A DNA stretch of 64,000 nt from Tremella fuciformis. Its lineage: Eukaryota; Basidiomycota; Tremellomycetes; Tremellales; Tremellaceae. The notes beneath the pieces were generated by a model that saw only the letters and a program-made list of their open reading frames with translations, had not been told where the DNA came from and searched no databases. How positions within the stretch are numbered: position 1 is the stretch's first letter; each line of letters starts with the position of its first letter. Below, piece by piece: positions 1 through 64,000 of this stretch. The position numbers and the translations under genes were made by a program. The stretch covers positions 1 to 64,000 of the forward strand of contig CP136496.1 of NCBI GenBank assembly GCA_032768795.1, written 5' to 3'.

Positions 1-231
1 TAACCCCCTAACCCCCTAACCCCCTAACCCCCTAACCCCCTAACCCCCTAACCCCCTAACCCCCTAACCCCCTAACCCCCTAACCCCCTAACCCCCTAAC
101 CCCCTAACCCCCTAACCCCCTAACCCCCTAACCCCCTAACCCCCTAACCCCCTAACCCCCTAACCCCCTAACCCCCTAACCCCCTAACCCTCCCACCCCT
201 AACCTGCCTAAACCCCTAACCCTCCTAAGGT
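1..231. repeat. Telomere repeat array (TAACCCCC)n
   Basis: Bases 1-189 are perfect tandem copies of TAACCCCC (about 23 units). From 190 to about 231 the unit decays into variants such as CCTAACCCTCC. The C-rich strand reads 5' to 3' into the chromosome, so this is a left chromosome end. The 8-base TTAGGGGG unit is the one known from Cryptococcus, which supports a tremellomycete source. Confidence 0.98.
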
Positions 232-631
232 CGGGCCGGTGGCTCATGCGCCCTGGTGGTCCTAAGCGGTGACTCAAGCGCCCTGATGGCCCTAAGCGCT
301 GGCTATGAATGCTGTCGGGGAATGAGACCTCCAGTGAGGAATGAAGGAGCAGTGTTGGCTGGGAGATGGGGCGCTCTACGACAGGGAGACGGGGATATGG
401 CAGTGACCAAGGCAAGATGGAGCAAGCCGAAGGGGACAAGACGTGCTATGCGGCTTCATTCAGCCAAGGAGGCCAATGCAAGGGGACATTGACGGGAGGA
501 CATGGTGGATAAGGTGGCTACCGTGGAGCAGGAGGGCGCTTGTGGATCACGTGGAGCTGGAGGGAACTCGTGGGTACCGTGGACCCAGAGGACGCTCGTG
601 GATAAGCTGCCTTTTGGACCTCTACTTTTCC
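232..631. other. Subtelomeric noncoding stretch with short GCGCCCTG repeats
   Basis: I see no credible gene here. The first 80 bases contain two copies of GCGCCCTGRTGGYCCTAAGC (about 259-303), and a third partial copy occurs at about 1507. The open frames in this stretch are low-complexity and run through repeats. Confidence 0.6.
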
Positions 632-1024
632 ACGAATCCATCTATCTCACTCACGCTGACGGCTGCAGCAGATCTGACTGCACAGGGCAAAAGAGCAGCG
701 TCTCTTCTCTTAGAATCCAAAGAGACAGACCCCACTATCTCAAAATCGGACCCCACTATCGCAGCTCAAAGACAGGGGGGGCCCACTATCGTGGGGATTT
801 TCCTCGTGGAAGTCCGGATTCCTCGTGGAAGTCCTCTTTTTCAAAAATACACTTTTCCACGCGTCCATTTATCTCACTCACCATGACAGCTGCAGCAGAT
901 CTGACTGCGCAGGATGAAAGAGCAGCGTCTGTTGTCTCAGAATCCAAAGAGACAGACCCCACTATCACAAAATCGGACCCCACTATTGCATCTCAAAGAC
1001 AGGGGGGGCCCACTATCGTGGGTT
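632..1024. repeat. Diverged tandem duplication, period about 226 bp
   Basis: Two diverged copies (about 632-800 and 860-1024) share the same order of landmarks: ATCTCACTCAC, GCTGCAGCAGATCTGACTG, an AGAGCAGCGTCT block, AATCCAAAGAGACAGACCCC, and a final GGGGGGCCCACTATCGTGGG. Each copy carries GACCCCACTATC-type boxes, and the second is followed by an inverted GATAGTGGG copy at about 1031. No coding capacity is evident. Confidence 0.8.
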
Positions 1025-1135
1025 TTAGGTGATAGTGGGGGGGCCCACTATCCGCAGAATACTGTTAGGACGCGGCCGTGGACATTGCAGATCTCGTGGA
1101 TAGAGGTCGGCCTCGTGGGCAAAGGTGGATCCCGT

Positions 1136-1507
1136 GGACAAGGGGCCCAAGTACTCCCACGAGCTCGTGGAAAGAGCCAAGTACTCCACGAGTACTCCCA
1201 CGAGGAGGGCCCAAGTACTCCCACGACGTCGTGGAAAGGGCCAAGTACTCCCACGAGTTCGTGGAGGGGGGTCCAAGTACTCCCACGAGTTCGTGGAGGG
1301 GGGTCCAAGTACTCCCACGAGTTCGTGGAGGGGGGTCCAAGTACTCCCACGAATTTGAAGGGGGGGGGTCCAAGTACTCCCACGAATTTGAAGGGGGGGT
1401 CCAAGTACTGAGTACTTGGGGGGGTCCAAGTACTGCAGAATATTGTTAGGAGGGGTCCAAGTACTGAGTACTTGGGGGGGTCCAAGTACTGCAGAATATT
1501 GTTAGGC
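1136..1507. repeat. Palindromic satellite, telomere-proximal copy
   Basis: About eight units of roughly 32 bp are each built as CCAAGTACTCCCACGA followed by GTTCGTGGAGGGGGGT. The core CACGARTTCGTG is a near-perfect palindrome. The array ends in two copies of a block with AAGTACTGAGTACTTGG and then CTGCAGAATATTGTTAGG (ends at about 1449 and 1506). The same satellite, with the same terminal block, recurs at 17.2-17.8 kb. Confidence 0.9.
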
Positions 1508-1619
1508 GCCCTGGTGGCCCTAAGCCCTGGCCGTGAATTAGGATGTAGAGACGCAAGGAGAGGCCGTAGAGTTGCAAGCATAAGGGCCGCCAAGAGGGGA
1601 GGAGAGCAGAGCGGTGGTC

Positions 1620-1855
1620 ATTAGATAGCTCCGGGGTCGAAGGCTTCAGGCCGGAGAGGCAAGGGACGGCTGGAGATGTAGAGTCGAGAGACAGTGGTCG
1701 GGAGATAGCTCTGGGGTCAAAGGCTATGGGCCGGAGAGGCAAGGGACGGCCGCAGATGTAGAGTCGAGAGACAGAGATCCGGAGATACCTCTGGGGTCGA
1801 AGGCTTCAGGCCGGAGAGGTAAGGGCGGGCCGTGGATGTAGAGTCGAGAGAACAA
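1620..1855. repeat. Tandem repeat of about 75 bp
   Basis: Roughly three diverged units share GGGGTCGAAGGCTTCAGG, CCGGAGAGGCAAGGGACGG and GATGTAGAGTCGAGAGACAG in that order (starts near 1632, 1711 and 1791). The open frames crossing it are repetitive and I do not call a gene. Confidence 0.75.
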
Positions 1856-1925
1856 AGAAGCAGACGTAGCTCTGCGGCCAAGAGCCAACGGTAAGGCTGG
1901 GGACCTATATACAGAGGCTGCTTGT

Positions 1926-2050
1926 TGCTGCGTCATCACGTCATCACGTCATCTCGTCGTTGCGTCGTCCCGTCGGCTCGTCATCACGTCCAGCGTCATC
2001 ACGTCATTGCGTCGTTACGTCGGTTCGTCGTACGTCAACACGTCATCTAG
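1926..2050. repeat. Degenerate CGTCATCA tract
   Basis: CGTCATCACGTCATCTCGT-type words recur at 5-10 bp spacing for over 100 bp. It is noncoding and of unknown role. CGTCA is the core of bZIP (CREB/ATF) half-sites, but the regular spacing fits simple repeat expansion equally well. Confidence 0.7.
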
Positions 2051-2059
2051 GACCCCCCA

Positions 2060-2370
2060 TATCTGGGTCGAGATTTGCCCCCCAAGTTCAGAGGCCTCGA
2101 CCCCCAGTCGAACTTTTGGGCCTCCCCCCAGTACAATGACGAGACCCCGGTTCCAGAATTTGGTAGCCCCCAGTAAAATGACGAAACCCCCAGTCGGATC
2201 ATGTACCCGGCCCCCCGGTCCAGGATTTCATACTGTTAGGGGGCCCAGTCGAGGCGACAGCCGGGCGAGAGGGGCGGGTCGAGGGCTACGAGAGAGGGGC
2301 ATACCCCCCAGTCAAGAGGCGAAACCCCCAGTCGAGACTTCGACCCGGCCCCCCCAGTCAAACCTTTATA
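2060..2370. repeat. CCCCCAGT-rich dispersed repeat tract
   Basis: The word CCCCCAGT (often followed by CGA or AMAATGACGA) appears about ten times. Two sites, TTTCATACTGTTAGGGGG (about 2227) and TTTATACTGTTAAGG (about 2364), resemble the terminal sequence of the palindromic satellite. The first contains an exact telomere unit TTAGGGGG. I find no gene. Confidence 0.65.
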
Positions 2371-2410
2371 CTGTTAAGGAGTGGCAAAAGGTATCAAGAT
2401 TGCTAGAGTG

Positions 2411-2505
2411 TCCAAGATAAGATAGTGGTGGCAAATGATGTCATGATTCCCGGTGAGAATGAGATAAGATAGAGGTGGCAAAAGATAAGATAGGGGTGGC
2501 AAATG
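2411..2505 (+). promoter_or_regulatory. Three AGATAAGATA (double GATA) boxes
   Basis: The module AAGATAAGATAGNGGTGGCA occurs three times (about 2414, 2462 and 2482) some 230-320 bp upstream of the ATG at 2736. Each holds two overlapping GATA-factor sites. Fungal GATA factors control nitrogen, iron and light responses; which of these applies cannot be told from sequence. Confidence 0.5.
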
Positions 2506-2558
2506 CTGTGGAGGTCTTGAAGTGGACTTGTGAAGTGGAGGCGACAAGAGACGGCAAA

Positions 2559-2655
2559 GTGCCACACTTATAACTCCTATAACTCCGAGCGGAGGTGCCA
2601 CATTCTATAATCCCTCATAACTCCGATGAAAGACCATCACTCAGATATATAAACC
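2559..2655 (+). promoter_or_regulatory. GTGCCACA boxes and TATA box before the Lys/Glu-rich gene
   Basis: GTGCCACACTTATAA (2559) and GTGCCACATTCTATAA (2595) match the 40-bp repeats found downstream of the same gene. A TATA element (ATATATAAA, about 2645-2653) follows. Next comes a C/T-rich leader, a typical fungal 5' UTR, up to the ATG at 2736. Confidence 0.6.
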
Positions 2656-2735
2656 CATCTCCCTTCCTTTTTGATCTCTCTTCCATACTTCTTCTTTTCC
2701 TCATCCACCTTCAACACTCTTCAACACTCACCAAC

Positions 2736-3242
2736 ATGACAACCTACTCTGGCACTCTCACCATCACCTTCCAAGGCCAGGTAATCACCACCCCAGCAAC
2801 CTTTGTGCTCAACAATCAACCAGACCCACCCTCTACTCCAGCAACCTTTTTGCTCAACAATCAACCAGACCCACCTTCTACTCCAGCAACTTCAACTCCA
2901 GCAGCTCAGCCTTCACCAGCTCCCTCAGCTACACCTTTGAGGGAGGTCACTGTCAGAGAGAGGATCCAGCAGATCATTGACATGGACAAGAAGAAGAAGA
3001 AGGAGAAGGAGAAGGAGAGGAAGAAGAGGGAGAAGCAGAGGAAGCAGAAGAGGAAGGAGGAGCAGGGGAGCTTTGGGTTCCCCTGGGGCAAGAAGGTAGG
3101 AGAGATGACAGAGGAGGAGAAGGAGGCCTTCAGGAAGTACAACAGAGAGAGGAAGATGAAGATCAGGAATGACAAGGATGAGAAGCTCAACAGGAATGCA
3201 AGGACCAGGGGACTGGGGAGGAAGAACTTGGGCACAGCCTAA
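2736..3242 (+). CDS. Lys/Glu-rich subtelomeric protein of unknown function (168 aa)
   Basis: A single-exon frame of 168 aa starts at the first ATG after the TATA box and C/T-rich leader (context CACCAACATGAC). The N-terminal third is Thr/Pro-rich and holds an imperfect duplication (TPATFVLNNQPDPPS and TPATFLLNNQPDPPS). From about residue 70 it becomes a highly charged, probably helical segment with long K/E/R runs, then a conserved-looking stretch with GFPWGKKVGEMTEEEKEAFR. Lys is almost always AAG and Glu GAG, so codon use is strongly biased. I do not recognise the family; a nucleic-acid-binding or nuclear role would be inference from charge only. It is bracketed by GTGCCACA boxes, so gene and boxes may be one repeated unit. 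Confidence 0.65.
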   Translation: MTTYSGTLTITFQGQVITTPATFVLNNQPDPPSTPATFLLNNQPDPPSTPATSTPAAQPSPAPSATPLREVTVRERIQQIIDMDKKKKKEKEKERKKREKQRKQKRKEEQGSFGFPWGKKVGEMTEEEKEAFRKYNRERKMKIRNDKDEKLNRNARTRGLGRKNLGTA

Positions 3243-3418
3243 GTACTACATAGAGACTGGACAAGAGGTTTCCCAGGTTTCACCTCCCAGTTGTTTGTAG
3301 TTTTGAGAGTGGCCTGGACACCACCTCCTATGCATTTCAACATGCATTGACCATAAAAGACCTTCAATGAAAGAGAAGAGTGGACTTAGAGAATGGAAGA
3401 GTGTGAGAAGGATTGAAG
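3243..3418. other. 3' flank of the Lys/Glu-rich gene
   Basis: This probable 3' UTR shows no further gene and leads straight into the 40-bp repeat array. Confidence 0.5.
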
Positions 3419-3595
3419 GTGCCACACTCTATAACTCCTTGAAACTCCGGTGTCTCAAGTGCCACACTCTATAATGCCTTGAAACTTCGGTGTCTCAAGT
3501 GCCACACTCTATAATGCCTTGAAACTCCGGTGTCTAGAGTGCCACACTCTATAATGCCTTGAAACTCCAGAGCTCAGACTGCCACACTGCGATAC
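3419..3595. repeat. 40-bp tandem repeat, four units
   Basis: Units start at 3419, 3459, 3499 and 3539, with a decayed fifth at 3579. Each begins GTGCCACACTCTATAA and continues with a CCTTGAAACTYCGGTGTC block. The opening box matches the two boxes upstream of the 168-aa gene. Confidence 0.9.
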
Positions 3596-3667
3596 CTCCA
3601 GACGGAACCCATATCTCCTATCTTATCACTCCAGCGCCTTTATCTTATCCGCTATGCCATCAAATGA

Positions 3668-3935
3668 CTCGGTGGCCGCTAGGCCGCCCACATATATTGG
3701 CTGTAGTGAGTGGCCGTCAGGCTGCTCACATAAAACCGCTTGACTGGGTGGCCGTTAGGCCACACATTTACAGCTTGCCAACCACGGAGTGAGTGGCCGC
3801 TAGGCCGCTCTATGCATTGTCCGTAGTGGGTGGCCGCCAAGCCTCTCAAACGATACGGCTTAGTAGGTGGGTGGCCGTCAGGCCACACAGTTAGAGCTTG
3901 CCTCAATGCACAAAATAGGTCGCTGTTAGGCCACA
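3668..3935. repeat. Seven diverged GTGGCCGYYAGGCC repeats
   Basis: GGCCGCTAGGCCG-like imperfect palindromes recur at about 3673, 3712, 3750, 3797, 3831, 3873 and 3919, often followed by CCACACA or GCTTGCC. Spacing is irregular (34-47 bp). This is noncoding. Confidence 0.75.
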
Positions 3936-3978
3936 TCTTACTACCATACTCTATGTTCACAATGGTATACAGTCATTC

Positions 3979-4012
3979 ACGGGCGCAAGCGCCCGTTCGG
4001 CGCGGTGCGCCG
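3979..4012. other. Two GC-rich micro-hairpins
   Basis: ACGGGCGCAAGCGCCCGT (3979-3996) folds with an 8-bp stem. CGGCGCGGTGCGCCG (3998-4012) folds with a 6-bp stem and a 3-base loop. The core GCGCGGTGCGC recurs in the hairpin cluster near 10.74 kb. Confidence 0.6.
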
Positions 4013-4594
4013 CGGGTATCGCTCCGACTATCGTTCCGAAAAAAGTTTCTTCATTGCAAAAGCTCAATCTATATGACTATGTAGACCAAATCAAAAAGTG
4101 GCTATCTCGCTCAATTTTGAAGATACAGGAAATCGCTCCCCCGTATCTATTGCCCATTCTGGGGCCCGGTTTTGCCCCCCATATAACCCAAATAGTCCAC
4201 CCCCCCCTCCATCCCCCCCCTCATGCATGCGAGGGCCACGATTCTGCAATAATATTACGGTAAATGTCAACGGTTTTAGAGTTAGCAGATTGCGTATGAA
4301 ACTGCCACAAGTAATTCACCAGTAATTTAAATGATATGGCCCATCGGATGAGACGGAATTCTGAAAACCTCATTCTTGTTTTTGCTGATTTGCTCAAGCG
4401 TTTACATATAACAATGCAAGTAAAGACAAGATTCTGAGAGCTCTCAGTCTGCTCTATCTAATGGTACAATCAGATTTCATGCATGATCAGTTCAAGGTTT
4501 TGTCCACCTGTATGCCCGGTGCCCGTACTCCACTGTACCGCGTGTGCAATGCGCAAGTAAGGAGGGTGAGTCTGGATATGTAGCTGGACACAGA
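4013..4594. other. Noncoding stretch before the heptamer domain
   Basis: I see no gene. It holds a C-rich tract (about 4195-4220) and the word CCCCATATAACCC (4177-4189), which recurs exactly at 7898-7910 on the other side of the OTU locus. Confidence 0.5.
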
Positions 4595-4915
4595 GGAATG
4601 GGACATGATGGAATGGGAAATCTCTATGAAGATGGGACATGTGCAGCGGGACATACCCGACGGGACACGGATGTGGGACACGGACATGGGACACGGGACG
4701 TGGGACATTGGGGCATCGAGACATTGGGACATTTGAGATGGGACATCAAGACATTGGGACATTTGAGATGGGACACAGGTCATTGGGACACTGGGACATT
4801 TGAGATGGGACATGGGACAAGGCCACGGGACACGGGACATTGGGACACGGGACACGGGACATTGGGATGCGGGACATTGGGACATTGGGACATGGGATAT
4901 GGGACATAGGACTTA
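4595..4915. repeat. One-directional GGGACA array upstream of the OTU gene
   Basis: About 17 TGGGACA copies plus CGGGACA variants are packed at 6-20 bp spacing, all in the same orientation. Longer words such as ACATTGGGACATTTGAGATG repeat within it. It ends about 175 bp before the ATG of the OTU gene, so it lies in the promoter region. Confidence 0.85.
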
Positions 4916-5088
4916 GAGGTTTCATCCTCACTCAAGTCCAGCCATGGGACCAGTCTTAACAGACTTGTGGGACTTTTCAAAATACACATCAGAATTCTCT
5001 CAGACTCAGAGGCAAAAAGTACTTAAGCAACAGACTTTTGGAAGAGTCCCCCCCTTCTTCTTCAATTGCCTCTCTACCTTTTTTCACC

Positions 5089-7618
5089 ATGGCTCCAGTC
5101 AAATCCAGTCATGTCCCAGCAGTGGGACAGCTCAGACAATCAAAGAGACTACTGGGACACCCACCTTCAGTGTCACCTTTTCCTTCACAGGTGAGTCTCT
5201 CACAGCTTTACTGACTTGACTGACCATCAAGACTCCTGAGTCTGTCCCAGTCCCAGTGGGACAGGTGGGACAAGTGGGACACTCTCTGCCACCAGCTGAA
5301 CATGCTGAGGCTGTTGAGGAGGTGAGCTCTCATGACTTGTTCTCCACACAGAGCTGACAGATGCAGCAGCCAGTGCAGGTGTCCCAGCCAGACTTCATGT
5401 CCCAGCTGTGGTCAATGTCCCATGTCCCACTGGAAGAGTATGGGACACCTCTGGACAACATCATTCAGAGTCCATCTGATGTGGACAAGTGGGAAATCTG
5501 CATGACTCCAGCTTACTATGGCAGGCAGTTCAACTCCTCTCTGGCACTTGTCAAGTTGTCCAGTCACAGTCCTGGGACACTGTCCCACTGGGACAATGGG
5601 TCAAACAGGGACATCTTCAAGGACTGGCTTCTACTTGCAGAGGCCACTCATCAGATCTGGGTGGACCCAATCTACAAGGATGGCTTCTACAGGGAGCTCA
5701 AGGTATGGAGGACTGTCTCACCTGCAGATGTCCCATGGGTCTCAACCTATGGTGCTCCCAATGTCCCAGTGGCTCTCTTCATCCACTGCCTGGAGAGCTG
5801 CAAATGTCCCACACTGCTGGTCAAGTCATATGGTCAGAAACTTCCTTTCAACTTCCTTGGGACTGAACCTGCACAGCTGTCCCACCCAATGTCCCACTAC
5901 AACATGTGGGACATAGGTGTCACCTTCAAGTCACCCTACATCTTCCTCTTCACTCCAACTCTGGGAAGATCCAAGCTGGCTACCACCTATCCCATGCTTG
6001 TCCCACTCTCCAAGGATCATGGCTCACTGCACCTAGATGTCCCATTCAATGGGACAACCTGGAAGGTCAAGATCTATCCCAGACTTGTCCATGTGATCAA
6101 GTCTTACAACAGCAGACTTCAAGGGGACATTCTCAGAACCATGGCTGGGGTGAGAAAGAGAGTGGAAGCCTGTGACAAAATCATCAAGAGACTGGGACTT
6201 GTCCCAGACTGGGACATGGGTGGCTTCAGAGTGGAAGTCACTGTCCAAGCTACCTCTCTAGCTGCTGCCAGGAGAACTGTAAGAGAACTTCCTTTCTTCT
6301 ACATTGACTTTTGGCAGGATCCACTGGGACATGGGGGACAGGCTGGGACAGAGTCATGTCAAGTCACCTTCAAGGTCACCACCAAAGATGCTCTACTGGC
6401 TAATGCACAGTGGATGTCCCACAAGGCCTGGGACTCTGGCCTCTTGGTGGGTGGGGCCTTGACTCAACCAACCAGCAGACAGAAGCAAGTGGTGGCAGAT
6501 GTCCTGGCCTCACTTGGCTGGAATGCTGGGAAGAAGGCTCCAACCAAGTCCCACAGTCCCACTGCCTGGTGGATGACTGGGACTGGGACAGACACTGGGA
6601 CATATGACTTGGGTGGGACAGTTATGAACTTCAACTCCATACTGTCCCATCTCAAGAAGTCCTACAGTGGTCCCAGTGGACTCAAGACTCTCATCAAGAT
6701 ACTCAGAGACAAGAGCAGTCTTGGCTATGTCCCATGCCAGAGGGACAGGTCCCACAGGTATCATGCCAGTGGGACAAAGCCAGTCAGGTTCAGATGTGCA
6801 AACAAGGTCTGTGGTCATTCTATGCAGGAGGCTGCTGCTTGGCAGTGGTTTGCAAAGTTGGTGGATGAGGGACATGTCCCATTGGAGGCTGTGGGACTCA
6901 ACCCACTGGGAGGTGCAAGGGACAATGGGACAAGGGACAGTGGGACAGGAGGGAATGGGACAAGGGTGAATGGGACTTTGGAGATTGGGGCACAGACAGC
7001 TGTAGCTGTGAAGACAGTGAGTTGAACTTTGACTTGAGCTCCACTGACAACAGGCTCCTACCACCACTGGGACACCACCCTCACTCATGTCCCATCCAGG
7101 ACTGGGACTGGTATGTCCCACTGAGACAGAGCCCTCACTGACTGCAGGCACCTCTCAACACAATCACCAGTCTCTCCAGAACACAAGTCAAAAGAGTCCC
7201 ATTTGTCCCATCACTCTACCACACCACTGGGACAAAGGCAGATGGCAGCTGCATGTTCAGAGCTTTTGCACAAGGTATGAGGATGAGGCAGTCCCACCAG
7301 GAAGTGAGGCAGACAGCTGTGTCCCACATCAGAGCCAACTGGGACAGGTATGTCCCATTCATCCTTGGGGGGCAGGATGAGTGGGACCTCTACCTGCACA
7401 ACATGGCACTGTCTCACACCTGGGGGGATCATCTCACTCTTCAGGCCTTGTGTGAAGCCTATCATGCTCATGTCATGGTCTTGAAGGTGTCCAGGTCAGG
7501 GGACACTGGGACATGGATGGAGCTAGGGGACAGGGACATGCCTGGGACAGCCTTCTGGCTGTGGCTCAAAGACAACCACTATGAGAACTTAGTCACCAAC
7601 ACACAGATTATAGGATAG
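5089..7618 (+). CDS. OTU-domain cysteine protease-like protein, 791 aa, five exons
   Basis: Exons: 5089-5190, 5232-5321, 5361-7016, 7054-7110 and 7148-7618. All four introns are 37-41 nt, obey GT-AG, and restore one frame of 792 codons. The start has good context (TTCACCATGG). The C-terminus is an OTU (ovarian tumour) deubiquitinase-like domain: the catalytic loop D667-G-S-C670-M-F-R, a WGDHLTLQALCEAYH segment, and the catalytic His in DNH779YENL. The N-terminal 630 residues match no family I know. They include a possible zinc site near the C-terminal part of exon 3 (CQRDRSHRYH, then CANKVCGH) and Gly/Thr-rich NGT repeats. OTU proteases remove ubiquitin-like proteins, and some eukaryotic transposons also carry them. 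Protein words such as SHVP, WD, MSH and GT mirror the underlying heptamer read in different frames. Confidence 0.85.
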
Positions 7619-7739
7619 ATAGTCAAGTCCCAGTCAATGGGACAATGTCCCACAGCAATGAAAAAAATTCTCTAAGTTGTTTGAGTGTGTCAATGTCCCG
7701 CTCCCACTGGGACATTTGCTGGGGGGAATGGGACATGAT

Positions 7740-8619
7740 TGATGCAGACTAAATGAACTATTTTGGGAATTGCTCCGCAAATACTGCACCCCCACAGGAT
7801 CCGAAAGAAGATCTGAACTCGGCTCAATCAGAGCTATTGAATGGTATAGCTCATGCCTCTCTGGGTGCAGTAGGTCAAAATCCCCCGCCCCCCGAAACCC
7901 CATATAACCCTAGAGCGACGGGAAGAGAATATGACATTCTAGACATGATTTCCAGAGGTCACCGCAGTGGTACCTGACGAACGGACTTATGTGCGGAGCA
8001 GGATCAAGCCCCATCAATCTGGACCCTGAGAGCCTTTTGCTTAATAGCGCAGAGAGTACCGCAGATAGAAGAGATTGGAAAAGACGAGTGCAATCGTGGA
8101 AAGCAGACGATACGCGTGATGGTGCACAGACCCACCGCAAAGGCATGGCAAGCGAGCTATGGAAACACATGATCTAAGGGTCACCCCAGATGCAGATTTT
8201 TGAGCTGATTCCGAATCTGTCCTTATTTTTACTGTATCTTCAATATTGACGGAGCTATCAAGCAAAAACCACCTGGAAAGTCGAATTTCAGTGTTACGGG
8301 TGGAGCCGTGCATGAGAAACATTTTCGCTACTTGGCCCGTGCTAGTATGATGAAAGAGGGGGGTCTGAGGTATACTCTACCGCCAGGAAAAGCTTGCGGG
8401 TGTGATCAATATTTATGAGCGGAGCCCAATAGACGGGTAACTTTGAAGGTTGTATACGGCAATGAACAGAAGCCAGGCGACCAAGGAGAAGTGAGAGAGT
8501 CATTGAATGGCATACATATGAGTCAGAACAGACACTATAGACGACAACCAGATACTAGGATTACTTGTTTTTGAAGTTTGCTACAAATACTGAGCATGCG
8601 CAAGGGAACTTTTGAAGAG
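7740..8619. other. Noncoding gap between OTU gene and next gene
   Basis: I find no supported gene. It contains CCCCATATAACCC (7898-7910), the second copy of the word at 4177, within a C-rich stretch. The short open frames show no domain signs. Confidence 0.5.
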
Positions 8620-10152
8620 TTAGTTGTGAAGCTGAATCTGCCTCTCGGTTTCAGCCTCCTGTTGTCCATCCTGGTTCTGCAGGTCATGAACGACCAGGGC
8701 TTGCTCCTGTAGCCACTGGACATGCCATTGTCTGAGTTGAGCCATTGCTTCGGGGTTGCGCCTGAGCCAAGAAGGAAGGTCCTTGTTTTTGATAAGAGGG
8801 TGAAGCTCTGCCGGAGTGTTGAGCTTCCTGATCTTCATAAGAGGAGGTCGACCACGTTTCCCACTCTTGAAGGGGTGTCTGCGTGCAAAGAGGGTCGCCT
8901 CAGAGTGTGTGATGGCCTGGGACTGTGTGAAAGAAGCCCAGCCAATGTTTGGTGTTTTGCCGGTGAGGATGAGTTCGTGCTCGAGGTATTCCTTGCTCAG
9001 ATAAGGGAGTTGTTTCCATTGTAGCCTTTGCTGAGGGCGATGGAAGTTGGTGATGACCGTGTAGAAGAAGTTGGTCTTCCTGCCTGTCCAATAGCAGACA
9101 CAGTGGACTGGGAGGCATCGGTATGCCTTAGGTTGATAGGCAGTTCTGTTGAGTTGAGAGGGAGGTGTAGCCGGCGCAGTGATCAAGTTGTGTTGAACAA
9201 GGAAGTCGAACATATCCAATGGGACAAAGGCCTTGCCCCATTTGCCTGTTTTCCTGTACACCCGGGTGATCTTCTGTCGATGTTGAGAAGGCCCAAGTGG
9301 ATGATGGAAGGGAATGCCCTCTGCGCCAGAGTGATGAGCAGAACTGAGGACATGTCGGGTATAGGAGGCTGAGGTGAAGCTCTCCTTGAGTCGTCGCCAT
9401 CCGGTGATGAGTTGCTGGCGATATGAGTCGCTGTCTGGTGCAAAGACAAGCTGAGTTGGTGTGAGAGGGTGGATGGTCGCCCAGAAAAGAAGTTCATTGA
9501 CCAGGCAACCGCCGAGACCATTGAAGAACTGTTGACTGCAAGTCAGGGAATGAAAAGGGACAAGTAGAACGACTCACTTAATCCAAATGAACTTGCCAAT
9601 GGGCTGAGAAGTGTTTCCAATGGGAATAGAGCGTCCCAAATCGAGTATAGTTTGAAGGAAAAGGTGTTCTTGAGCCAGGGGGCAAGGACCTCTGTGATCT
9701 GGTGTGAAGTCGCCAAATGATGTGCCCGGTGGCAGCTCTTCAAAGGTGAATTGAAGAAGCTTGTTGTGATCAATGAAAGCGAGGGAGTTGTGGCCTCCAA
9801 GGCTCTCCAGGACCAGTGGGGCATAGGGTGCCAGGTCGTGTGCTTGACAGGCGCGCAAGAATTGAAGCTGAGCAGTGTTGAGAGTAACTGCATGCCCGTG
9901 AAGACCGAAGTGGATGATGAGGATCCATTTGGATGAGAGCTGGATGAAGAGCTCTTTGCCGAAGTGTCGGATGCTTCTCTTTGTGAGAGAGACAGTCAGA
10001 GGACCGTTGTCCTGCTGGTATTGATCGAAGTTGATGAAGCAGTCGCGTCGCCCATGAGTGGGAAAAGTTGTGAGGTTGAACTGGAGAGGAAGGAGGGAAA
10101 GCGCCGCCATGAGGATTGTCGCAAAGGCTGCCAGCTCAAAGAGCTCAGGCAT
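8620..10152 (-). CDS. Unknown subtelomeric protein with an AT-hook-like motif, 496 aa
   Basis: Two exons (10152-9578 and 9535-8620) are joined across a 42-nt intron with donor GTGAGT and a CTGACTTGCAG end; the joined frame is 497 codons. I chose the ATG at 10152 because it follows a long C/T-rich leader (TTTCATCTTTCTTCTC). The N-terminus has a hydrophobic stretch (about residues 5-25), which could be a membrane anchor. A basic GKRGRPPLMK near residue 420 looks like an AT-hook DNA-binding motif. The middle contains TRVYRKTGKWGKAFVPLDMF. I recognise no family. An intact frame and intron argue for a working gene. It sits between the OTU locus and the helicase block and could be a host or element gene. 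Confidence 0.7.
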
Positions 10153-11380
10153 GTTGAGAATCGAGGTTGAGATCGATGCTCCCGGTGAGCAGAAGGTGAA
10201 AATGAAGATGTGAGAAGAAAGATGAAAGAGAGGAAGGAGATTTGCCACCGGGCGATCTTGATTGCTGTGCGCAAAAACCGTTCAGGGAAAATTTTCCTAC
10301 TGATAAGGAAATTACACATCATGGTTTTGAACGGTAATTGGAGCCCCGGTAGGCTCAAACGATGCATACGAGAGGCCTGCACCGGCAGAATCACCGTTTC
10401 ATGCATAGCAGCAAACCCGTAACAGAGGGAGACGCAGATGAGCAACCGAAAAACAGAAGTGCGTGGGGCATCAGACCGTCAGACCACTCCGGGGCGGTGC
10501 GTTGACGTGATTGGTGTTACCAAGTTGGCATGATCTAGGCGCGGCATCTTGACTGCTTTGGGACAGCAGGGGACGTCGCAACTTGTCTTGCCCCATTCAC
10601 TCGCGGTGGTCAGAGCGCTAACCCGTAAAGTTGGGGGGAGATGTGGTGCTGAACGGTAGGAGACTAACGGAGTAGGATCACGTGACAGATTGAGGAGCGC
10701 CGCTGCGCGGGCGCTATGGACTTATAGGAGAATCACTTGCGCGGTGCGCAAGTTAGATCAAGTACTCAAACACATATATCATACATACTATTCATACATA
10801 CATTCACCGCACCTTCGGTGCGGGCTATCCTTCTTAGACCTTTGCAGTCTATTACAACCTATTAAGCGATCGACCTATATCAACTTCCGCTCCCGCGAGG
10901 GGAGGCGAGTTGCGGCTGCGCCGCAACGCTATCCTCGTAGTCAGGCCTCATACCCGTGAGTGGACGGGTTTCAACGGGGTCTCGCCACTACACCGTCTTT
11001 TCTTCACCGCTCAACACCAACTCCTTGTCCGAGAGCTCGGGGTGGCTCTTGTATTCGAACACGTTTCGAAGCGCAGCATTGTGGGCGTGCCTCCACCAGA
11101 GGATCGACTTGGGCGGGGGCGGGAACACTGTCGGTCAGCCCTGTCAGATCACCCTCCGAGTCCGATCCGATCACTCACACAGCCTCCTGATGATCACGTC
11201 TTTTGATGTCTCCTCTTCCTCTGTGGGCATGATGTCTGATGTCCGTTTGCGACGGATGGATATGGGGTTCTGTGTTTTATCACGCGCACAGGGTCCACGA
11301 CAGCTCGGGCCCGGTCTGCCGGATCCTGAGCGTCCACGAGACCCACGGGAGGCCGTCCACGGACGTGGATGCATACTGGG
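10153..11380. other. Noncoding stretch with a cluster of micro-hairpins
   Basis: No gene is supported. Between about 10696 and 10969 lie several short perfect stems: AGCGCC/GGCGCT (10696-10715), CTTGCGCGGTGCGCAAG (10736-10752), CCGCACCTTCGGTGCGG (10807-10823), GTTGCGGCTGCGCCGCAAC (10909-10927) and ACCCG/CGGGT (10952-10969). Three have 7-8 bp stems and 3-base loops. The intervening sequence is more A/T-rich than its surroundings. Confidence 0.6.
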
Positions 11381-12101
11381 CTAGACATCACACTGCCTGA
11401 TCTTGACCCCGGGGCAGCATCTCTCCACCAGTTTGAGCACATGAGCTCTCTGAGCAAACGTGTAGACCTCTTCCAACAGCTCCCTCAGCACCTTCCCGGC
11501 CAGCCTCTTGGTGTAATCGTTCTCCTGCTCGAGGTAGAGATGATAGACCCTCTTGCACCAGCTGTCGACGATGAGACCGGTCTTCTTCACGGCTCCCTTC
11601 CTCTCCGCCCAGTCCACCATCTCCTCTATCACCAGCAGTCTCTCTGTCACCAGCCAGATGTGCGCTCTCAGCGGGATCCGGATAGGAGCCGTCGTCCCCA
11701 TGTCGAACGGATCCTGCCTGGGGAATTTGGCGACTGTGATCGGCGGAGAGAGCGGGGTAGAGAGCTGAGAGACCCACCTCTCATGAATGCCATGTAGTAG
11801 CCCGCTCGGTGGTGGAGCTCGTCCCTGTTGAAGAGCAGAGGGCAGCCCTTGAGCCAGCTGATGTTGTTGTCGTAGAGAACGTTCGTCTTGAACGCGTCGT
11901 ATCCACAGTCAATGTAATGCTCTGTCTTTGTTCAGCACCATGCCTGATGGGGAGCGACTGACTCTTGGCTTTGTGCTCGAGCAGGCTGCCAGCAGTCGTC
12001 TGCACCGGATCCCACGCCCCCCAATCCTCTGGCTCCTTCCACATCCACCCTCTGAGCCCTTCTGAGATAGGCATGTTCTCTGGGTAGTCGAGCAGGGACA
12101 T
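11381..12101 (-). CDS. Unknown 211-aa protein downstream of the telomere-linked helicase
   Basis: Three exons (12101-11963, 11921-11778 and 11733-11381) with introns of 41 and 44 nt give one open frame of 212 codons. The donors are GTCAGT and GTGGGT, and each intron has a CTGAAC or CGATCAC branch-like site before AG. The protein starts MSLLDYPENMPISEGLRGWM, has an aromatic/acidic N-terminus and a helical, charged C-terminal half (RLAGKVLRELLEEVYTFAQR). I know no matching family. It lies 155 bp downstream of the helicase stop on the same strand. It could therefore be co-inherited with the helicase, or be a 3' exon set of it that I could not connect. Confidence 0.65.
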
Positions 12102-12139
12102 TGACGGTGGGAGAGGGGAGAGGCAAGGGTAAGTGCGAG

Positions 12140-12245
12140 AAGCACAAAGGCCGCGGAAAGCACACAAAGCACGAAATCCACGAGAACCGCGAAAACCACG
12201 AAAAGCACGAGAACCACGAAAAGCACAAAAAGCACGAGCAGCATA
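12140..12245. repeat. CACGAAAA/CACGAGAA short tandem repeat
   Basis: Degenerate units of about 9-12 bp (GAACCACGAAAAGCACGA) fill the 155-bp gap between the helicase and the 211-aa gene. A plus-strand frame through it would read as KHENHEKH repeats, but it has no gene-like context. Confidence 0.7.
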
Positions 12246-12255
12246 GGAGACTAGA

Positions 12256-15200
12256 CTACAGGTTGTTCTGGTCTATGACCCTGGCAAGGAACCAATGAGC
12301 TGCCACCCAGACATGGTGGATGGGCACATTGCTCACTCCCCCAAGCCAGCTCTGCCAATCCTCAATCTCCAAGCCCGCCGCCCGCGCGAAAACCTGATAC
12401 TCATCAGACTCCAAGGCAGAGGCCATGAGCTCTGGCAAGAATGAAGGGTAGATGCAGCACCTGCCACTGGATCCCTTGTGGAACCATGAGTCTCCGGATG
12501 GCCAGGGAAACCAGCAGGTGAAGCACATCTGCTTGTTCCCATGGAACTTGGTCCCCTTCCTGAAGCGTTGGGCGACGTCGGGGAGCCAGCCTGGTGGGCT
12601 GCACTTCTGGATCTGGTGGGTCTCAAAGAGCCCCAGAGCCAGACACTTGGGGCATGCCCCCTTGAGCTTTTGCACCTGCAGGTGTAGCTCCCTCATCAAC
12701 TCGGACCTCGACTCTTCCTTTTGCTGTTGGGATGCGGCATCCCTCAGGAGAGAGGTCCTAGGCGAAGGGCTTGGCATCAGGCTCTGGGAGCTTCTGAACC
12801 TGGACTGTCTGCCCTCCAGGCTGGACAGTGACGTCGTCGTCCGGGTCCCAGCCGTCGTCGTCAGAGGGGTCGACAGGGGTGAAGTCATGAATGGCGAGTG
12901 ACCACACCTGGAGCACATCTCATCCCTCCCCCCACACTTTCTCTCCTCCCCATCCATGAACTTTGTGATCCCAGCCCTGAGGCACTGCTTGCCGTTGAGC
13001 ATCTTCTGCAGGTAGTCTGCTCCGAGTCCTGGATTGCCCCACCACAGCTCGAGTCTGATGATGTGACACCATGACTCCTGGCCTTTCCTGCCCACCCTGC
13101 CCATCTCCTGCACACCGTCGACCAGGTTGCTCGGCTCTCCCAGGTGGATGGTCACACGAACAAGGGGCAGGTCCACACCCGCACCCAGTCCACTCGTGCA
13201 CGCCAGCACCCTCCCCAAGATCTCTGCTCTGAACTCCTTGAGGATGTTGTTCTTGTCCCCAAGATCAGAGTGGTGTTGAGGGCAGTCCAGAGCTTCGGAC
13301 ACCATCTGGCAGTCCACCTTGCTCCTGCAGAACAACAGGATTTGATCTCGAGGGTGGAGATGAGGGGAGATCTGCTCGACCGCTTGCCTGGCCAGGACGG
13401 CAATGTTCTCGCTGTTGACGACGGGTGAGGTGCAAGAGTAGTGGATCTCCCCCCTGTTGGTGGACGTCCTGTGTTGGGTGACTTGAGAAAGGTGGAACTT
13501 GCCGAGCAGCTGATCGCTCAGAGTAGGTGGGCAGGTCGCAGTGATGAGCACTTTTGGAGCAGGGATAGCCCTCAGCTTGGCAAGGCCGTCCATCTGAGCC
13601 CTGTAGGTGAAGGACGTGAGGGGGATGTGTGCTTCCTCAAACACGACCCTTGCCTGGGCGTCAGCAGGTGTGCTCTCCAAAGACACACTCACGATCTTGA
13701 TCCTCTTGATCCATTTGTGAAACTGGTCATTCACACAGTTCTCCACGGAGATGAGGATGATCTTGGAGCGTTCGCCAGAGGCAGAGGGGCTCCAGAGCTC
13801 ATGGCTCACCCCATGGGACTCGAGCTTGTGCTTGATGTCCTGCAACAGTGCTGACAGTGGCACAATGACCACCGTCACCATCCCCCTCTCCAATCCGCTC
13901 ATGACCGGCACAAGCCAGAGCAGACTCTTCCCCCCAGAGGTGGGACCGACCATGAGCAGGTTGGTGGCCTTGTCCAGCACGAGCTGACATCCTCGCTCCT
14001 GCCAATCACTCCTCCACTTGGCCCCAGATCCAAACAGCTTCTGTAGACCGGTGACCAGGTTGGCGCTGAGCTTGGTGATCTCTGGGTTGCTGGTCACCTT
14101 GGTGCTGGTGGAAGTGTTGCTCAGGCTGATGAGGCTGAGTCCCAAGGGGGAGGACGAGGAACCGGTGCTGGTGCCGGTGCTTGTGCTCGTCTTTGACAGG
14201 CCCAGCGGTTGCAGTCTCCTCGAGCTCGAAAGGTTGTGTGCCGGTGGCGGCATCTCCATGAACTCGTGCAGCTTTGCTCCCAGCCTGTCGACTTTGCTCT
14301 CCAGTCTTGCGATGAGCTGCCCCATCTTGTCAGACGCTTGAGATGGTGCTTGGTCCCCTCTGATGGCCTGCCTGTCCCCCTGCTCCCTGTCCATCTGGTC
14401 CAGCTTGGCAGAGATCCTGGCCAGGAGGCCCTCCATCTCCACCCCCGCCACAGCTTGATCCTCCTCCTGTCCTTGGAGGAAATACCCAAGCAGGTTCTGC
14501 CATTCCGTGCTGCTCTGAAAGAACAGCAGGAAGGTGGACTCCCCCATGGACATGATGTCCTCCTTGTTCAGGGCATAGTGCTCCTCTGCCGTCCGGGTGG
14601 TGTGACCTGCTTGGATGTCCTGCACAGCCTCTCCATGCTCCAGCTGATTCCTGATGCTCCTGGATTTGAAGATGGCGATGGAGGCATGCCTCCAGGTGGA
14701 CGGGTTGATCCTCGCTCCCAGATAAGAATGCGTCACAGAGCTCAACATCGAGCTGAAGTGATCTTGCTTCATGATGCTGCCGTTGGTGGTGAAAAGGTGC
14801 GAAGAGTGCAGCCTCGATCCTTGGATGTCGTCGATCTTTGACAGGCCAAACACCTCGAACGGTCTCACGTACGCCAGGTAGAGTGTGAGCATCCTCGTCA
14901 GCGAGCAGGGCAGGAACCTTGGCAGTGTCTGCAGTCAGCACCTGATGTTACACCCCCCAAGAGGATCACCTTGTCAAGAGAGGTCTGGTTGCTTCCCTTG
15001 TGATATCTGCCCAAGAGGACGATCCTGCCATTGATGAAGAAGATGTTCCTCAGTCCGGCTTGGGTGTTGGTGAGCTTGTGACTGAGAAGCTCCGTCCTCC
15101 TTGCGGGTGCACCATAGGTCAGGTGGATGAGGCAGATGAGCTTGTCCATGAAGCCGGAACATCTCTGGAGGTACGTCCTGATCTCGTGTGGGTTCCAGAA

Positions 15201-17105
15201 CAGTGTGTCTTCTGTCCTGTATGGGATGAACTTGTCTGGACTGTCAGCACCCCCTAACCCCTAAGAACACACCTCTGAGCACGTCATCCTCTAGGATCTG
15301 CCGGACCAAGGTCCACTTGTTCTCCTTGAATGGGTTGGCGTCATCCTCCAAAAAGTTGTAGCCGACCTCATCCTCTGGGAGGTGATCCACCACCTGAGCA
15401 GGATCCGGATAGTTGAAGCTTTGGATGGGCAGGCCAAGAAGGAGATGCTCCTCAAAGTACTCTGACAGCTCTTTCTCCAGCTGATGCACCCCACTCCTCA
15501 GATTGTCCAGCTTCAACAGCTCCCCATTGACGACGAGCTGTGTCTTCTGCTTGTCTCTCCAGTAGACGGTGGGGAGACCAGGTTGGTGATAGGCCACGTG
15601 GTTGACGAGATGTTTGATCGACAGCAGGCAGGAGAATGGGGAGATGTGACCGTTGTGGAGCAGGGAGATCTCCTCTTTCATCAGACTGACGTCAGCCCTG
15701 TCCTCGGATATCGATCACTCACTCCTCCAGATCAGAGGTCCTGCTCACAATCTCCTCATCCACTCTCATCTGGACCTGCTTGAACACCACCAGCTTGAAG
15801 GCCCACTGAAGCATGGCAATCTTGGGCGTCATCTCGGTGACAGAGTTGAAGTGTCCGTCCGGCTTCAGGTTGGAGAGGGTGTTGAAGCAGATCAGCGGGT
15901 ACAGGTGTGAATCCACCATGGCTTGATAGGAAGATGTCGTGAGCAGGGAGTACGCCAGAGCATGGAACACGGTGTCAAATGACTGTTGATCTTCCCCAGA
16001 TGACAGGATCTTGATCATTTCTTCACAGAGCCTGACCTGCTCTGCAGAGACCTGGATGGGGTAGGAGTGCGCTCGCCCACAGGCCTTCCTCATCAGGAAG
16101 CAGAACAGCCTGCAGAAGTGGAGGCTGTATTTGTCAAAGGTCTCTTGGTTCTGAAGAGCCTTGAAGGGTTCGTGTGAGACTCTATGTGATCAGCTTGGCC
16201 TTTCTCTGCAATAAGAACTGACTCTGTGGGTGTCTCAGAGTTCAGCAGATGCAGGATCAACTGCTCTGGGTTCTTTTTGATCCTCTCCTCAATGTCCATC
16301 AGGTATTGCCTGCACATCTTCTTCATCCTGTGCAACAACTCCTCATCAGATCCTGGTTTGGCCACAAGTCCGACAAGCTCCTTGGCATCCTGTCCTTCCA
16401 CATGTTTGAACCATCCAAGCCTTCCCATCCATGAGGCCTGCTCGTGCTCTGCCCCCTCCTTGATGATAGACGATCTGTCCACAGGAGGGAGTGACCGGAG
16501 GAACATCAGGTAAGGTGTGATCCCAGAGATCGCATCTTCCGATGGCTGGACAGGGAAGAACTGTCTGTTGCCTTGGTGGTAGATCGTTTGGAGAGCCGTG
16601 TTGGTATGGTTGCGGTGATAAGGTTGACCTTTGTGACTGGTGGTGAAGTGATTCTTGATGCTGCTCGTCGCAGTGCAGTGGTAACTGCACAGGTTGCAGG
16701 ACAGGCCGGGCTGGATGGCAAGCAGAGGGAGAGATATGATCGGCAACCCGTTGGGGAAAGCAGGGATCTCCGGATGCTGGCCAGGGTGACTGGGATACGC
16801 AGAGAGCATCTCCTTGATCACCTCATCCTCGACCTTTTTGTTGTGAGAGTCAAGGAGGTGACCTATCAGGTGTTCACCCCTGACTCCCTGCTTGCATTTC
16901 ATGCAGGTGTAATACTTGAGCAATGAATGATACCCATAGCCAAGGGACTCAAACCCCTCAGGTATGGTCAGGGGAATGTCATAGAAAGATTGGTCTGAGT
17001 GTCAGTCAGAGCAGAGCCAAGAATGCACTCACCGTGTGCTGTGGGAGAACATGACAGCAGCTGGATTTCATCTCCACAGTCTGTCTCTGGCTGAGAGTCG
17101 TCCAT
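12256..17105 (-). CDS. Telomere-linked helicase: zinc fingers, tyrosine-recombinase-like core, RecQ helicase (1551 aa)
   Basis: Six exons (17105-17033, 16994-16223, 16181-15723, 15685-15273, 15235-14970, 14928-12256) joined by 37-41-nt introns give 1552 codons with no break. The N-terminus has two C2H2-like fingers (CMKCKQGVRGEHLIGH; CNLCSYHCTATSSIKNHF), as in fungal DUF3505 proteins. Residues about 600-780 show a tyrosine-recombinase layout: GAPAR618RTEL (box I), YHK652, W-R741-H, GH770TTR and Y779, with His-to-Tyr spacing of nine. A coiled coil follows (about 820-890). The helicase carries TSGGKS (about 991-996), FEEAH in place of DEAH (about 1091-1095), TATCPP and QEMGRVGRKGQ. The C-terminus has Cys-rich clusters. 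RecQ-type helicases at chromosome ends are a known fungal family (TLH), thought to help telomere recombination. The gene runs toward the telomere. Confidence 0.9.
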
Positions 17106-17220
17106 TGTTCTGGATCACTGTTGTATCTGGTATGCAGCAGTAGCAAACAAAGGGTGGAAAAGGAGATGAAAGGTGGTGAAGGGGTGACCGAGTTTTAGGG
17201 GGTTATATCTGTATGGTGGG
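17106..17220. promoter_or_regulatory. Short upstream region of the helicase gene
   Basis: Only about 115 bp separate the helicase ATG (17105) from the palindromic satellite, so its promoter must be very short or lie within the satellite. I see no clear TATA box. Confidence 0.35.
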
Positions 17221-17792
17221 GGGATGCGGAATCCGTGGAAAGCACACCATCCACGGGCTCGTGGACGGAGGTCCCTCGTGGAAACCAAAAGTACTCCCGC
17301 AAATCCGTGGAAAAGGGCAAGTAGTCCCACGGTTTCGTGGAAAGTAGTCCCCCGGTTTCGTGGTGAGTACTCCAATGTTTTCGTGGAAAGAGCGAGGTAT
17401 CTCCACAAATTCGTGGATCCGGTCCAAGGACTCCCACGAATTCGTGGAGGGGGGTCCAAGTACTCCCACGAATTCGTGGAGGGGGGTCCAAGTACTCCCA
17501 CGAATTCGTGGAGGGGGGTCCAAGTACTCCCACGAAAGTGAAGGGGGGGTCCAAGTACTCCCACGAATTCGTGGAGGGGGGTCCAAGTACTCCCACGAAT
17601 TCGTGGAGGGGGGTCCAAGTACTCCCACGAAAGTGAAGGGGGGGTCCAAGTACTCCCACGAATTGGAGGATGGGGGGTCCAAGTACTCCCACGAATTCGT
17701 GGAGGGGGGGTCCAAGTACTCCCACGAAACCAAAGGAGGGGTCCAAGTACTGAGTACTTGGGGGGGTCCAAGTACTGCAGAATATTGTTAGG
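17221..17792. repeat. Palindromic satellite, centromere-proximal copy
   Basis: About 14 units of CCAAGTACTCCCACGA followed by ATTCGTGGAGGGGGG lie here. Units near 17250-17430 are diverged, while those at 17450-17720 are nearly identical; some replace the right half with AAGTGAAGG. The array ends with the same AAGTACTGAGTACTTGG and CTGCAGAATATTGTTAGG block as the copy at 1.4-1.5 kb, in the same orientation. The last base (about 17792) abuts coding sequence of a broken transporter gene. Confidence 0.92.
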
Positions 17793-18769
17793 ACGCCTCC
17801 GAGTGGGAGGGTAACGTAGACTTTGGTGTTCTTCCATCCTTCGCTACCGCCGCCAATGTTGATGCCTACCAAAAGCAATGTCAGACCACCGAGCAAGAGC
17901 AGAGCTCCGGCGAGATCAACCTTGGCGAGCTTCTCCCGGAAACTCAGGTGGTCGAGCCTCGAGTGGCGGGCCGGCGGTCGGTAGCCGACGAGGATCCCCA
18001 GTCCGGACACGCCCCAAAGAGCCATCTCGAACCACCAGAACTTTCGCCAGCCGGACACTGTATTGTCTCGAGTCAAAGCACCGATCGCTAGCGGACCAAC
18101 AATCGAGCCAATGACCGACCCAAAGTTGACCCCCGCTTGACCATCTACGAATCAGGTGAGACTGAGCGTTTGAATGGTACGACATACATTGTCTCCACTT
18201 GCGGGGTAGAATCTCGCTCGGGATAGCGTACCCGAGAGCGAGGCTTGAACACCCTACGCCGATCAATACCTGAGCCGCGATGAGGCGACCCGTAGAGGAA
18301 GAACCAGGGGCGATGGCTGCTCCGATGAAAGCGATAACGCAGGCAATGAGAAGCAGAGTCTTGCGGATTTGGAAAATATCGGCCACGCTCGCCAGTATAG
18401 GGCAGATTATGGCTTGGGGCAAGGTGACACCTGCCGGGATCCAAGCGACGTTGTCTGATCCAAATGCGGCGCCGATATATGTCAACTACAAGGTCAGCTA
18501 CGTGCAATCATGAAGTCTAAACGTACAGCAGCGGGCGGCGAATTGACCGCCAAAGTGATGACCAGGTTGAACATGACGATAGAAGCCAGGGCGATATATG
18601 TTGTCAGATGGAGCTGCGGCTCGTGCTCTGCGTCGTCGTACACAGGACCATCGTGGGCCACTTCTTTGGTGGCATCGGCCGTTACTTCGAACATCTCGAC
18701 GCTCTCCTTGCGGTCGGCCCGGAATGAGTCTGATGGGTGGTCCGCACCAACAGGGATGATTTCGCTCAT
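17793..18769 (-). pseudogene. MFS drug/siderophore-type efflux transporter, 3' half missing
   Basis: The exons 18769-18527, 18485-18188 and 18144-17793 splice in frame (introns 41 and 43 nt). They encode about 297 residues of a major-facilitator transporter of the 14-helix TRI12/multidrug type: an acidic N-terminal tail, then helices with VADIFQIRKTLLL, GRLIAAQVLIGVG, ALGYAIPSEILPRKWRQ and an ALLLLGGLTLLLVGI helix. After TLPLGGVL the frame runs into the satellite end and then into satellite units read as repetitive VGVLGPP. A full protein would be about 550-600 aa, so the C-terminal half is lost. The ATG and upstream region (divergent from the hydrolase at 19068) look intact, so a truncated transcript is possible. 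Confidence 0.85.
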
Positions 18770-19067
18770 TATGCCTGGCGTTCGGAGAGAGTAGCACGGG
18801 AAGAGTGTCTCAACTTATAGCCTCCTGCGGGGCCTCTCGCGGGTCCCACATCAAGGCCGTCTGGCTGCCGGTACGCGCGGGAAGCCCTCCGGTGTTTTCC
18901 GGTCTTTCTCCACACAGTCCGGTGTTTCTCGGCCATATTCGCCGAGTTGCAGGCCCACTGTGGAGACGTCCAGAATGAGCTCACGTCTCCTTGACGTCTG
19001 CCTCATCTGGGTCTTCGAAGTGTAGGATTTGTCCTGCCACTGACCAGCCCCTCATCGCCTGCCGATC

Positions 19068-20840
19068 ATGTCCCTCGACAGCCCGAACTACACCGTCAAG
19101 GGCGAGCACAATGGCGAGAGCTTCGACATTATCCTGAAATCGCTGATCAAGCCGGAGCAGACGCTCGGTCGCTTCCCTCCACTGGAGCCAGGCTCCCTAG
19201 CAGAAGACGGTGTGCTGGCCGAGCGAGATGTAGCAGTCAAGCTGCGAGACGGTACCATCATTTACACCGACATTTACCGCCCCGACACTGGGACCCGCTC
19301 TCGCGTTCCCGCGATCGTGGCATGGTCGCCATATGGCAAACGATACAGCTACACTGGTCTGACGGCGCCCGGGGTCCCTCCTGGCACTCACTCGCCGGGC
19401 ACTAAGTTTGAGGGTCCCGATCCTGACTATTGGGTCCGGCGTGGATACGCCATCGCCAACGTTGATCCGCGGGGCGTTGGGAACTCGGAAGGTGTTCTAC
19501 AGCTGTGGACAAAGCAGGAAGCCCGAGACGAGTACGATTTTATCGAGTGGCTCGGATCCCAGTCGTGGTGCAATGGCCGAGTTGGTATGTCCGGCAATTC
19601 CTACGTGGCCAGCTCGCAATGGTACGCCGCGGCAGAGAAACCCCCATCTCTTGCTTGCATCGCTCCGTGGGAAGGAGCGACCGATCCATATCGTCATATA
19701 TTTATGATGGGCGGGGTGCCGGCTCTTGGACAGGCCACATGGGAGTCCAGCATGGCGGGTGTAGGCGACGGCGAGGCGATGGAGGCAAACATGGCGCTCC
19801 ACCCCATGCGTGATGGGTACTGGCAGGAGAAACATGTAATGCTGGAAAAGATCGAGATTCCGGCATATATCACTGGCGGCTGGAGTCACCACTACCATCT
19901 CAAAGGTGCGCTCGAAGGGTGGAGTCGGATCAAATCGGAGAAGAAGTGGCTCCGCCTTCATCGCGAGTTCGAGTGGCCCGACTACTATACCCCAGAGAAC
20001 CTGATAGATCTCGAGCGCTTCTTCGAGCGATATCTGAAGAATCGACACAACGGATGGGAGATGACTCCAAAGGTTCGGGTGGACGTGATGGACCGCGCAG
20101 ACCGTGACCGCATTGTACGTCGAGGCGAGACCGACTGGCCACTTCCCGATACACAATATCGCAAGCTCTACCTGGATGCGACCGATAGCGCTCTCAAGGT
20201 TGAAAGCCCAAGCGAAACCTCGGAGGCGGGCTACGAGGGCGACGGCGGTCGCCTCGTTTTCGATCATACGTTCGAGCATGACACCGAGCTGACTGGAACC
20301 TTCAAACTGCGGTTGTGGGTCGAGGGGAGGGGAACAGATGACTTCGACATCTTCGTCGCTGTCCAAAAAGCCGACAAGGATGGCGTCACCATTCCCACGT
20401 TTGTCATCGGTCATCCACACGTAGGAGCGCTTGGTATCCTCCGTGTCTCGCATCGTGAACTCGACCCTGCGACAAGCACCGAGCTCAATCCCGTGCAGCT
20501 ACACCTGCATGAGAGAAAGCTCAAGCCGGGAGAGATCGTCGCGGTCGACATTGCTCTGTGGCCTACAAGTCGATTCTGGCACGCCGGAGAGTGTCTACGC
20601 CTAGTGGTGTCTGCGCAATTTCAGGGAGAGAAGGGATGGCTGGTTGACGAGACTTGGGACGCAAGAACTAAAGGCAAGCATGTTGTTCACACCGGCGGTC
20701 AGTACGACTCGCACCTTTTGGTGCCCGAGATACCTACACCGCGCGCCATCATCCCGGGGCGGTCCATCACAGCCGCCAAATTGATCCCTTTTGCGGACAT
20801 CATCAAGAGTCAGCAGCGAGAACAACGATCCCTGCACTAG
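19068..20840 (+). CDS. CocE/NonD (peptidase S15-type) alpha/beta hydrolase, 590 aa
   Basis: This intronless gene begins at an ATG about 300 bp from the start of the divergent transporter remnant. The fold is that of X-Pro dipeptidyl-peptidase/cocaine-esterase enzymes: an early RDGTIIYTDIYRP strand, YAIANVDPRGVGNSEG, the nucleophile elbow GMSGNS178YVASSQW, GGWSHHYHLKG in the cap/hydrolase core, and a C-terminal jelly-roll (LTGTFKLRLWVEGRGTDDFD). Family members hydrolyse esters or amides of varied substrates; the substrate here cannot be predicted. There is no signal peptide, so it is probably cytosolic. Confidence 0.9.
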   Translation: MSLDSPNYTVKGEHNGESFDIILKSLIKPEQTLGRFPPLEPGSLAEDGVLAERDVAVKLRDGTIIYTDIYRPDTGTRSRVPAIVAWSPYGKRYSYTGLTAPGVPPGTHSPGTKFEGPDPDYWVRRGYAIANVDPRGVGNSEGVLQLWTKQEARDEYDFIEWLGSQSWCNGRVGMSGNSYVASSQWYAAAEKPPSLACIAPWEGATDPYRHIFMMGGVPALGQATWESSMAGVGDGEAMEANMALHPMRDGYWQEKHVMLEKIEIPAYITGGWSHHYHLKGALEGWSRIKSEKKWLRLHREFEWPDYYTPENLIDLERFFERYLKNRHNGWEMTPKVRVDVMDRADRDRIVRRGETDWPLPDTQYRKLYLDATDSALKVESPSETSEAGYEGDGGRLVFDHTFEHDTELTGTFKLRLWVEGRGTDDFDIFVAVQKADKDGVTIPTFVIGHPHVGALGILRVSHRELDPATSTELNPVQLHLHERKLKPGEIVAVDIALWPTSRFWHAGECLRLVVSAQFQGEKGWLVDETWDARTKGKHVVHTGGQYDSHLLVPEIPTPRAIIPGRSITAAKLIPFADIIKSQQREQRSLH

Positions 20841-23297
<2,457 letters not shown>

Positions 23298-23523
23298 ATG
23301 CTTTCGCACTGGATCCTTGTTTGTGTGCACGGCGCTCTCAAGGCAGAGTGAATCACCAGAATGCAAACAGCCGCTCAAACATTGAGAGAGCAACAGGATT
23401 GACATTTCGTTCCGCATGAAAAGGTATCTTCACTCTGTCACTCCATATGTCGACGACACTTATGAGCCTCTACCCATGATTCGGTTGGGATGCGGGTAGT
23501 TGAAGGGAGAGCTCAGCAAATCC

Positions 23524-25425
23524 TCACGGCTGATACCTGAACCCCGGCGCCTTATCGGCATACGTATTTGTGTCCGGACGATGATCAGCGGGAGGTTTGC
23601 CCTCGCGAGCGTCGCGCTTGTTGTTCTCCATTCGGATGAGCCATTGGTACAGGAAGCACGCAGCGGTGGAAACGATCGAGAGGGCAAGGCAGACTGCGGA
23701 ACCGGTCGTATACTTAGGTCCCTGGGTCGAAGGGAACAAATAACCCGAAGCAATGCTGTGGGGTCAGTCCCAAGTCATGGTGTAGGCCTATGAACTGACC
23801 TTAGCGCTTGGGCTACCGCAATTGTGAGAGGGATAGCGACAGCTCTCTTGGACTCGTTGCCCGAATTTGAAGCGCACCAGGTTAGAATCAGGGGGTTGGC
23901 CACTGTTCGCATCAGCCACTTGTCTCGCTGCTAAAGAGGATTGCGTGCCATAGTGACCAGTCTCGGCAAAGACGAGCGCCGCGAATCGAGCGTGGTGCAT
24001 CGTAGCCTTACAGCCGAGGTACATGCCGAAACCGAGGATGGTCAGGGCATTGCCGATATGGATACCCCATGCTCGGTTCCTCCACCTGTCGGAGGCAAAG
24101 CAAACGATGTTCATGACCTCGGAAAGTCAGCTGACGGATATCAACCAAGCTTGAGACGAACAACGGCGGCGGACCCGTAAGGTGCAAGGGTGGCAATCTG
24201 CGCCATCGCCCCAGTGAAGCCGTTCTCGCTGGTAAAGGTCGGAAGATACGCCAACAGGGCAGCTCCGCTGATCTGAAAACAAGAATACATGAGAACGGCT
24301 GAGCGATGAGTATCGCGTGAGAGGTTTTCTCTTCACTCACGAAAGAGTACGGGCCAGCTGTAAATCGCGCGCAACGCATGGCGCCAATTGATATGGTGTG
24401 TCTCGTTCGCGATTTCGAAGCGTCTCCTATAGAGCACTCTCATCAGCTCGAGCACAGCAACGGAAAGCATTTGCTCACAGAATTCTTTCTCTTCCGCCGT
24501 CAGGAAACGGGCCGTGGGTATGTCATCTGGCAAAAAGATCACGCCCATGATGCCGAGAAACAGGGTAGAACATCCCTCGATAAGAAACAGTATTCGCCAT
24601 GATTCGAGGTGAGATTTGATATATGACACCCCGAAGGCGATGATACCGTTTAAGAACCCACTGATTGGTTAGCGTAGTGACGGTTCGCGATGCTGGACAA
24701 ACCCAAGAGGAGCCATGCTGAGCCAGAGCCCTACTCGAGAGCCGAGATCTTCCCTCGTGTACCATCGGGCGAGGTAGAACGGGATCAAGGGCGAGAAGCC
24801 CGCCTCTGTCATGGCTAAGCACACTCAATGCCAGGTGCCTTCGGTCTCACCTCCCATCCCGACCAGGAAGCGACAAGCATAGGCGCCTGAAATATTCTGC
24901 ACCCCAGCAAAACCGGTCGAAGCGATGCCCCAATAGATGCCAGAGCAGGCAATGACAAGAGCGAGCCTCGTCCTTTTGCCGAGCAGAGCGCAGGGAATCA
25001 CTGTCATTCAGTAATTGCCTTTTCGATGTGGGGCACGCACTGAAAGGAGAGTAACCGATGTAGTACAACGAGGTCAGGAAAGCATACTTCTTTCCGTCCT
25101 TGTCCACCGTGATGTCCTTCATCATGCCAAGTGTCTTTGCGTTTCCCAAGTTGGACTTGTCAAACGAGGCGCACATGTACAGCAGGATGACCAGGGGCAG
25201 AATCATCAAATCCACCTGAAGATGTCAACACGTCTAGGCCGGTCTTCATTGTAGATTTACCTTCCACATGGTCTTCTTCTGGAACGAGCGTGGCCATGTT
25301 CGTTCTTCCTCCATGTCGCTACGGACTTTGTCGTCAACAATGCCATCCTCGACATGGTCGATGTTCCCTTTGTCGTCGAGTCCGCCGCTGAGCGCTGTGT
25401 CCTCGGCTCGGATCTGGTCGGTCAT
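23524..25425 (-). CDS. MFS anion:cation symporter (allantoate/nicotinate permease, Dal5-like)
   Basis: Nine exons separated by small introns (for example 25216-25260 and 25003-25040) reconstruct a protein of about 500 aa. An acidic N-terminal tail (ATG at 25425) leads to VDLMILPLVILLYMCASFDKSNLGNAK, the helix-1 signature of Dal5-type permeases. YYIGYSPF, ACRFLVGMGEAGFSPLIPFYLARWY, IEGCSTLFLGIMGVIFLPDD and MRTVANPLILTWCASNSG-like late helices follow, then a basic tail ending GFRYQP. The family imports carboxylates and vitamins such as allantoate, nicotinate, pantothenate or biotin; the substrate is not predictable. Donor choice for intron 6 (GTTCGT) is the least certain. Confidence 0.85.
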
Positions 25426-25875
25426 GATGAACGACTCAAGCACCCGTGTCGTGGGGGAAACGGTACTTGCAGAGCAGTTATATAGACCTCGGTACCATAC
25501 CCCACGGAGCCACGGAGGGGTCCGAGCGGGGCGGCTCCGGCCCCGCGCGAGCATCGGATTTGAACACCGGGGGGCGGACATCTTCGGACAATACAAACAG
25601 TGCAGTTGCAGAGCGGACAGTTCCCCGTGCGCGGCCGCTTGCAGACTACGAGTCGCAGGTTCGCCTTTTGGCGGAAGCTTTCACCTTGTCAGACAGGTAT
25701 CTGTACCACCATCCCCAAGTGGACGAGGAGTCCATCATTTTGTCAGCGTGGGTATCGATGTACATTTGAGCATCGTTCTCATGCAACCCATTCGAAGTCA
25801 CTGTCAGGACAAGACTTTGATGCATGCAATGCGACCTGACCAATCAACTGCAGGTCCCACCAGATCCATGGTGTG

Positions 25876-27849
25876 TCATTTGGCTCTCAGGAAGTCAAAA
25901 TCCGCTCCAACGTTCGCTTGTTCCACGGACCGGGCATACAGGCCGCGATATCCGCGCGCATCCGATCCGCGCAGGTCGGTGTTGTCAGCCCTCCACTTAT
26001 CCTGGCGCTGGCGAATCTCGTCATCCGCGACATCCATGTGTATCGATCGTGAGTCGACATCCAGTGTAACGACGTCCCCGTGCTGTATGACAGCAAGGGG
26101 TCCGCCGACAGCAGCCTCCGGACTGACGTGAAGAACGATGGCCCCGAATGCCGTCCCGGACATCCGGCCATCAGAGATTCTGACCATGTCTCTGATTCCT
26201 TTCGCCAGCAGTTTCTTCGGTATCGGAAGATATCCTGCTTCAGGCATGCCGGGGTGACCAATTGGACCTATATTTTGCAAGACGAGCCTGCAATGCTGAG
26301 CTCCAATCATAAGAATCGACTGAACTTACACGCTGTCGACATCGACGTCCAGGTCTGGCTGATCGATGCGCGCCATCATATCTTCCATGTTCTTAAAAAC
26401 GCATGCGCGTCCCCGGTGGTACCGAAGAGCCGGGTCCATTGCTGAGGCCTTGATTACAGCACCACCGGGAGCGAGATTGCCGTACAGAACCACTATCGAC
26501 GAATGTGGATGTAAAGGATCTTCTATAGTGCGCACGATTTTCTGTGGGAAGGAACTGGGCCTGGCGTCCAGCTCTTCTCCCAGAGTCCGGCCGGAGACGG
26601 TGAGGACATCGAGATGCAGAAGGTGCCGGATTTGTCGCATGATCTCGGGCACGCCGCCAGCCTGTCTTAGTCAGTTAAAGCAGCTTGATGGCTTCAGATT
26701 GAGTGCCGACCTTGTGGAGATCATCCATGAAGAACTCTCCACTAGGCTTCAGATCGACGATCAGAGGCACACGACGAGAGATCTCGTCAAAGTCTGTATG
26801 TTGGAAATGGTTCACGCCTGTCAGACGCGAGCGCACCTTTCAGGGTGATGTCGAGCCCACTCACTCGGCCAGCGATGGCGAGGAGATGTACAACGGCGTT
26901 GGTGCTTCCCCCGATGGCCTGCAGCATTGTAATGGCGTTCTCAAAGCTCTTCCTGGTGAGGATCTGGCTTGGTCGGGGCACCGCACCCGATGCTGCGAGT
27001 CGTCCTGTGGCCTCGGCAATGCGAAGTCGCTGAGATGAATTGGCCGGAGCGCATGAGGAGCCCACCATTGCGAGACCTAAAGTCTCGGCTAAGACCGCCA
27101 TTGTCGAAGCTGTCCCCATCACTCCACAGGTCTGCCCCTGTCAGCTACATTCTCAGAAAGTACACCGGCTTACACCGGCACTAGGGGCCAATTCATTTCC
27201 CGCCTCCTTGATATCCTCGATGTCAAGCTCCCCCGCCCGAAATCTTCCCCAGTACTTCCTGCAATCCGTGCAGGCTCCCACCTGGACTCCTCGAACGGTA
27301 CCAGGTACCATGGGTCCCACGACAAGCTGCACAACTGGCACGTCCGCGGAGATGGACCCCATGAGTTGCGCTGGCACAGTCTTATCGCAGCCACCGATCA
27401 AAACGGCGGTATCCATCGGCTGCGCTCGGATCATCTCTTCGGTATCGATGGACATGAGGTTGCGCAAGAACATCGAGGTTGGGTGCGCAAAGCTTTCGTG
27501 AATGGAGATGGTTGGGAAGACCATCGGCAGGGCTCCGGACAGCATGATGCCGCGGCGAAGAGCATCGATGAGCAGCGGCGCGTTGGCGTGACATGGATTG
27601 AAATCGCTCTGTGAGATAAGCAGTCTTGTCCCTTGCCATCGAGACTCACGCCGGTGTTAGTGATTCCAACAATTCTGCGGTCGAGGACGTCGTCGGAATA
27701 CCCTGCGGCCTTCAAAACGTTGGTCCGCAGGAAGAGGGAAAAGCCCGGATCCCCATAACTCGTGAGACCTGTCCACTCAGCACGTTCCCCGCTCAAGAAG
27801 CACATCTACCTTTTTTCAACCCTGTCGCCTCAGTCTGTGGCTCCCCCAT
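25876..27849 (-). CDS. IlvD/Edd-family dehydratase, probably for sugar acids
   Basis: The spliced frame begins MGEPQTEATG (ATG 27849). It carries the iron-sulfur ligands and family landmarks in order: SYGDPGFSLFLRTNVLKAAGY, NTGSDFNPCHANAP, GGCDKTVPAQLMG, GVQVGACTDC, TCGVMGTASTMAVLAETLGL, IGGSTNAVVHLLAIAGR, GRMSGTAFGAIVLHVSPEAAVGG, and the C-terminal GADFDFL typical of pentonate/aldonate dehydratases rather than dihydroxy-acid dehydratase proper. The family dehydrates 2,3-dihydroxy acids using an Fe-S cluster. Introns are about 35-45 nt. It lies 173 bp from the stop of the Zn2Cys6 gene upstream, same strand. The likely substrates are aldonic acids, which is inference from the C-terminal motif. 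Confidence 0.88.
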
Positions 27850-28022
27850 GGTGATCGAAGTCTGATGGAGTAGTACGCAAGAATTCGATGACCATCAATT
27901 TAAAGCAACATGCATGTATGATGATGCATCGGCAGGATTATCCGAGGTATGCGGTTGGGAGGCCGTCCGCTCTGAGAAGCGGGAAAAGTCCGTGCTTTTC
28001 AAATTGGTCAACGGCCGTCATC

Positions 28023-31000
28023 TTAGGGCAGGCTTTCCTGGTCAAACACCGTTTGACCCGTCCATTCGGCCTCGCTTCCAGGCTGTGGGACGGCAGGCAT
28101 AGCCAGCATCCCCTGCAAGAAATCGGCATTGGAGCCCGCATCCAGCAACTGACCGTATAGATTCCAGAACTCAATGTTGTCTGATGGTGCACCCTGATTG
28201 CCTTCTTCAGCGTCGATAACAGGCGCGGAAAGCATCTCAGCATCATTGCCATGTGATAGAGGAGCCACGGCTTCCCCTCGAGAATGCGACAGTATACTTG
28301 ATTGAGCGGTCGCTGGAAGAGATGTTCCAGGCCTCTGAACCGTTTCAGGATCGAGGGAGAGGCTCGATGCCGAATTATCATGTCGATGATAAACGGCTGG
28401 TGCGCGTAGCCGCTGTCGGATGATCTCGACCGACTGGTTGTCGATGAGCTCCTTGTGTTTCGGTACGAAAACTTACCCTCTTGATGACGGTGTTTTGCAG
28501 GCTCCCCTTCTCCAGGACATGTAAAGTTAAGCCTAGTCTTTCACTTGCAGCCGCCGATCGAACAGGATCAGGGGAGTGAAAGTCGAGTGCATCGACGGTC
28601 GCAGCTGAATACTGGACATCAGTCATTGCCGCGCGACAAGGCAGCTGTCCGTACCATGGCCCAGCACATTGTGTACGGCAGATTTCTTGAATCAAACGAT
28701 CTCTTGTGAAGGCAAAACAAATTGTGGAGCTCTTTCGACATTCTTGTGCACACGTTTGCTGCTTCGGAGGTGAGCTCGCTCGGTCTGGGGGGGTGCACAG
28801 AGGGAGCGTCCGGAAGAAACAACCGGTACAGAAGGATCCACGCTGCCCGGTACAGTACGCTGAGGAGTCAGGGGATGACGTTAGAAACGCATGGTTGCTC
28901 ACTTGACGTTAAGAATGTGAGGGGGAGGGCAGTACGAAGGTAGGTCCCCCACGTCCAATTTGATCTGCGATGGGAGATGATCGAACCACTCCGATAATCG
29001 CTGTTTCGTTCGCTCAATAAACCGTGTTTGCCCTGCCGAACGGAAGGGTGGAAAGCTGTAAAGAGACATGATGATCGATTGGAATATCTTACACAGCTGG
29101 TCCTTGTCAGCTAGTGCACTGCATTGTGTACCGATTGCGAACGTACGGCGACAAAGTGCCGAAATGTCAGACTCGTCCACGACTTAGACACAAGCATAGG
29201 CTGAATGACTTGAGGAGGGTGTGTCCAGTACGGCGCCCATTCGTCGTCATCTTCTGTCTGGTCCACTAAATGTCATTGCAGCCCCTTCCGCAGGCCGTCA
29301 CACCCACCGCTGGGGTCAGGGAGTTCATGTTGAGTTGATAAGAGGTTTGGTGTGCGACCTAGAGCCAAGCTGATTGTCTTGTCCCATGTAAAGGCAGACC
29401 AAAACACCCGTTGTCGCATTTCCACGTCTTCCTGAGAGATCCTTGCGCCGCCGAATGCCGAGAGACGGGCGGGATTAAGGTGAATGCCCATATCTCTGAC
29501 TATCAGTGCCGATCACAGTTTGTGCAGAGCGTCCTGCCTTATTGCGCTCAGCGCCATGCCGGTATACTGCCACCCTTGGGACAGATTGCCCCTCCCACAT
29601 TCCCGTTGTCCGAGGAGCAGAAGACCTTGTATTGTCGGTATGCTGGATGCCTCGGCCTATCAGCGACCTGTCACCGCAAGCTCGTCAAACGCGCCTTGTC
29701 CATTTCCTCGCTCAACAGGCTCTTCGCTGCAGTGAAGAAGTCGATGCTAGCATCGAGCCGATGGGTACCGTCAGTGGATCTTTCATTACCGGACGGCCGG
29801 CTGTGTTTGAAATCGGAATAACGAGTCGCCTGGAGGCGTCAGTCCACGCCACATCGCATCGGACACTTGCCTGTGCGCAGATGGCGTGTAGTAAGAACCT
29901 ATTGAAGTAAGGTCCATCGAGGGCCATGTCCCGGATAAACACAGGACGATGGACCGTAGCGTGTATACGCTCTGCTCGGTAAGTAGCCGCCATGATGTGC
30001 ACAAAGGATGTATATACGCCATGTGAAGAAAACCTATAGACTCAGTGACAGCAACTTTTCGTATAATACAAGCCCGCCTTAAGAAGGTGATTGATCATGT
30101 TTGAGGTAGATTCGCCATACTCCAGCTGAATCCGCTTCGTCGCAACTATAGTATGAGCCTGGTCAGATGCCTACCCGCTCACTTGTTTCCCAGGTTTGCG
30201 TATACGAGTCCATGCTTCTGTAGCTAGAGTCGATGCGATGAGCGTTATTGGCGAGCCCATAGCGACCCTGCGTACCGACCAGAGAGTCTTGAAATGATGT
30301 GCCTTGAGCTGGTCGCGATCCGGAAGATATAGGCGGTATCGCTAACCGGTCGAGCGGTTTTGGAAGAGAAACGGGGGGGCTCTGCCAGACAAGCGAAGTT
30401 GCGCCATAGTGACCGAGCTGGACTTCAGCAAGGCGACATTCGACAATGGAATGGGTTTCTACCTGACCCTGCTCATTCAAGCTCATTTGAAGCAAGATGT
30501 CATTCTCCCTGGATACGCTCTCATCACCCACGAAATCTGTAACCACGAGGTCAGTCGCCGTGTCAAGAGCATTCCGACTTTCATCAATCCGAGCCTGGTC
30601 TTCGGTAGCGACCACAGAGGGTCCCGTAGGGGAAGCAGTGCCGATCTCCATCTCGGGCTTTGGCTCAGCTTTCAGGTGGCGCCGAACGCGCTTGCGTAGG
30701 GCCTCGCCCAGCTCGTCTGGGTCCGCGTTGACCAGTTCTTCCAGGAATTGCAGGGTACGGCTGTGTGAACGAGCCAGACTTGCAGCCGACTCGTTCAGTG
30801 GGGACCTGTGGCATCAGAGAAGACGGTCACGCCAGCCAGATATGCTGCTTACGAGCCATAACTGCACTGGTCCGACAGCCTTGTGCATCTCGTGCAGGAC
30901 GGAAGGAGCTTGTCGCATCGCTGCTTCCGCCGACGACAGCCCAGGCAGGAGAAGCGCGATCTAGCCTGAGGAAGCGGGACAGGGGATGAGCTCGGGGTCG

Positions 31001-31037
31001 CTGAGGACGGGCCCGCTTCGCTCCTGGCGACCTGCAT
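28023..31037 (-). CDS. Zn2Cys6 fungal transcription factor (large, multi-exon)
   Basis: The zinc cluster lies near the N-terminus: C31LGC34RRRKQRC41DKLLPSC48TRC51TRLSDQC58, matching C-x2-C-x6-C-x6-C-x2-C-x6-C. A linker exon (about 30163-30823) follows. The fungal-specific regulatory domain is recognisable in MGIHLNPARLSAFGG, RQRVFWSAFTWDKTISLALGR and LSEWFDHLPSQIKLDVGDLP. The C-terminal exon ends EWTGQTVFDQESLP with a stop at 28023. I chose the ATG at 31037; an in-frame upstream alternative cannot be excluded. At least six introns are needed and not all edges are fixed. It directly precedes the dehydratase gene on the same strand and may regulate it or the neighbouring permeases. Confidence 0.82.
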
Positions 31038-31975
31038 GACTTGAGCGGATGTCGGGTTCGACTGGGACAACCTCCATTCATGCGGATGAGCGTTAAGCGG
31101 ACACGAAAGTGCGGGGTTTTCTCCGATCCCCGGCCGGACCTCCACCCGCACTACTTCGATGCGCACAGACCGGCAGCTCGTCTACATATGGACATCCACG
31201 ACCTATCATTTCACAAGAACTTCGTGGCTTGACTGTCAAAGTCAGGGATCTTGACCGCAGATTCCCGGCGGGAGCAACTTGTATCCAGTCGAGTGACCGG
31301 ATCAGGGGCCGTTGCCGGGGTTGGCTTCTGTCAGCACAACGCCGGCGGAATTATAACGGGACTTGAGAGCACTCGGTCGATCTGAGGGGGTTGTACCTTT
31401 CGGGTCATCTATCAACACATCCCTGCTGCTTTGCTCGTGACGGCACTCCCGGCACCCCTGGCCTTCCCTGGATAAGCCTCGGAGTGGAGGGTCGAGTGGG
31501 GTTCACGGAGACTCCGCGGCTCCTCAGATCAAGATATCGAGCTGGACTTGAGACCCGTGGGCCGTTAGGTTGACTATTTCATATCAGGTGGGACAAGTGT
31601 ACGCTGACGCAGCGAAGGGAGAAACAGACGATGTGAAAGCCGTCAGGGCCCCAGTCGAGATGACTGAGCGACGGATTGTCACCGATCGATTGGAAACCAT
31701 ATTGATCACGGGCTGGCCCCTAGTTCAGTCAATCGGAAAATGCAAGACAAACGGACGACAGCTGGACGGAAATCTAAGCCAGTCAAGCGTACTTACCTCA
31801 GCCGGAACCCGCTAACCGATCGTGCATTCCCTACTCGTCACAACTCATATTTACTCTTTGTCTTGTCTGGCTGCCTTGTTCTGACTACGTATCCGGACTG
31901 CCATCCATTACATCTGCAGGCACTCGTGTCTCCGTGCTTCGTCGCGTCATCACCGTCCTCAAGCGCATCTCCGTT
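31038..31975. other. Intergenic, about 0.94 kb
   Basis: This region is upstream of the Zn2Cys6 gene and downstream of the permease stop at 31976. I find no gene or repeat. Small frames have no coding character. Confidence 0.5.
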
Positions 31976-34116
31976 TTAGGCGTGCCCGTCGACCACATCG
32001 AGGGTCACTTCGGTCTCCTTGAACTTGCGAGCAGGAACCCGCTGCTCGAACAAGATGTCGAGCTCTCGGAAGCTCCGGCCTTTGCATTCGGGCAAGCGGA
32101 AGTAGGTCCAGACCAAGCATCCGCAGCAGGAGACGAACTGCGGTCAGATCAATTCGTCCAGTGGGAAGGGCGCTCACCCAAAAGAACCCGGCATACCCCT
32201 TCCAGTTCCACGCCTTCTTATCAGCTAGACCCATGACGAGTCACTCACCGTCGAGTTCATCATATACGTGTTCAAAATACCAGCGGCAATGCCGACCACG
32301 TTGTACAGGTTTCGCGCCAAACCGACGGTCTTCCCCCGCAGTCGAGTCGATGAGACCTCTCCAACAATACAGTACGCGAGGGGCTGTTGTCAGCCTTGCG
32401 ACATCTGGCTGGCACAACTCACTCCGACGGTAAAGTCGTAAGTAAACACCCAGAGAAGAACCATGGCGGCTTGGCCCCACTTTGCACCAGCGAGGTTGTC
32501 CTTTTGCGATGGGATGGCCAGCACACCGATGATAAGGAGGAGTATGCAAAGAGTGCCCAATCCGCCCAAGTACACCTTTCGCCGACCAAAGTAGGTCATC
32601 GTGATCCACGAGCCGCACGTTCCACAAAAGCCAATCGCGTACTGGCCAAGGTTGAATTTGAATGCGTCGGCCGTGTTAAGCCCTGCTTGCTCGAAAAAGT
32701 AGGTACCCTGGTTCCCGAACGACGAGCCCGATAGCACTTGGATCGCCCATCCGACACAGGCGATCTCGGTGCGACGGAGATCTGACCCCTTGAAGCAGTC
32801 CTGCGGTCAGCCCAGTCACCGCACGTCACATACCCAAAACGAGACACCCGGCTGATTCTCGAGTTCGTGCTGATTGGTTCGGACCATCATGGCGACAATT
32901 TGGGTGGGGTCGACATCTTCGTGCTTGCTGCTCAGTCTTCGGACAGACACTTCAGCCTGCCTCAATTTTCCCGCTCGAACAAGGTACCAGGGCGATTCGG
33001 GGGCAAACGAAGCGAGTATGAACAGGGGCACGGGCCAGACCCATTGAACTGCAAAGGGAATCTTGTACGACCACTTGTCGCCGCGGTCTTGCACGCCAAG
33101 CAGTACGCCGGCCGCGATGAATTGCCCAATGACCCAGCACTGGAGTCAGTCGTCGCGTTTGGAGGAAGACTTTCGACGCTGACGAGGTTGACGTATGTTG
33201 TGAGGTATCCTCGAAGAGCGAGCGGGGTCACCTCGGAAGCATACGAAACGGCCGACTGACTCTCAGTCAGGCCGTGAGCTGCTCACTCACCGACGAAAAG
33301 GCTCCCCATGGTAGGCCGCACAGGAGCTGTTCGATCAGCCGGAGAACGAGACGAGCATAGCGTGGCAAAGACTCACTTCTCCCACCAATAGGACCTGCAC
33401 ATTCGGTGCGCTACATTCAGCCTCGCTCGCAACTCCTGAGGTGACTCACAAGAAGACAATGAACACAAACCCGGCCATGAGCACCAGTGAGCCTTGAATC
33501 GTTCGTCGGTATCCGAAGCGGTCTTGGAACCACGACGCGAAGAAGATGCCACTGGACTCAGCTGTGACACCAATGCTAAACTCACAAGACGTTTCCGACG
33601 GTGGATGCCTGACCAAGAGCGGACTGCCAGCTAAATGTCAGAAATGCTCCTTCCAAGAGAACTTACGCAGGTTCTAGCTGATAGCCATCCGTCTCGTTGC
33701 CCGAGTATCTGCCGTAGTGCTGCCGGAAGATGGGCAGACCGGTGATGCTCCCCAGGACTGTCCATCAGCGCGCAGGCTTCAATGAGCCTCTTCAGAACCT
33801 ACGGGCAGTATCGTACCCCTCCCTAACAATGAGCTCAAACCCGCGCAGAGCCTCTTACTCACATCACGATGCACAGACTGATTGCAAAGGACCAGAAAGT
33901 GGCCTTTGGGTACAGTCTGAAAGCTTCTCGCCAGTTCAACGACCTTTCCGAAGCTTCACCTTCGATGGCATCTTGGAGCATATGCTTCCATTCGCCCTGG
34001 GACATGACATTGTCGACGTGTTCCAGGTGCGCCGGGCCTTCGACGCTGATACCCTCCTTCTCACCGGGTACCACCGTGGCACTTTCGACCTGGGAGACCT
34101 CTACTTTGTCGGTCAT
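31976..34116 (-). CDS. MFS alpha-glucoside (maltose-type) sugar permease
   Basis: The multi-exon gene starts MTDKVEVSQVESATVV (ATG 34116), with the long acidic cytosolic tail typical of fungal maltose/alpha-glucoside:proton symporters. EAFRLYPKATFWSFAISLCIVM (helix 1) comes next, then PVPLFILASFAPESPWYLVRAGK (PESPR-type motif) and FKFNLGQYAIGFCGTCGSW. The C-terminal family tail reads YFRLPECKGRSFRELDILFEQRVPARKF. The stop is at 31976. The tail motif is highly characteristic of the MAL subfamily. It is divergently placed to the GH31 glucosidase at 34828, making a natural uptake-plus-hydrolysis pair. Confidence 0.88.
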
Positions 34117-34827
34117 TTCGATGGAGACAGATGTGGGGTGCTAGCGTTCTTCGCTCCCTATAAATGCTTTGCGGGGCCGTGCGGAGCCCATGACACTCGT
34201 GGAGCACAACGGTCATGAGTCACCGGAGGGACCGAAGAAGCGTGCGCAGCCCGATCTCTGCGGGGCCTCCCTCTACGCGGTGCGTCGACGGACTCCACGA
34301 CCATAGAGGCTTCGAGGAACAAGCTTGCCTCGGTGCAACCTCGGTGTGGCGTAACGGCGACCCCAAGTGGGATTCCACCAGCGAGACTGCGCGCGCAAGG
34401 TACAGTGTCTGTTGTGACCGAACACACCAGGTTGTGTCCATAAGGGACCCCGCCACGGTTCGGGGCGCCCCGCTTCAGGCACCCGTTGGTTCGATCTCTC
34501 GGAAGTATCTCGGAGTCGTATACGCAATGACGTCGCCTGCTTGGGCGCAGAAGAGGCGTTTGTTTATGCTTGCTTAAGGCCGTCGGCCGTCCGGTCGGGC
34601 ATCGCTCTTCTGTGCGGACGACAATGTGTCCCATGCTATGGCCATCGCTCCCTTGGCAGCATGAGAGGCATGGGCCCCCGCTACCCCACCACCAACTTCG
34701 GCATGACTTCGGGCGCTAGTGCAGACTGCGGACCGACCTTTGCGGTATGCTTTACCCGAAGCTCTCTATGATAGAATTGTAACCCATTCCTTGTCCACTG
34801 AGGCTTGTGCCACCGCGCGAGTTCAGC
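34117..34827. promoter_or_regulatory. Shared divergent promoter region, permease and GH31
   Basis: These 711 bp separate two divergently transcribed genes of one pathway. I see no gene in it. Several CGG/CCG triplets that could serve Zn2Cys6 factors are present but are not distinctive at this GC content. Confidence 0.4.
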
Positions 34828-37455
34828 ATGTCCCCCTCGGCGCCCTCTGGGTCTCAGATCATTCGTGGGCAGCACAGAATCACCGTTCTTACCGATGGCC
34901 TCATTCGTATGGAAAGTGCCCCAGACGGCAAGTTCGAAGATCAAGCATCAACCTTTGCAATCAATCGTTCTCTGCCCACACCCAAATATGAACTCGTGAC
35001 TCTTGACGATGGCTCGTTGGAAGTCACAACGGACAAGTTTCACCTGAGATGGGACGGCAAGGCGTTTGCGCCATGGAGCCTGGTCGTGATGCTGCGCGAC
35101 AAGGGTGGGTGGCCGATGTGTTCAGGTCTGACTCCAGGCTCCAAGATGGGCGATACCAACCAGTATCGATATGGTGACCTCCCCAAGACTCTCGGGGGAA
35201 CATATCGCACCCTGGACGGGGTAGACGGGCGCTGTGAGCTCGGCTCGGGCGTTGTCTCCCAAGTGAGTATAGGCATGAATCATAACATCCCTGACCCCAG
35301 TTTGGAATGGCTGTCATCGACGACAGCGGTAGCATGCTCCTGACCAAGGACGGAGGGGTAGCGGCCAGACGAGCGGGCAGCACCGACGTCTACCTCTTCA
35401 CCTACGGACTCGACTACCGCGCGGCTCTCGACGCGTTCTACAAAGTGTCTGGAAACACCCCGTTGATACCGCGCTGGGCGTTGGGCAACTGGTGGTCAAG
35501 ATACTGTAAGCGCACTTGTCAGAACGCGAGTAACCTCAGATGCCTACACCGCCGAATCATACCTACGACTGATGGACAAGTTCAAAGAAGAACGCATACC
35601 CCTATCCGTCGCCGTGCTCGACATTGACTGGTAAGTGATCGAGGGTAAGCAAGGTTGACTCTAGGCATCTCATTGACGTACCGACCGACTACGGCACCGG
35701 ATGGACAGGATACACGTATGTCCCATCCGTAGCCTGCAACTGACATCAGGTGGAACGAGGAGCTTTTTCCCGACCACGTATCTTTTCTCAAGGAGCTTCA
35801 TGACCGCAAACTCAAGGCAACTCTCAACACTCATCCCGCCGACGGTGTACGCGCGTTTGAGAAACCCTACGAGGAGATGTGTCGGGCGCTTGGCCGCGAT
35901 CCTAAAAGCAAGAAGGTATCTCACTACACCCTACACTCGTCTCGTCGGCTCATGTATAGCCCATTCCCTTCCAGTGCACCAAGCCTAGCTTTATGGAGAA
36001 CTACTTCAAAATCCTGCATCATCCCCTCGAGGACGATGGTGTCGACTTTTGGTGGCTCGACTGGCAGCAGGGCGCAGACTCGGAAGCGCCTGGGATCGAC
36101 CCTCTGTGGATTCTCAATCACTACCACTATCTCGACTCGGGCAGAAGGGGGGACAGACGTTTCACATTCTCGCGCTATGCCGGGCCGGGAAGTCATCGGT
36201 ACCCCATTGGTTTTTCCGGGGTGAGTCGCATTCGATTGCCTCGGGCTCATTGCAGGACACCGTCATCACATGGGACAGCCTCGCCTTTCAGCCCGAGTTC
36301 ACAGCATCTGCCAGTAACATTGGCTACGGTTGGTGGTCCCACGACATCGGGGGACACTATTTCGGTATCAAAGACAACGAGCTCATGTCGCGATGGGTTC
36401 AACTCGGTGTTTTCTCTCCGATCCTCCGTCTTCACTCCTCTCACAGCCCGTTCAACACTCGTGAACCGTGGGCTTTTAGCAAAACGTGCCAGGCGGTCAT
36501 CACCAAGTGTCTGCAGTTCCGACACCGGCTGCTTCCGTACCTGTACTCGGCGGTCGTCCGAGCGGCCTCTGGTCGGAACATCGTCGAGCCGATCTACTAT
36601 GATTATCCTGCCACTCCTGAAGCGTACAGGTTTAAGAACCAATTCTTTTTTGGCGGACAACTCCTCGTCGTTCCGATAACCTCTCCGTCAGACCCTAAGA
36701 CAGGACTGGGGCAAACGCAAGGTTGGCTGCCGCCTGGGCGCTGGGTGGATATCTTCACCGGGACCGTCTACGACGGAGATCGAATCCTGACCTTTCACCG
36801 CTCTGTCGACGACTACCCTGTTTTTGCCAAAGACGGCGCCATCTTCCCCTTGGATGGGCGGGACGGGGCCGACATTGAGAATGGATGCGGGATCCCCGAC
36901 CATATCGAACTCAATCTAGTCGTTGGCGCGGACGGCGAATTCGAATTGCTCGAGGACGATGGCACTGGATCGGATCTTCAAGAAGCGGTCATCTCCAGAA
37001 CTCCCATCAAGTACGACCAGGGCGGTCTCACCATAGGCCCAACTGAGCATCCCCTACTTGACAAACGCACTTGGTCGGTCCGTCTACACTCCTATCATTC
37101 ACAAGAATCGCTCTGGCTCGACACGGATGGGGTCACGCTTGCACAAGAACTCTCCCTGGATGAACAAGGCCGAGTCCATCTCGGATCGTTCCCGGCAACG
37201 GCCACTCTATCGCTCAAGCTCCCTCCAATCCCGAGCTTGACAGGTCGTGATCCCCGCCCGGCGATTTTCTCGCTGTTGACCTCTGCGCAGGTTGAGATCG
37301 CCACGAAAGACGCAATCTGGAATATTGTAAATCAAGATCTGGACTCGACGTCGGTTCGGCTCAAGACACTCACAAGTCTCAGAGGAGTTGCCGATGATGG
37401 CCTCAAGAGCGCCATAGAAGAGTATCTGACCGCGGACTTGCGGGAGAGAACATAG
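34828..37455 (+). CDS. Glycoside hydrolase family 31 (alpha-glucosidase-like)
   Basis: The multi-exon gene starts MSPSAPSGSQIIRGQHRITV (ATG 34828) and ends at 37455. The first intron begins after GSGVVSQ (donor about 35263) and small introns follow to about 36255. The catalytic barrel shows PLIPRWALGNWWSRY, VAVLDIDWHLIDV, GTGWTGYTWNEELFPD, LKATLNTHPADGV, the nucleophile strand DFWWLDWQQG and the acid/base motif WWSHDIGGHYFG. LPYLYSAVVRAASG and EPIYYDYPATPEAY come later, then the C-terminal beta domain (GGQLLVVPITSP, GRWVDIFTG). There is no signal peptide, so it is intracellular and fits the divergent sugar permease. GH31 also holds xylosidases and sulfoquinovosidases; alpha-glucosidase is the default call. 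Confidence 0.9.
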
Positions 37456-37646
37456 ACATTCCAAGATGGGACCAGTACGATACATCGTCTCCGATAGGTG
37501 TTCTTCTAAGCGGTTTCTGCCCACGAAGCAGGTCGTTTTATCTCTCTAGCCAGTTCTGTGCATAGAGGAGCAGAGATATCTATGTGAATGTTCTTTTTGA
37601 GCGCCATCCCATTCCACTGTCATACCATTCGCTGCCCCCTGCTTCG

Positions 37647-39738
37647 CTAGTACTTCACATCCGCCAGGTCCACATCCAGCATTTCGCTGTTACCAACGGC
37701 GATCGTGTGCACCTGCTCCACTTCACCTTCTGCGTCCGTGGCCGGCTTGGGTCGATAGCTGTGGGAGAAAAGATAACCCGCCACACACAGGCCGATAGCT
37801 TGGACTGCTCTACGCCATCAGCCGAGATTTGGGTCGGATACTCACAGGGCCACCGCCGAGATTTTGTATCCCACTTTGTAGTGAGGTGCCTCGTTGGCCG
37901 GGAATGCAAGAATGGGTATCCAAGAATTGAAATCTGGGCTCAGTGCCATTCAACTGTTGAAGACGAGCTGACAATAGATGGACTGTCGTTAGCTGAGTTG
38001 GACACCTGAATTATGACTCACAGAACTGAGGATACCTATGATTACAACGCGGGTTTCGGCGTTTTCCGTGAGTAGCTCGTTGATCCATACAATCAGGAGT
38101 GCGCCGTTGTTCGACTCGGCAAAGTTGAGGTAGAAAGCTGCGGATTAGACTAGCTACCTCGTCAACACCCACCGGCTAGCTTTAGGGTCCTGCTCTTCGG
38201 CCAAGCCGCCAGAATCGCGTTCCCCACAAATGAGATAACCGAGGCGCCCGCCACCCAAGCCCATCGGTTCCGTGTGAAGTCCGATCCCCACGCTTGCATT
38301 AGGCCGACAGCGAGACCAAGTCCAAAGCCGCCTGTGGGAAGGAGGTTGATTTTCTGCGGGTCAGCACCATCTCATGCAGATTCAACTCACCGCGAGCGAG
38401 TATTTCTCCGCCTTGAGAAAGAGGTTGAAGAACAAGTAGCCTTGGTTCCTGCGGGTCAGAGCCATGCCAGATTACTATGATCCACCAACCCCAGGCCCCA
38501 CATCTGCCGTCAGCTATGCGATATGCGAGTCTGTAAACCTACCGCATAGGGGATGAACATGATCCACAGCACGGGTGACTTGAGCGCCTTTTTGACAATC
38601 TTAAGCGTGAGCTTGCCGGCGGGGGCTCGACGCGCCTCCAACAGTCGTCTCTCGACAATGTCGATGTCCTTTTCCCTCAACCAGAACTTCGATCTAGGAT
38701 TGGGGTCCGATGGAGTGTCCGGGAAGAGGAACATGCCTATGATGGCAATCCCGATCGAGATGCATCCGTCCACGATGAAGAGCCACTGTCGTTGAGAGTC
38801 GAGCGCCTTGAGAGCTGGCGTACTCACCTGCCACCCCGCCCGTCCAGCCTTCCCCTCGAGGCCAAGGACGGCAGTCTGAAGGTAGCCTAATTTTCAGCGG
38901 AGTCCTGAAGGTATGACCCACCTGAGCACATCGTCCCGACCGACGCCCCGGATATAAAGATGAAGCTTCGCTGCTCGTCAGCGGGGTCATCCGCGTTGAC
39001 GCACCTTGGCAAGCTCGGAAGGGGTATACCAGCAGCCAAGCAGATACAGAATCCCTGGGTAAGCTAGAAGTCAGCTTTGTTTCAGTCGGGTGCGATACGA
39101 ACACGTTGCCTCGGCAAGACCGATAAGAAATCTATCGTCAGCCTGTTCGTGACCTCTAGTACCCACCTCAGAGCGTACAACGTCTTGACATTCTTGGCGA
39201 TCGCACAGAGCATGACCAGCACCGACCAAGTGATTTCCAGTGCCGGGAGAAAGATGGACGGCTTGAATTTGCGCATCTTCCCGATCAGTATGATCAGTAT
39301 GGAATCGGCCTGCGTCACCCACGAGAAGCGGTCCCGGCACAGACCCCGCATAGTATCCCACTGAGTGTGAGAAGTGCGCGACACGAACTCACGCACCCGT
39401 GAAAAGCGAAGTCAGAATGTTATACTGGACACCGGTAAAGCCGAGTGCCTCCTTCATGCCGGACGCGTCTATGGTGAGCTCAACCCCGAGACGCCGACTC
39501 ACAAGCATTGCTGATGTTGGCCTGGTCCAGGTATTTGCCAAAGTAGGTGATGAACGCGCAAACAAGACTGAGCATCAGATCCGTCGTGGAAGTGGACCTA
39601 CAGGGTGGCATCGAGTCGTCGTACAGTCGCTCGCTCTTCGGCCGTCTTGTCGTCATAATCCCAGACGACGCGCTGGACCTTGACCCAGACGGAGACCTTT
39701 TCCTGATCGTTGCGAGGCGTATCTTGAACTTCAGACAT
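37647..39738 (-). CDS. MFS anion:cation symporter (pantothenate/Fen2-like)
   Basis: The ATG at 39738 opens MSEVQDTPRNDQEKVSVWV. After a small intron the helix-1 signature ITYFGKYLDQANISNAY, typical of Fen2/Dal5-type permeases, follows. LYALRWVLEVTNRLTI-like and IEGSLLIILIGKMRKFKP segments, FIVDGCISIGIAIIGMFLFPD, KALKSPVLWIMFIPYAVGLQ and the final AVQAIGLCVAGYLFSHSYRP lead to a tail ending LADVKY (stop at 37647). At least eight introns are implied. It is divergent from the amidohydrolase at 39972 across 233 bp. The substrate is likely a small carboxylate; no more can be said. Confidence 0.83.
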
Positions 39739-39971
39739 GTTTGACCGAGCGCTGCATGTGGCCTCCCATGGCTATGGCAAGATATATGCGATTTCGTGCA
39801 AAGTCAAACCCGAGACTGGCCTCGCGATATCCGACATGTACCCCGCTCAGTTCCTCGCTAACGCCGATTGCCAATCGGTCCAGTCCGGCCGGATAGCCAC
39901 GATTTGGACGTTCCACAGCGAGTCTCAATGCATAACACAGTCATGCCGAGAAGGTCTATTCCCCAGGCAAC

Positions 39972-41495
39972 ATGAAGCACGACACGACCGATAACCGCCC
40001 GCTCAAGTGAGTTGCTCAAGGAAGCGCTGTTGTTGACCGGCAGCGACCCCACATTGACCCATCCGTGGAAAGTCGGTCCAGTCGAGGCGGTTACTTTCCT
40101 GAATGCCGTGGTCGTCGACGCGGGGTCAGCGTCGCTGCTCGGAGAAGGCAGACCACAGCTCGTCGTAGTGGAGCATGGGAACATCAGCTATGTAGGCGAG
40201 GACACCACACGTGCAAAGGGACTGGTGGTCGATATCAAGCACCGTTATCTCTGCCCGGGCCTCATCGATACCCACGTCCACATCGCAGCTGTACCTGGTG
40301 GCGTGGTGAGTCTCCAAATTTCGGACCCGCTAATCTGTAGGGCCACAAGGAGATGATGGCCATACCCCCCGAGGTCGTCTCACTGCGCTCGACCTACGTC
40401 CTGAAGAAGATGCTCGAACGCGGCTTCACCACGGTTCGTGACGTCGCCGGAGCTAGCAAGAACATGGCCATCGCCCTCGCCGAGGGATTGGTAGAGGGAC
40501 CCCGCCTGTTCCAGGGCGGTCTCGCTCTGTCGCAGACATGCGGCCATGGGGACTTTGGACCCCCTGCACAATCCTGTTGTGGGGGTCATAGCAATATTGT
40601 CGCCCATGTCTGCGATGGAGTCCCCGCAGTGCTCAAAGCGACACGCGAGCAGATACGAGCAGGTGCCGACCACATCAAGATCATGTGCGGTGGGGGGTGG
40701 GTGTCTCCTGCTCAAGCATAGCTGACATTAGCGTGGCGTCGGTCGCAGACGGTCTCGACACGGTTCAGTTCACTCCAGAAGAGCTGCGGGCGATCACCCA
40801 GACTTGCGACTTTATGGGGGGTATACATGTAGGTACACTATGGCCTGCAAAAGGAAAGCTTATCCCAGACTACCGCCCACGCCTATACGTCCAGAGCCGT
40901 TCGTCACGCCATTGACAATGGCGTCAAGGGGATCGAGCACGGCAATCTCATCGATCAAGCCACGGCTGTATATATGGCAGAAAAGGGGATCTTTTACACC
41001 CCCACATTGGCCGTGTCCCGCTCGACCAACCGACCGCCGTTCAACAAGACCATCTCGGCGGATCAGCTGGCAAAGAATCAAAGAGTCATGGATGGAGGAG
41101 CCAGAGCTCTCAAAGTGGGCATTTGCTGCTGGTATAGCGCTGATTGTAGTACGCCTACGACGCCGGTGTCACCATGTGCTATGGAAGCGACATGCTGGCT
41201 TCCAAGCACCCGCTCCAATCTGAAGAATTCTCGGTACTCGCAGAGTACCTGCCGTCCCCAGTCGTTTTACGAATGGCAACTATAAATCCTGGTAGGTGTT
41301 TGACACGTACGACGCGTGCTGAGATTAGCCAAACTGCTTCGGCAGGAAGGGAAGCTCGGCGTCATCGCTCCGGGGGCTGTGGGCGATATGATAGTGCTCA
41401 AATCGAATCCCTTGGATGATATTACTATACTGGACGGCGGCGATGAGATCCTCGGCGTTATCCAGGGCGGCCGACAGATGCATTGGCGCTTGTAG
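39972..41495 (+). CDS. Amidohydrolase-superfamily hydrolase (imidazolonepropionase/prolidase-like)
   Basis: The gene begins MKHDTTDNRPL (ATG 39972), and a small intron joins to DPTLTHPWKVGPVEAVTFLNAVV. Metal-site motifs of the superfamily are present: CPGLIDTHVHIA (first two His), HAYTSRAVRHAIDNG and KGIEHGNLID (further His), and the catalytic Asp in CYGSDML. The C-terminal beta-sandwich ends LGVIAPGAVGDMIVLKSNPLDDI and LGVIQGGRQMHW, typical of this hydrolase group. About five small introns occur. The enzyme hydrolyses C-N bonds of amides or cyclic amides; the substrate is unknown. It shares an intergenic promoter with the divergent Fen2-like permease, which may import the substrate. Confidence 0.87.
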
Positions 41496-41719
41496 AGATT
41501 AGGCAGTACAATCATGCATAGTTGCATTCATGCAAAGCCTCCGCTGGGCCGACCCTGAGCTTATCGTGACTCAATTCTGCCGGAACTACTGTAGCGATGC
41601 AACTTTAGTCTCTCGCCAGCTTTATGTCCAACATGCCCCGGTCTCAAAGGATGCGGTCTCTCCCTCTGGTAGGTCCGCCTAATGGTCGTGTGTGCTGACC
41701 TCTGTCATCCAGCGCCGAC

Positions 41720-43750
41720 ATGCCTGCAGGGTCTCGCTTCATCAAAGCCTGCAACCTGTGCCATGAACGGAAGATCAAGTGTGATGGTAGACTACCTCGA
41801 TGCGGGCCGTGCGCCCGCACAAACCTCTCCGAGTGCAACATGGATGACTCGGTGATGTGGACGACAGCCCATGTCCGGGATCTTGAAGCAAGAATTGACT
41901 GGCTCGAAGGGCTAGTAGGCTTGGCCTTTGAGGACGGCGGCATGGTGCAAGGTTTCCCGACTGGGACCGCTATGCAGGTAAAGGGGGCAGGGCGCACGGG
42001 TGCGAGCAACGGGTCTGATCTGTTTGCCGAAGAGATAGGACTGCTAAGTCTACGTGCTAGCGGATCCTACAGTCAGTCATGACTGGCTAAGCCTTGTCTA
42101 ACGACCAGTCGGGAGCATGTCTGGCATCACCCTCGGGCGCCTCGTGGCCTCGGCCATAGCCTTCCATGGTCAGGAGAGCTGCTTGTTCAGTGTCCCTTCC
42201 GACGAACACGGCATGGCTACACCTCGACCCCCATTTGGCACAGCCTATCCCCCTTTCCACCTCGCCAGTTCGTACGTCTTATCCTATCTGTCTCGGGTAC
42301 ACCGGTGGTACCCATTCCTCGACATATCTCGGCTCGGCTCTGACCTCTCCGCGGTCTACTCGGACCGCACCAGCTTGGACGACTCGAGACGCTTCACACT
42401 GATGCTGGTATTCGCTCTTGGTTGCGGAGACGGTCTGGACCCCAACTCGGCCGATGACTACCTTCAATCCGCTCTCCCATTTCTGCCCGCCGCCCTCGCC
42501 GAACGTTCGATCGATACTGTTCGATGTATTTTGCTACTCTGCATGTTCAGTCTTCGATCCTGGACAGGCGGCCTCGACGTTTGGCAGTTGGCGGGACATG
42601 GCGTCCGCCTCGCCATCTCGTTGGGTCTCACGAGGAACAGCTATACCTGGGAGTCGGATGAGAGGGAGCGCGAGGCGCGTCGCAGAGTCTGGTGGTAAGT
42701 CGACAGCAACAGTCTGCGCTGACACCGCAGGGCAATGTATGCTGTGGAGAGGCTGGTGGCGACCGATACTGGTCGTGTGCTTGCTATACGAAACGAAGGT
42801 CCGTCAACACTTAATTTAAGTCGCTCACTGCAGGTATCGATGCACATCCCCCGAGAGAAATCGAAGAAACTCTACCGGACGCTCTTCAAGACTTCCTGCA
42901 CCAGCCAGATTACCGGATGGACCTGCGACCTGCCATACATCTCATAGCCCAGCGGCGTCTTCTAGGCGACATAATGGAATGCGTATACGTGACGTGAGTC
43001 GACAAACGGAGCTCAACTGACCCCAGACGCCCGGCCGACCGTCCGTCCATGTCCATCGAGGAAACGTCGACTCGTGTCGCCACATTACAAGCTACTCTTG
43101 TCCGCTGGCAACAAGACGCCCTCAAACTGGATCTGAAGAGAAGCGCCGACACCAAAGTGATTCAGCTAGCGTTTCATAGCGCCACCCTCCTCCTGCACTG
43201 CCCGTCCCCTTCATTCCCTTGTCCTCCACCAGAGGTTCTGGAGGTTTGCATGGTCGCCGCGAGGGGAACAATCTCTATCGGGGCTGCGACCGTCCGCGAA
43301 GGTGCCGAGAACGAGGTCATGCCGGGTTGGGCAGGGTTTCGATTCATCTTTAACAGCGGATTGGTCCTGATGTATTGCTCATGGTGAGTAGCTCGTTATT
43401 TTGCTGCTTACTCCAGGGCCGGCGTGACCTGCCCGAGTGCAATCAAACCCGGAGTCGACACCATATCCGATCCTGACATTGACGCGTCAGTCCAAACACT
43501 CAAAACGCTTAGGCAACGTCATGGGCTATCGACTGTTCATGTTGACCTGTACGAGCGGGTAGTTGCTGCTGTCACGCGGATCCTATGCCAACCCCTCATT
43601 GACATTCTGGGAGGCCCCCCGGACATGGTCAATGTTGCGACGGTCGCCCTGGACATTGGACTAGCCCCTTCAGACGGGCTCGAGCTGGATCAGTATGCGG
43701 TCGACTTCATCAATCGACTGCTGAGCGGGGAAGACATCATGATGGCATAG
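41720..43750 (+). CDS. Zn2Cys6 fungal transcription factor
   Basis: The zinc cluster is C11NLC14HERKIKC21DGRLPRC28GPC31ARTNLSEC39, followed at once by a dimerisation coiled coil (VRDLEARIDWLEGLVGLAF). The fungal regulatory domain is clear in LSRVHRWYPFLDISRLGS, FALGCGDGLDP, GGLDVWQLAGHGVRLAISLGLTR and EREREARRRVWW. The protein ends at 43750, only three bases from the stop of the convergent aminotransferase. At least five introns are implied. An upstream ATG at 41635 is separated by a spliceable segment but does not join in frame, so that would be a 5' UTR intron. The target genes probably include neighbours; this is inference. Confidence 0.88.
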
Positions 43751-43753
43751 TCA

Positions 43754-45050
43754 TTAATGATAGCCATTGGCCTTATTGAGGACGGTGTATCTCTTGGCAA
43801 AGGGGCGATCACAGTCTGCCACCTCGGCCGTCACCGCCTCTCTCCCTCGCGCAATGTCCGCCTCGGCATCCTGTGCGTACAGTTGACGAATGTAGGAGAC
43901 CAGAGGTCCGGGTGCGACCCCGTCTGCCCTGTTAGCTGCATCTGTGTTCGATACTCACCTCCGATCTTCCTGCCGTCTACCATGACCACGGGCAGCTGCG
44001 CTGGGAACGTCCCTGTGCAAAAGGCCTGCTGTCAGTCATGACATCGCTTGGGGAACGCACCTCGACGGCCCCGTAGACCTCGGTGAGGGAGAAATCCTGC
44101 TCGTACACCTTGATACCAGCTGCACGGCACACTTCGATGACCTTTCTCCTAGTGATACCCTGCATCTGGTTGTTCTTGGTGGGACTCCAGATCACCAACT
44201 TTCCCTCGTCCTCGCCTGTCCCCTCTCGAACAATCATGAAGTTGGTCGAGTTGCACGTTTTGACATACCCGCAATGGTCCAACATCAATGCCTCGTCGCC
44301 GCCAAGGACGTTGGCCTGGATGCACGCCTGGATGTCGGTCGCCTTGGACATGTGATTCCACCTGCCCTCAGCTTTACCCACGATCAAGACCTACATTTCA
44401 TCCTTGACGTCCGGTGACCCGCGTCTGACATGAACAGTCACGAGCTTGATGCCGCGAGAATTCATCGCAGGGTCTGACTTTTTGTACTCTGCGATGATCA
44501 CGATGAGCGGCAGCTATGCGTAAGCTGTGACTCTGTGATGGAACCTACGCCGATGGTCGAGAGAGGATTTTGGTGTGGCGTGTCCTTGAGCCTGCTCTCA
44601 GCTCATCGCATGTTCCGAAGACGTACCCGCGGGACACCATGAGCCGGATGTGAACATCGTTGGAGCTTTGCATACCCTGTCCGTCAGAAAGGTCGAAACC
44701 TCTCACCCACGTTCGCATCGATGACCTGATGTATCATGTTGAGCAGCTGCAACCTGGTACATCCCATGTCCATGTCTGTTGTCAGGACAGATATCAACAG
44801 GGAGCTTACACATTGCTTTTGCGCTTTCAAACAACCTGTTCAGATGGTCCTTTGCATACTGCACCACGCCCTGCTTGACCCTGATACCCTCCCAGATCCC
44901 ATCTCCCAGCATGAACGCCGAGTCGAATACGCTGACAGTGGCTTCTGCACGAGGCACAAGACTAAACTTGGCTGTGACACCATCGCGCAGGCCGATGAGG
45001 ACGCTGGCGTTGGCGGGATTGGGAATAACAGAGTGAGTCGCAGCGCCCAT
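43754..45050 (-). CDS. Class IV PLP aminotransferase (branched-chain / D-amino-acid type)
   Basis: The spliced frame starts MGAATHSVIPNPANASV (ATG 45050). It carries the class IV fold: SVFDSAFMLGDGIWEGIRV, YAKDHLNRLFESAKAM, the catalytic lysine in WNHMSKATDIQACIQAN, GGDEALMLDHCGYV, NSTNFMIVREG, and TRRKVIEVCRAAGIKVYEQDFSLTEVYGA. The C-terminal exon reads GDGVAPGPLVSYIRQLYAQDA and stops at 43754. The usual acidic residue before the N-STN motif is replaced (VKTCNSTN), which may reflect substrate range. Six or so small introns occur. An in-frame ATG at 45104 is an alternative start. It transaminates small 2-oxo acids; the exact substrate is unknown. Confidence 0.87.
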
Positions 45051-45359
45051 CGTGCACAACGGACGGTCAGGTCGAGATCGAATGCGATCTAAGAATATGT
45101 GCATCTCGCCAGTCTCCTCACTGGCACGCTTGCAGATTCAATTGCAAACAGCCCGGACGGGGCCGAGAATGCACTTAGGCCCAGACCGAGGATGACCAGT
45201 TCGCAGTCCTCGGTATAAGCGGCCATTCAGGGCAACTCTTCCAATTAACCACAATCCATTGCTTCGCCTTGATGGGCTTTTTGCGGTGCCCTAGGGTATT
45301 GGGAGGTCGGACCTTTGGCGCCTTCTAGCCAGGCTCGCTTGAACTAGTGACTGCATCGT

Positions 45360-45896
45360 CTAGACCGCCAACAACGCCCAATCGGGCACGCGCTCTCCCC
45401 ACTTTGAAAACGCCTCCACGCCCAGGTCCTTTGCCACTATCTGCATCTGGTCAACCACCTCCGGGGGCCCCCAGGCCCTCTTTGTTTCCAAAGTTAAGCT
45501 GACCCATCGTCCGCCCGTCCGGTCCGACAACCGGAATATTATAGATACAGGTCACACCCATGGCATAACTACTTCGCCATGCGGGGAAATTGTTCTTCAC
45601 GTCGGCGGCGGTAGGACTGAGCATGGGCTGCTGCGCATCGATCACGACCGTACGGCAAAAGTGGTCCGGTGAGACGGTATGCTCGGCGAACAGGGGCATG
45701 TATTTCTGGCGATGAATTTAAATCCTACGGTGAGACCCACCTCGTTGCACGTGTAGATACGCTGCAGAGCGTTTCTGTCGGGGATCCACGCCAAGGCGGT
45801 GAAGTTGATGTAGCCAAACCTTTGTTGAGCGGTCGCAGCCAGAGCATCAAATTCGACCGCATTCCCGCCGTTCTTTGACAACTGCTTGGTCTGCAT
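45360..45896 (-). CDS. Small GAF-domain-like protein, reading frame ends early
   Basis: Exon 1 (45896-45741) and exon 2 (from 45705) join in phase across a 35-nt intron. The fold looks like a free-standing GAF domain: RFGYINFTALAWIPDRNALQ, RIYTCNE, PLFAEHTVSPDHFCRTVVID, SYAMGVTCIYNIPVVGPDGR and MGQLNFGNKEG. In the present sequence it stops at 45451 after GLGAPGGG. A single-base shift in the run CTGGGGGCCCCC would instead continue as PPEVVDQMQIVAKDLGVEAF to a stop at 45360, giving a more usual GAF C-terminus. It is either a frameshifted gene, a sequencing error in a homopolymer, or a real short form. The ligand is unknown. Confidence 0.6.
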
Positions 45897-46104
45897 CGCG
45901 GGTTGACGAGTGACTAGAGAAGAACGTCTCCGTTCTTATCACGCCAAGACCGGACAAGGGGATTTGAGGTCAATCGCTTGTGCCGAAGCGCTACGCTTGG
46001 CGCGCTCGCTTCGTCCGAATACAGATACTGTATAAGCGCTATCATAAAACCACTCACCTCTTTCCACACACACACACCCCTCCAAAGACACACACAGAGC
46101 CGCC

Positions 46105-47990
46105 ATGGAACCCGAAACGGAGAAGAACCAGGTGGACGACCAGACCCAAAACGCCAAAGACGACACGCTGCTCGTCGTCGAAAACTTTGAAGACGACTCG
46201 GAGCTGGATGTGGCGGGTCGTTTCCTAGCCGAGATCGCAGCAAGCGCCGATGCTGAAGAACTGCTTCGCCCCGCCACAAAGGAAGAGGAGGGCGCTGTGG
46301 TGCGCCGCATCGACCTGGCAGTCGTGCCGCTGCTCTTGGCGGGACAAATGTGACCAACCTTCTGAAGTCCTGACCCCCGCTTACTTGACAGGATGGGAGG
46401 GACCGACAAAGTTGCCATTGCCACCGCCGCGGTGATGGGACTGAAGACCGACTTGAAGCTCACGACCAACCAGTACGCCTGTGAGTACAGCCAAGGACCC
46501 GCTACCAATGACTTATGACAGGGGCAAACTCGATCGTCTACTTTGGCCAGCTCGCCCTTCTCTTTCCCTGCCTGTTCATGATGCAGAGGTTTCCAGCGGG
46601 ATGGGTCTTTTCTGGCTGTGTGCTCGTGTGGGGTGAGTGAAGCCCGCTTCTTCCGCACTCACCCCAGGAATTGTCTCGCTAGCCACCGTCGCGTGCAAGA
46701 ACTACTCTGGCCTCTTTGCCTGCCGCTTCCTGCTCGGCTTCTTCGAATCGATTGCCGTCCCAGGGGCCTCTCTCATCATCGGTCAATTCTACACCAGATC
46801 AGAAATGACCTTGCGAATGGCAATCATCTACAACACGTTTTCTTCCGTCACCAACGGCTTCATATCTTGTAAGTGACTTTACCCCGACTTGGCTCACCGC
46901 AGACGGGTGCTCTTTCTCAAAGCTCCACACACTCCACCCCTGGCAGCTACTCTTCCTCATCATCGGGCTCATGTCGGTGGTCCTCAGCGTGCTCATGTTC
47001 ATCTTCCTTCCTAATTCTCCAACGACCGCTCTCTGGCTGAACCGACGACAACGTGTCATCGCCGTCAACCGTCTCAAGGATAATCGCACCGGCACAAAGA
47101 ACCAAAGATTCAAGTTCAAGCAGCTTAAAGAGGCGCTCATCGACCCCAAAACCTGGCTGTGTTTTTTGATCAATATCGGCCTCAACATTCCCAGTAAGCC
47201 TTTCACGTAGTCTCCGGCTGACCGCCAGACGGCGGCATCAACTCATTTGGAAGTATCATTGTAAACCAGCTCGGTTTTGTAAGTGACCACGACCTGTCCA
47301 ATGCTGACCATAGAATACCCAGATCACGGCTCTCTTGTCCGTCCCCAAGGGCGTGATCAACTGGATGTCCTCACTTATCCTCGCCTTCGTCGTGTCCAAA
47401 GGCAAGTCGTCATCTGCCGCTCGCCGCTAATTGCAGTCCGCATGAGACTGATCCCCACCTTCCTCTGGACCTTGATTCCGTTCGCGGCAACCATCGTGCT
47501 GTCCACAGTTCCCCGCAAAAACGGTAAGCCTTTCAGTATCACCCTCGCTGATGTATAGTCGGTGCGAGTCTCACGAGCATCTACCTAGTCAACACTTATT
47601 GGGCGCCCTATGTCTCCATCATGACCCTCGTCAACGCCAATACCGCCGGATACACCAAAAAGACCATCTCGTACGGTATATGCTTCATCGGCTACCTGGT
47701 CGGCAACCTCGTCGGTCCACAGACCTTCAAAGCGAAGGAAGCGCCCGAATATAAATCGGCAATCACTGCCATGCTCCTGTCATACTCCTTAGTCCTGGCT
47801 GTGAGTGTTCGCACCTGGTACACGCTGACAACAGCTCATGGTCGTCTACTACTTTTATATGCGCTGGCTGGTGAGAAGAAAGGCGGCCTATCTCGAGTCT
47901 CACCCGGAGGAGGCGCAAGCACACGATCTGATGGATGAGTGGCATGATCGGACCGACTTTGAGGATGTCCGGTTCCAGTATGTCTACTGA
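46105..47990 (+). CDS. MFS anion:cation symporter (Dal5-like)
   Basis: A long acidic N-terminal tail (MEPETEKNQVDDQTQNAKDD, ATG 46105) precedes VVRRIDLAVVPLLLAGQM. After small introns come GTDKVAIATAAVMG, FPCLFMMQRFPAGWVFSG, GLFACRFLLGFFESIAVPGA, FLIIGLMSVVLSVLMFIFLP, NSPTTALWLNRRQR (the loop after helix 6), SIYLVNTYWAPYVSIMTLVN, TKKTISYGICFIGYLVGNLV and GPQTFKAKEAPEYK. The tail ends FEDVRFQYVY at 47990. These are the standard Dal5/allantoate permease segments. The related partial gene at the right edge shares the NTYWAPY and GYxVGxLVGPQ segments, so they are paralogues. It lies about 470 bp before the first sulfatase. Confidence 0.87.
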
Positions 47991-48455
47991 GCACTTGGTG
48001 GGGTTGTCTGCGAGTCGTGCGGACGATAGGTAGTTGTTCTTTGCAGACGATTTGTTGTGGGGTGGGGTGGGTAGGACCCCCGGGGGGCGGAGAGGGTGGG
48101 CGGGAGGGCGCCGATATAGTGTGATTCTGTCTGTTGATATGAACAGCATGCGTCAGCTGCCGACCTTCTGCAGTCCCCGTTGAGAAGGCTTCGAGTGTAC
48201 AACATGGATGGGCAGATGCGGAGGGAGGAACTGGCTTCGCAAGCGATGTCCAAACCGTGACTGAGCCGGACTTGCTATACCTGTTCGGCTTCATCTGTTT
48301 TTACCACCGAATGCCTTCGAGTACGGCCTTCTCCGCCATAGAGCATCGAACCCTGGGGAGACGCACCCGCGATCACGGAATGGGCTTCTGCAAGCAGACC
48401 CGATTCATGCTATAAGCCAGGACGCGATGCCACCCGTCCATCAGAGACATACGCC
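47991..48455. other. Intergenic, permease to sulfatase
   Basis: This is the 3' flank of the permease plus the promoter of the sulfatase; it includes a G-rich strand segment at about 48055-48105. I find no gene. Confidence 0.5.
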
Positions 48456-50594
<2,139 letters not shown>

Positions 50595-50754
50595 CATTAG
50601 ATGCAATCATCTGCATACGTCTTGAAGCAGCTTTACGCGCTTCCTCGCACCGGCCAAGTGCCTCCTTCCCCCTCGTTGGGCCATGATGGAAATACTGGCT
50701 GGAAGGTCGACGCTTGCAGCAGCTGTTGTAGCTATGATCAGCTCGAGTCTAGTC

Positions 50755-53354
50755 TCAACCCCTTACCAGATCTGGGGAGTTCAAATCAAAGGAGAAATCC
50801 GATTCTCCCTGTACAACTGGCTGGGTCGTCGGCGTGTCGAAAGCCGTAGCGATTTGACCCAGGTCCGCCCAGTCCGGGTTGATCGACGGGACAGCCTGGT
50901 CGTCTGATCGATGACGGCCCAGTCGCACCAATCGCGTTCTCCAGCCAACAAGACCAAGGTAATCGTCCGAAGTGCCAGGAGCCTGCACTGGTGACTGATA
51001 GGTCACAATCCCGTCGAGCCCTTGAGTCCGATGCGAGGCGAGCTTGTTCTTGACCTGAACTCTGAGGCGCTGGAGCCACTCCACATTCTTCCTGACCGAG
51101 CGGCGCGGGACAGTCCTGGCGAGAGTCTGAAAAAGATCAATGACGCTGTCAAGCTGGATCTGCGCGAGGTCCACGAGGGGGTTGTTTGGCGACATAATGC
51201 AGACGGTTGCCATACAAACTGCTGCTGAAAAGGCGTGTGTCTCCCGCGTCAGCAAGGCTCTCAGGCCCGACTCACCCAGAAAAACCAGTGCCGAGTGGAC
51301 ACGAGCGGAAAGAGGGCCTGCAGATTTCGAAGCACCTCGATGAGCATCTGCCGTTAGCCGTATTTCGAACAAGGAACAAGGACTCACACTACTCCGCTCG
51401 ACCAGGGCGAGATATGCATCGGCGTAAGGGGACCCCGTGGGATCATCGGGATTGTCCTGAAGCGCTCTGACAAAGTACGGACGAAGCAGGACGAAGATGG
51501 TACCACATGTGTCCACACAGAGAGAAAATTGCTGCCTTTAGCCATTGATCAATTTGCCTTACTCACCTGAAGGGTCAATCGCAGGTGCCGCCGGCTGGGC
51601 TCGGTGCTGGCCGCTTCGGCGGCTTCTGCTGTCGGGTACCGCGACACCATCACCTTCAGAGCGGCTCGACACCGCAGATGAGGGGCGAGCTGCTCTTCAA
51701 AATGGCATCTGGTAATCAGAATACCCCTTTACCAAAACTTACATCGCCCTCCATATTTCGGTGACTCTGCTATATTCCAGGCTCTTCAGGCGAAGCGACG
51801 CGTCCAGAGCATCGTACGTGAGAACCGATAACTTGCAACGAGCCAGGTCGAAACCGCCCTGGGACAGCTCCGCGTCTCGAACAAACTCGAGGGGCATCTC
51901 GGTGTCGACATAGGCGGGGGACAACGACGGCGGGCGCCCCCAGTTTCGTGACAGGTAGATCTCGGCCGTGTAGATGTCCCAGAAAATGCGCCGCCGTCGG
52001 TCCAGGTCATGCGGGGGTAGTTGCCAGCTCTGGCCGTCCCGGTGCAGACCCATCGCAAGACTGATCCGCGAAGCAATCCCCCTGATCTGCCACGCAAGAT
52101 CCCAGCTCGCCTTGGTTGTGGAGTAACTGTCGATGAGCGACGTGCGTATGGGAACGAGACCTACGCGGCAAAACGACCCAAGATCGCGAGCACTTGACAT
52201 ATGGTGAGAGTGTTGTGTACTAGGAACTGTGCTGCAGAGAGACACCGTTGACTCAGTTGAAAGTAGTGCATTGCTGAGGAGTCGTCAGACGGCAACTCCA
52301 TGTTGACCAGCGTTCCCAGGGCAAGAAGAGCGAAGACGAGGCTATGTTCTTGTAAAGCTTGGCTTGTGGCCGCTTGTCCCGTCGGCGGGTTGTCATGTCC
52401 TAGCTTCGATAGAATGTTGTCCACCTCGGGCGGAACGACTGGACTCGAGTTCCACGCGCAGAGCCGAAAGTAGCAGTCAACTAGCATCCTGATCTCATCG
52501 AAAGGAGGCAACTCTGCTCTCGCCTGGTCGACTGTGAACCCGTCACTTGCTAACGGAAACATGAGGACCGCCCAAGGATCCTCTTGCAACGGTTCGGGCG
52601 ATGCGCCTCTAGACAAGGACGGAGGGCGTGTCTCTGACGTCTTCACATCAGCCTTGACTCATGATATGTAGCTCACTTCTGCCGTCCACTGCGGATTTGC
52701 GGATGGGCCGATGAGCTTGGATCGCCCGCCTGTGCCAATGATGAGAGTGCCCGGATCCGCCAGGCGCCTGTCCTCTGGAAGTCCGCCTGCCACTACCGTA
52801 GTGTCTGGTGCATTTGTGGTGCTTGACGACAGGAGTGCGCCCGGGACCGCATCCGCATTTCCACCCGAAGCCTCGACACTTGCAGCTGGCGGCACTTCTC
52901 TGGCCAGTGGTCCGGCACTCTCACTCATGACCGAGCTCGACGCGCGGAGTTGGTCCTCCAGTTCGTGTACACGGCGCGCTAGCCGGTCGCTCTGCTGGAT
53001 CCTTGATTTCAGCTGGTGACAAACAAGACTTCTGAAAATCACATCTCCTTGAGGCTTCCAATCGTCCCTCCCGGACACTGGTCTCCGCATCCTCTTTTGA
53101 CACATGACTGACACGGGACTTTGGTCAGTCATGTACATTTGCATTCACTCATCTCACACTGTCTGTCACACTTGATCTGCGCGAGTCAGTGGACATTCTC
53201 GTGACGGGCCTACCTTGAGTCTTCTACATTCTGCCAACTATCAGCGATCGCGGCGCGCCTGACAGGGACACGGACACTGACCGGCGCAGTTGCCACCCGT
53301 CTTGGGACGCTTGACCGGTTTCGACTCGTCTCCAGTGCCGCGCTTTCGGTCCAT
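50755..53354 (-). CDS. Zn2Cys6 transcription factor between the two sulfatases
   Basis: The start is MDRKRGTGDESKPVKRPKTG (ATG 53354), a basic nuclear-localisation-like segment. Four small introns then assemble the zinc cluster C23AEC26RRLKIKC33DRQFPC39QSC42VKRGCGDQC51, spacing C-x2-C-x6-C-x5-C-x2-C-x8-C. A coiled coil follows (IQQSDRLARRVHELEDQL). The regulatory domain is clear in CYFRLCAWNSSPVVPPEVD, RGIASRISLAMGLHRDG, DLDRRRRIFWDIYTAEIYLS and GRPPSLSPAYVDTEMP. The C-terminal exon ends DFSFDLNSPDLVRG (stop at 50755). Its place between paired sulfatases suggests it controls them, which is inference. Confidence 0.88.
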
Positions 53355-53668
53355 GGCGACAAAGCACAAAAACAGCGGGATGGCGGCAAAGCCGATGGTA
53401 ATAACCAATCGCCCCCTACGATGCTCCGCGATCACGGCGTACTTGTTTTCCCGCCTATCTCCGCTGTCAACACGTTCGAGGCAGGTGGGGACCCTTGTGC
53501 GGGGGCGGGGGAGGATGTGGGTGACCCCGCGATCGCGCAAATGACGCTATGACACGTCGAAGCGTGCGTTCGAGATCCAGAAAAGCATTGCCAATAACCC
53601 GATGTACATAAAGTGAGGGGTCCTCCCGAACCACAACGTTCTTCCTCTTCACCCATCTCACCATCATC

Positions 53669-55550
53669 ATGCCCGGCCTATTCTCTCATTGGAAGACATT
53701 GACACCTTATGTCACGTTCTGCTGCATCGTCTTCCTGCAGGGAGCCATCCTGTTCGGCATGTAAGCTCCCTCCCTGTACACACAGCGGGGCTGATCCCAG
53801 TGACACCGGATCTTTCGGCTCACTGCAAGCTCTGCCATCGTTTCTGAACCAGTTTGGTGTCAGAAATGCCAAAGGCGTCATGGCACTCCCCACCAAGCGG
53901 CAGTCGCTCATGAACTCGAGTGAGTCCAACTCCTTACGACACCATCTGACCTCAAGTCCCCTGGATCGGCAAGCTCTTCGGCTGTATGCTGGTCGAGCCT
54001 ATGATCGAACGCCTCGGCTACAAAAAGTCGATGTATGTTGTCGCGGTGTGCCAGATTGTCTCCTTGATCAGTAAGTTCCGGTGGCAAATTAGGTCTGACG
54101 TGCAGTCGAGATGACCTCGAAAAACTGGATCCAGTTCACCATCGGGCGCAACTTTGCCTACATGACTGTCGGTCTCGTCGAAAACGTCGTCCCGTCGTAC
54201 TGTGCTGAGATTGCCCCGGCGGCAGCTCGCGGTTTACTCGCCGGATCCATCACCTTCATCGTGAGTCTCCCCTTTTGTCATCAACTTACGCCAGGTCGCT
54301 CTCGGTAACCTCTGGGGCGCGGGTATGAGCCGTGCGTTTGCCACCGAGACCCGAAACCTCGGATGGATCATCCCTTGCGCCATGCAGCTCATTCCCGCTG
54401 TTGGAATGCTCATCTTTGTCCCGTTCACCATCGGTAGGTCATTAAGGTCTGGAGGCTCGTCTCTGACGAGGTAGAATCGCCGCGATGGCTCGTCCTACAC
54501 GGCAAGAAAGAGAAAGCACTTCACAACTTGGACAAGATTCGCAAAGCCACCGATGTCGACAGTGGGTACACGATGGCAGAGATCGAGGCGATTGAGATGG
54601 CCATCATCGACGGCAGCGCCATGGACCAAGGATCCTGGCTCGACCTCTTCCGCGGCAACTACCTGAGACGGTCTTGGATCGCTGGGACGCTCTTTGTCTT
54701 CCAGCAGATGAACGGCAACCAGTTTGTCAACTCTTACGGGGCATCGTACGTATGGATCATTCCGGTAGTCGTTCGCTCATTGCAGTTTCTACAAGCAGCA
54801 AGGCCTCGGAGCCAACTCGTTCACCTACTCGACTTTGGGTCAGATGTCCACGGTGATTGGATGTGCCGTTGGCATCGCCTTCACCGACCGGGTCGGTCGT
54901 CGTCCTTTCATGATCGGTGGCGGCTTCTTCACGGCTCTATTCCTGTTCCTCGCTGCCGGTCTCGGAACGCTCAAACATAAGACATTTGCCAGTATCCACG
55001 CAATGGTTGCCTTTTTCATCCTGATTGGCGTGACCACCAAGATCTCAGCCTCAAACAACGCCTTCCTCATTGGCGCCGAGATCGGGGGAGTCAAGATGCG
55101 CAAAAAGACCATGGCGTTTGGCACGATGTGCGATGTGCTCGCAGCTTTCCTTGTTACTTTCTGCACACCCTATCTCCTAGCCAATCCCGGTCCCAACCTT
55201 GGACCCAAAATCGGCTTCATCTTTGGCAGTGCCGCCTTCCTCTCCTTCCTGTTTGGTATCTTCTTCACGCCAGAGCTCGCGGTGAGTCCACTGCTGAATA
55301 GCGCGTATCGTCTGAGATGCAGGGCCGTTCCCTTGAAGAGGTCGACGAGCTGTTCGAAGCCGGCCTGAGGGCTTGGCAGTTCAAGGGCTACGAGACGCAC
55401 GGCGTTGGTCACAGACTAACCGCTCTCGAGGCGCACAAGGCCGAAGTTGAGGTCGAGGGCAAGGTAAGCCCGGCAAATCGTGAGAGCCATCAGTTGAACA
55501 GACAGCTGCCAACTTCCCATGTCGAGGACACGAAGGAGGTTCAGGCCTAG
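53669..55550 (+). CDS. MFS sugar porter, hexose/alpha-glucoside-like
   Basis: The gene starts MPGLFSHWKTLTPYVTFCCI (ATG 53669) and has about six small introns. Landmarks: FLQGAILFGMDTGSFGSLQALP (helix 1), LVEPMIERLGYKKSMYV, FTIGRNFAYMTVGLVENVVPSYCAEIAP, ESPRWLVLHGKKEKALHNL, FVFQQMNGNQFVNSYG (QQ-x-x-G-x-N in helix 7), AFTDRVGRRPFMIGGG, and FFTPELAGRSLEEVDELFEAGLRAWQF. This is the normal sugar-porter plan. The loop LEEVDELFEA resembles quinate/maltose-type carriers. It runs head to tail with the second sulfatase, 325 bp upstream of it. Confidence 0.9.
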
Positions 55551-55874
55551 TGGCATCTTGGAGAAGGTTGCAGATATGTACTGGGAAGTGAGACTCCAGA
55601 ATGCATCCGCTGTCTGCGTCATTGGAAGGATTCTGCGTGGGTCGTGGTTTAGGCTGTCCCGTTGGCTGTCGATGCGTAGAGCCCTTGACGCCTTGCAGTT
55701 CTCGGGGTGGCCGCGTGGGCTCGGCGCCGGACCGAGTGCCGATCCGACAGCGCGATCGCGGCCGCCGTGTCAACGGTCGTCTCGCCGCCATAACGGCCTT
55801 GGCAATTGTCACTCATGATTAGACAACACGATGCTTCTCGCTCAACAATACCATCTTCCAACTGAACACCAGCG

Positions 55875-58044
<2,170 letters not shown>

Positions 58045-58082
58045 CCCCTCCGACATGCATAGTCTAATCAATGTGACTTGTG

Positions 58083-59388
58083 TCAGACAACCAGGGGGGC
58101 CGCTCCGACCAGCTCGGCTTCCTTGTTCAACGCGTCAATCTCCTCTTGTGTCCAGGGAATCCCATTCTTCTCTCGCTCCTGCTGTCAGCAGTGACGAAAT
58201 GAATGACTCACCGCCTGGTTGTTGATCTCAATCTCTCCGGGAAAATAGATCCTATCAACGCCATGGGCGGGCTGAGCGTTGACGACCCGCTTGTAGAGAT
58301 ACGTCATTCGCTCTTTGAACTCGTCCAAAGACATAAAGAGGTCCGGTTTGATTGCGATGATCATGTGTCCCACATCCGATACCGACGATGGGTCATACGG
58401 TCCAATGACATGACCCTGTTGTCAGCTGGTTTGCTGAGCAGTGACTTACGGCAAAAGCAGAACCAGACAGAACCCCCGAAAAGATATCCATCCACACCGA
58501 AAGGGCCGAGCCTTTGGGGCTATGGTCAGCACTGCCCCACATCGTCTGCTCACCCTCCCATCGGTAGCATAACACCTTGCAGAGCTTTCTCGGGGTCGTC
58601 TGTTGGTTTGCCCTACTTGTCAGCTTCATCCCCATATCCCCATGGCATAACTCACCTCTGCGTCCAGAGCCCAGTCAAGAGGGATCTTCTCATGACGACG
58701 ATACGCTCGGTGGACCTTGCCTCGCGCGGCATTCGACGGCGCCATGTCCATAATGAAGGGTATCTGACCTGCGGCCCCCGGGGCTCCCGCCGCTATCGGG
58801 CTCACGCCCATGAGTTTCTCTCGACCGCCCCACACCGTCATCTTTGTGTCAGGACAAGCTTTGCCAGCGGAAGAACTCACCGCAGGACTCGAGTTCGTGA
58901 AGACCAAGCTCATCATGTCCTGCCGCGCGGCTTGCAGGGCATAACAGGCAGCCATCCCGTGATGGTTCGAATGCTTCACCGAAGCCATGGCAATTCCATA
59001 CGTCTTTGCTGCTTGAATACATTTGTCCATGGCAAGGGTACATGAGAGGAATCCGAAGCCTGACGTCAACTACAGATGCCGTGAGTCACTCACTGTTGTG
59101 GCCATCGACCTGAAACACTACCGGCGTCACTTCTTTGATGCTCGGCTGGCCTTTCGGGTCGAGAACTCCATTGCGGATCCGCTTCATGTAGCTCGGCATG
59201 CGATTAGCCCCTGTCATTAGCCGACTTCGGGTGCCGCCCGACTCACCATGAGTGTCGACCCCTCGCAAGTCCGCTTCCACGAGACAAGCCGCAACGATCC
59301 TCGCATTCTCTCTGGGCACTCCATTCCCGATCAGTATAGCTTCGACTAGCGTCCGAGCGTTGTCGGCTTGCACAAGAATTTTGGACAT
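58083..59388 (-). CDS. Ldh2-family (malate/L-lactate-type) NAD(P)-dependent dehydrogenase
   Basis: The ATG at 59388 opens MSKILVQADNARTLVEAILI. The family marks are LVEADLRGVDTHG near the N-terminus, GVLDPKGQPSIKEVTPVVFQVDG, LTSGFGFLSCTLAMDKCIQAA, VKHSNHHGMAACYALQAARQ (catalytic His region, SNHxG), FTNSSPAV, GREKLMGVSPIAAGAPG, FIMDMAPSNAARGKV, and a C-terminal EEIDALNKEAELVGAAPLVV. The family reduces 2-oxo acids (malate, lactate, ureidoglycolate, sulfolactate, imino acids). About seven small introns occur. The neighbours are the sulfatase (convergent) and a sugar porter (divergent, 240 bp). The substrate is not predictable. Confidence 0.88.
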
Positions 59389-59627
59389 TGTTCCACGGGA
59401 GATCACCGCGGGTCATCGCGCATTCGCGAGTTTATAGTCACGGGTCGCCTCCGCGATACGGGAAGGCACCGTTGCTTACGGCACTCCGCCGCTCGGCACC
59501 ACGCCGTCGCCGGCCCCGGTTGCCGCCCGCATTGTGAGTCGACCCCGCTTTCTCGTTGCACATATAACAGAAGATGGGGCTCCTGCCATCCCCAGATAGC
59601 CACACCTTCAACAGGTAGTTAGAAAAC

Positions 59628-61428
59628 ATGGCGGGCGCGGTCACTGGACTTGTCAACAAAAAGCTCTTGGCGAATACGCCAAAGCAGGTCATCAACTGGA
59701 AAATCCTGTTGATGGCATTTGTCCTATCTTTTAGGTGAGCAACACTGCGGGGCGACGCTGACGATGAGTGGCGGACTTCATGGGTACAACACTGCCAACA
59801 TTTCGGGCATCATGAAGATGTCCGACTTTGTCAAACAGTTCCACTTCAAGTCTTACTCGGCCTCTGAGCTGGCCAACATTCAAGGCTGGGTCACTTCGAC
59901 TCTTGTTCTTGTAAGTCCAAACCCCTTCGTCGCCGCCGACAAGTAGGGCGGCTGTGGCGGAACTCTATCCGCGTCACTCGTGACCGAAACATTCGGTCGC
60001 CGAATCGGTCTCTACGTCGCTGCCATCTTCCTGATCATTGGAAGCATCATGCAGATCGCCAATCACGGCAACATCAACCAATTTATCGGCGGCAGAGCCG
60101 TTATGGGTTTTGGCTGCGGTGTAGGCACTGTCGTCGGGCCCATGTACATATCCGAGATCTCCCCGGCGGCCATTCGCGGTGCTTTGGCCTCCATGTTCAA
60201 CATGAACATCATGACGGGTGGGTTGATGGAATCGGGCGTATCGCTAACATCAGGGGTCTGTCTCGGCTACTGGATCAATTACGGCTCCTTGCTGCACATT
60301 GCGGACTCCAATGTAAGCAGCGGTATTCGAGCGAGCTGACAATAGCCATGGCAATGGCGCTGCCCTCTGGTGCTGCAAATGCTTCCCGCCGTCGTTCTCT
60401 GCGTCGGGCTCCCTTTCATCCCCGAATCGCCCCGTTGGTACGTCCTCAAAGGTAAAGACGACAAGGCGATACATGCCTACGAGCGCCTGACTACTCTACC
60501 TGGTAATCACGAGTACATCGAGGGAGAGATGGCCAGTCTCCGAGTTCATGCCGTTCGCGACGAGAATGGGCGATTAGCAATCGACTCGATGTCCTACCTG
60601 GAGCTCTACCGCGTTCTGCTTCACGACAAGACCATGCGCCGCCGTCTGGTCCTCGTTTTCCTCTTCCAGGGTGAGTCAATGCCACCAAGCTGATGCTGAC
60701 TCGCAGTGTTCTTCAACTTTTCCGGGGGCAACTCGATCACCTACTACCAATCCAACATCCTCACCTCCATCGGGCTTGTTGGGACCCGCACTGGGGCTCT
60801 CTTCTCGTCATTGTACGGTCTGTCAAAGGTCATCTCCATCATCATCTATGCCGGCTTTGTGGTCGACCGGTTCGGTCGTCGCACGGCTCTCTTCATCGGC
60901 GGGGCAGTTGACATTGCCTGTCTCATCTACGTCGCGGCCTATCTCGGAACAGCAAAGACATCGGGATCCACCGGGGCCGCGGGATGGGTGGCGGTCGTTG
61001 CCCTATGCCTCTTCGCCATCGGCTATGCCCAAGGCTGGGGGACTGCACCTTTCGGCATCAACGCCGAAGTCTTCCCCACCCGCGTCCGAGGCAAGCTGGT
61101 CTCGATCATGTTCTTCGTTCAATACATGGTCAACTTTGGTCTTGCCCGGGGCTTCCCCAACATGGTCATCACCATGAAGCCCTGGGGACCGTTTGCGTTG
61201 TTCGCAGCTGTCACCACTGCTGGTACGGTCTACGCCTACTTTGCTTTGCCTGAGACAAAGGGTCAGAATATCGAGCTTATGGAGCAACTCTTTGAGCGGA
61301 GCTGGTATCTCAATGGGGTGGTCAAACATGACCTACACCCTGTGCACCCAGTGGAGGAGGTCGAGTTAGGACGAGCTACCGAGAAGAAGGAAATTGAAGA
61401 GAACGAGGTAGCGTCGCTCCATCCGTAA
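59628..61428 (+). CDS. MFS sugar porter, second copy
   Basis: The gene starts MAGAVTGLVNKKLLANTPKQ (ATG 59628) and ends at 61428, with about five small introns. Landmarks: LHGYNTANISGIMKM after helix 1, LVTETFGRRIGLYVAAIFLIIGS, GRAVMGFGCGVGTVVGPMYISEISP, FIPESPRWYVLKGKDDKAI, FFNFSGGNSITYYQSNIL (helix 7), VVDRFGRRTALFIGGA, GYAQGWGTAPFGINAEVFPTRVRG, and FALPETKGQNIELMEQLFE. The duplicated D/E-x-x-G-R-R motifs and the PESPR and PETKG motifs define the sugar-porter family. It is only distantly like the porter at 53669, so this is not a recent duplicate. Confidence 0.9.
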
Positions 61429-61542
61429 GGGAGCCGAGTGGGAAAGTAGGGTAGACCGTCATCATCCCACCAGCGTGTGGAGTCCATGCTGCGTATTGAT
61501 GCATGGGAAATGGTCCCGACATTTGCGCAAGGTAGCCTCCGT

Positions 61543-61606
61543 GCGCACACACAGACGCTCACACACACATACACACACACACACACATACACATATACAC
61601 ACACTT
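61543..61606. repeat. (CA)n microsatellite
   Basis: An interrupted CA/TA dinucleotide run lies in the 3' flank of the sugar porter gene, between convergent genes. Confidence 0.9.
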
Positions 61607-61812
61607 CTGGGCGCGGCTACACACGTACACCCTGACACACATTCCCATGCACGTGCACGGGACGCGCGCCCACCGGCCGAAGATTGAGACGCCCGCACGG
61701 ACCCTTGCCTTCATGCGCGGTGCGCGGACGGACGGCAGGCTCCCGCAATTGACAGCCCAAAGGGAGATCAGGGCTACACGGCGTTGCATGATGCGTTTTG
61801 CATATTCGTACT

Positions 61813-63093
61813 CTAGAGCCACAGCACGGCTGTCGGTCTACGGAAGCCAACCGCATGATGCTGTGCCAAGACATGGAGGTCCCCCGTCTTCACATCTCTC
61901 TCGAACACTACGAGCCTGCGGTCAGGACCATCTCTGATTACCACTTACAGGTTAGTCTCCTGGTTTGCGACTGCCAAAAACAGCTCTTGCTTTGGGTCGA
62001 ACTGCATGCCCCTCGGCCAAGTTCCAAGTGTAGACACGAATCGGATCGACGCGGGGACAGGGCTGAGAGATGTATCATCAATGTCCATGATGGCGATCCC
62101 GTCGTTTGCGCCATTGGGGCTGTTACGATAGGTAGCATCTGTAGTCAACGAACCGTCCGGCAGAGTGAATTGTCTCACAGAGCTGTCTGCCGTCACGGGG
62201 GATCAAGATTTCTGGGTGTCAGCTCTAGCGAGACACTCCCTGCTCACCCGCCCCCTGCATCCCCCGAGAACCATCTGGGCGATTGAAGCCAGGGTTTCTA
62301 AGATTGATCAGATGGGGCGGCAGTACTGAGATCTCATCTCCCATGGCGACCAGCGACCCGTCCTTCTGATCAATGCTAAAGCTTGATATGCTCAGACCAA
62401 TTTCATTGATCGTGTAGAGTGCTCGACCCGAAGGGTGGATCGCCAGATGCCGAGGTCCTGTACAAGGTGCCGTTGGGTATGAGCCGCGAAGTTCCAGCTC
62501 TCCTGCTGACGAGAGATGATGCAGATGAACACTAGGGTGAGCCCGAGCCCATGTGAGCGGACCCACCAGTCGAGACCCATATCCGCTACGTACACCCAAG
62601 GCCGCAGGGGATGTTGGTAAACGCCATGCGGATGTGGTGCATACTGCAACGGAGGATAGCCACCTTGACCCGCGTACGTGACGCTGGACAAGGGCGTGCC
62701 GGATGCTGACTCTTTGATACGGAACGACCGCGTCTGACCTGCCCCGTAATCCACCGCTAGAAAGATCGAGTGATCGTTGGCGAAGACTCCATGCACTATG
62801 CGCGTCCAATCCGGTGTCGTCACGACCGTGTTCAGTTGCCACTCCTGGATAGAGCCATCACTATTTGTGACAGCGCGATAGCTACGGAGCTCTGGATTGT
62901 TGACGACCAACACTGTGTCGGGATCCGGCCCCTTGGCGATCCAGGTCGGTCCCTGCCCGGCCGGGAGCGAGGGCAACTCGAGAATGCTCGTGGATTGTTC
63001 CCCAGTCGTCAAGACGGTCGCGCCAATCTTAGACTGATCCTTGTATGTTCCCCATAGCAGAGTGTGGATCATGCTCGATGCTTCCGGGGGCAA
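61813..63093 (-). CDS. Lactonase, seven-bladed beta-propeller (6-phosphogluconolactonase-like)
   Basis: The start is MPPEASSMIHTLLWGTYKDQ (ATG 63093; a second ATG at 63072 would give MIHTLLWGTY, close to the family start). Propeller blades appear as VVNNPELRSYRAV, FANDHSIFLAVDYGAGQTRSF, QYAPHPHGVYQHPLRPWVYV (PHxHG motif), ADMGLD, TGPRHLAIHPSGRALYTINE (GPRH), FVSTLGTWPRGMQFDPKQEL, and VVFERDVKTGDLHVLAQHHA. The stop at 61813 is after AVLWL. About three small introns occur. Family members open sugar lactones such as gluconolactone or muconolactone. It fits with the aldonate-type dehydratase at 25.9 kb, though they are 35 kb apart. Confidence 0.88.
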
Positions 63094-63357
63094 TCATACG
63101 TCACAGCGATGTTTTGACCACTCATCAAGACGCGATGACATACATACGGGAAGGTGCCGCAAGATGACGGGAGGCTTCCGTTTGGTCCCGACTGAAACGA
63201 ATGGACAATTCCTGTTGCATTTCACGATAGCGGCGTTATAGCTCCATCCAGCTCACAAGCAGAAGGTCTACAAAAGCGGCTCCTCTTGTGCTCCTCTTCT
63301 CTCCGCCCCGCCCCCCTTCCTTCCTCCGTTTCCCCCCTTCACGCCAATTCCCCCTTA

Positions 63358-64000
63358 TCAGTACGTGTATCTGAACTTCGGATTCTGCGAGTCATCAGCC
63401 AGGCAGGTAGTTGACAGGCGCGGACACTCGCCTGCTTGTCCGTGAGGTCCTGCCGCTCCGCTGCCACCTCGATGCCGTCTGGGTGCTCGGCAAGTCGTTC
63501 AGCTTCTTGTCGCTCCTTCTTTCGGTTGTCCATGATGCATACGGGCGTGTAAAGCCCAACCAAAAGGATGGAGACACAGTATCCGGCCAGCATGGTTGTC
63601 GTAGCGGTAGGGTACTTCGGGGCTACGCTTGGTCAGCGCAAGCTCTGATTCTCAATTTGCCGCACCTTCGCTGCTAATAAAGGCCTGAGGACCGACAAGG
63701 GCCCCAACACAGTAGCCAATGTAGCTACTCCCAAAGACGACCACCTTTTTGGTCGTACCGGCAACGTTGGCGTACAATGATGTAATGTACGGTGCCCAAT
63801 ACGTGTAGAGAATGAACAAGGCTGCTAAAGAGGCGCCCTTGTTGCTTCTCGGAATGGTCGTCAGCATGATCGTCGCCGCCAGGGGGACTGGAAATCTGCA
63901 AGGAGACTCGAATCATCATAGGGGGTACTGCAAATAGAGATGACGCAGCAGAGCATAGGCCTGCGGGTCCGCTGAGCGACTTTCGTCCGGAACACCGAGG
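63358..64000 (-). CDS. MFS anion:cation symporter (Dal5-like), C-terminal part, cut by window edge
   Basis: Visible exons encode the last third of the protein: NTYWAPYITSLYANVAGTTK, VFGSSYIGYCVGALVGPQAF, then TATTTMLAGYCVSILLVGLY and a basic tail with MDNRKKERQEAERLAEH, ending NPKFRYTY (stop at 63358). The order and the NTYWAPY and GPQ motifs match the permease at 46105, so they are paralogues at the two ends of the sulfatase block. The N-terminal part lies beyond base 64000. Confidence 0.85.

What the first reader, a model, noticed from the sequence alone, without database searches (positions are those of the whole stretch)
4595..7739. A heptamer (TGGGACA/TGTCCCA) saturates a whole gene, exons and introns alike
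I counted about 70 exact copies in 3.1 kb against fewer than one expected. Upstream (4595-4915) all about 17 are in one orientation; from 5100 on both orientations mix. In exons the word falls in all three codon frames (giving VP, SH/GH, WD/CP or GT), so the constraint acts on DNA or RNA, not on protein. It also lies in the small introns and 3' flank. Possible roles: binding sites of a self-encoded or host factor, a methylation or self/non-self mark, homology-seeding for recombination, or spread by a copying process. I know of no described eukaryotic gene with this pattern.
Basis: partly seen in the sequence, partly recalled or inferred. Interest (0 to 1): 0.92.

Follow-up and report, generated by a model that had tools for sequence, protein, structure and literature searches.

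The report
Genes saturated by lineage-specific DNA words
Near the chromosome ends of a jelly fungus, members of one gene family are each peppered, protein-coding parts included, with their own short DNA word, as if each gene had rewritten itself as a landing strip for a protein that reads that word, perhaps its own.

Summary
TGGGACA/TGTCCCA occurs 70 times in 4599-7735 (2.1 expected, shuffle maximum 8): 17 upstream in one orientation, 46 in exons, 3 in an intron, 4 in the 3' flank. Synonymous, codon-order and dipeptide shuffles do not reproduce it.

The new result is in the paralogs. The host genome (probably Tremella fuciformis) holds diverged copies of this gene (unknown domain plus OTU protease). 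Related copies are saturated by other words: TGCTGAC (29 copies, 1 TGGGACA) and GGGGACA (20, 0); two further classes carry none. Words sit at non-homologous positions and, in this gene, at less conserved residues, so they look independently gained. Inference from protein alone finds TGTC-core words in seven homologs from elsewhere, among them Tremella mesenterica and Trichosporon asahii; their DNA was not seen.

Best reading: a selfish subtelomeric gene family whose product binds its own word, the two co-diverging around TGTC, with binding plus OTU deubiquitination countering silencing. This would work like plant VANC/VANDAL anti-silencing, with an unrelated protein and with exons saturated. 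Binding and anti-silencing are inferred. Rivals: initiator sites, a host factor, RNA structure.

The parts
1..228 (.). Telomeric repeat (TAACCCCC)n: the window is a chromosome end
4599..4906 (+). Upstream array: 17 TGGGACA in one orientation, partly tandem, with CpG-containing variants (CGGGACA)
5089..5190 (+). Exon 1 (proposed), 3 words
5232..5321 (+). Exon 2 (proposed), 4 words
5361..7016 (+). Exon 3: domain without Pfam match (AlphaFold pLDDT 85; core 92), 32 words; proposed reader of the word
7017..7147 (+). Intron 3 (GT..AG), 3 words
7148..7618 (+). Exon 4: OTU cysteine protease domain (Pfam E 1.4e-13), Cys codon 7250, His codon 7577, 7 words
   Evidence: catalytic motif recalled
7638..7735 (.). 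3' flank, 4 words in both orientations
4872..7698 (.). Stretch without a single CpG
7745..7910 (.). Terminal segment shared with the C5 copy (99%) and present inverted at both ends of the C9 copy; similarity of the window copy to both C10 copies stops at 7910

Best explanation
The word is the recognition site of the protein that the gene itself encodes (exon 3 domain). The gene is a selfish, subtelomere-dwelling element; its product coats its own gene from the upstream array through the exons, and its OTU domain removes ubiquitin there, keeping the gene active in a compartment that the host methylates and silences. Word and reader diverge together around a shared TGTC core, so each lineage ends up saturated with its own word. 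Shown here: saturation beyond protein-preserving controls, different words in paralogs, non-homologous word positions, a predicted OTU enzyme. Inferred from protein only: TGTC-core words in seven foreign homologs.
For: Saturation not explained by protein, codon usage or dipeptides. Paralogs saturated by other words: A, B, C word counts 49/0/4 in the A gene, 1/29/2 in B (C9), 0/15/1 in B (C10 piece), 0/0/20 in C. A and B words coincide no more than by chance and A's lie at less conserved residues (0.433 against 0.568, circular-shift P 0.002): added on a working protein. Near-misses are graded as for a binding site: TGGGACT 13, AGGGACA 6, GGGGACA 4, nine of the 21 single changes absent. Balanced orientation in the A body, 28:25. 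TGTC in excess in A, B and C (85 against 42, 62 against 32, 32 against 14). Protein-only inference: 8 of 8 proteins with z of 9 or more (A and seven foreign relatives) have a TGTC-core word, a class that is 3.1% of words. CpG loss with TpG/CpA excess (1.39 and 1.60 with words masked), a C5-methylase locus and Argonaute matches fit a silenced compartment; the A ORF is intact in its three copies. Plant precedent with family-specific, dense motifs read by an element-encoded protein: PMC5735166 and PMC10398659, passages.
Against: No binding, methylation or expression data. Class D and E genes of the same family have no word and normal CpG with open frames, so the protein need not be tied to a word. 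CpG loss is not special to the word gene: ORF 2583-3242 has CpG o/e 0.11 without a word. Orientation in class C is not balanced (16:4, P 0.012). With family background subtracted the foreign words are less clean: P0001 falls to 3.4 and P0007 has a non-TGTC word at 6.3, while shuffled proteins reach 7.1. B's true word, though ranked first, reaches only z 7.5, no more than a control ORF (7.4). The exon 3 domain has no confident structural match.
Confidence: 0.45

Rival explanations
1. Iteron-like or transposase-like sites: the exon 3 domain is a replication or transposition initiator and the word its site; many sites raise copying or capture of the element between chromosome ends.
Confidence: 0.2
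2. A host factor reads the word: nucleation of heterochromatin, recombination control or a transcription factor that the element exploits.
For: Arrays of the words also lie at C7:1588093-1588422 and C5:360609-360725 (surroundings not examined).
Against: One genome carries at least three words in three branches of one gene family, which would need several host readers or one lax one; the TGTC core in other species (inferred) follows this family.
Confidence: 0.13
3. RNA-level role: complementary words make the transcript fold on itself, or are sites for an RNA-binding protein.
For: Two 900-base coding stretches fold more strongly than 60 synonymous shuffles each (z -5.3 and -4.6).
Against: Folding follows from two complementary words in any case; folding alone needs no single word; words also fill the upstream region, an intron and the 3' flank.
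Confidence: 0.1
4. Mutational spread (slippage, gene conversion or copying) without function.
For: The upstream array is tandem, and the B exon has an in-frame insertion built of word repeats.
Against: Body copies share almost no flanking similarity (6.38 against 6.02 of 24; pairs with 14 or more identical 0.7% against 0.2%), keep the frame open and avoid conserved residues.
Confidence: 0.05

Closest known systems
VANC/VANDAL sequence-specific anti-silencing of Arabidopsis (PMC5735166, PMC10398659; passages read)
   Same: Short family-specific motif at high density, partly in one-orientation tandem repeats, diverging between related element families that encode related proteins.
   Different: There the motif lies mainly in non-coding regions and exons lack it; here 46 of 70 copies are exonic. 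Protein unrelated by Pfam scan; OTU domain fused; fungus. Binding and loss of methylation are shown there, not here.
Iterons and rolling-circle replication initiators (iterons: start of an abstract, PMC12548392; initiators: structures 4cij, 4cwc, 4cwe)
   Same: Repeated short sites upstream of a gene that may encode a DNA-binding protein; weak structural resemblance of the domain.
   Different: Sites fill the exons; no sequence match; catalytic activity unknown.
Helentrons with OTU genes (PMC4067079; passages read)
   Same: Mobile elements that carry an OTU cysteine protease.
   Different: No Rep/helicase domain found in this gene; OTU fused to another domain.
OTU deubiquitinases
   Same: Pfam OTU match with Cys and His present.
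   Different: Fused to a domain that I found only in this family; the relatives with a species name are Tremella mesenterica, Trichosporon asahii and Kwoniella heveanensis.

Membership tests
VANC/VANDAL | VANC-type protein (Pfam relationship) | tested here: not met
   Exon 3: 0 Pfam families at E up to 1; 32 relatives: only OTU, C65, one CxC7 and one CCDC158 match at E up to 0.1. Direct comparison with VANC sequences not made
VANC/VANDAL | Dense family-specific motif with tandem arrays | tested here: met
VANC/VANDAL | Motif mainly in non-coding parts | tested here: not met
   46 of 70 copies in exons
VANC/VANDAL | Encoded protein binds the motif and removes methylation | not testable with these tools
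   needs binding and methylation assays
OTU deubiquitinase | OTU domain with catalytic Cys and His | tested here: met
   Pfam 1.4e-13; residues present (motif recalled); activity not tested
Rolling-circle initiator (Rep_trans) | Initiator fold | tested here: inconclusive
Helitron/Helentron | Rep and helicase in the same protein | tested here: not met
   Exons 3 and 4 show only OTU/C65 in Pfam
DNA transposon with inverted ends | Terminal inverted repeats and target-site duplication | tested here: inconclusive
   155-bp inverted ends (96%) in the C9 copy; none upstream in the window copy; duplication not examined

The most novel reading that the evidence does not exclude
A eukaryotic gene family whose members write the binding code of their own protein through their own exons: each lineage evolves a new word around a TGTC core, and the amino-acid sequence is bent to fit the code. 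Self-recognition embedded in coding DNA would be a new kind of genetic self-mark, able to tell one selfish lineage from another and from the host.
Probability: 0.4. Interest if true: 0.95.

Novelty: new variant of a known kind. Interest (0 to 1): 0.88.

Why it matters
If true, a protein can be shaped along its whole length by a DNA code that its own product reads. It would be a fungal counterpart, by an unrelated protein, of the sequence-specific anti-silencing known from plant VANC, extended into exons. Several reader-word pairs with one core would be natural material for learning how a DNA-binding protein changes specificity. Candidate words can be read from protein databases alone, so the reach of the phenomenon is testable at once.

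Tried and rejected
Copying or slippage as the source of body words: flanks not alike. Even, nucleosome-like spacing: not found (A: P 0.155 and 0.187; C: 0.364 and 0.453; B less even than chance). Homologous word positions: 8 alignment pieces were compared, the output was cut and 7 results were visible; none shows an excess (P 0.24 to 1.0; longest A/B piece 4 against 3.3 expected), apart from one inverted pair kept in register, read in the alignment. Own words in D and E genes: none at 7-mer level; E has 7 CCGACA against 1.2 expected and TGTCGGT-rich repeats beside it, suggestive only. DNA of foreign homologs: a viral-contig scan matched 15 stretches, none a relative; no fungal collection was at hand. 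Word inference was run on 31 of 36 family proteins; P0032-P0036 came later and were not scored. The tree used 33 rows (A, B, D, E and the 29 relatives of 460 aa or more). Foldseek against PDB and viral structures gave no match at E 0.001. Literature: the eight searches listed no account of exons saturated by a gene-specific word; I saw titles and starts of abstracts, plus passages of PMC5735166, PMC10398659, PMC10696834, PMC12730594 and PMC4067079.

Full report
WHAT IS THERE. TGGGACA/TGTCCCA occurs 45+25 times between 4599 and 7735 and 14 times in the rest of the 64-kb window. The stretch starts about 4.4 kb from a telomere. My gene model has four exons with GT..AG introns in phase 0 and codes for 772 aa. 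Words: 17 upstream, 3+4+32+7 in exons, 3 in intron 3, 4 in the 3' flank. Exon 3 has no Pfam match at E up to 1; exon 4 is an OTU protease domain with Cys and His in place.

CONTROLS. Dinucleotide shuffles of the region give 2.1 words (maximum 8), against 70. For the two large exons, synonymous shuffling gives 7.7 (maximum 15), codon order 0.9 (maximum 5) and dipeptide-preserving shuffling 4.6 (maximum 12), against 39. Twelve stretches were tested for their top 7-mer: the four of classes A, B and C stand far above 40 shuffles each; the eight others (five class D and E genes, two ORFs of the neighbouring helicase locus, one unrelated stretch) do not exceed theirs.

PARALOGS. The own genome has 28.1 Mb in 11 contigs. 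Size, contig number, largest contig and telomere repeat fit Tremella fuciformis as described in PMC10696834 (passages); the species is my inference. There are 27 matches to exon 3, 21 of them within 30 kb of a contig end, and 28 to the OTU exon, 25 within 30 kb. Class A: three copies, 99.6-100% identical, intact, with TGGGACA. Class B (C9, C10, C4; aligned pieces 46-62% identical, one 53-aa piece 34%; broken or partial) with TGCTGAC, often TGCTGACA. Class C (cut by the end of contig C5; 52-54%) with GGGGACA, often TGGGGGACA. Classes D and E (about 37-41%) with none. Class B repeats the architecture: upstream array mostly in one orientation (15:3), mixed body (12:21); class C is 16:4 and 8:5.

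INDEPENDENT GAIN. In codon alignments A and B words coincide no more than by chance (4 against 3.3 for the longest piece; none of the 7 visible piece results shows an excess; the output was cut). One inverted pair is kept in register in different words (TGTCCCA-GAC-TGGGACA in A, TGTCAGCA-A-TGCTGAC in B). Word codons of A's exon 3 lie at less conserved residues: mean 0.433 against 0.568; 10 of 82 against 110 of 426 are highly conserved; circular-shift P 0.002. The words look laid over a working protein where it could bear them.

OTHER SPECIES. A search of 5.8 billion proteins gave 31 relatives, and 36 with a profile; the named ones are from T. mesenterica (two), Trichosporon asahii and Kwoniella heveanensis. 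I scored each 7-mer by how likely the protein's tripeptides are to encode it, against shuffled proteins. Forty-four proteins were scored (A, B, D, E, 31 relatives, 9 controls). For A the top word is ATGTCCC, its true word shifted by one base, with TGGGACA second; for B it is GTCAGCA, the true word, but at z 7.5 only, level with one relative and one control. Eight proteins reach z 9 or more, A and seven relatives, and 8 of 8 have a word with TGTC; such words are 3.1% of all. Of the other 36, one top word holds TGTC (P0020, z 4.9). Words: P0003 T. asahii GTTGACA, P0009 T. mesenterica GTGGACA, P0010 ATGTCCC or AGGGACA, P0013 GTGGACA, P0014 GTGTCCA, P0006 GTGGACA or GTTGACA, P0001 T. mesenterica ATGTCCC. 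With family background subtracted P0014, P0013, P0003, P0009 and P0010 stay near the top, but P0001 falls to 3.4, and P0007 shows a non-TGTC word at 6.3 while shuffled proteins reach 7.1. The K. heveanensis protein shows no such word. In the tree word-bearing rows lie in one half, mixed with wordless rows (3 changes; 0 of 500 shuffles as low), and sister rows differ in word (A/B, P0001/P0009, P0013/P0014).

CpG. 4872-7698 has no CpG, and the 35 Arg codons of the large exons are all AGR. TpG and CpA are in excess with words masked (1.39, 1.60), as methylation decay would leave. Bodies of classes B (C9, C10) and C are CpG-poor, C4-B less so (about 0.3); D and E genes are not. But ORF 2583-3242 is CpG-poor (0.11) without a word, so CpG loss marks the compartment or its gene bodies and does not prove the mechanism. 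A C5-methylase locus and Argonaute matches were found.

MOBILITY. Similarity of the window copy to both C10 copies stops at C7:7910; one C10 copy starts at C7:4777 next to telomeric repeats. 7745-7910 recurs in C5 (99%) and, inverted at both ends, in the C9 copy (155 bp, 96% between them). The window copy shows no such repeat upstream.

MECHANISM. Balanced orientation in the A body, graded tolerance of near-misses and lineage-specific words with one core point to a reader of double-stranded DNA that changes with the gene; the simplest candidate is the encoded protein. Anti-silencing is the effect I find most likely, by analogy with VANC, from the CpG-poor compartment and the OTU domain; it is not shown. 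The transcript also folds more strongly than synonymous shuffles (z -5.3 and -4.6), which complementary words would cause anyway. An initiator or transposition role is the main rival.

Noticed in passing
2583-3242 (+): ORF starting MTTYSGTLT, lysine-rich later part; CpG o/e 0.11 over 2450-3420 with no word.
   Followed up: partly
12256-17001 (-): Subtelomeric gene region with OrsD match, DEAD and Helicase_C domains and a stretch that resembles a tyrosine recombinase (recalled motif, read); CpG o/e 0.39.
   Followed up: partly
1133-1506 and 17403-17751: Tandem repeats with a 32-bp palindrome-like unit (CCACGAATTCGTGGAGGGGGGTCCAAGTACTC) on both sides of the word gene.
   Followed up: no
G000:C7:1588093-1588422 and G000:C5:360609-360725: Internal arrays of the words TGGGACA and TGCTGAC; surroundings not fetched.
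   Followed up: no
L010, L013: Class E genes lie beside tandem repeats of about 196 bp rich in TGTCGGT; the E gene has 7 CCGACA against 1.2 expected: perhaps a weak or young word of the same core.
   Followed up: partly
L032, L015: The C9 class B copy ends in about 0.45 kb 93% identical to the class A 3' end, with A words: a recombinant between word classes.
   Followed up: no
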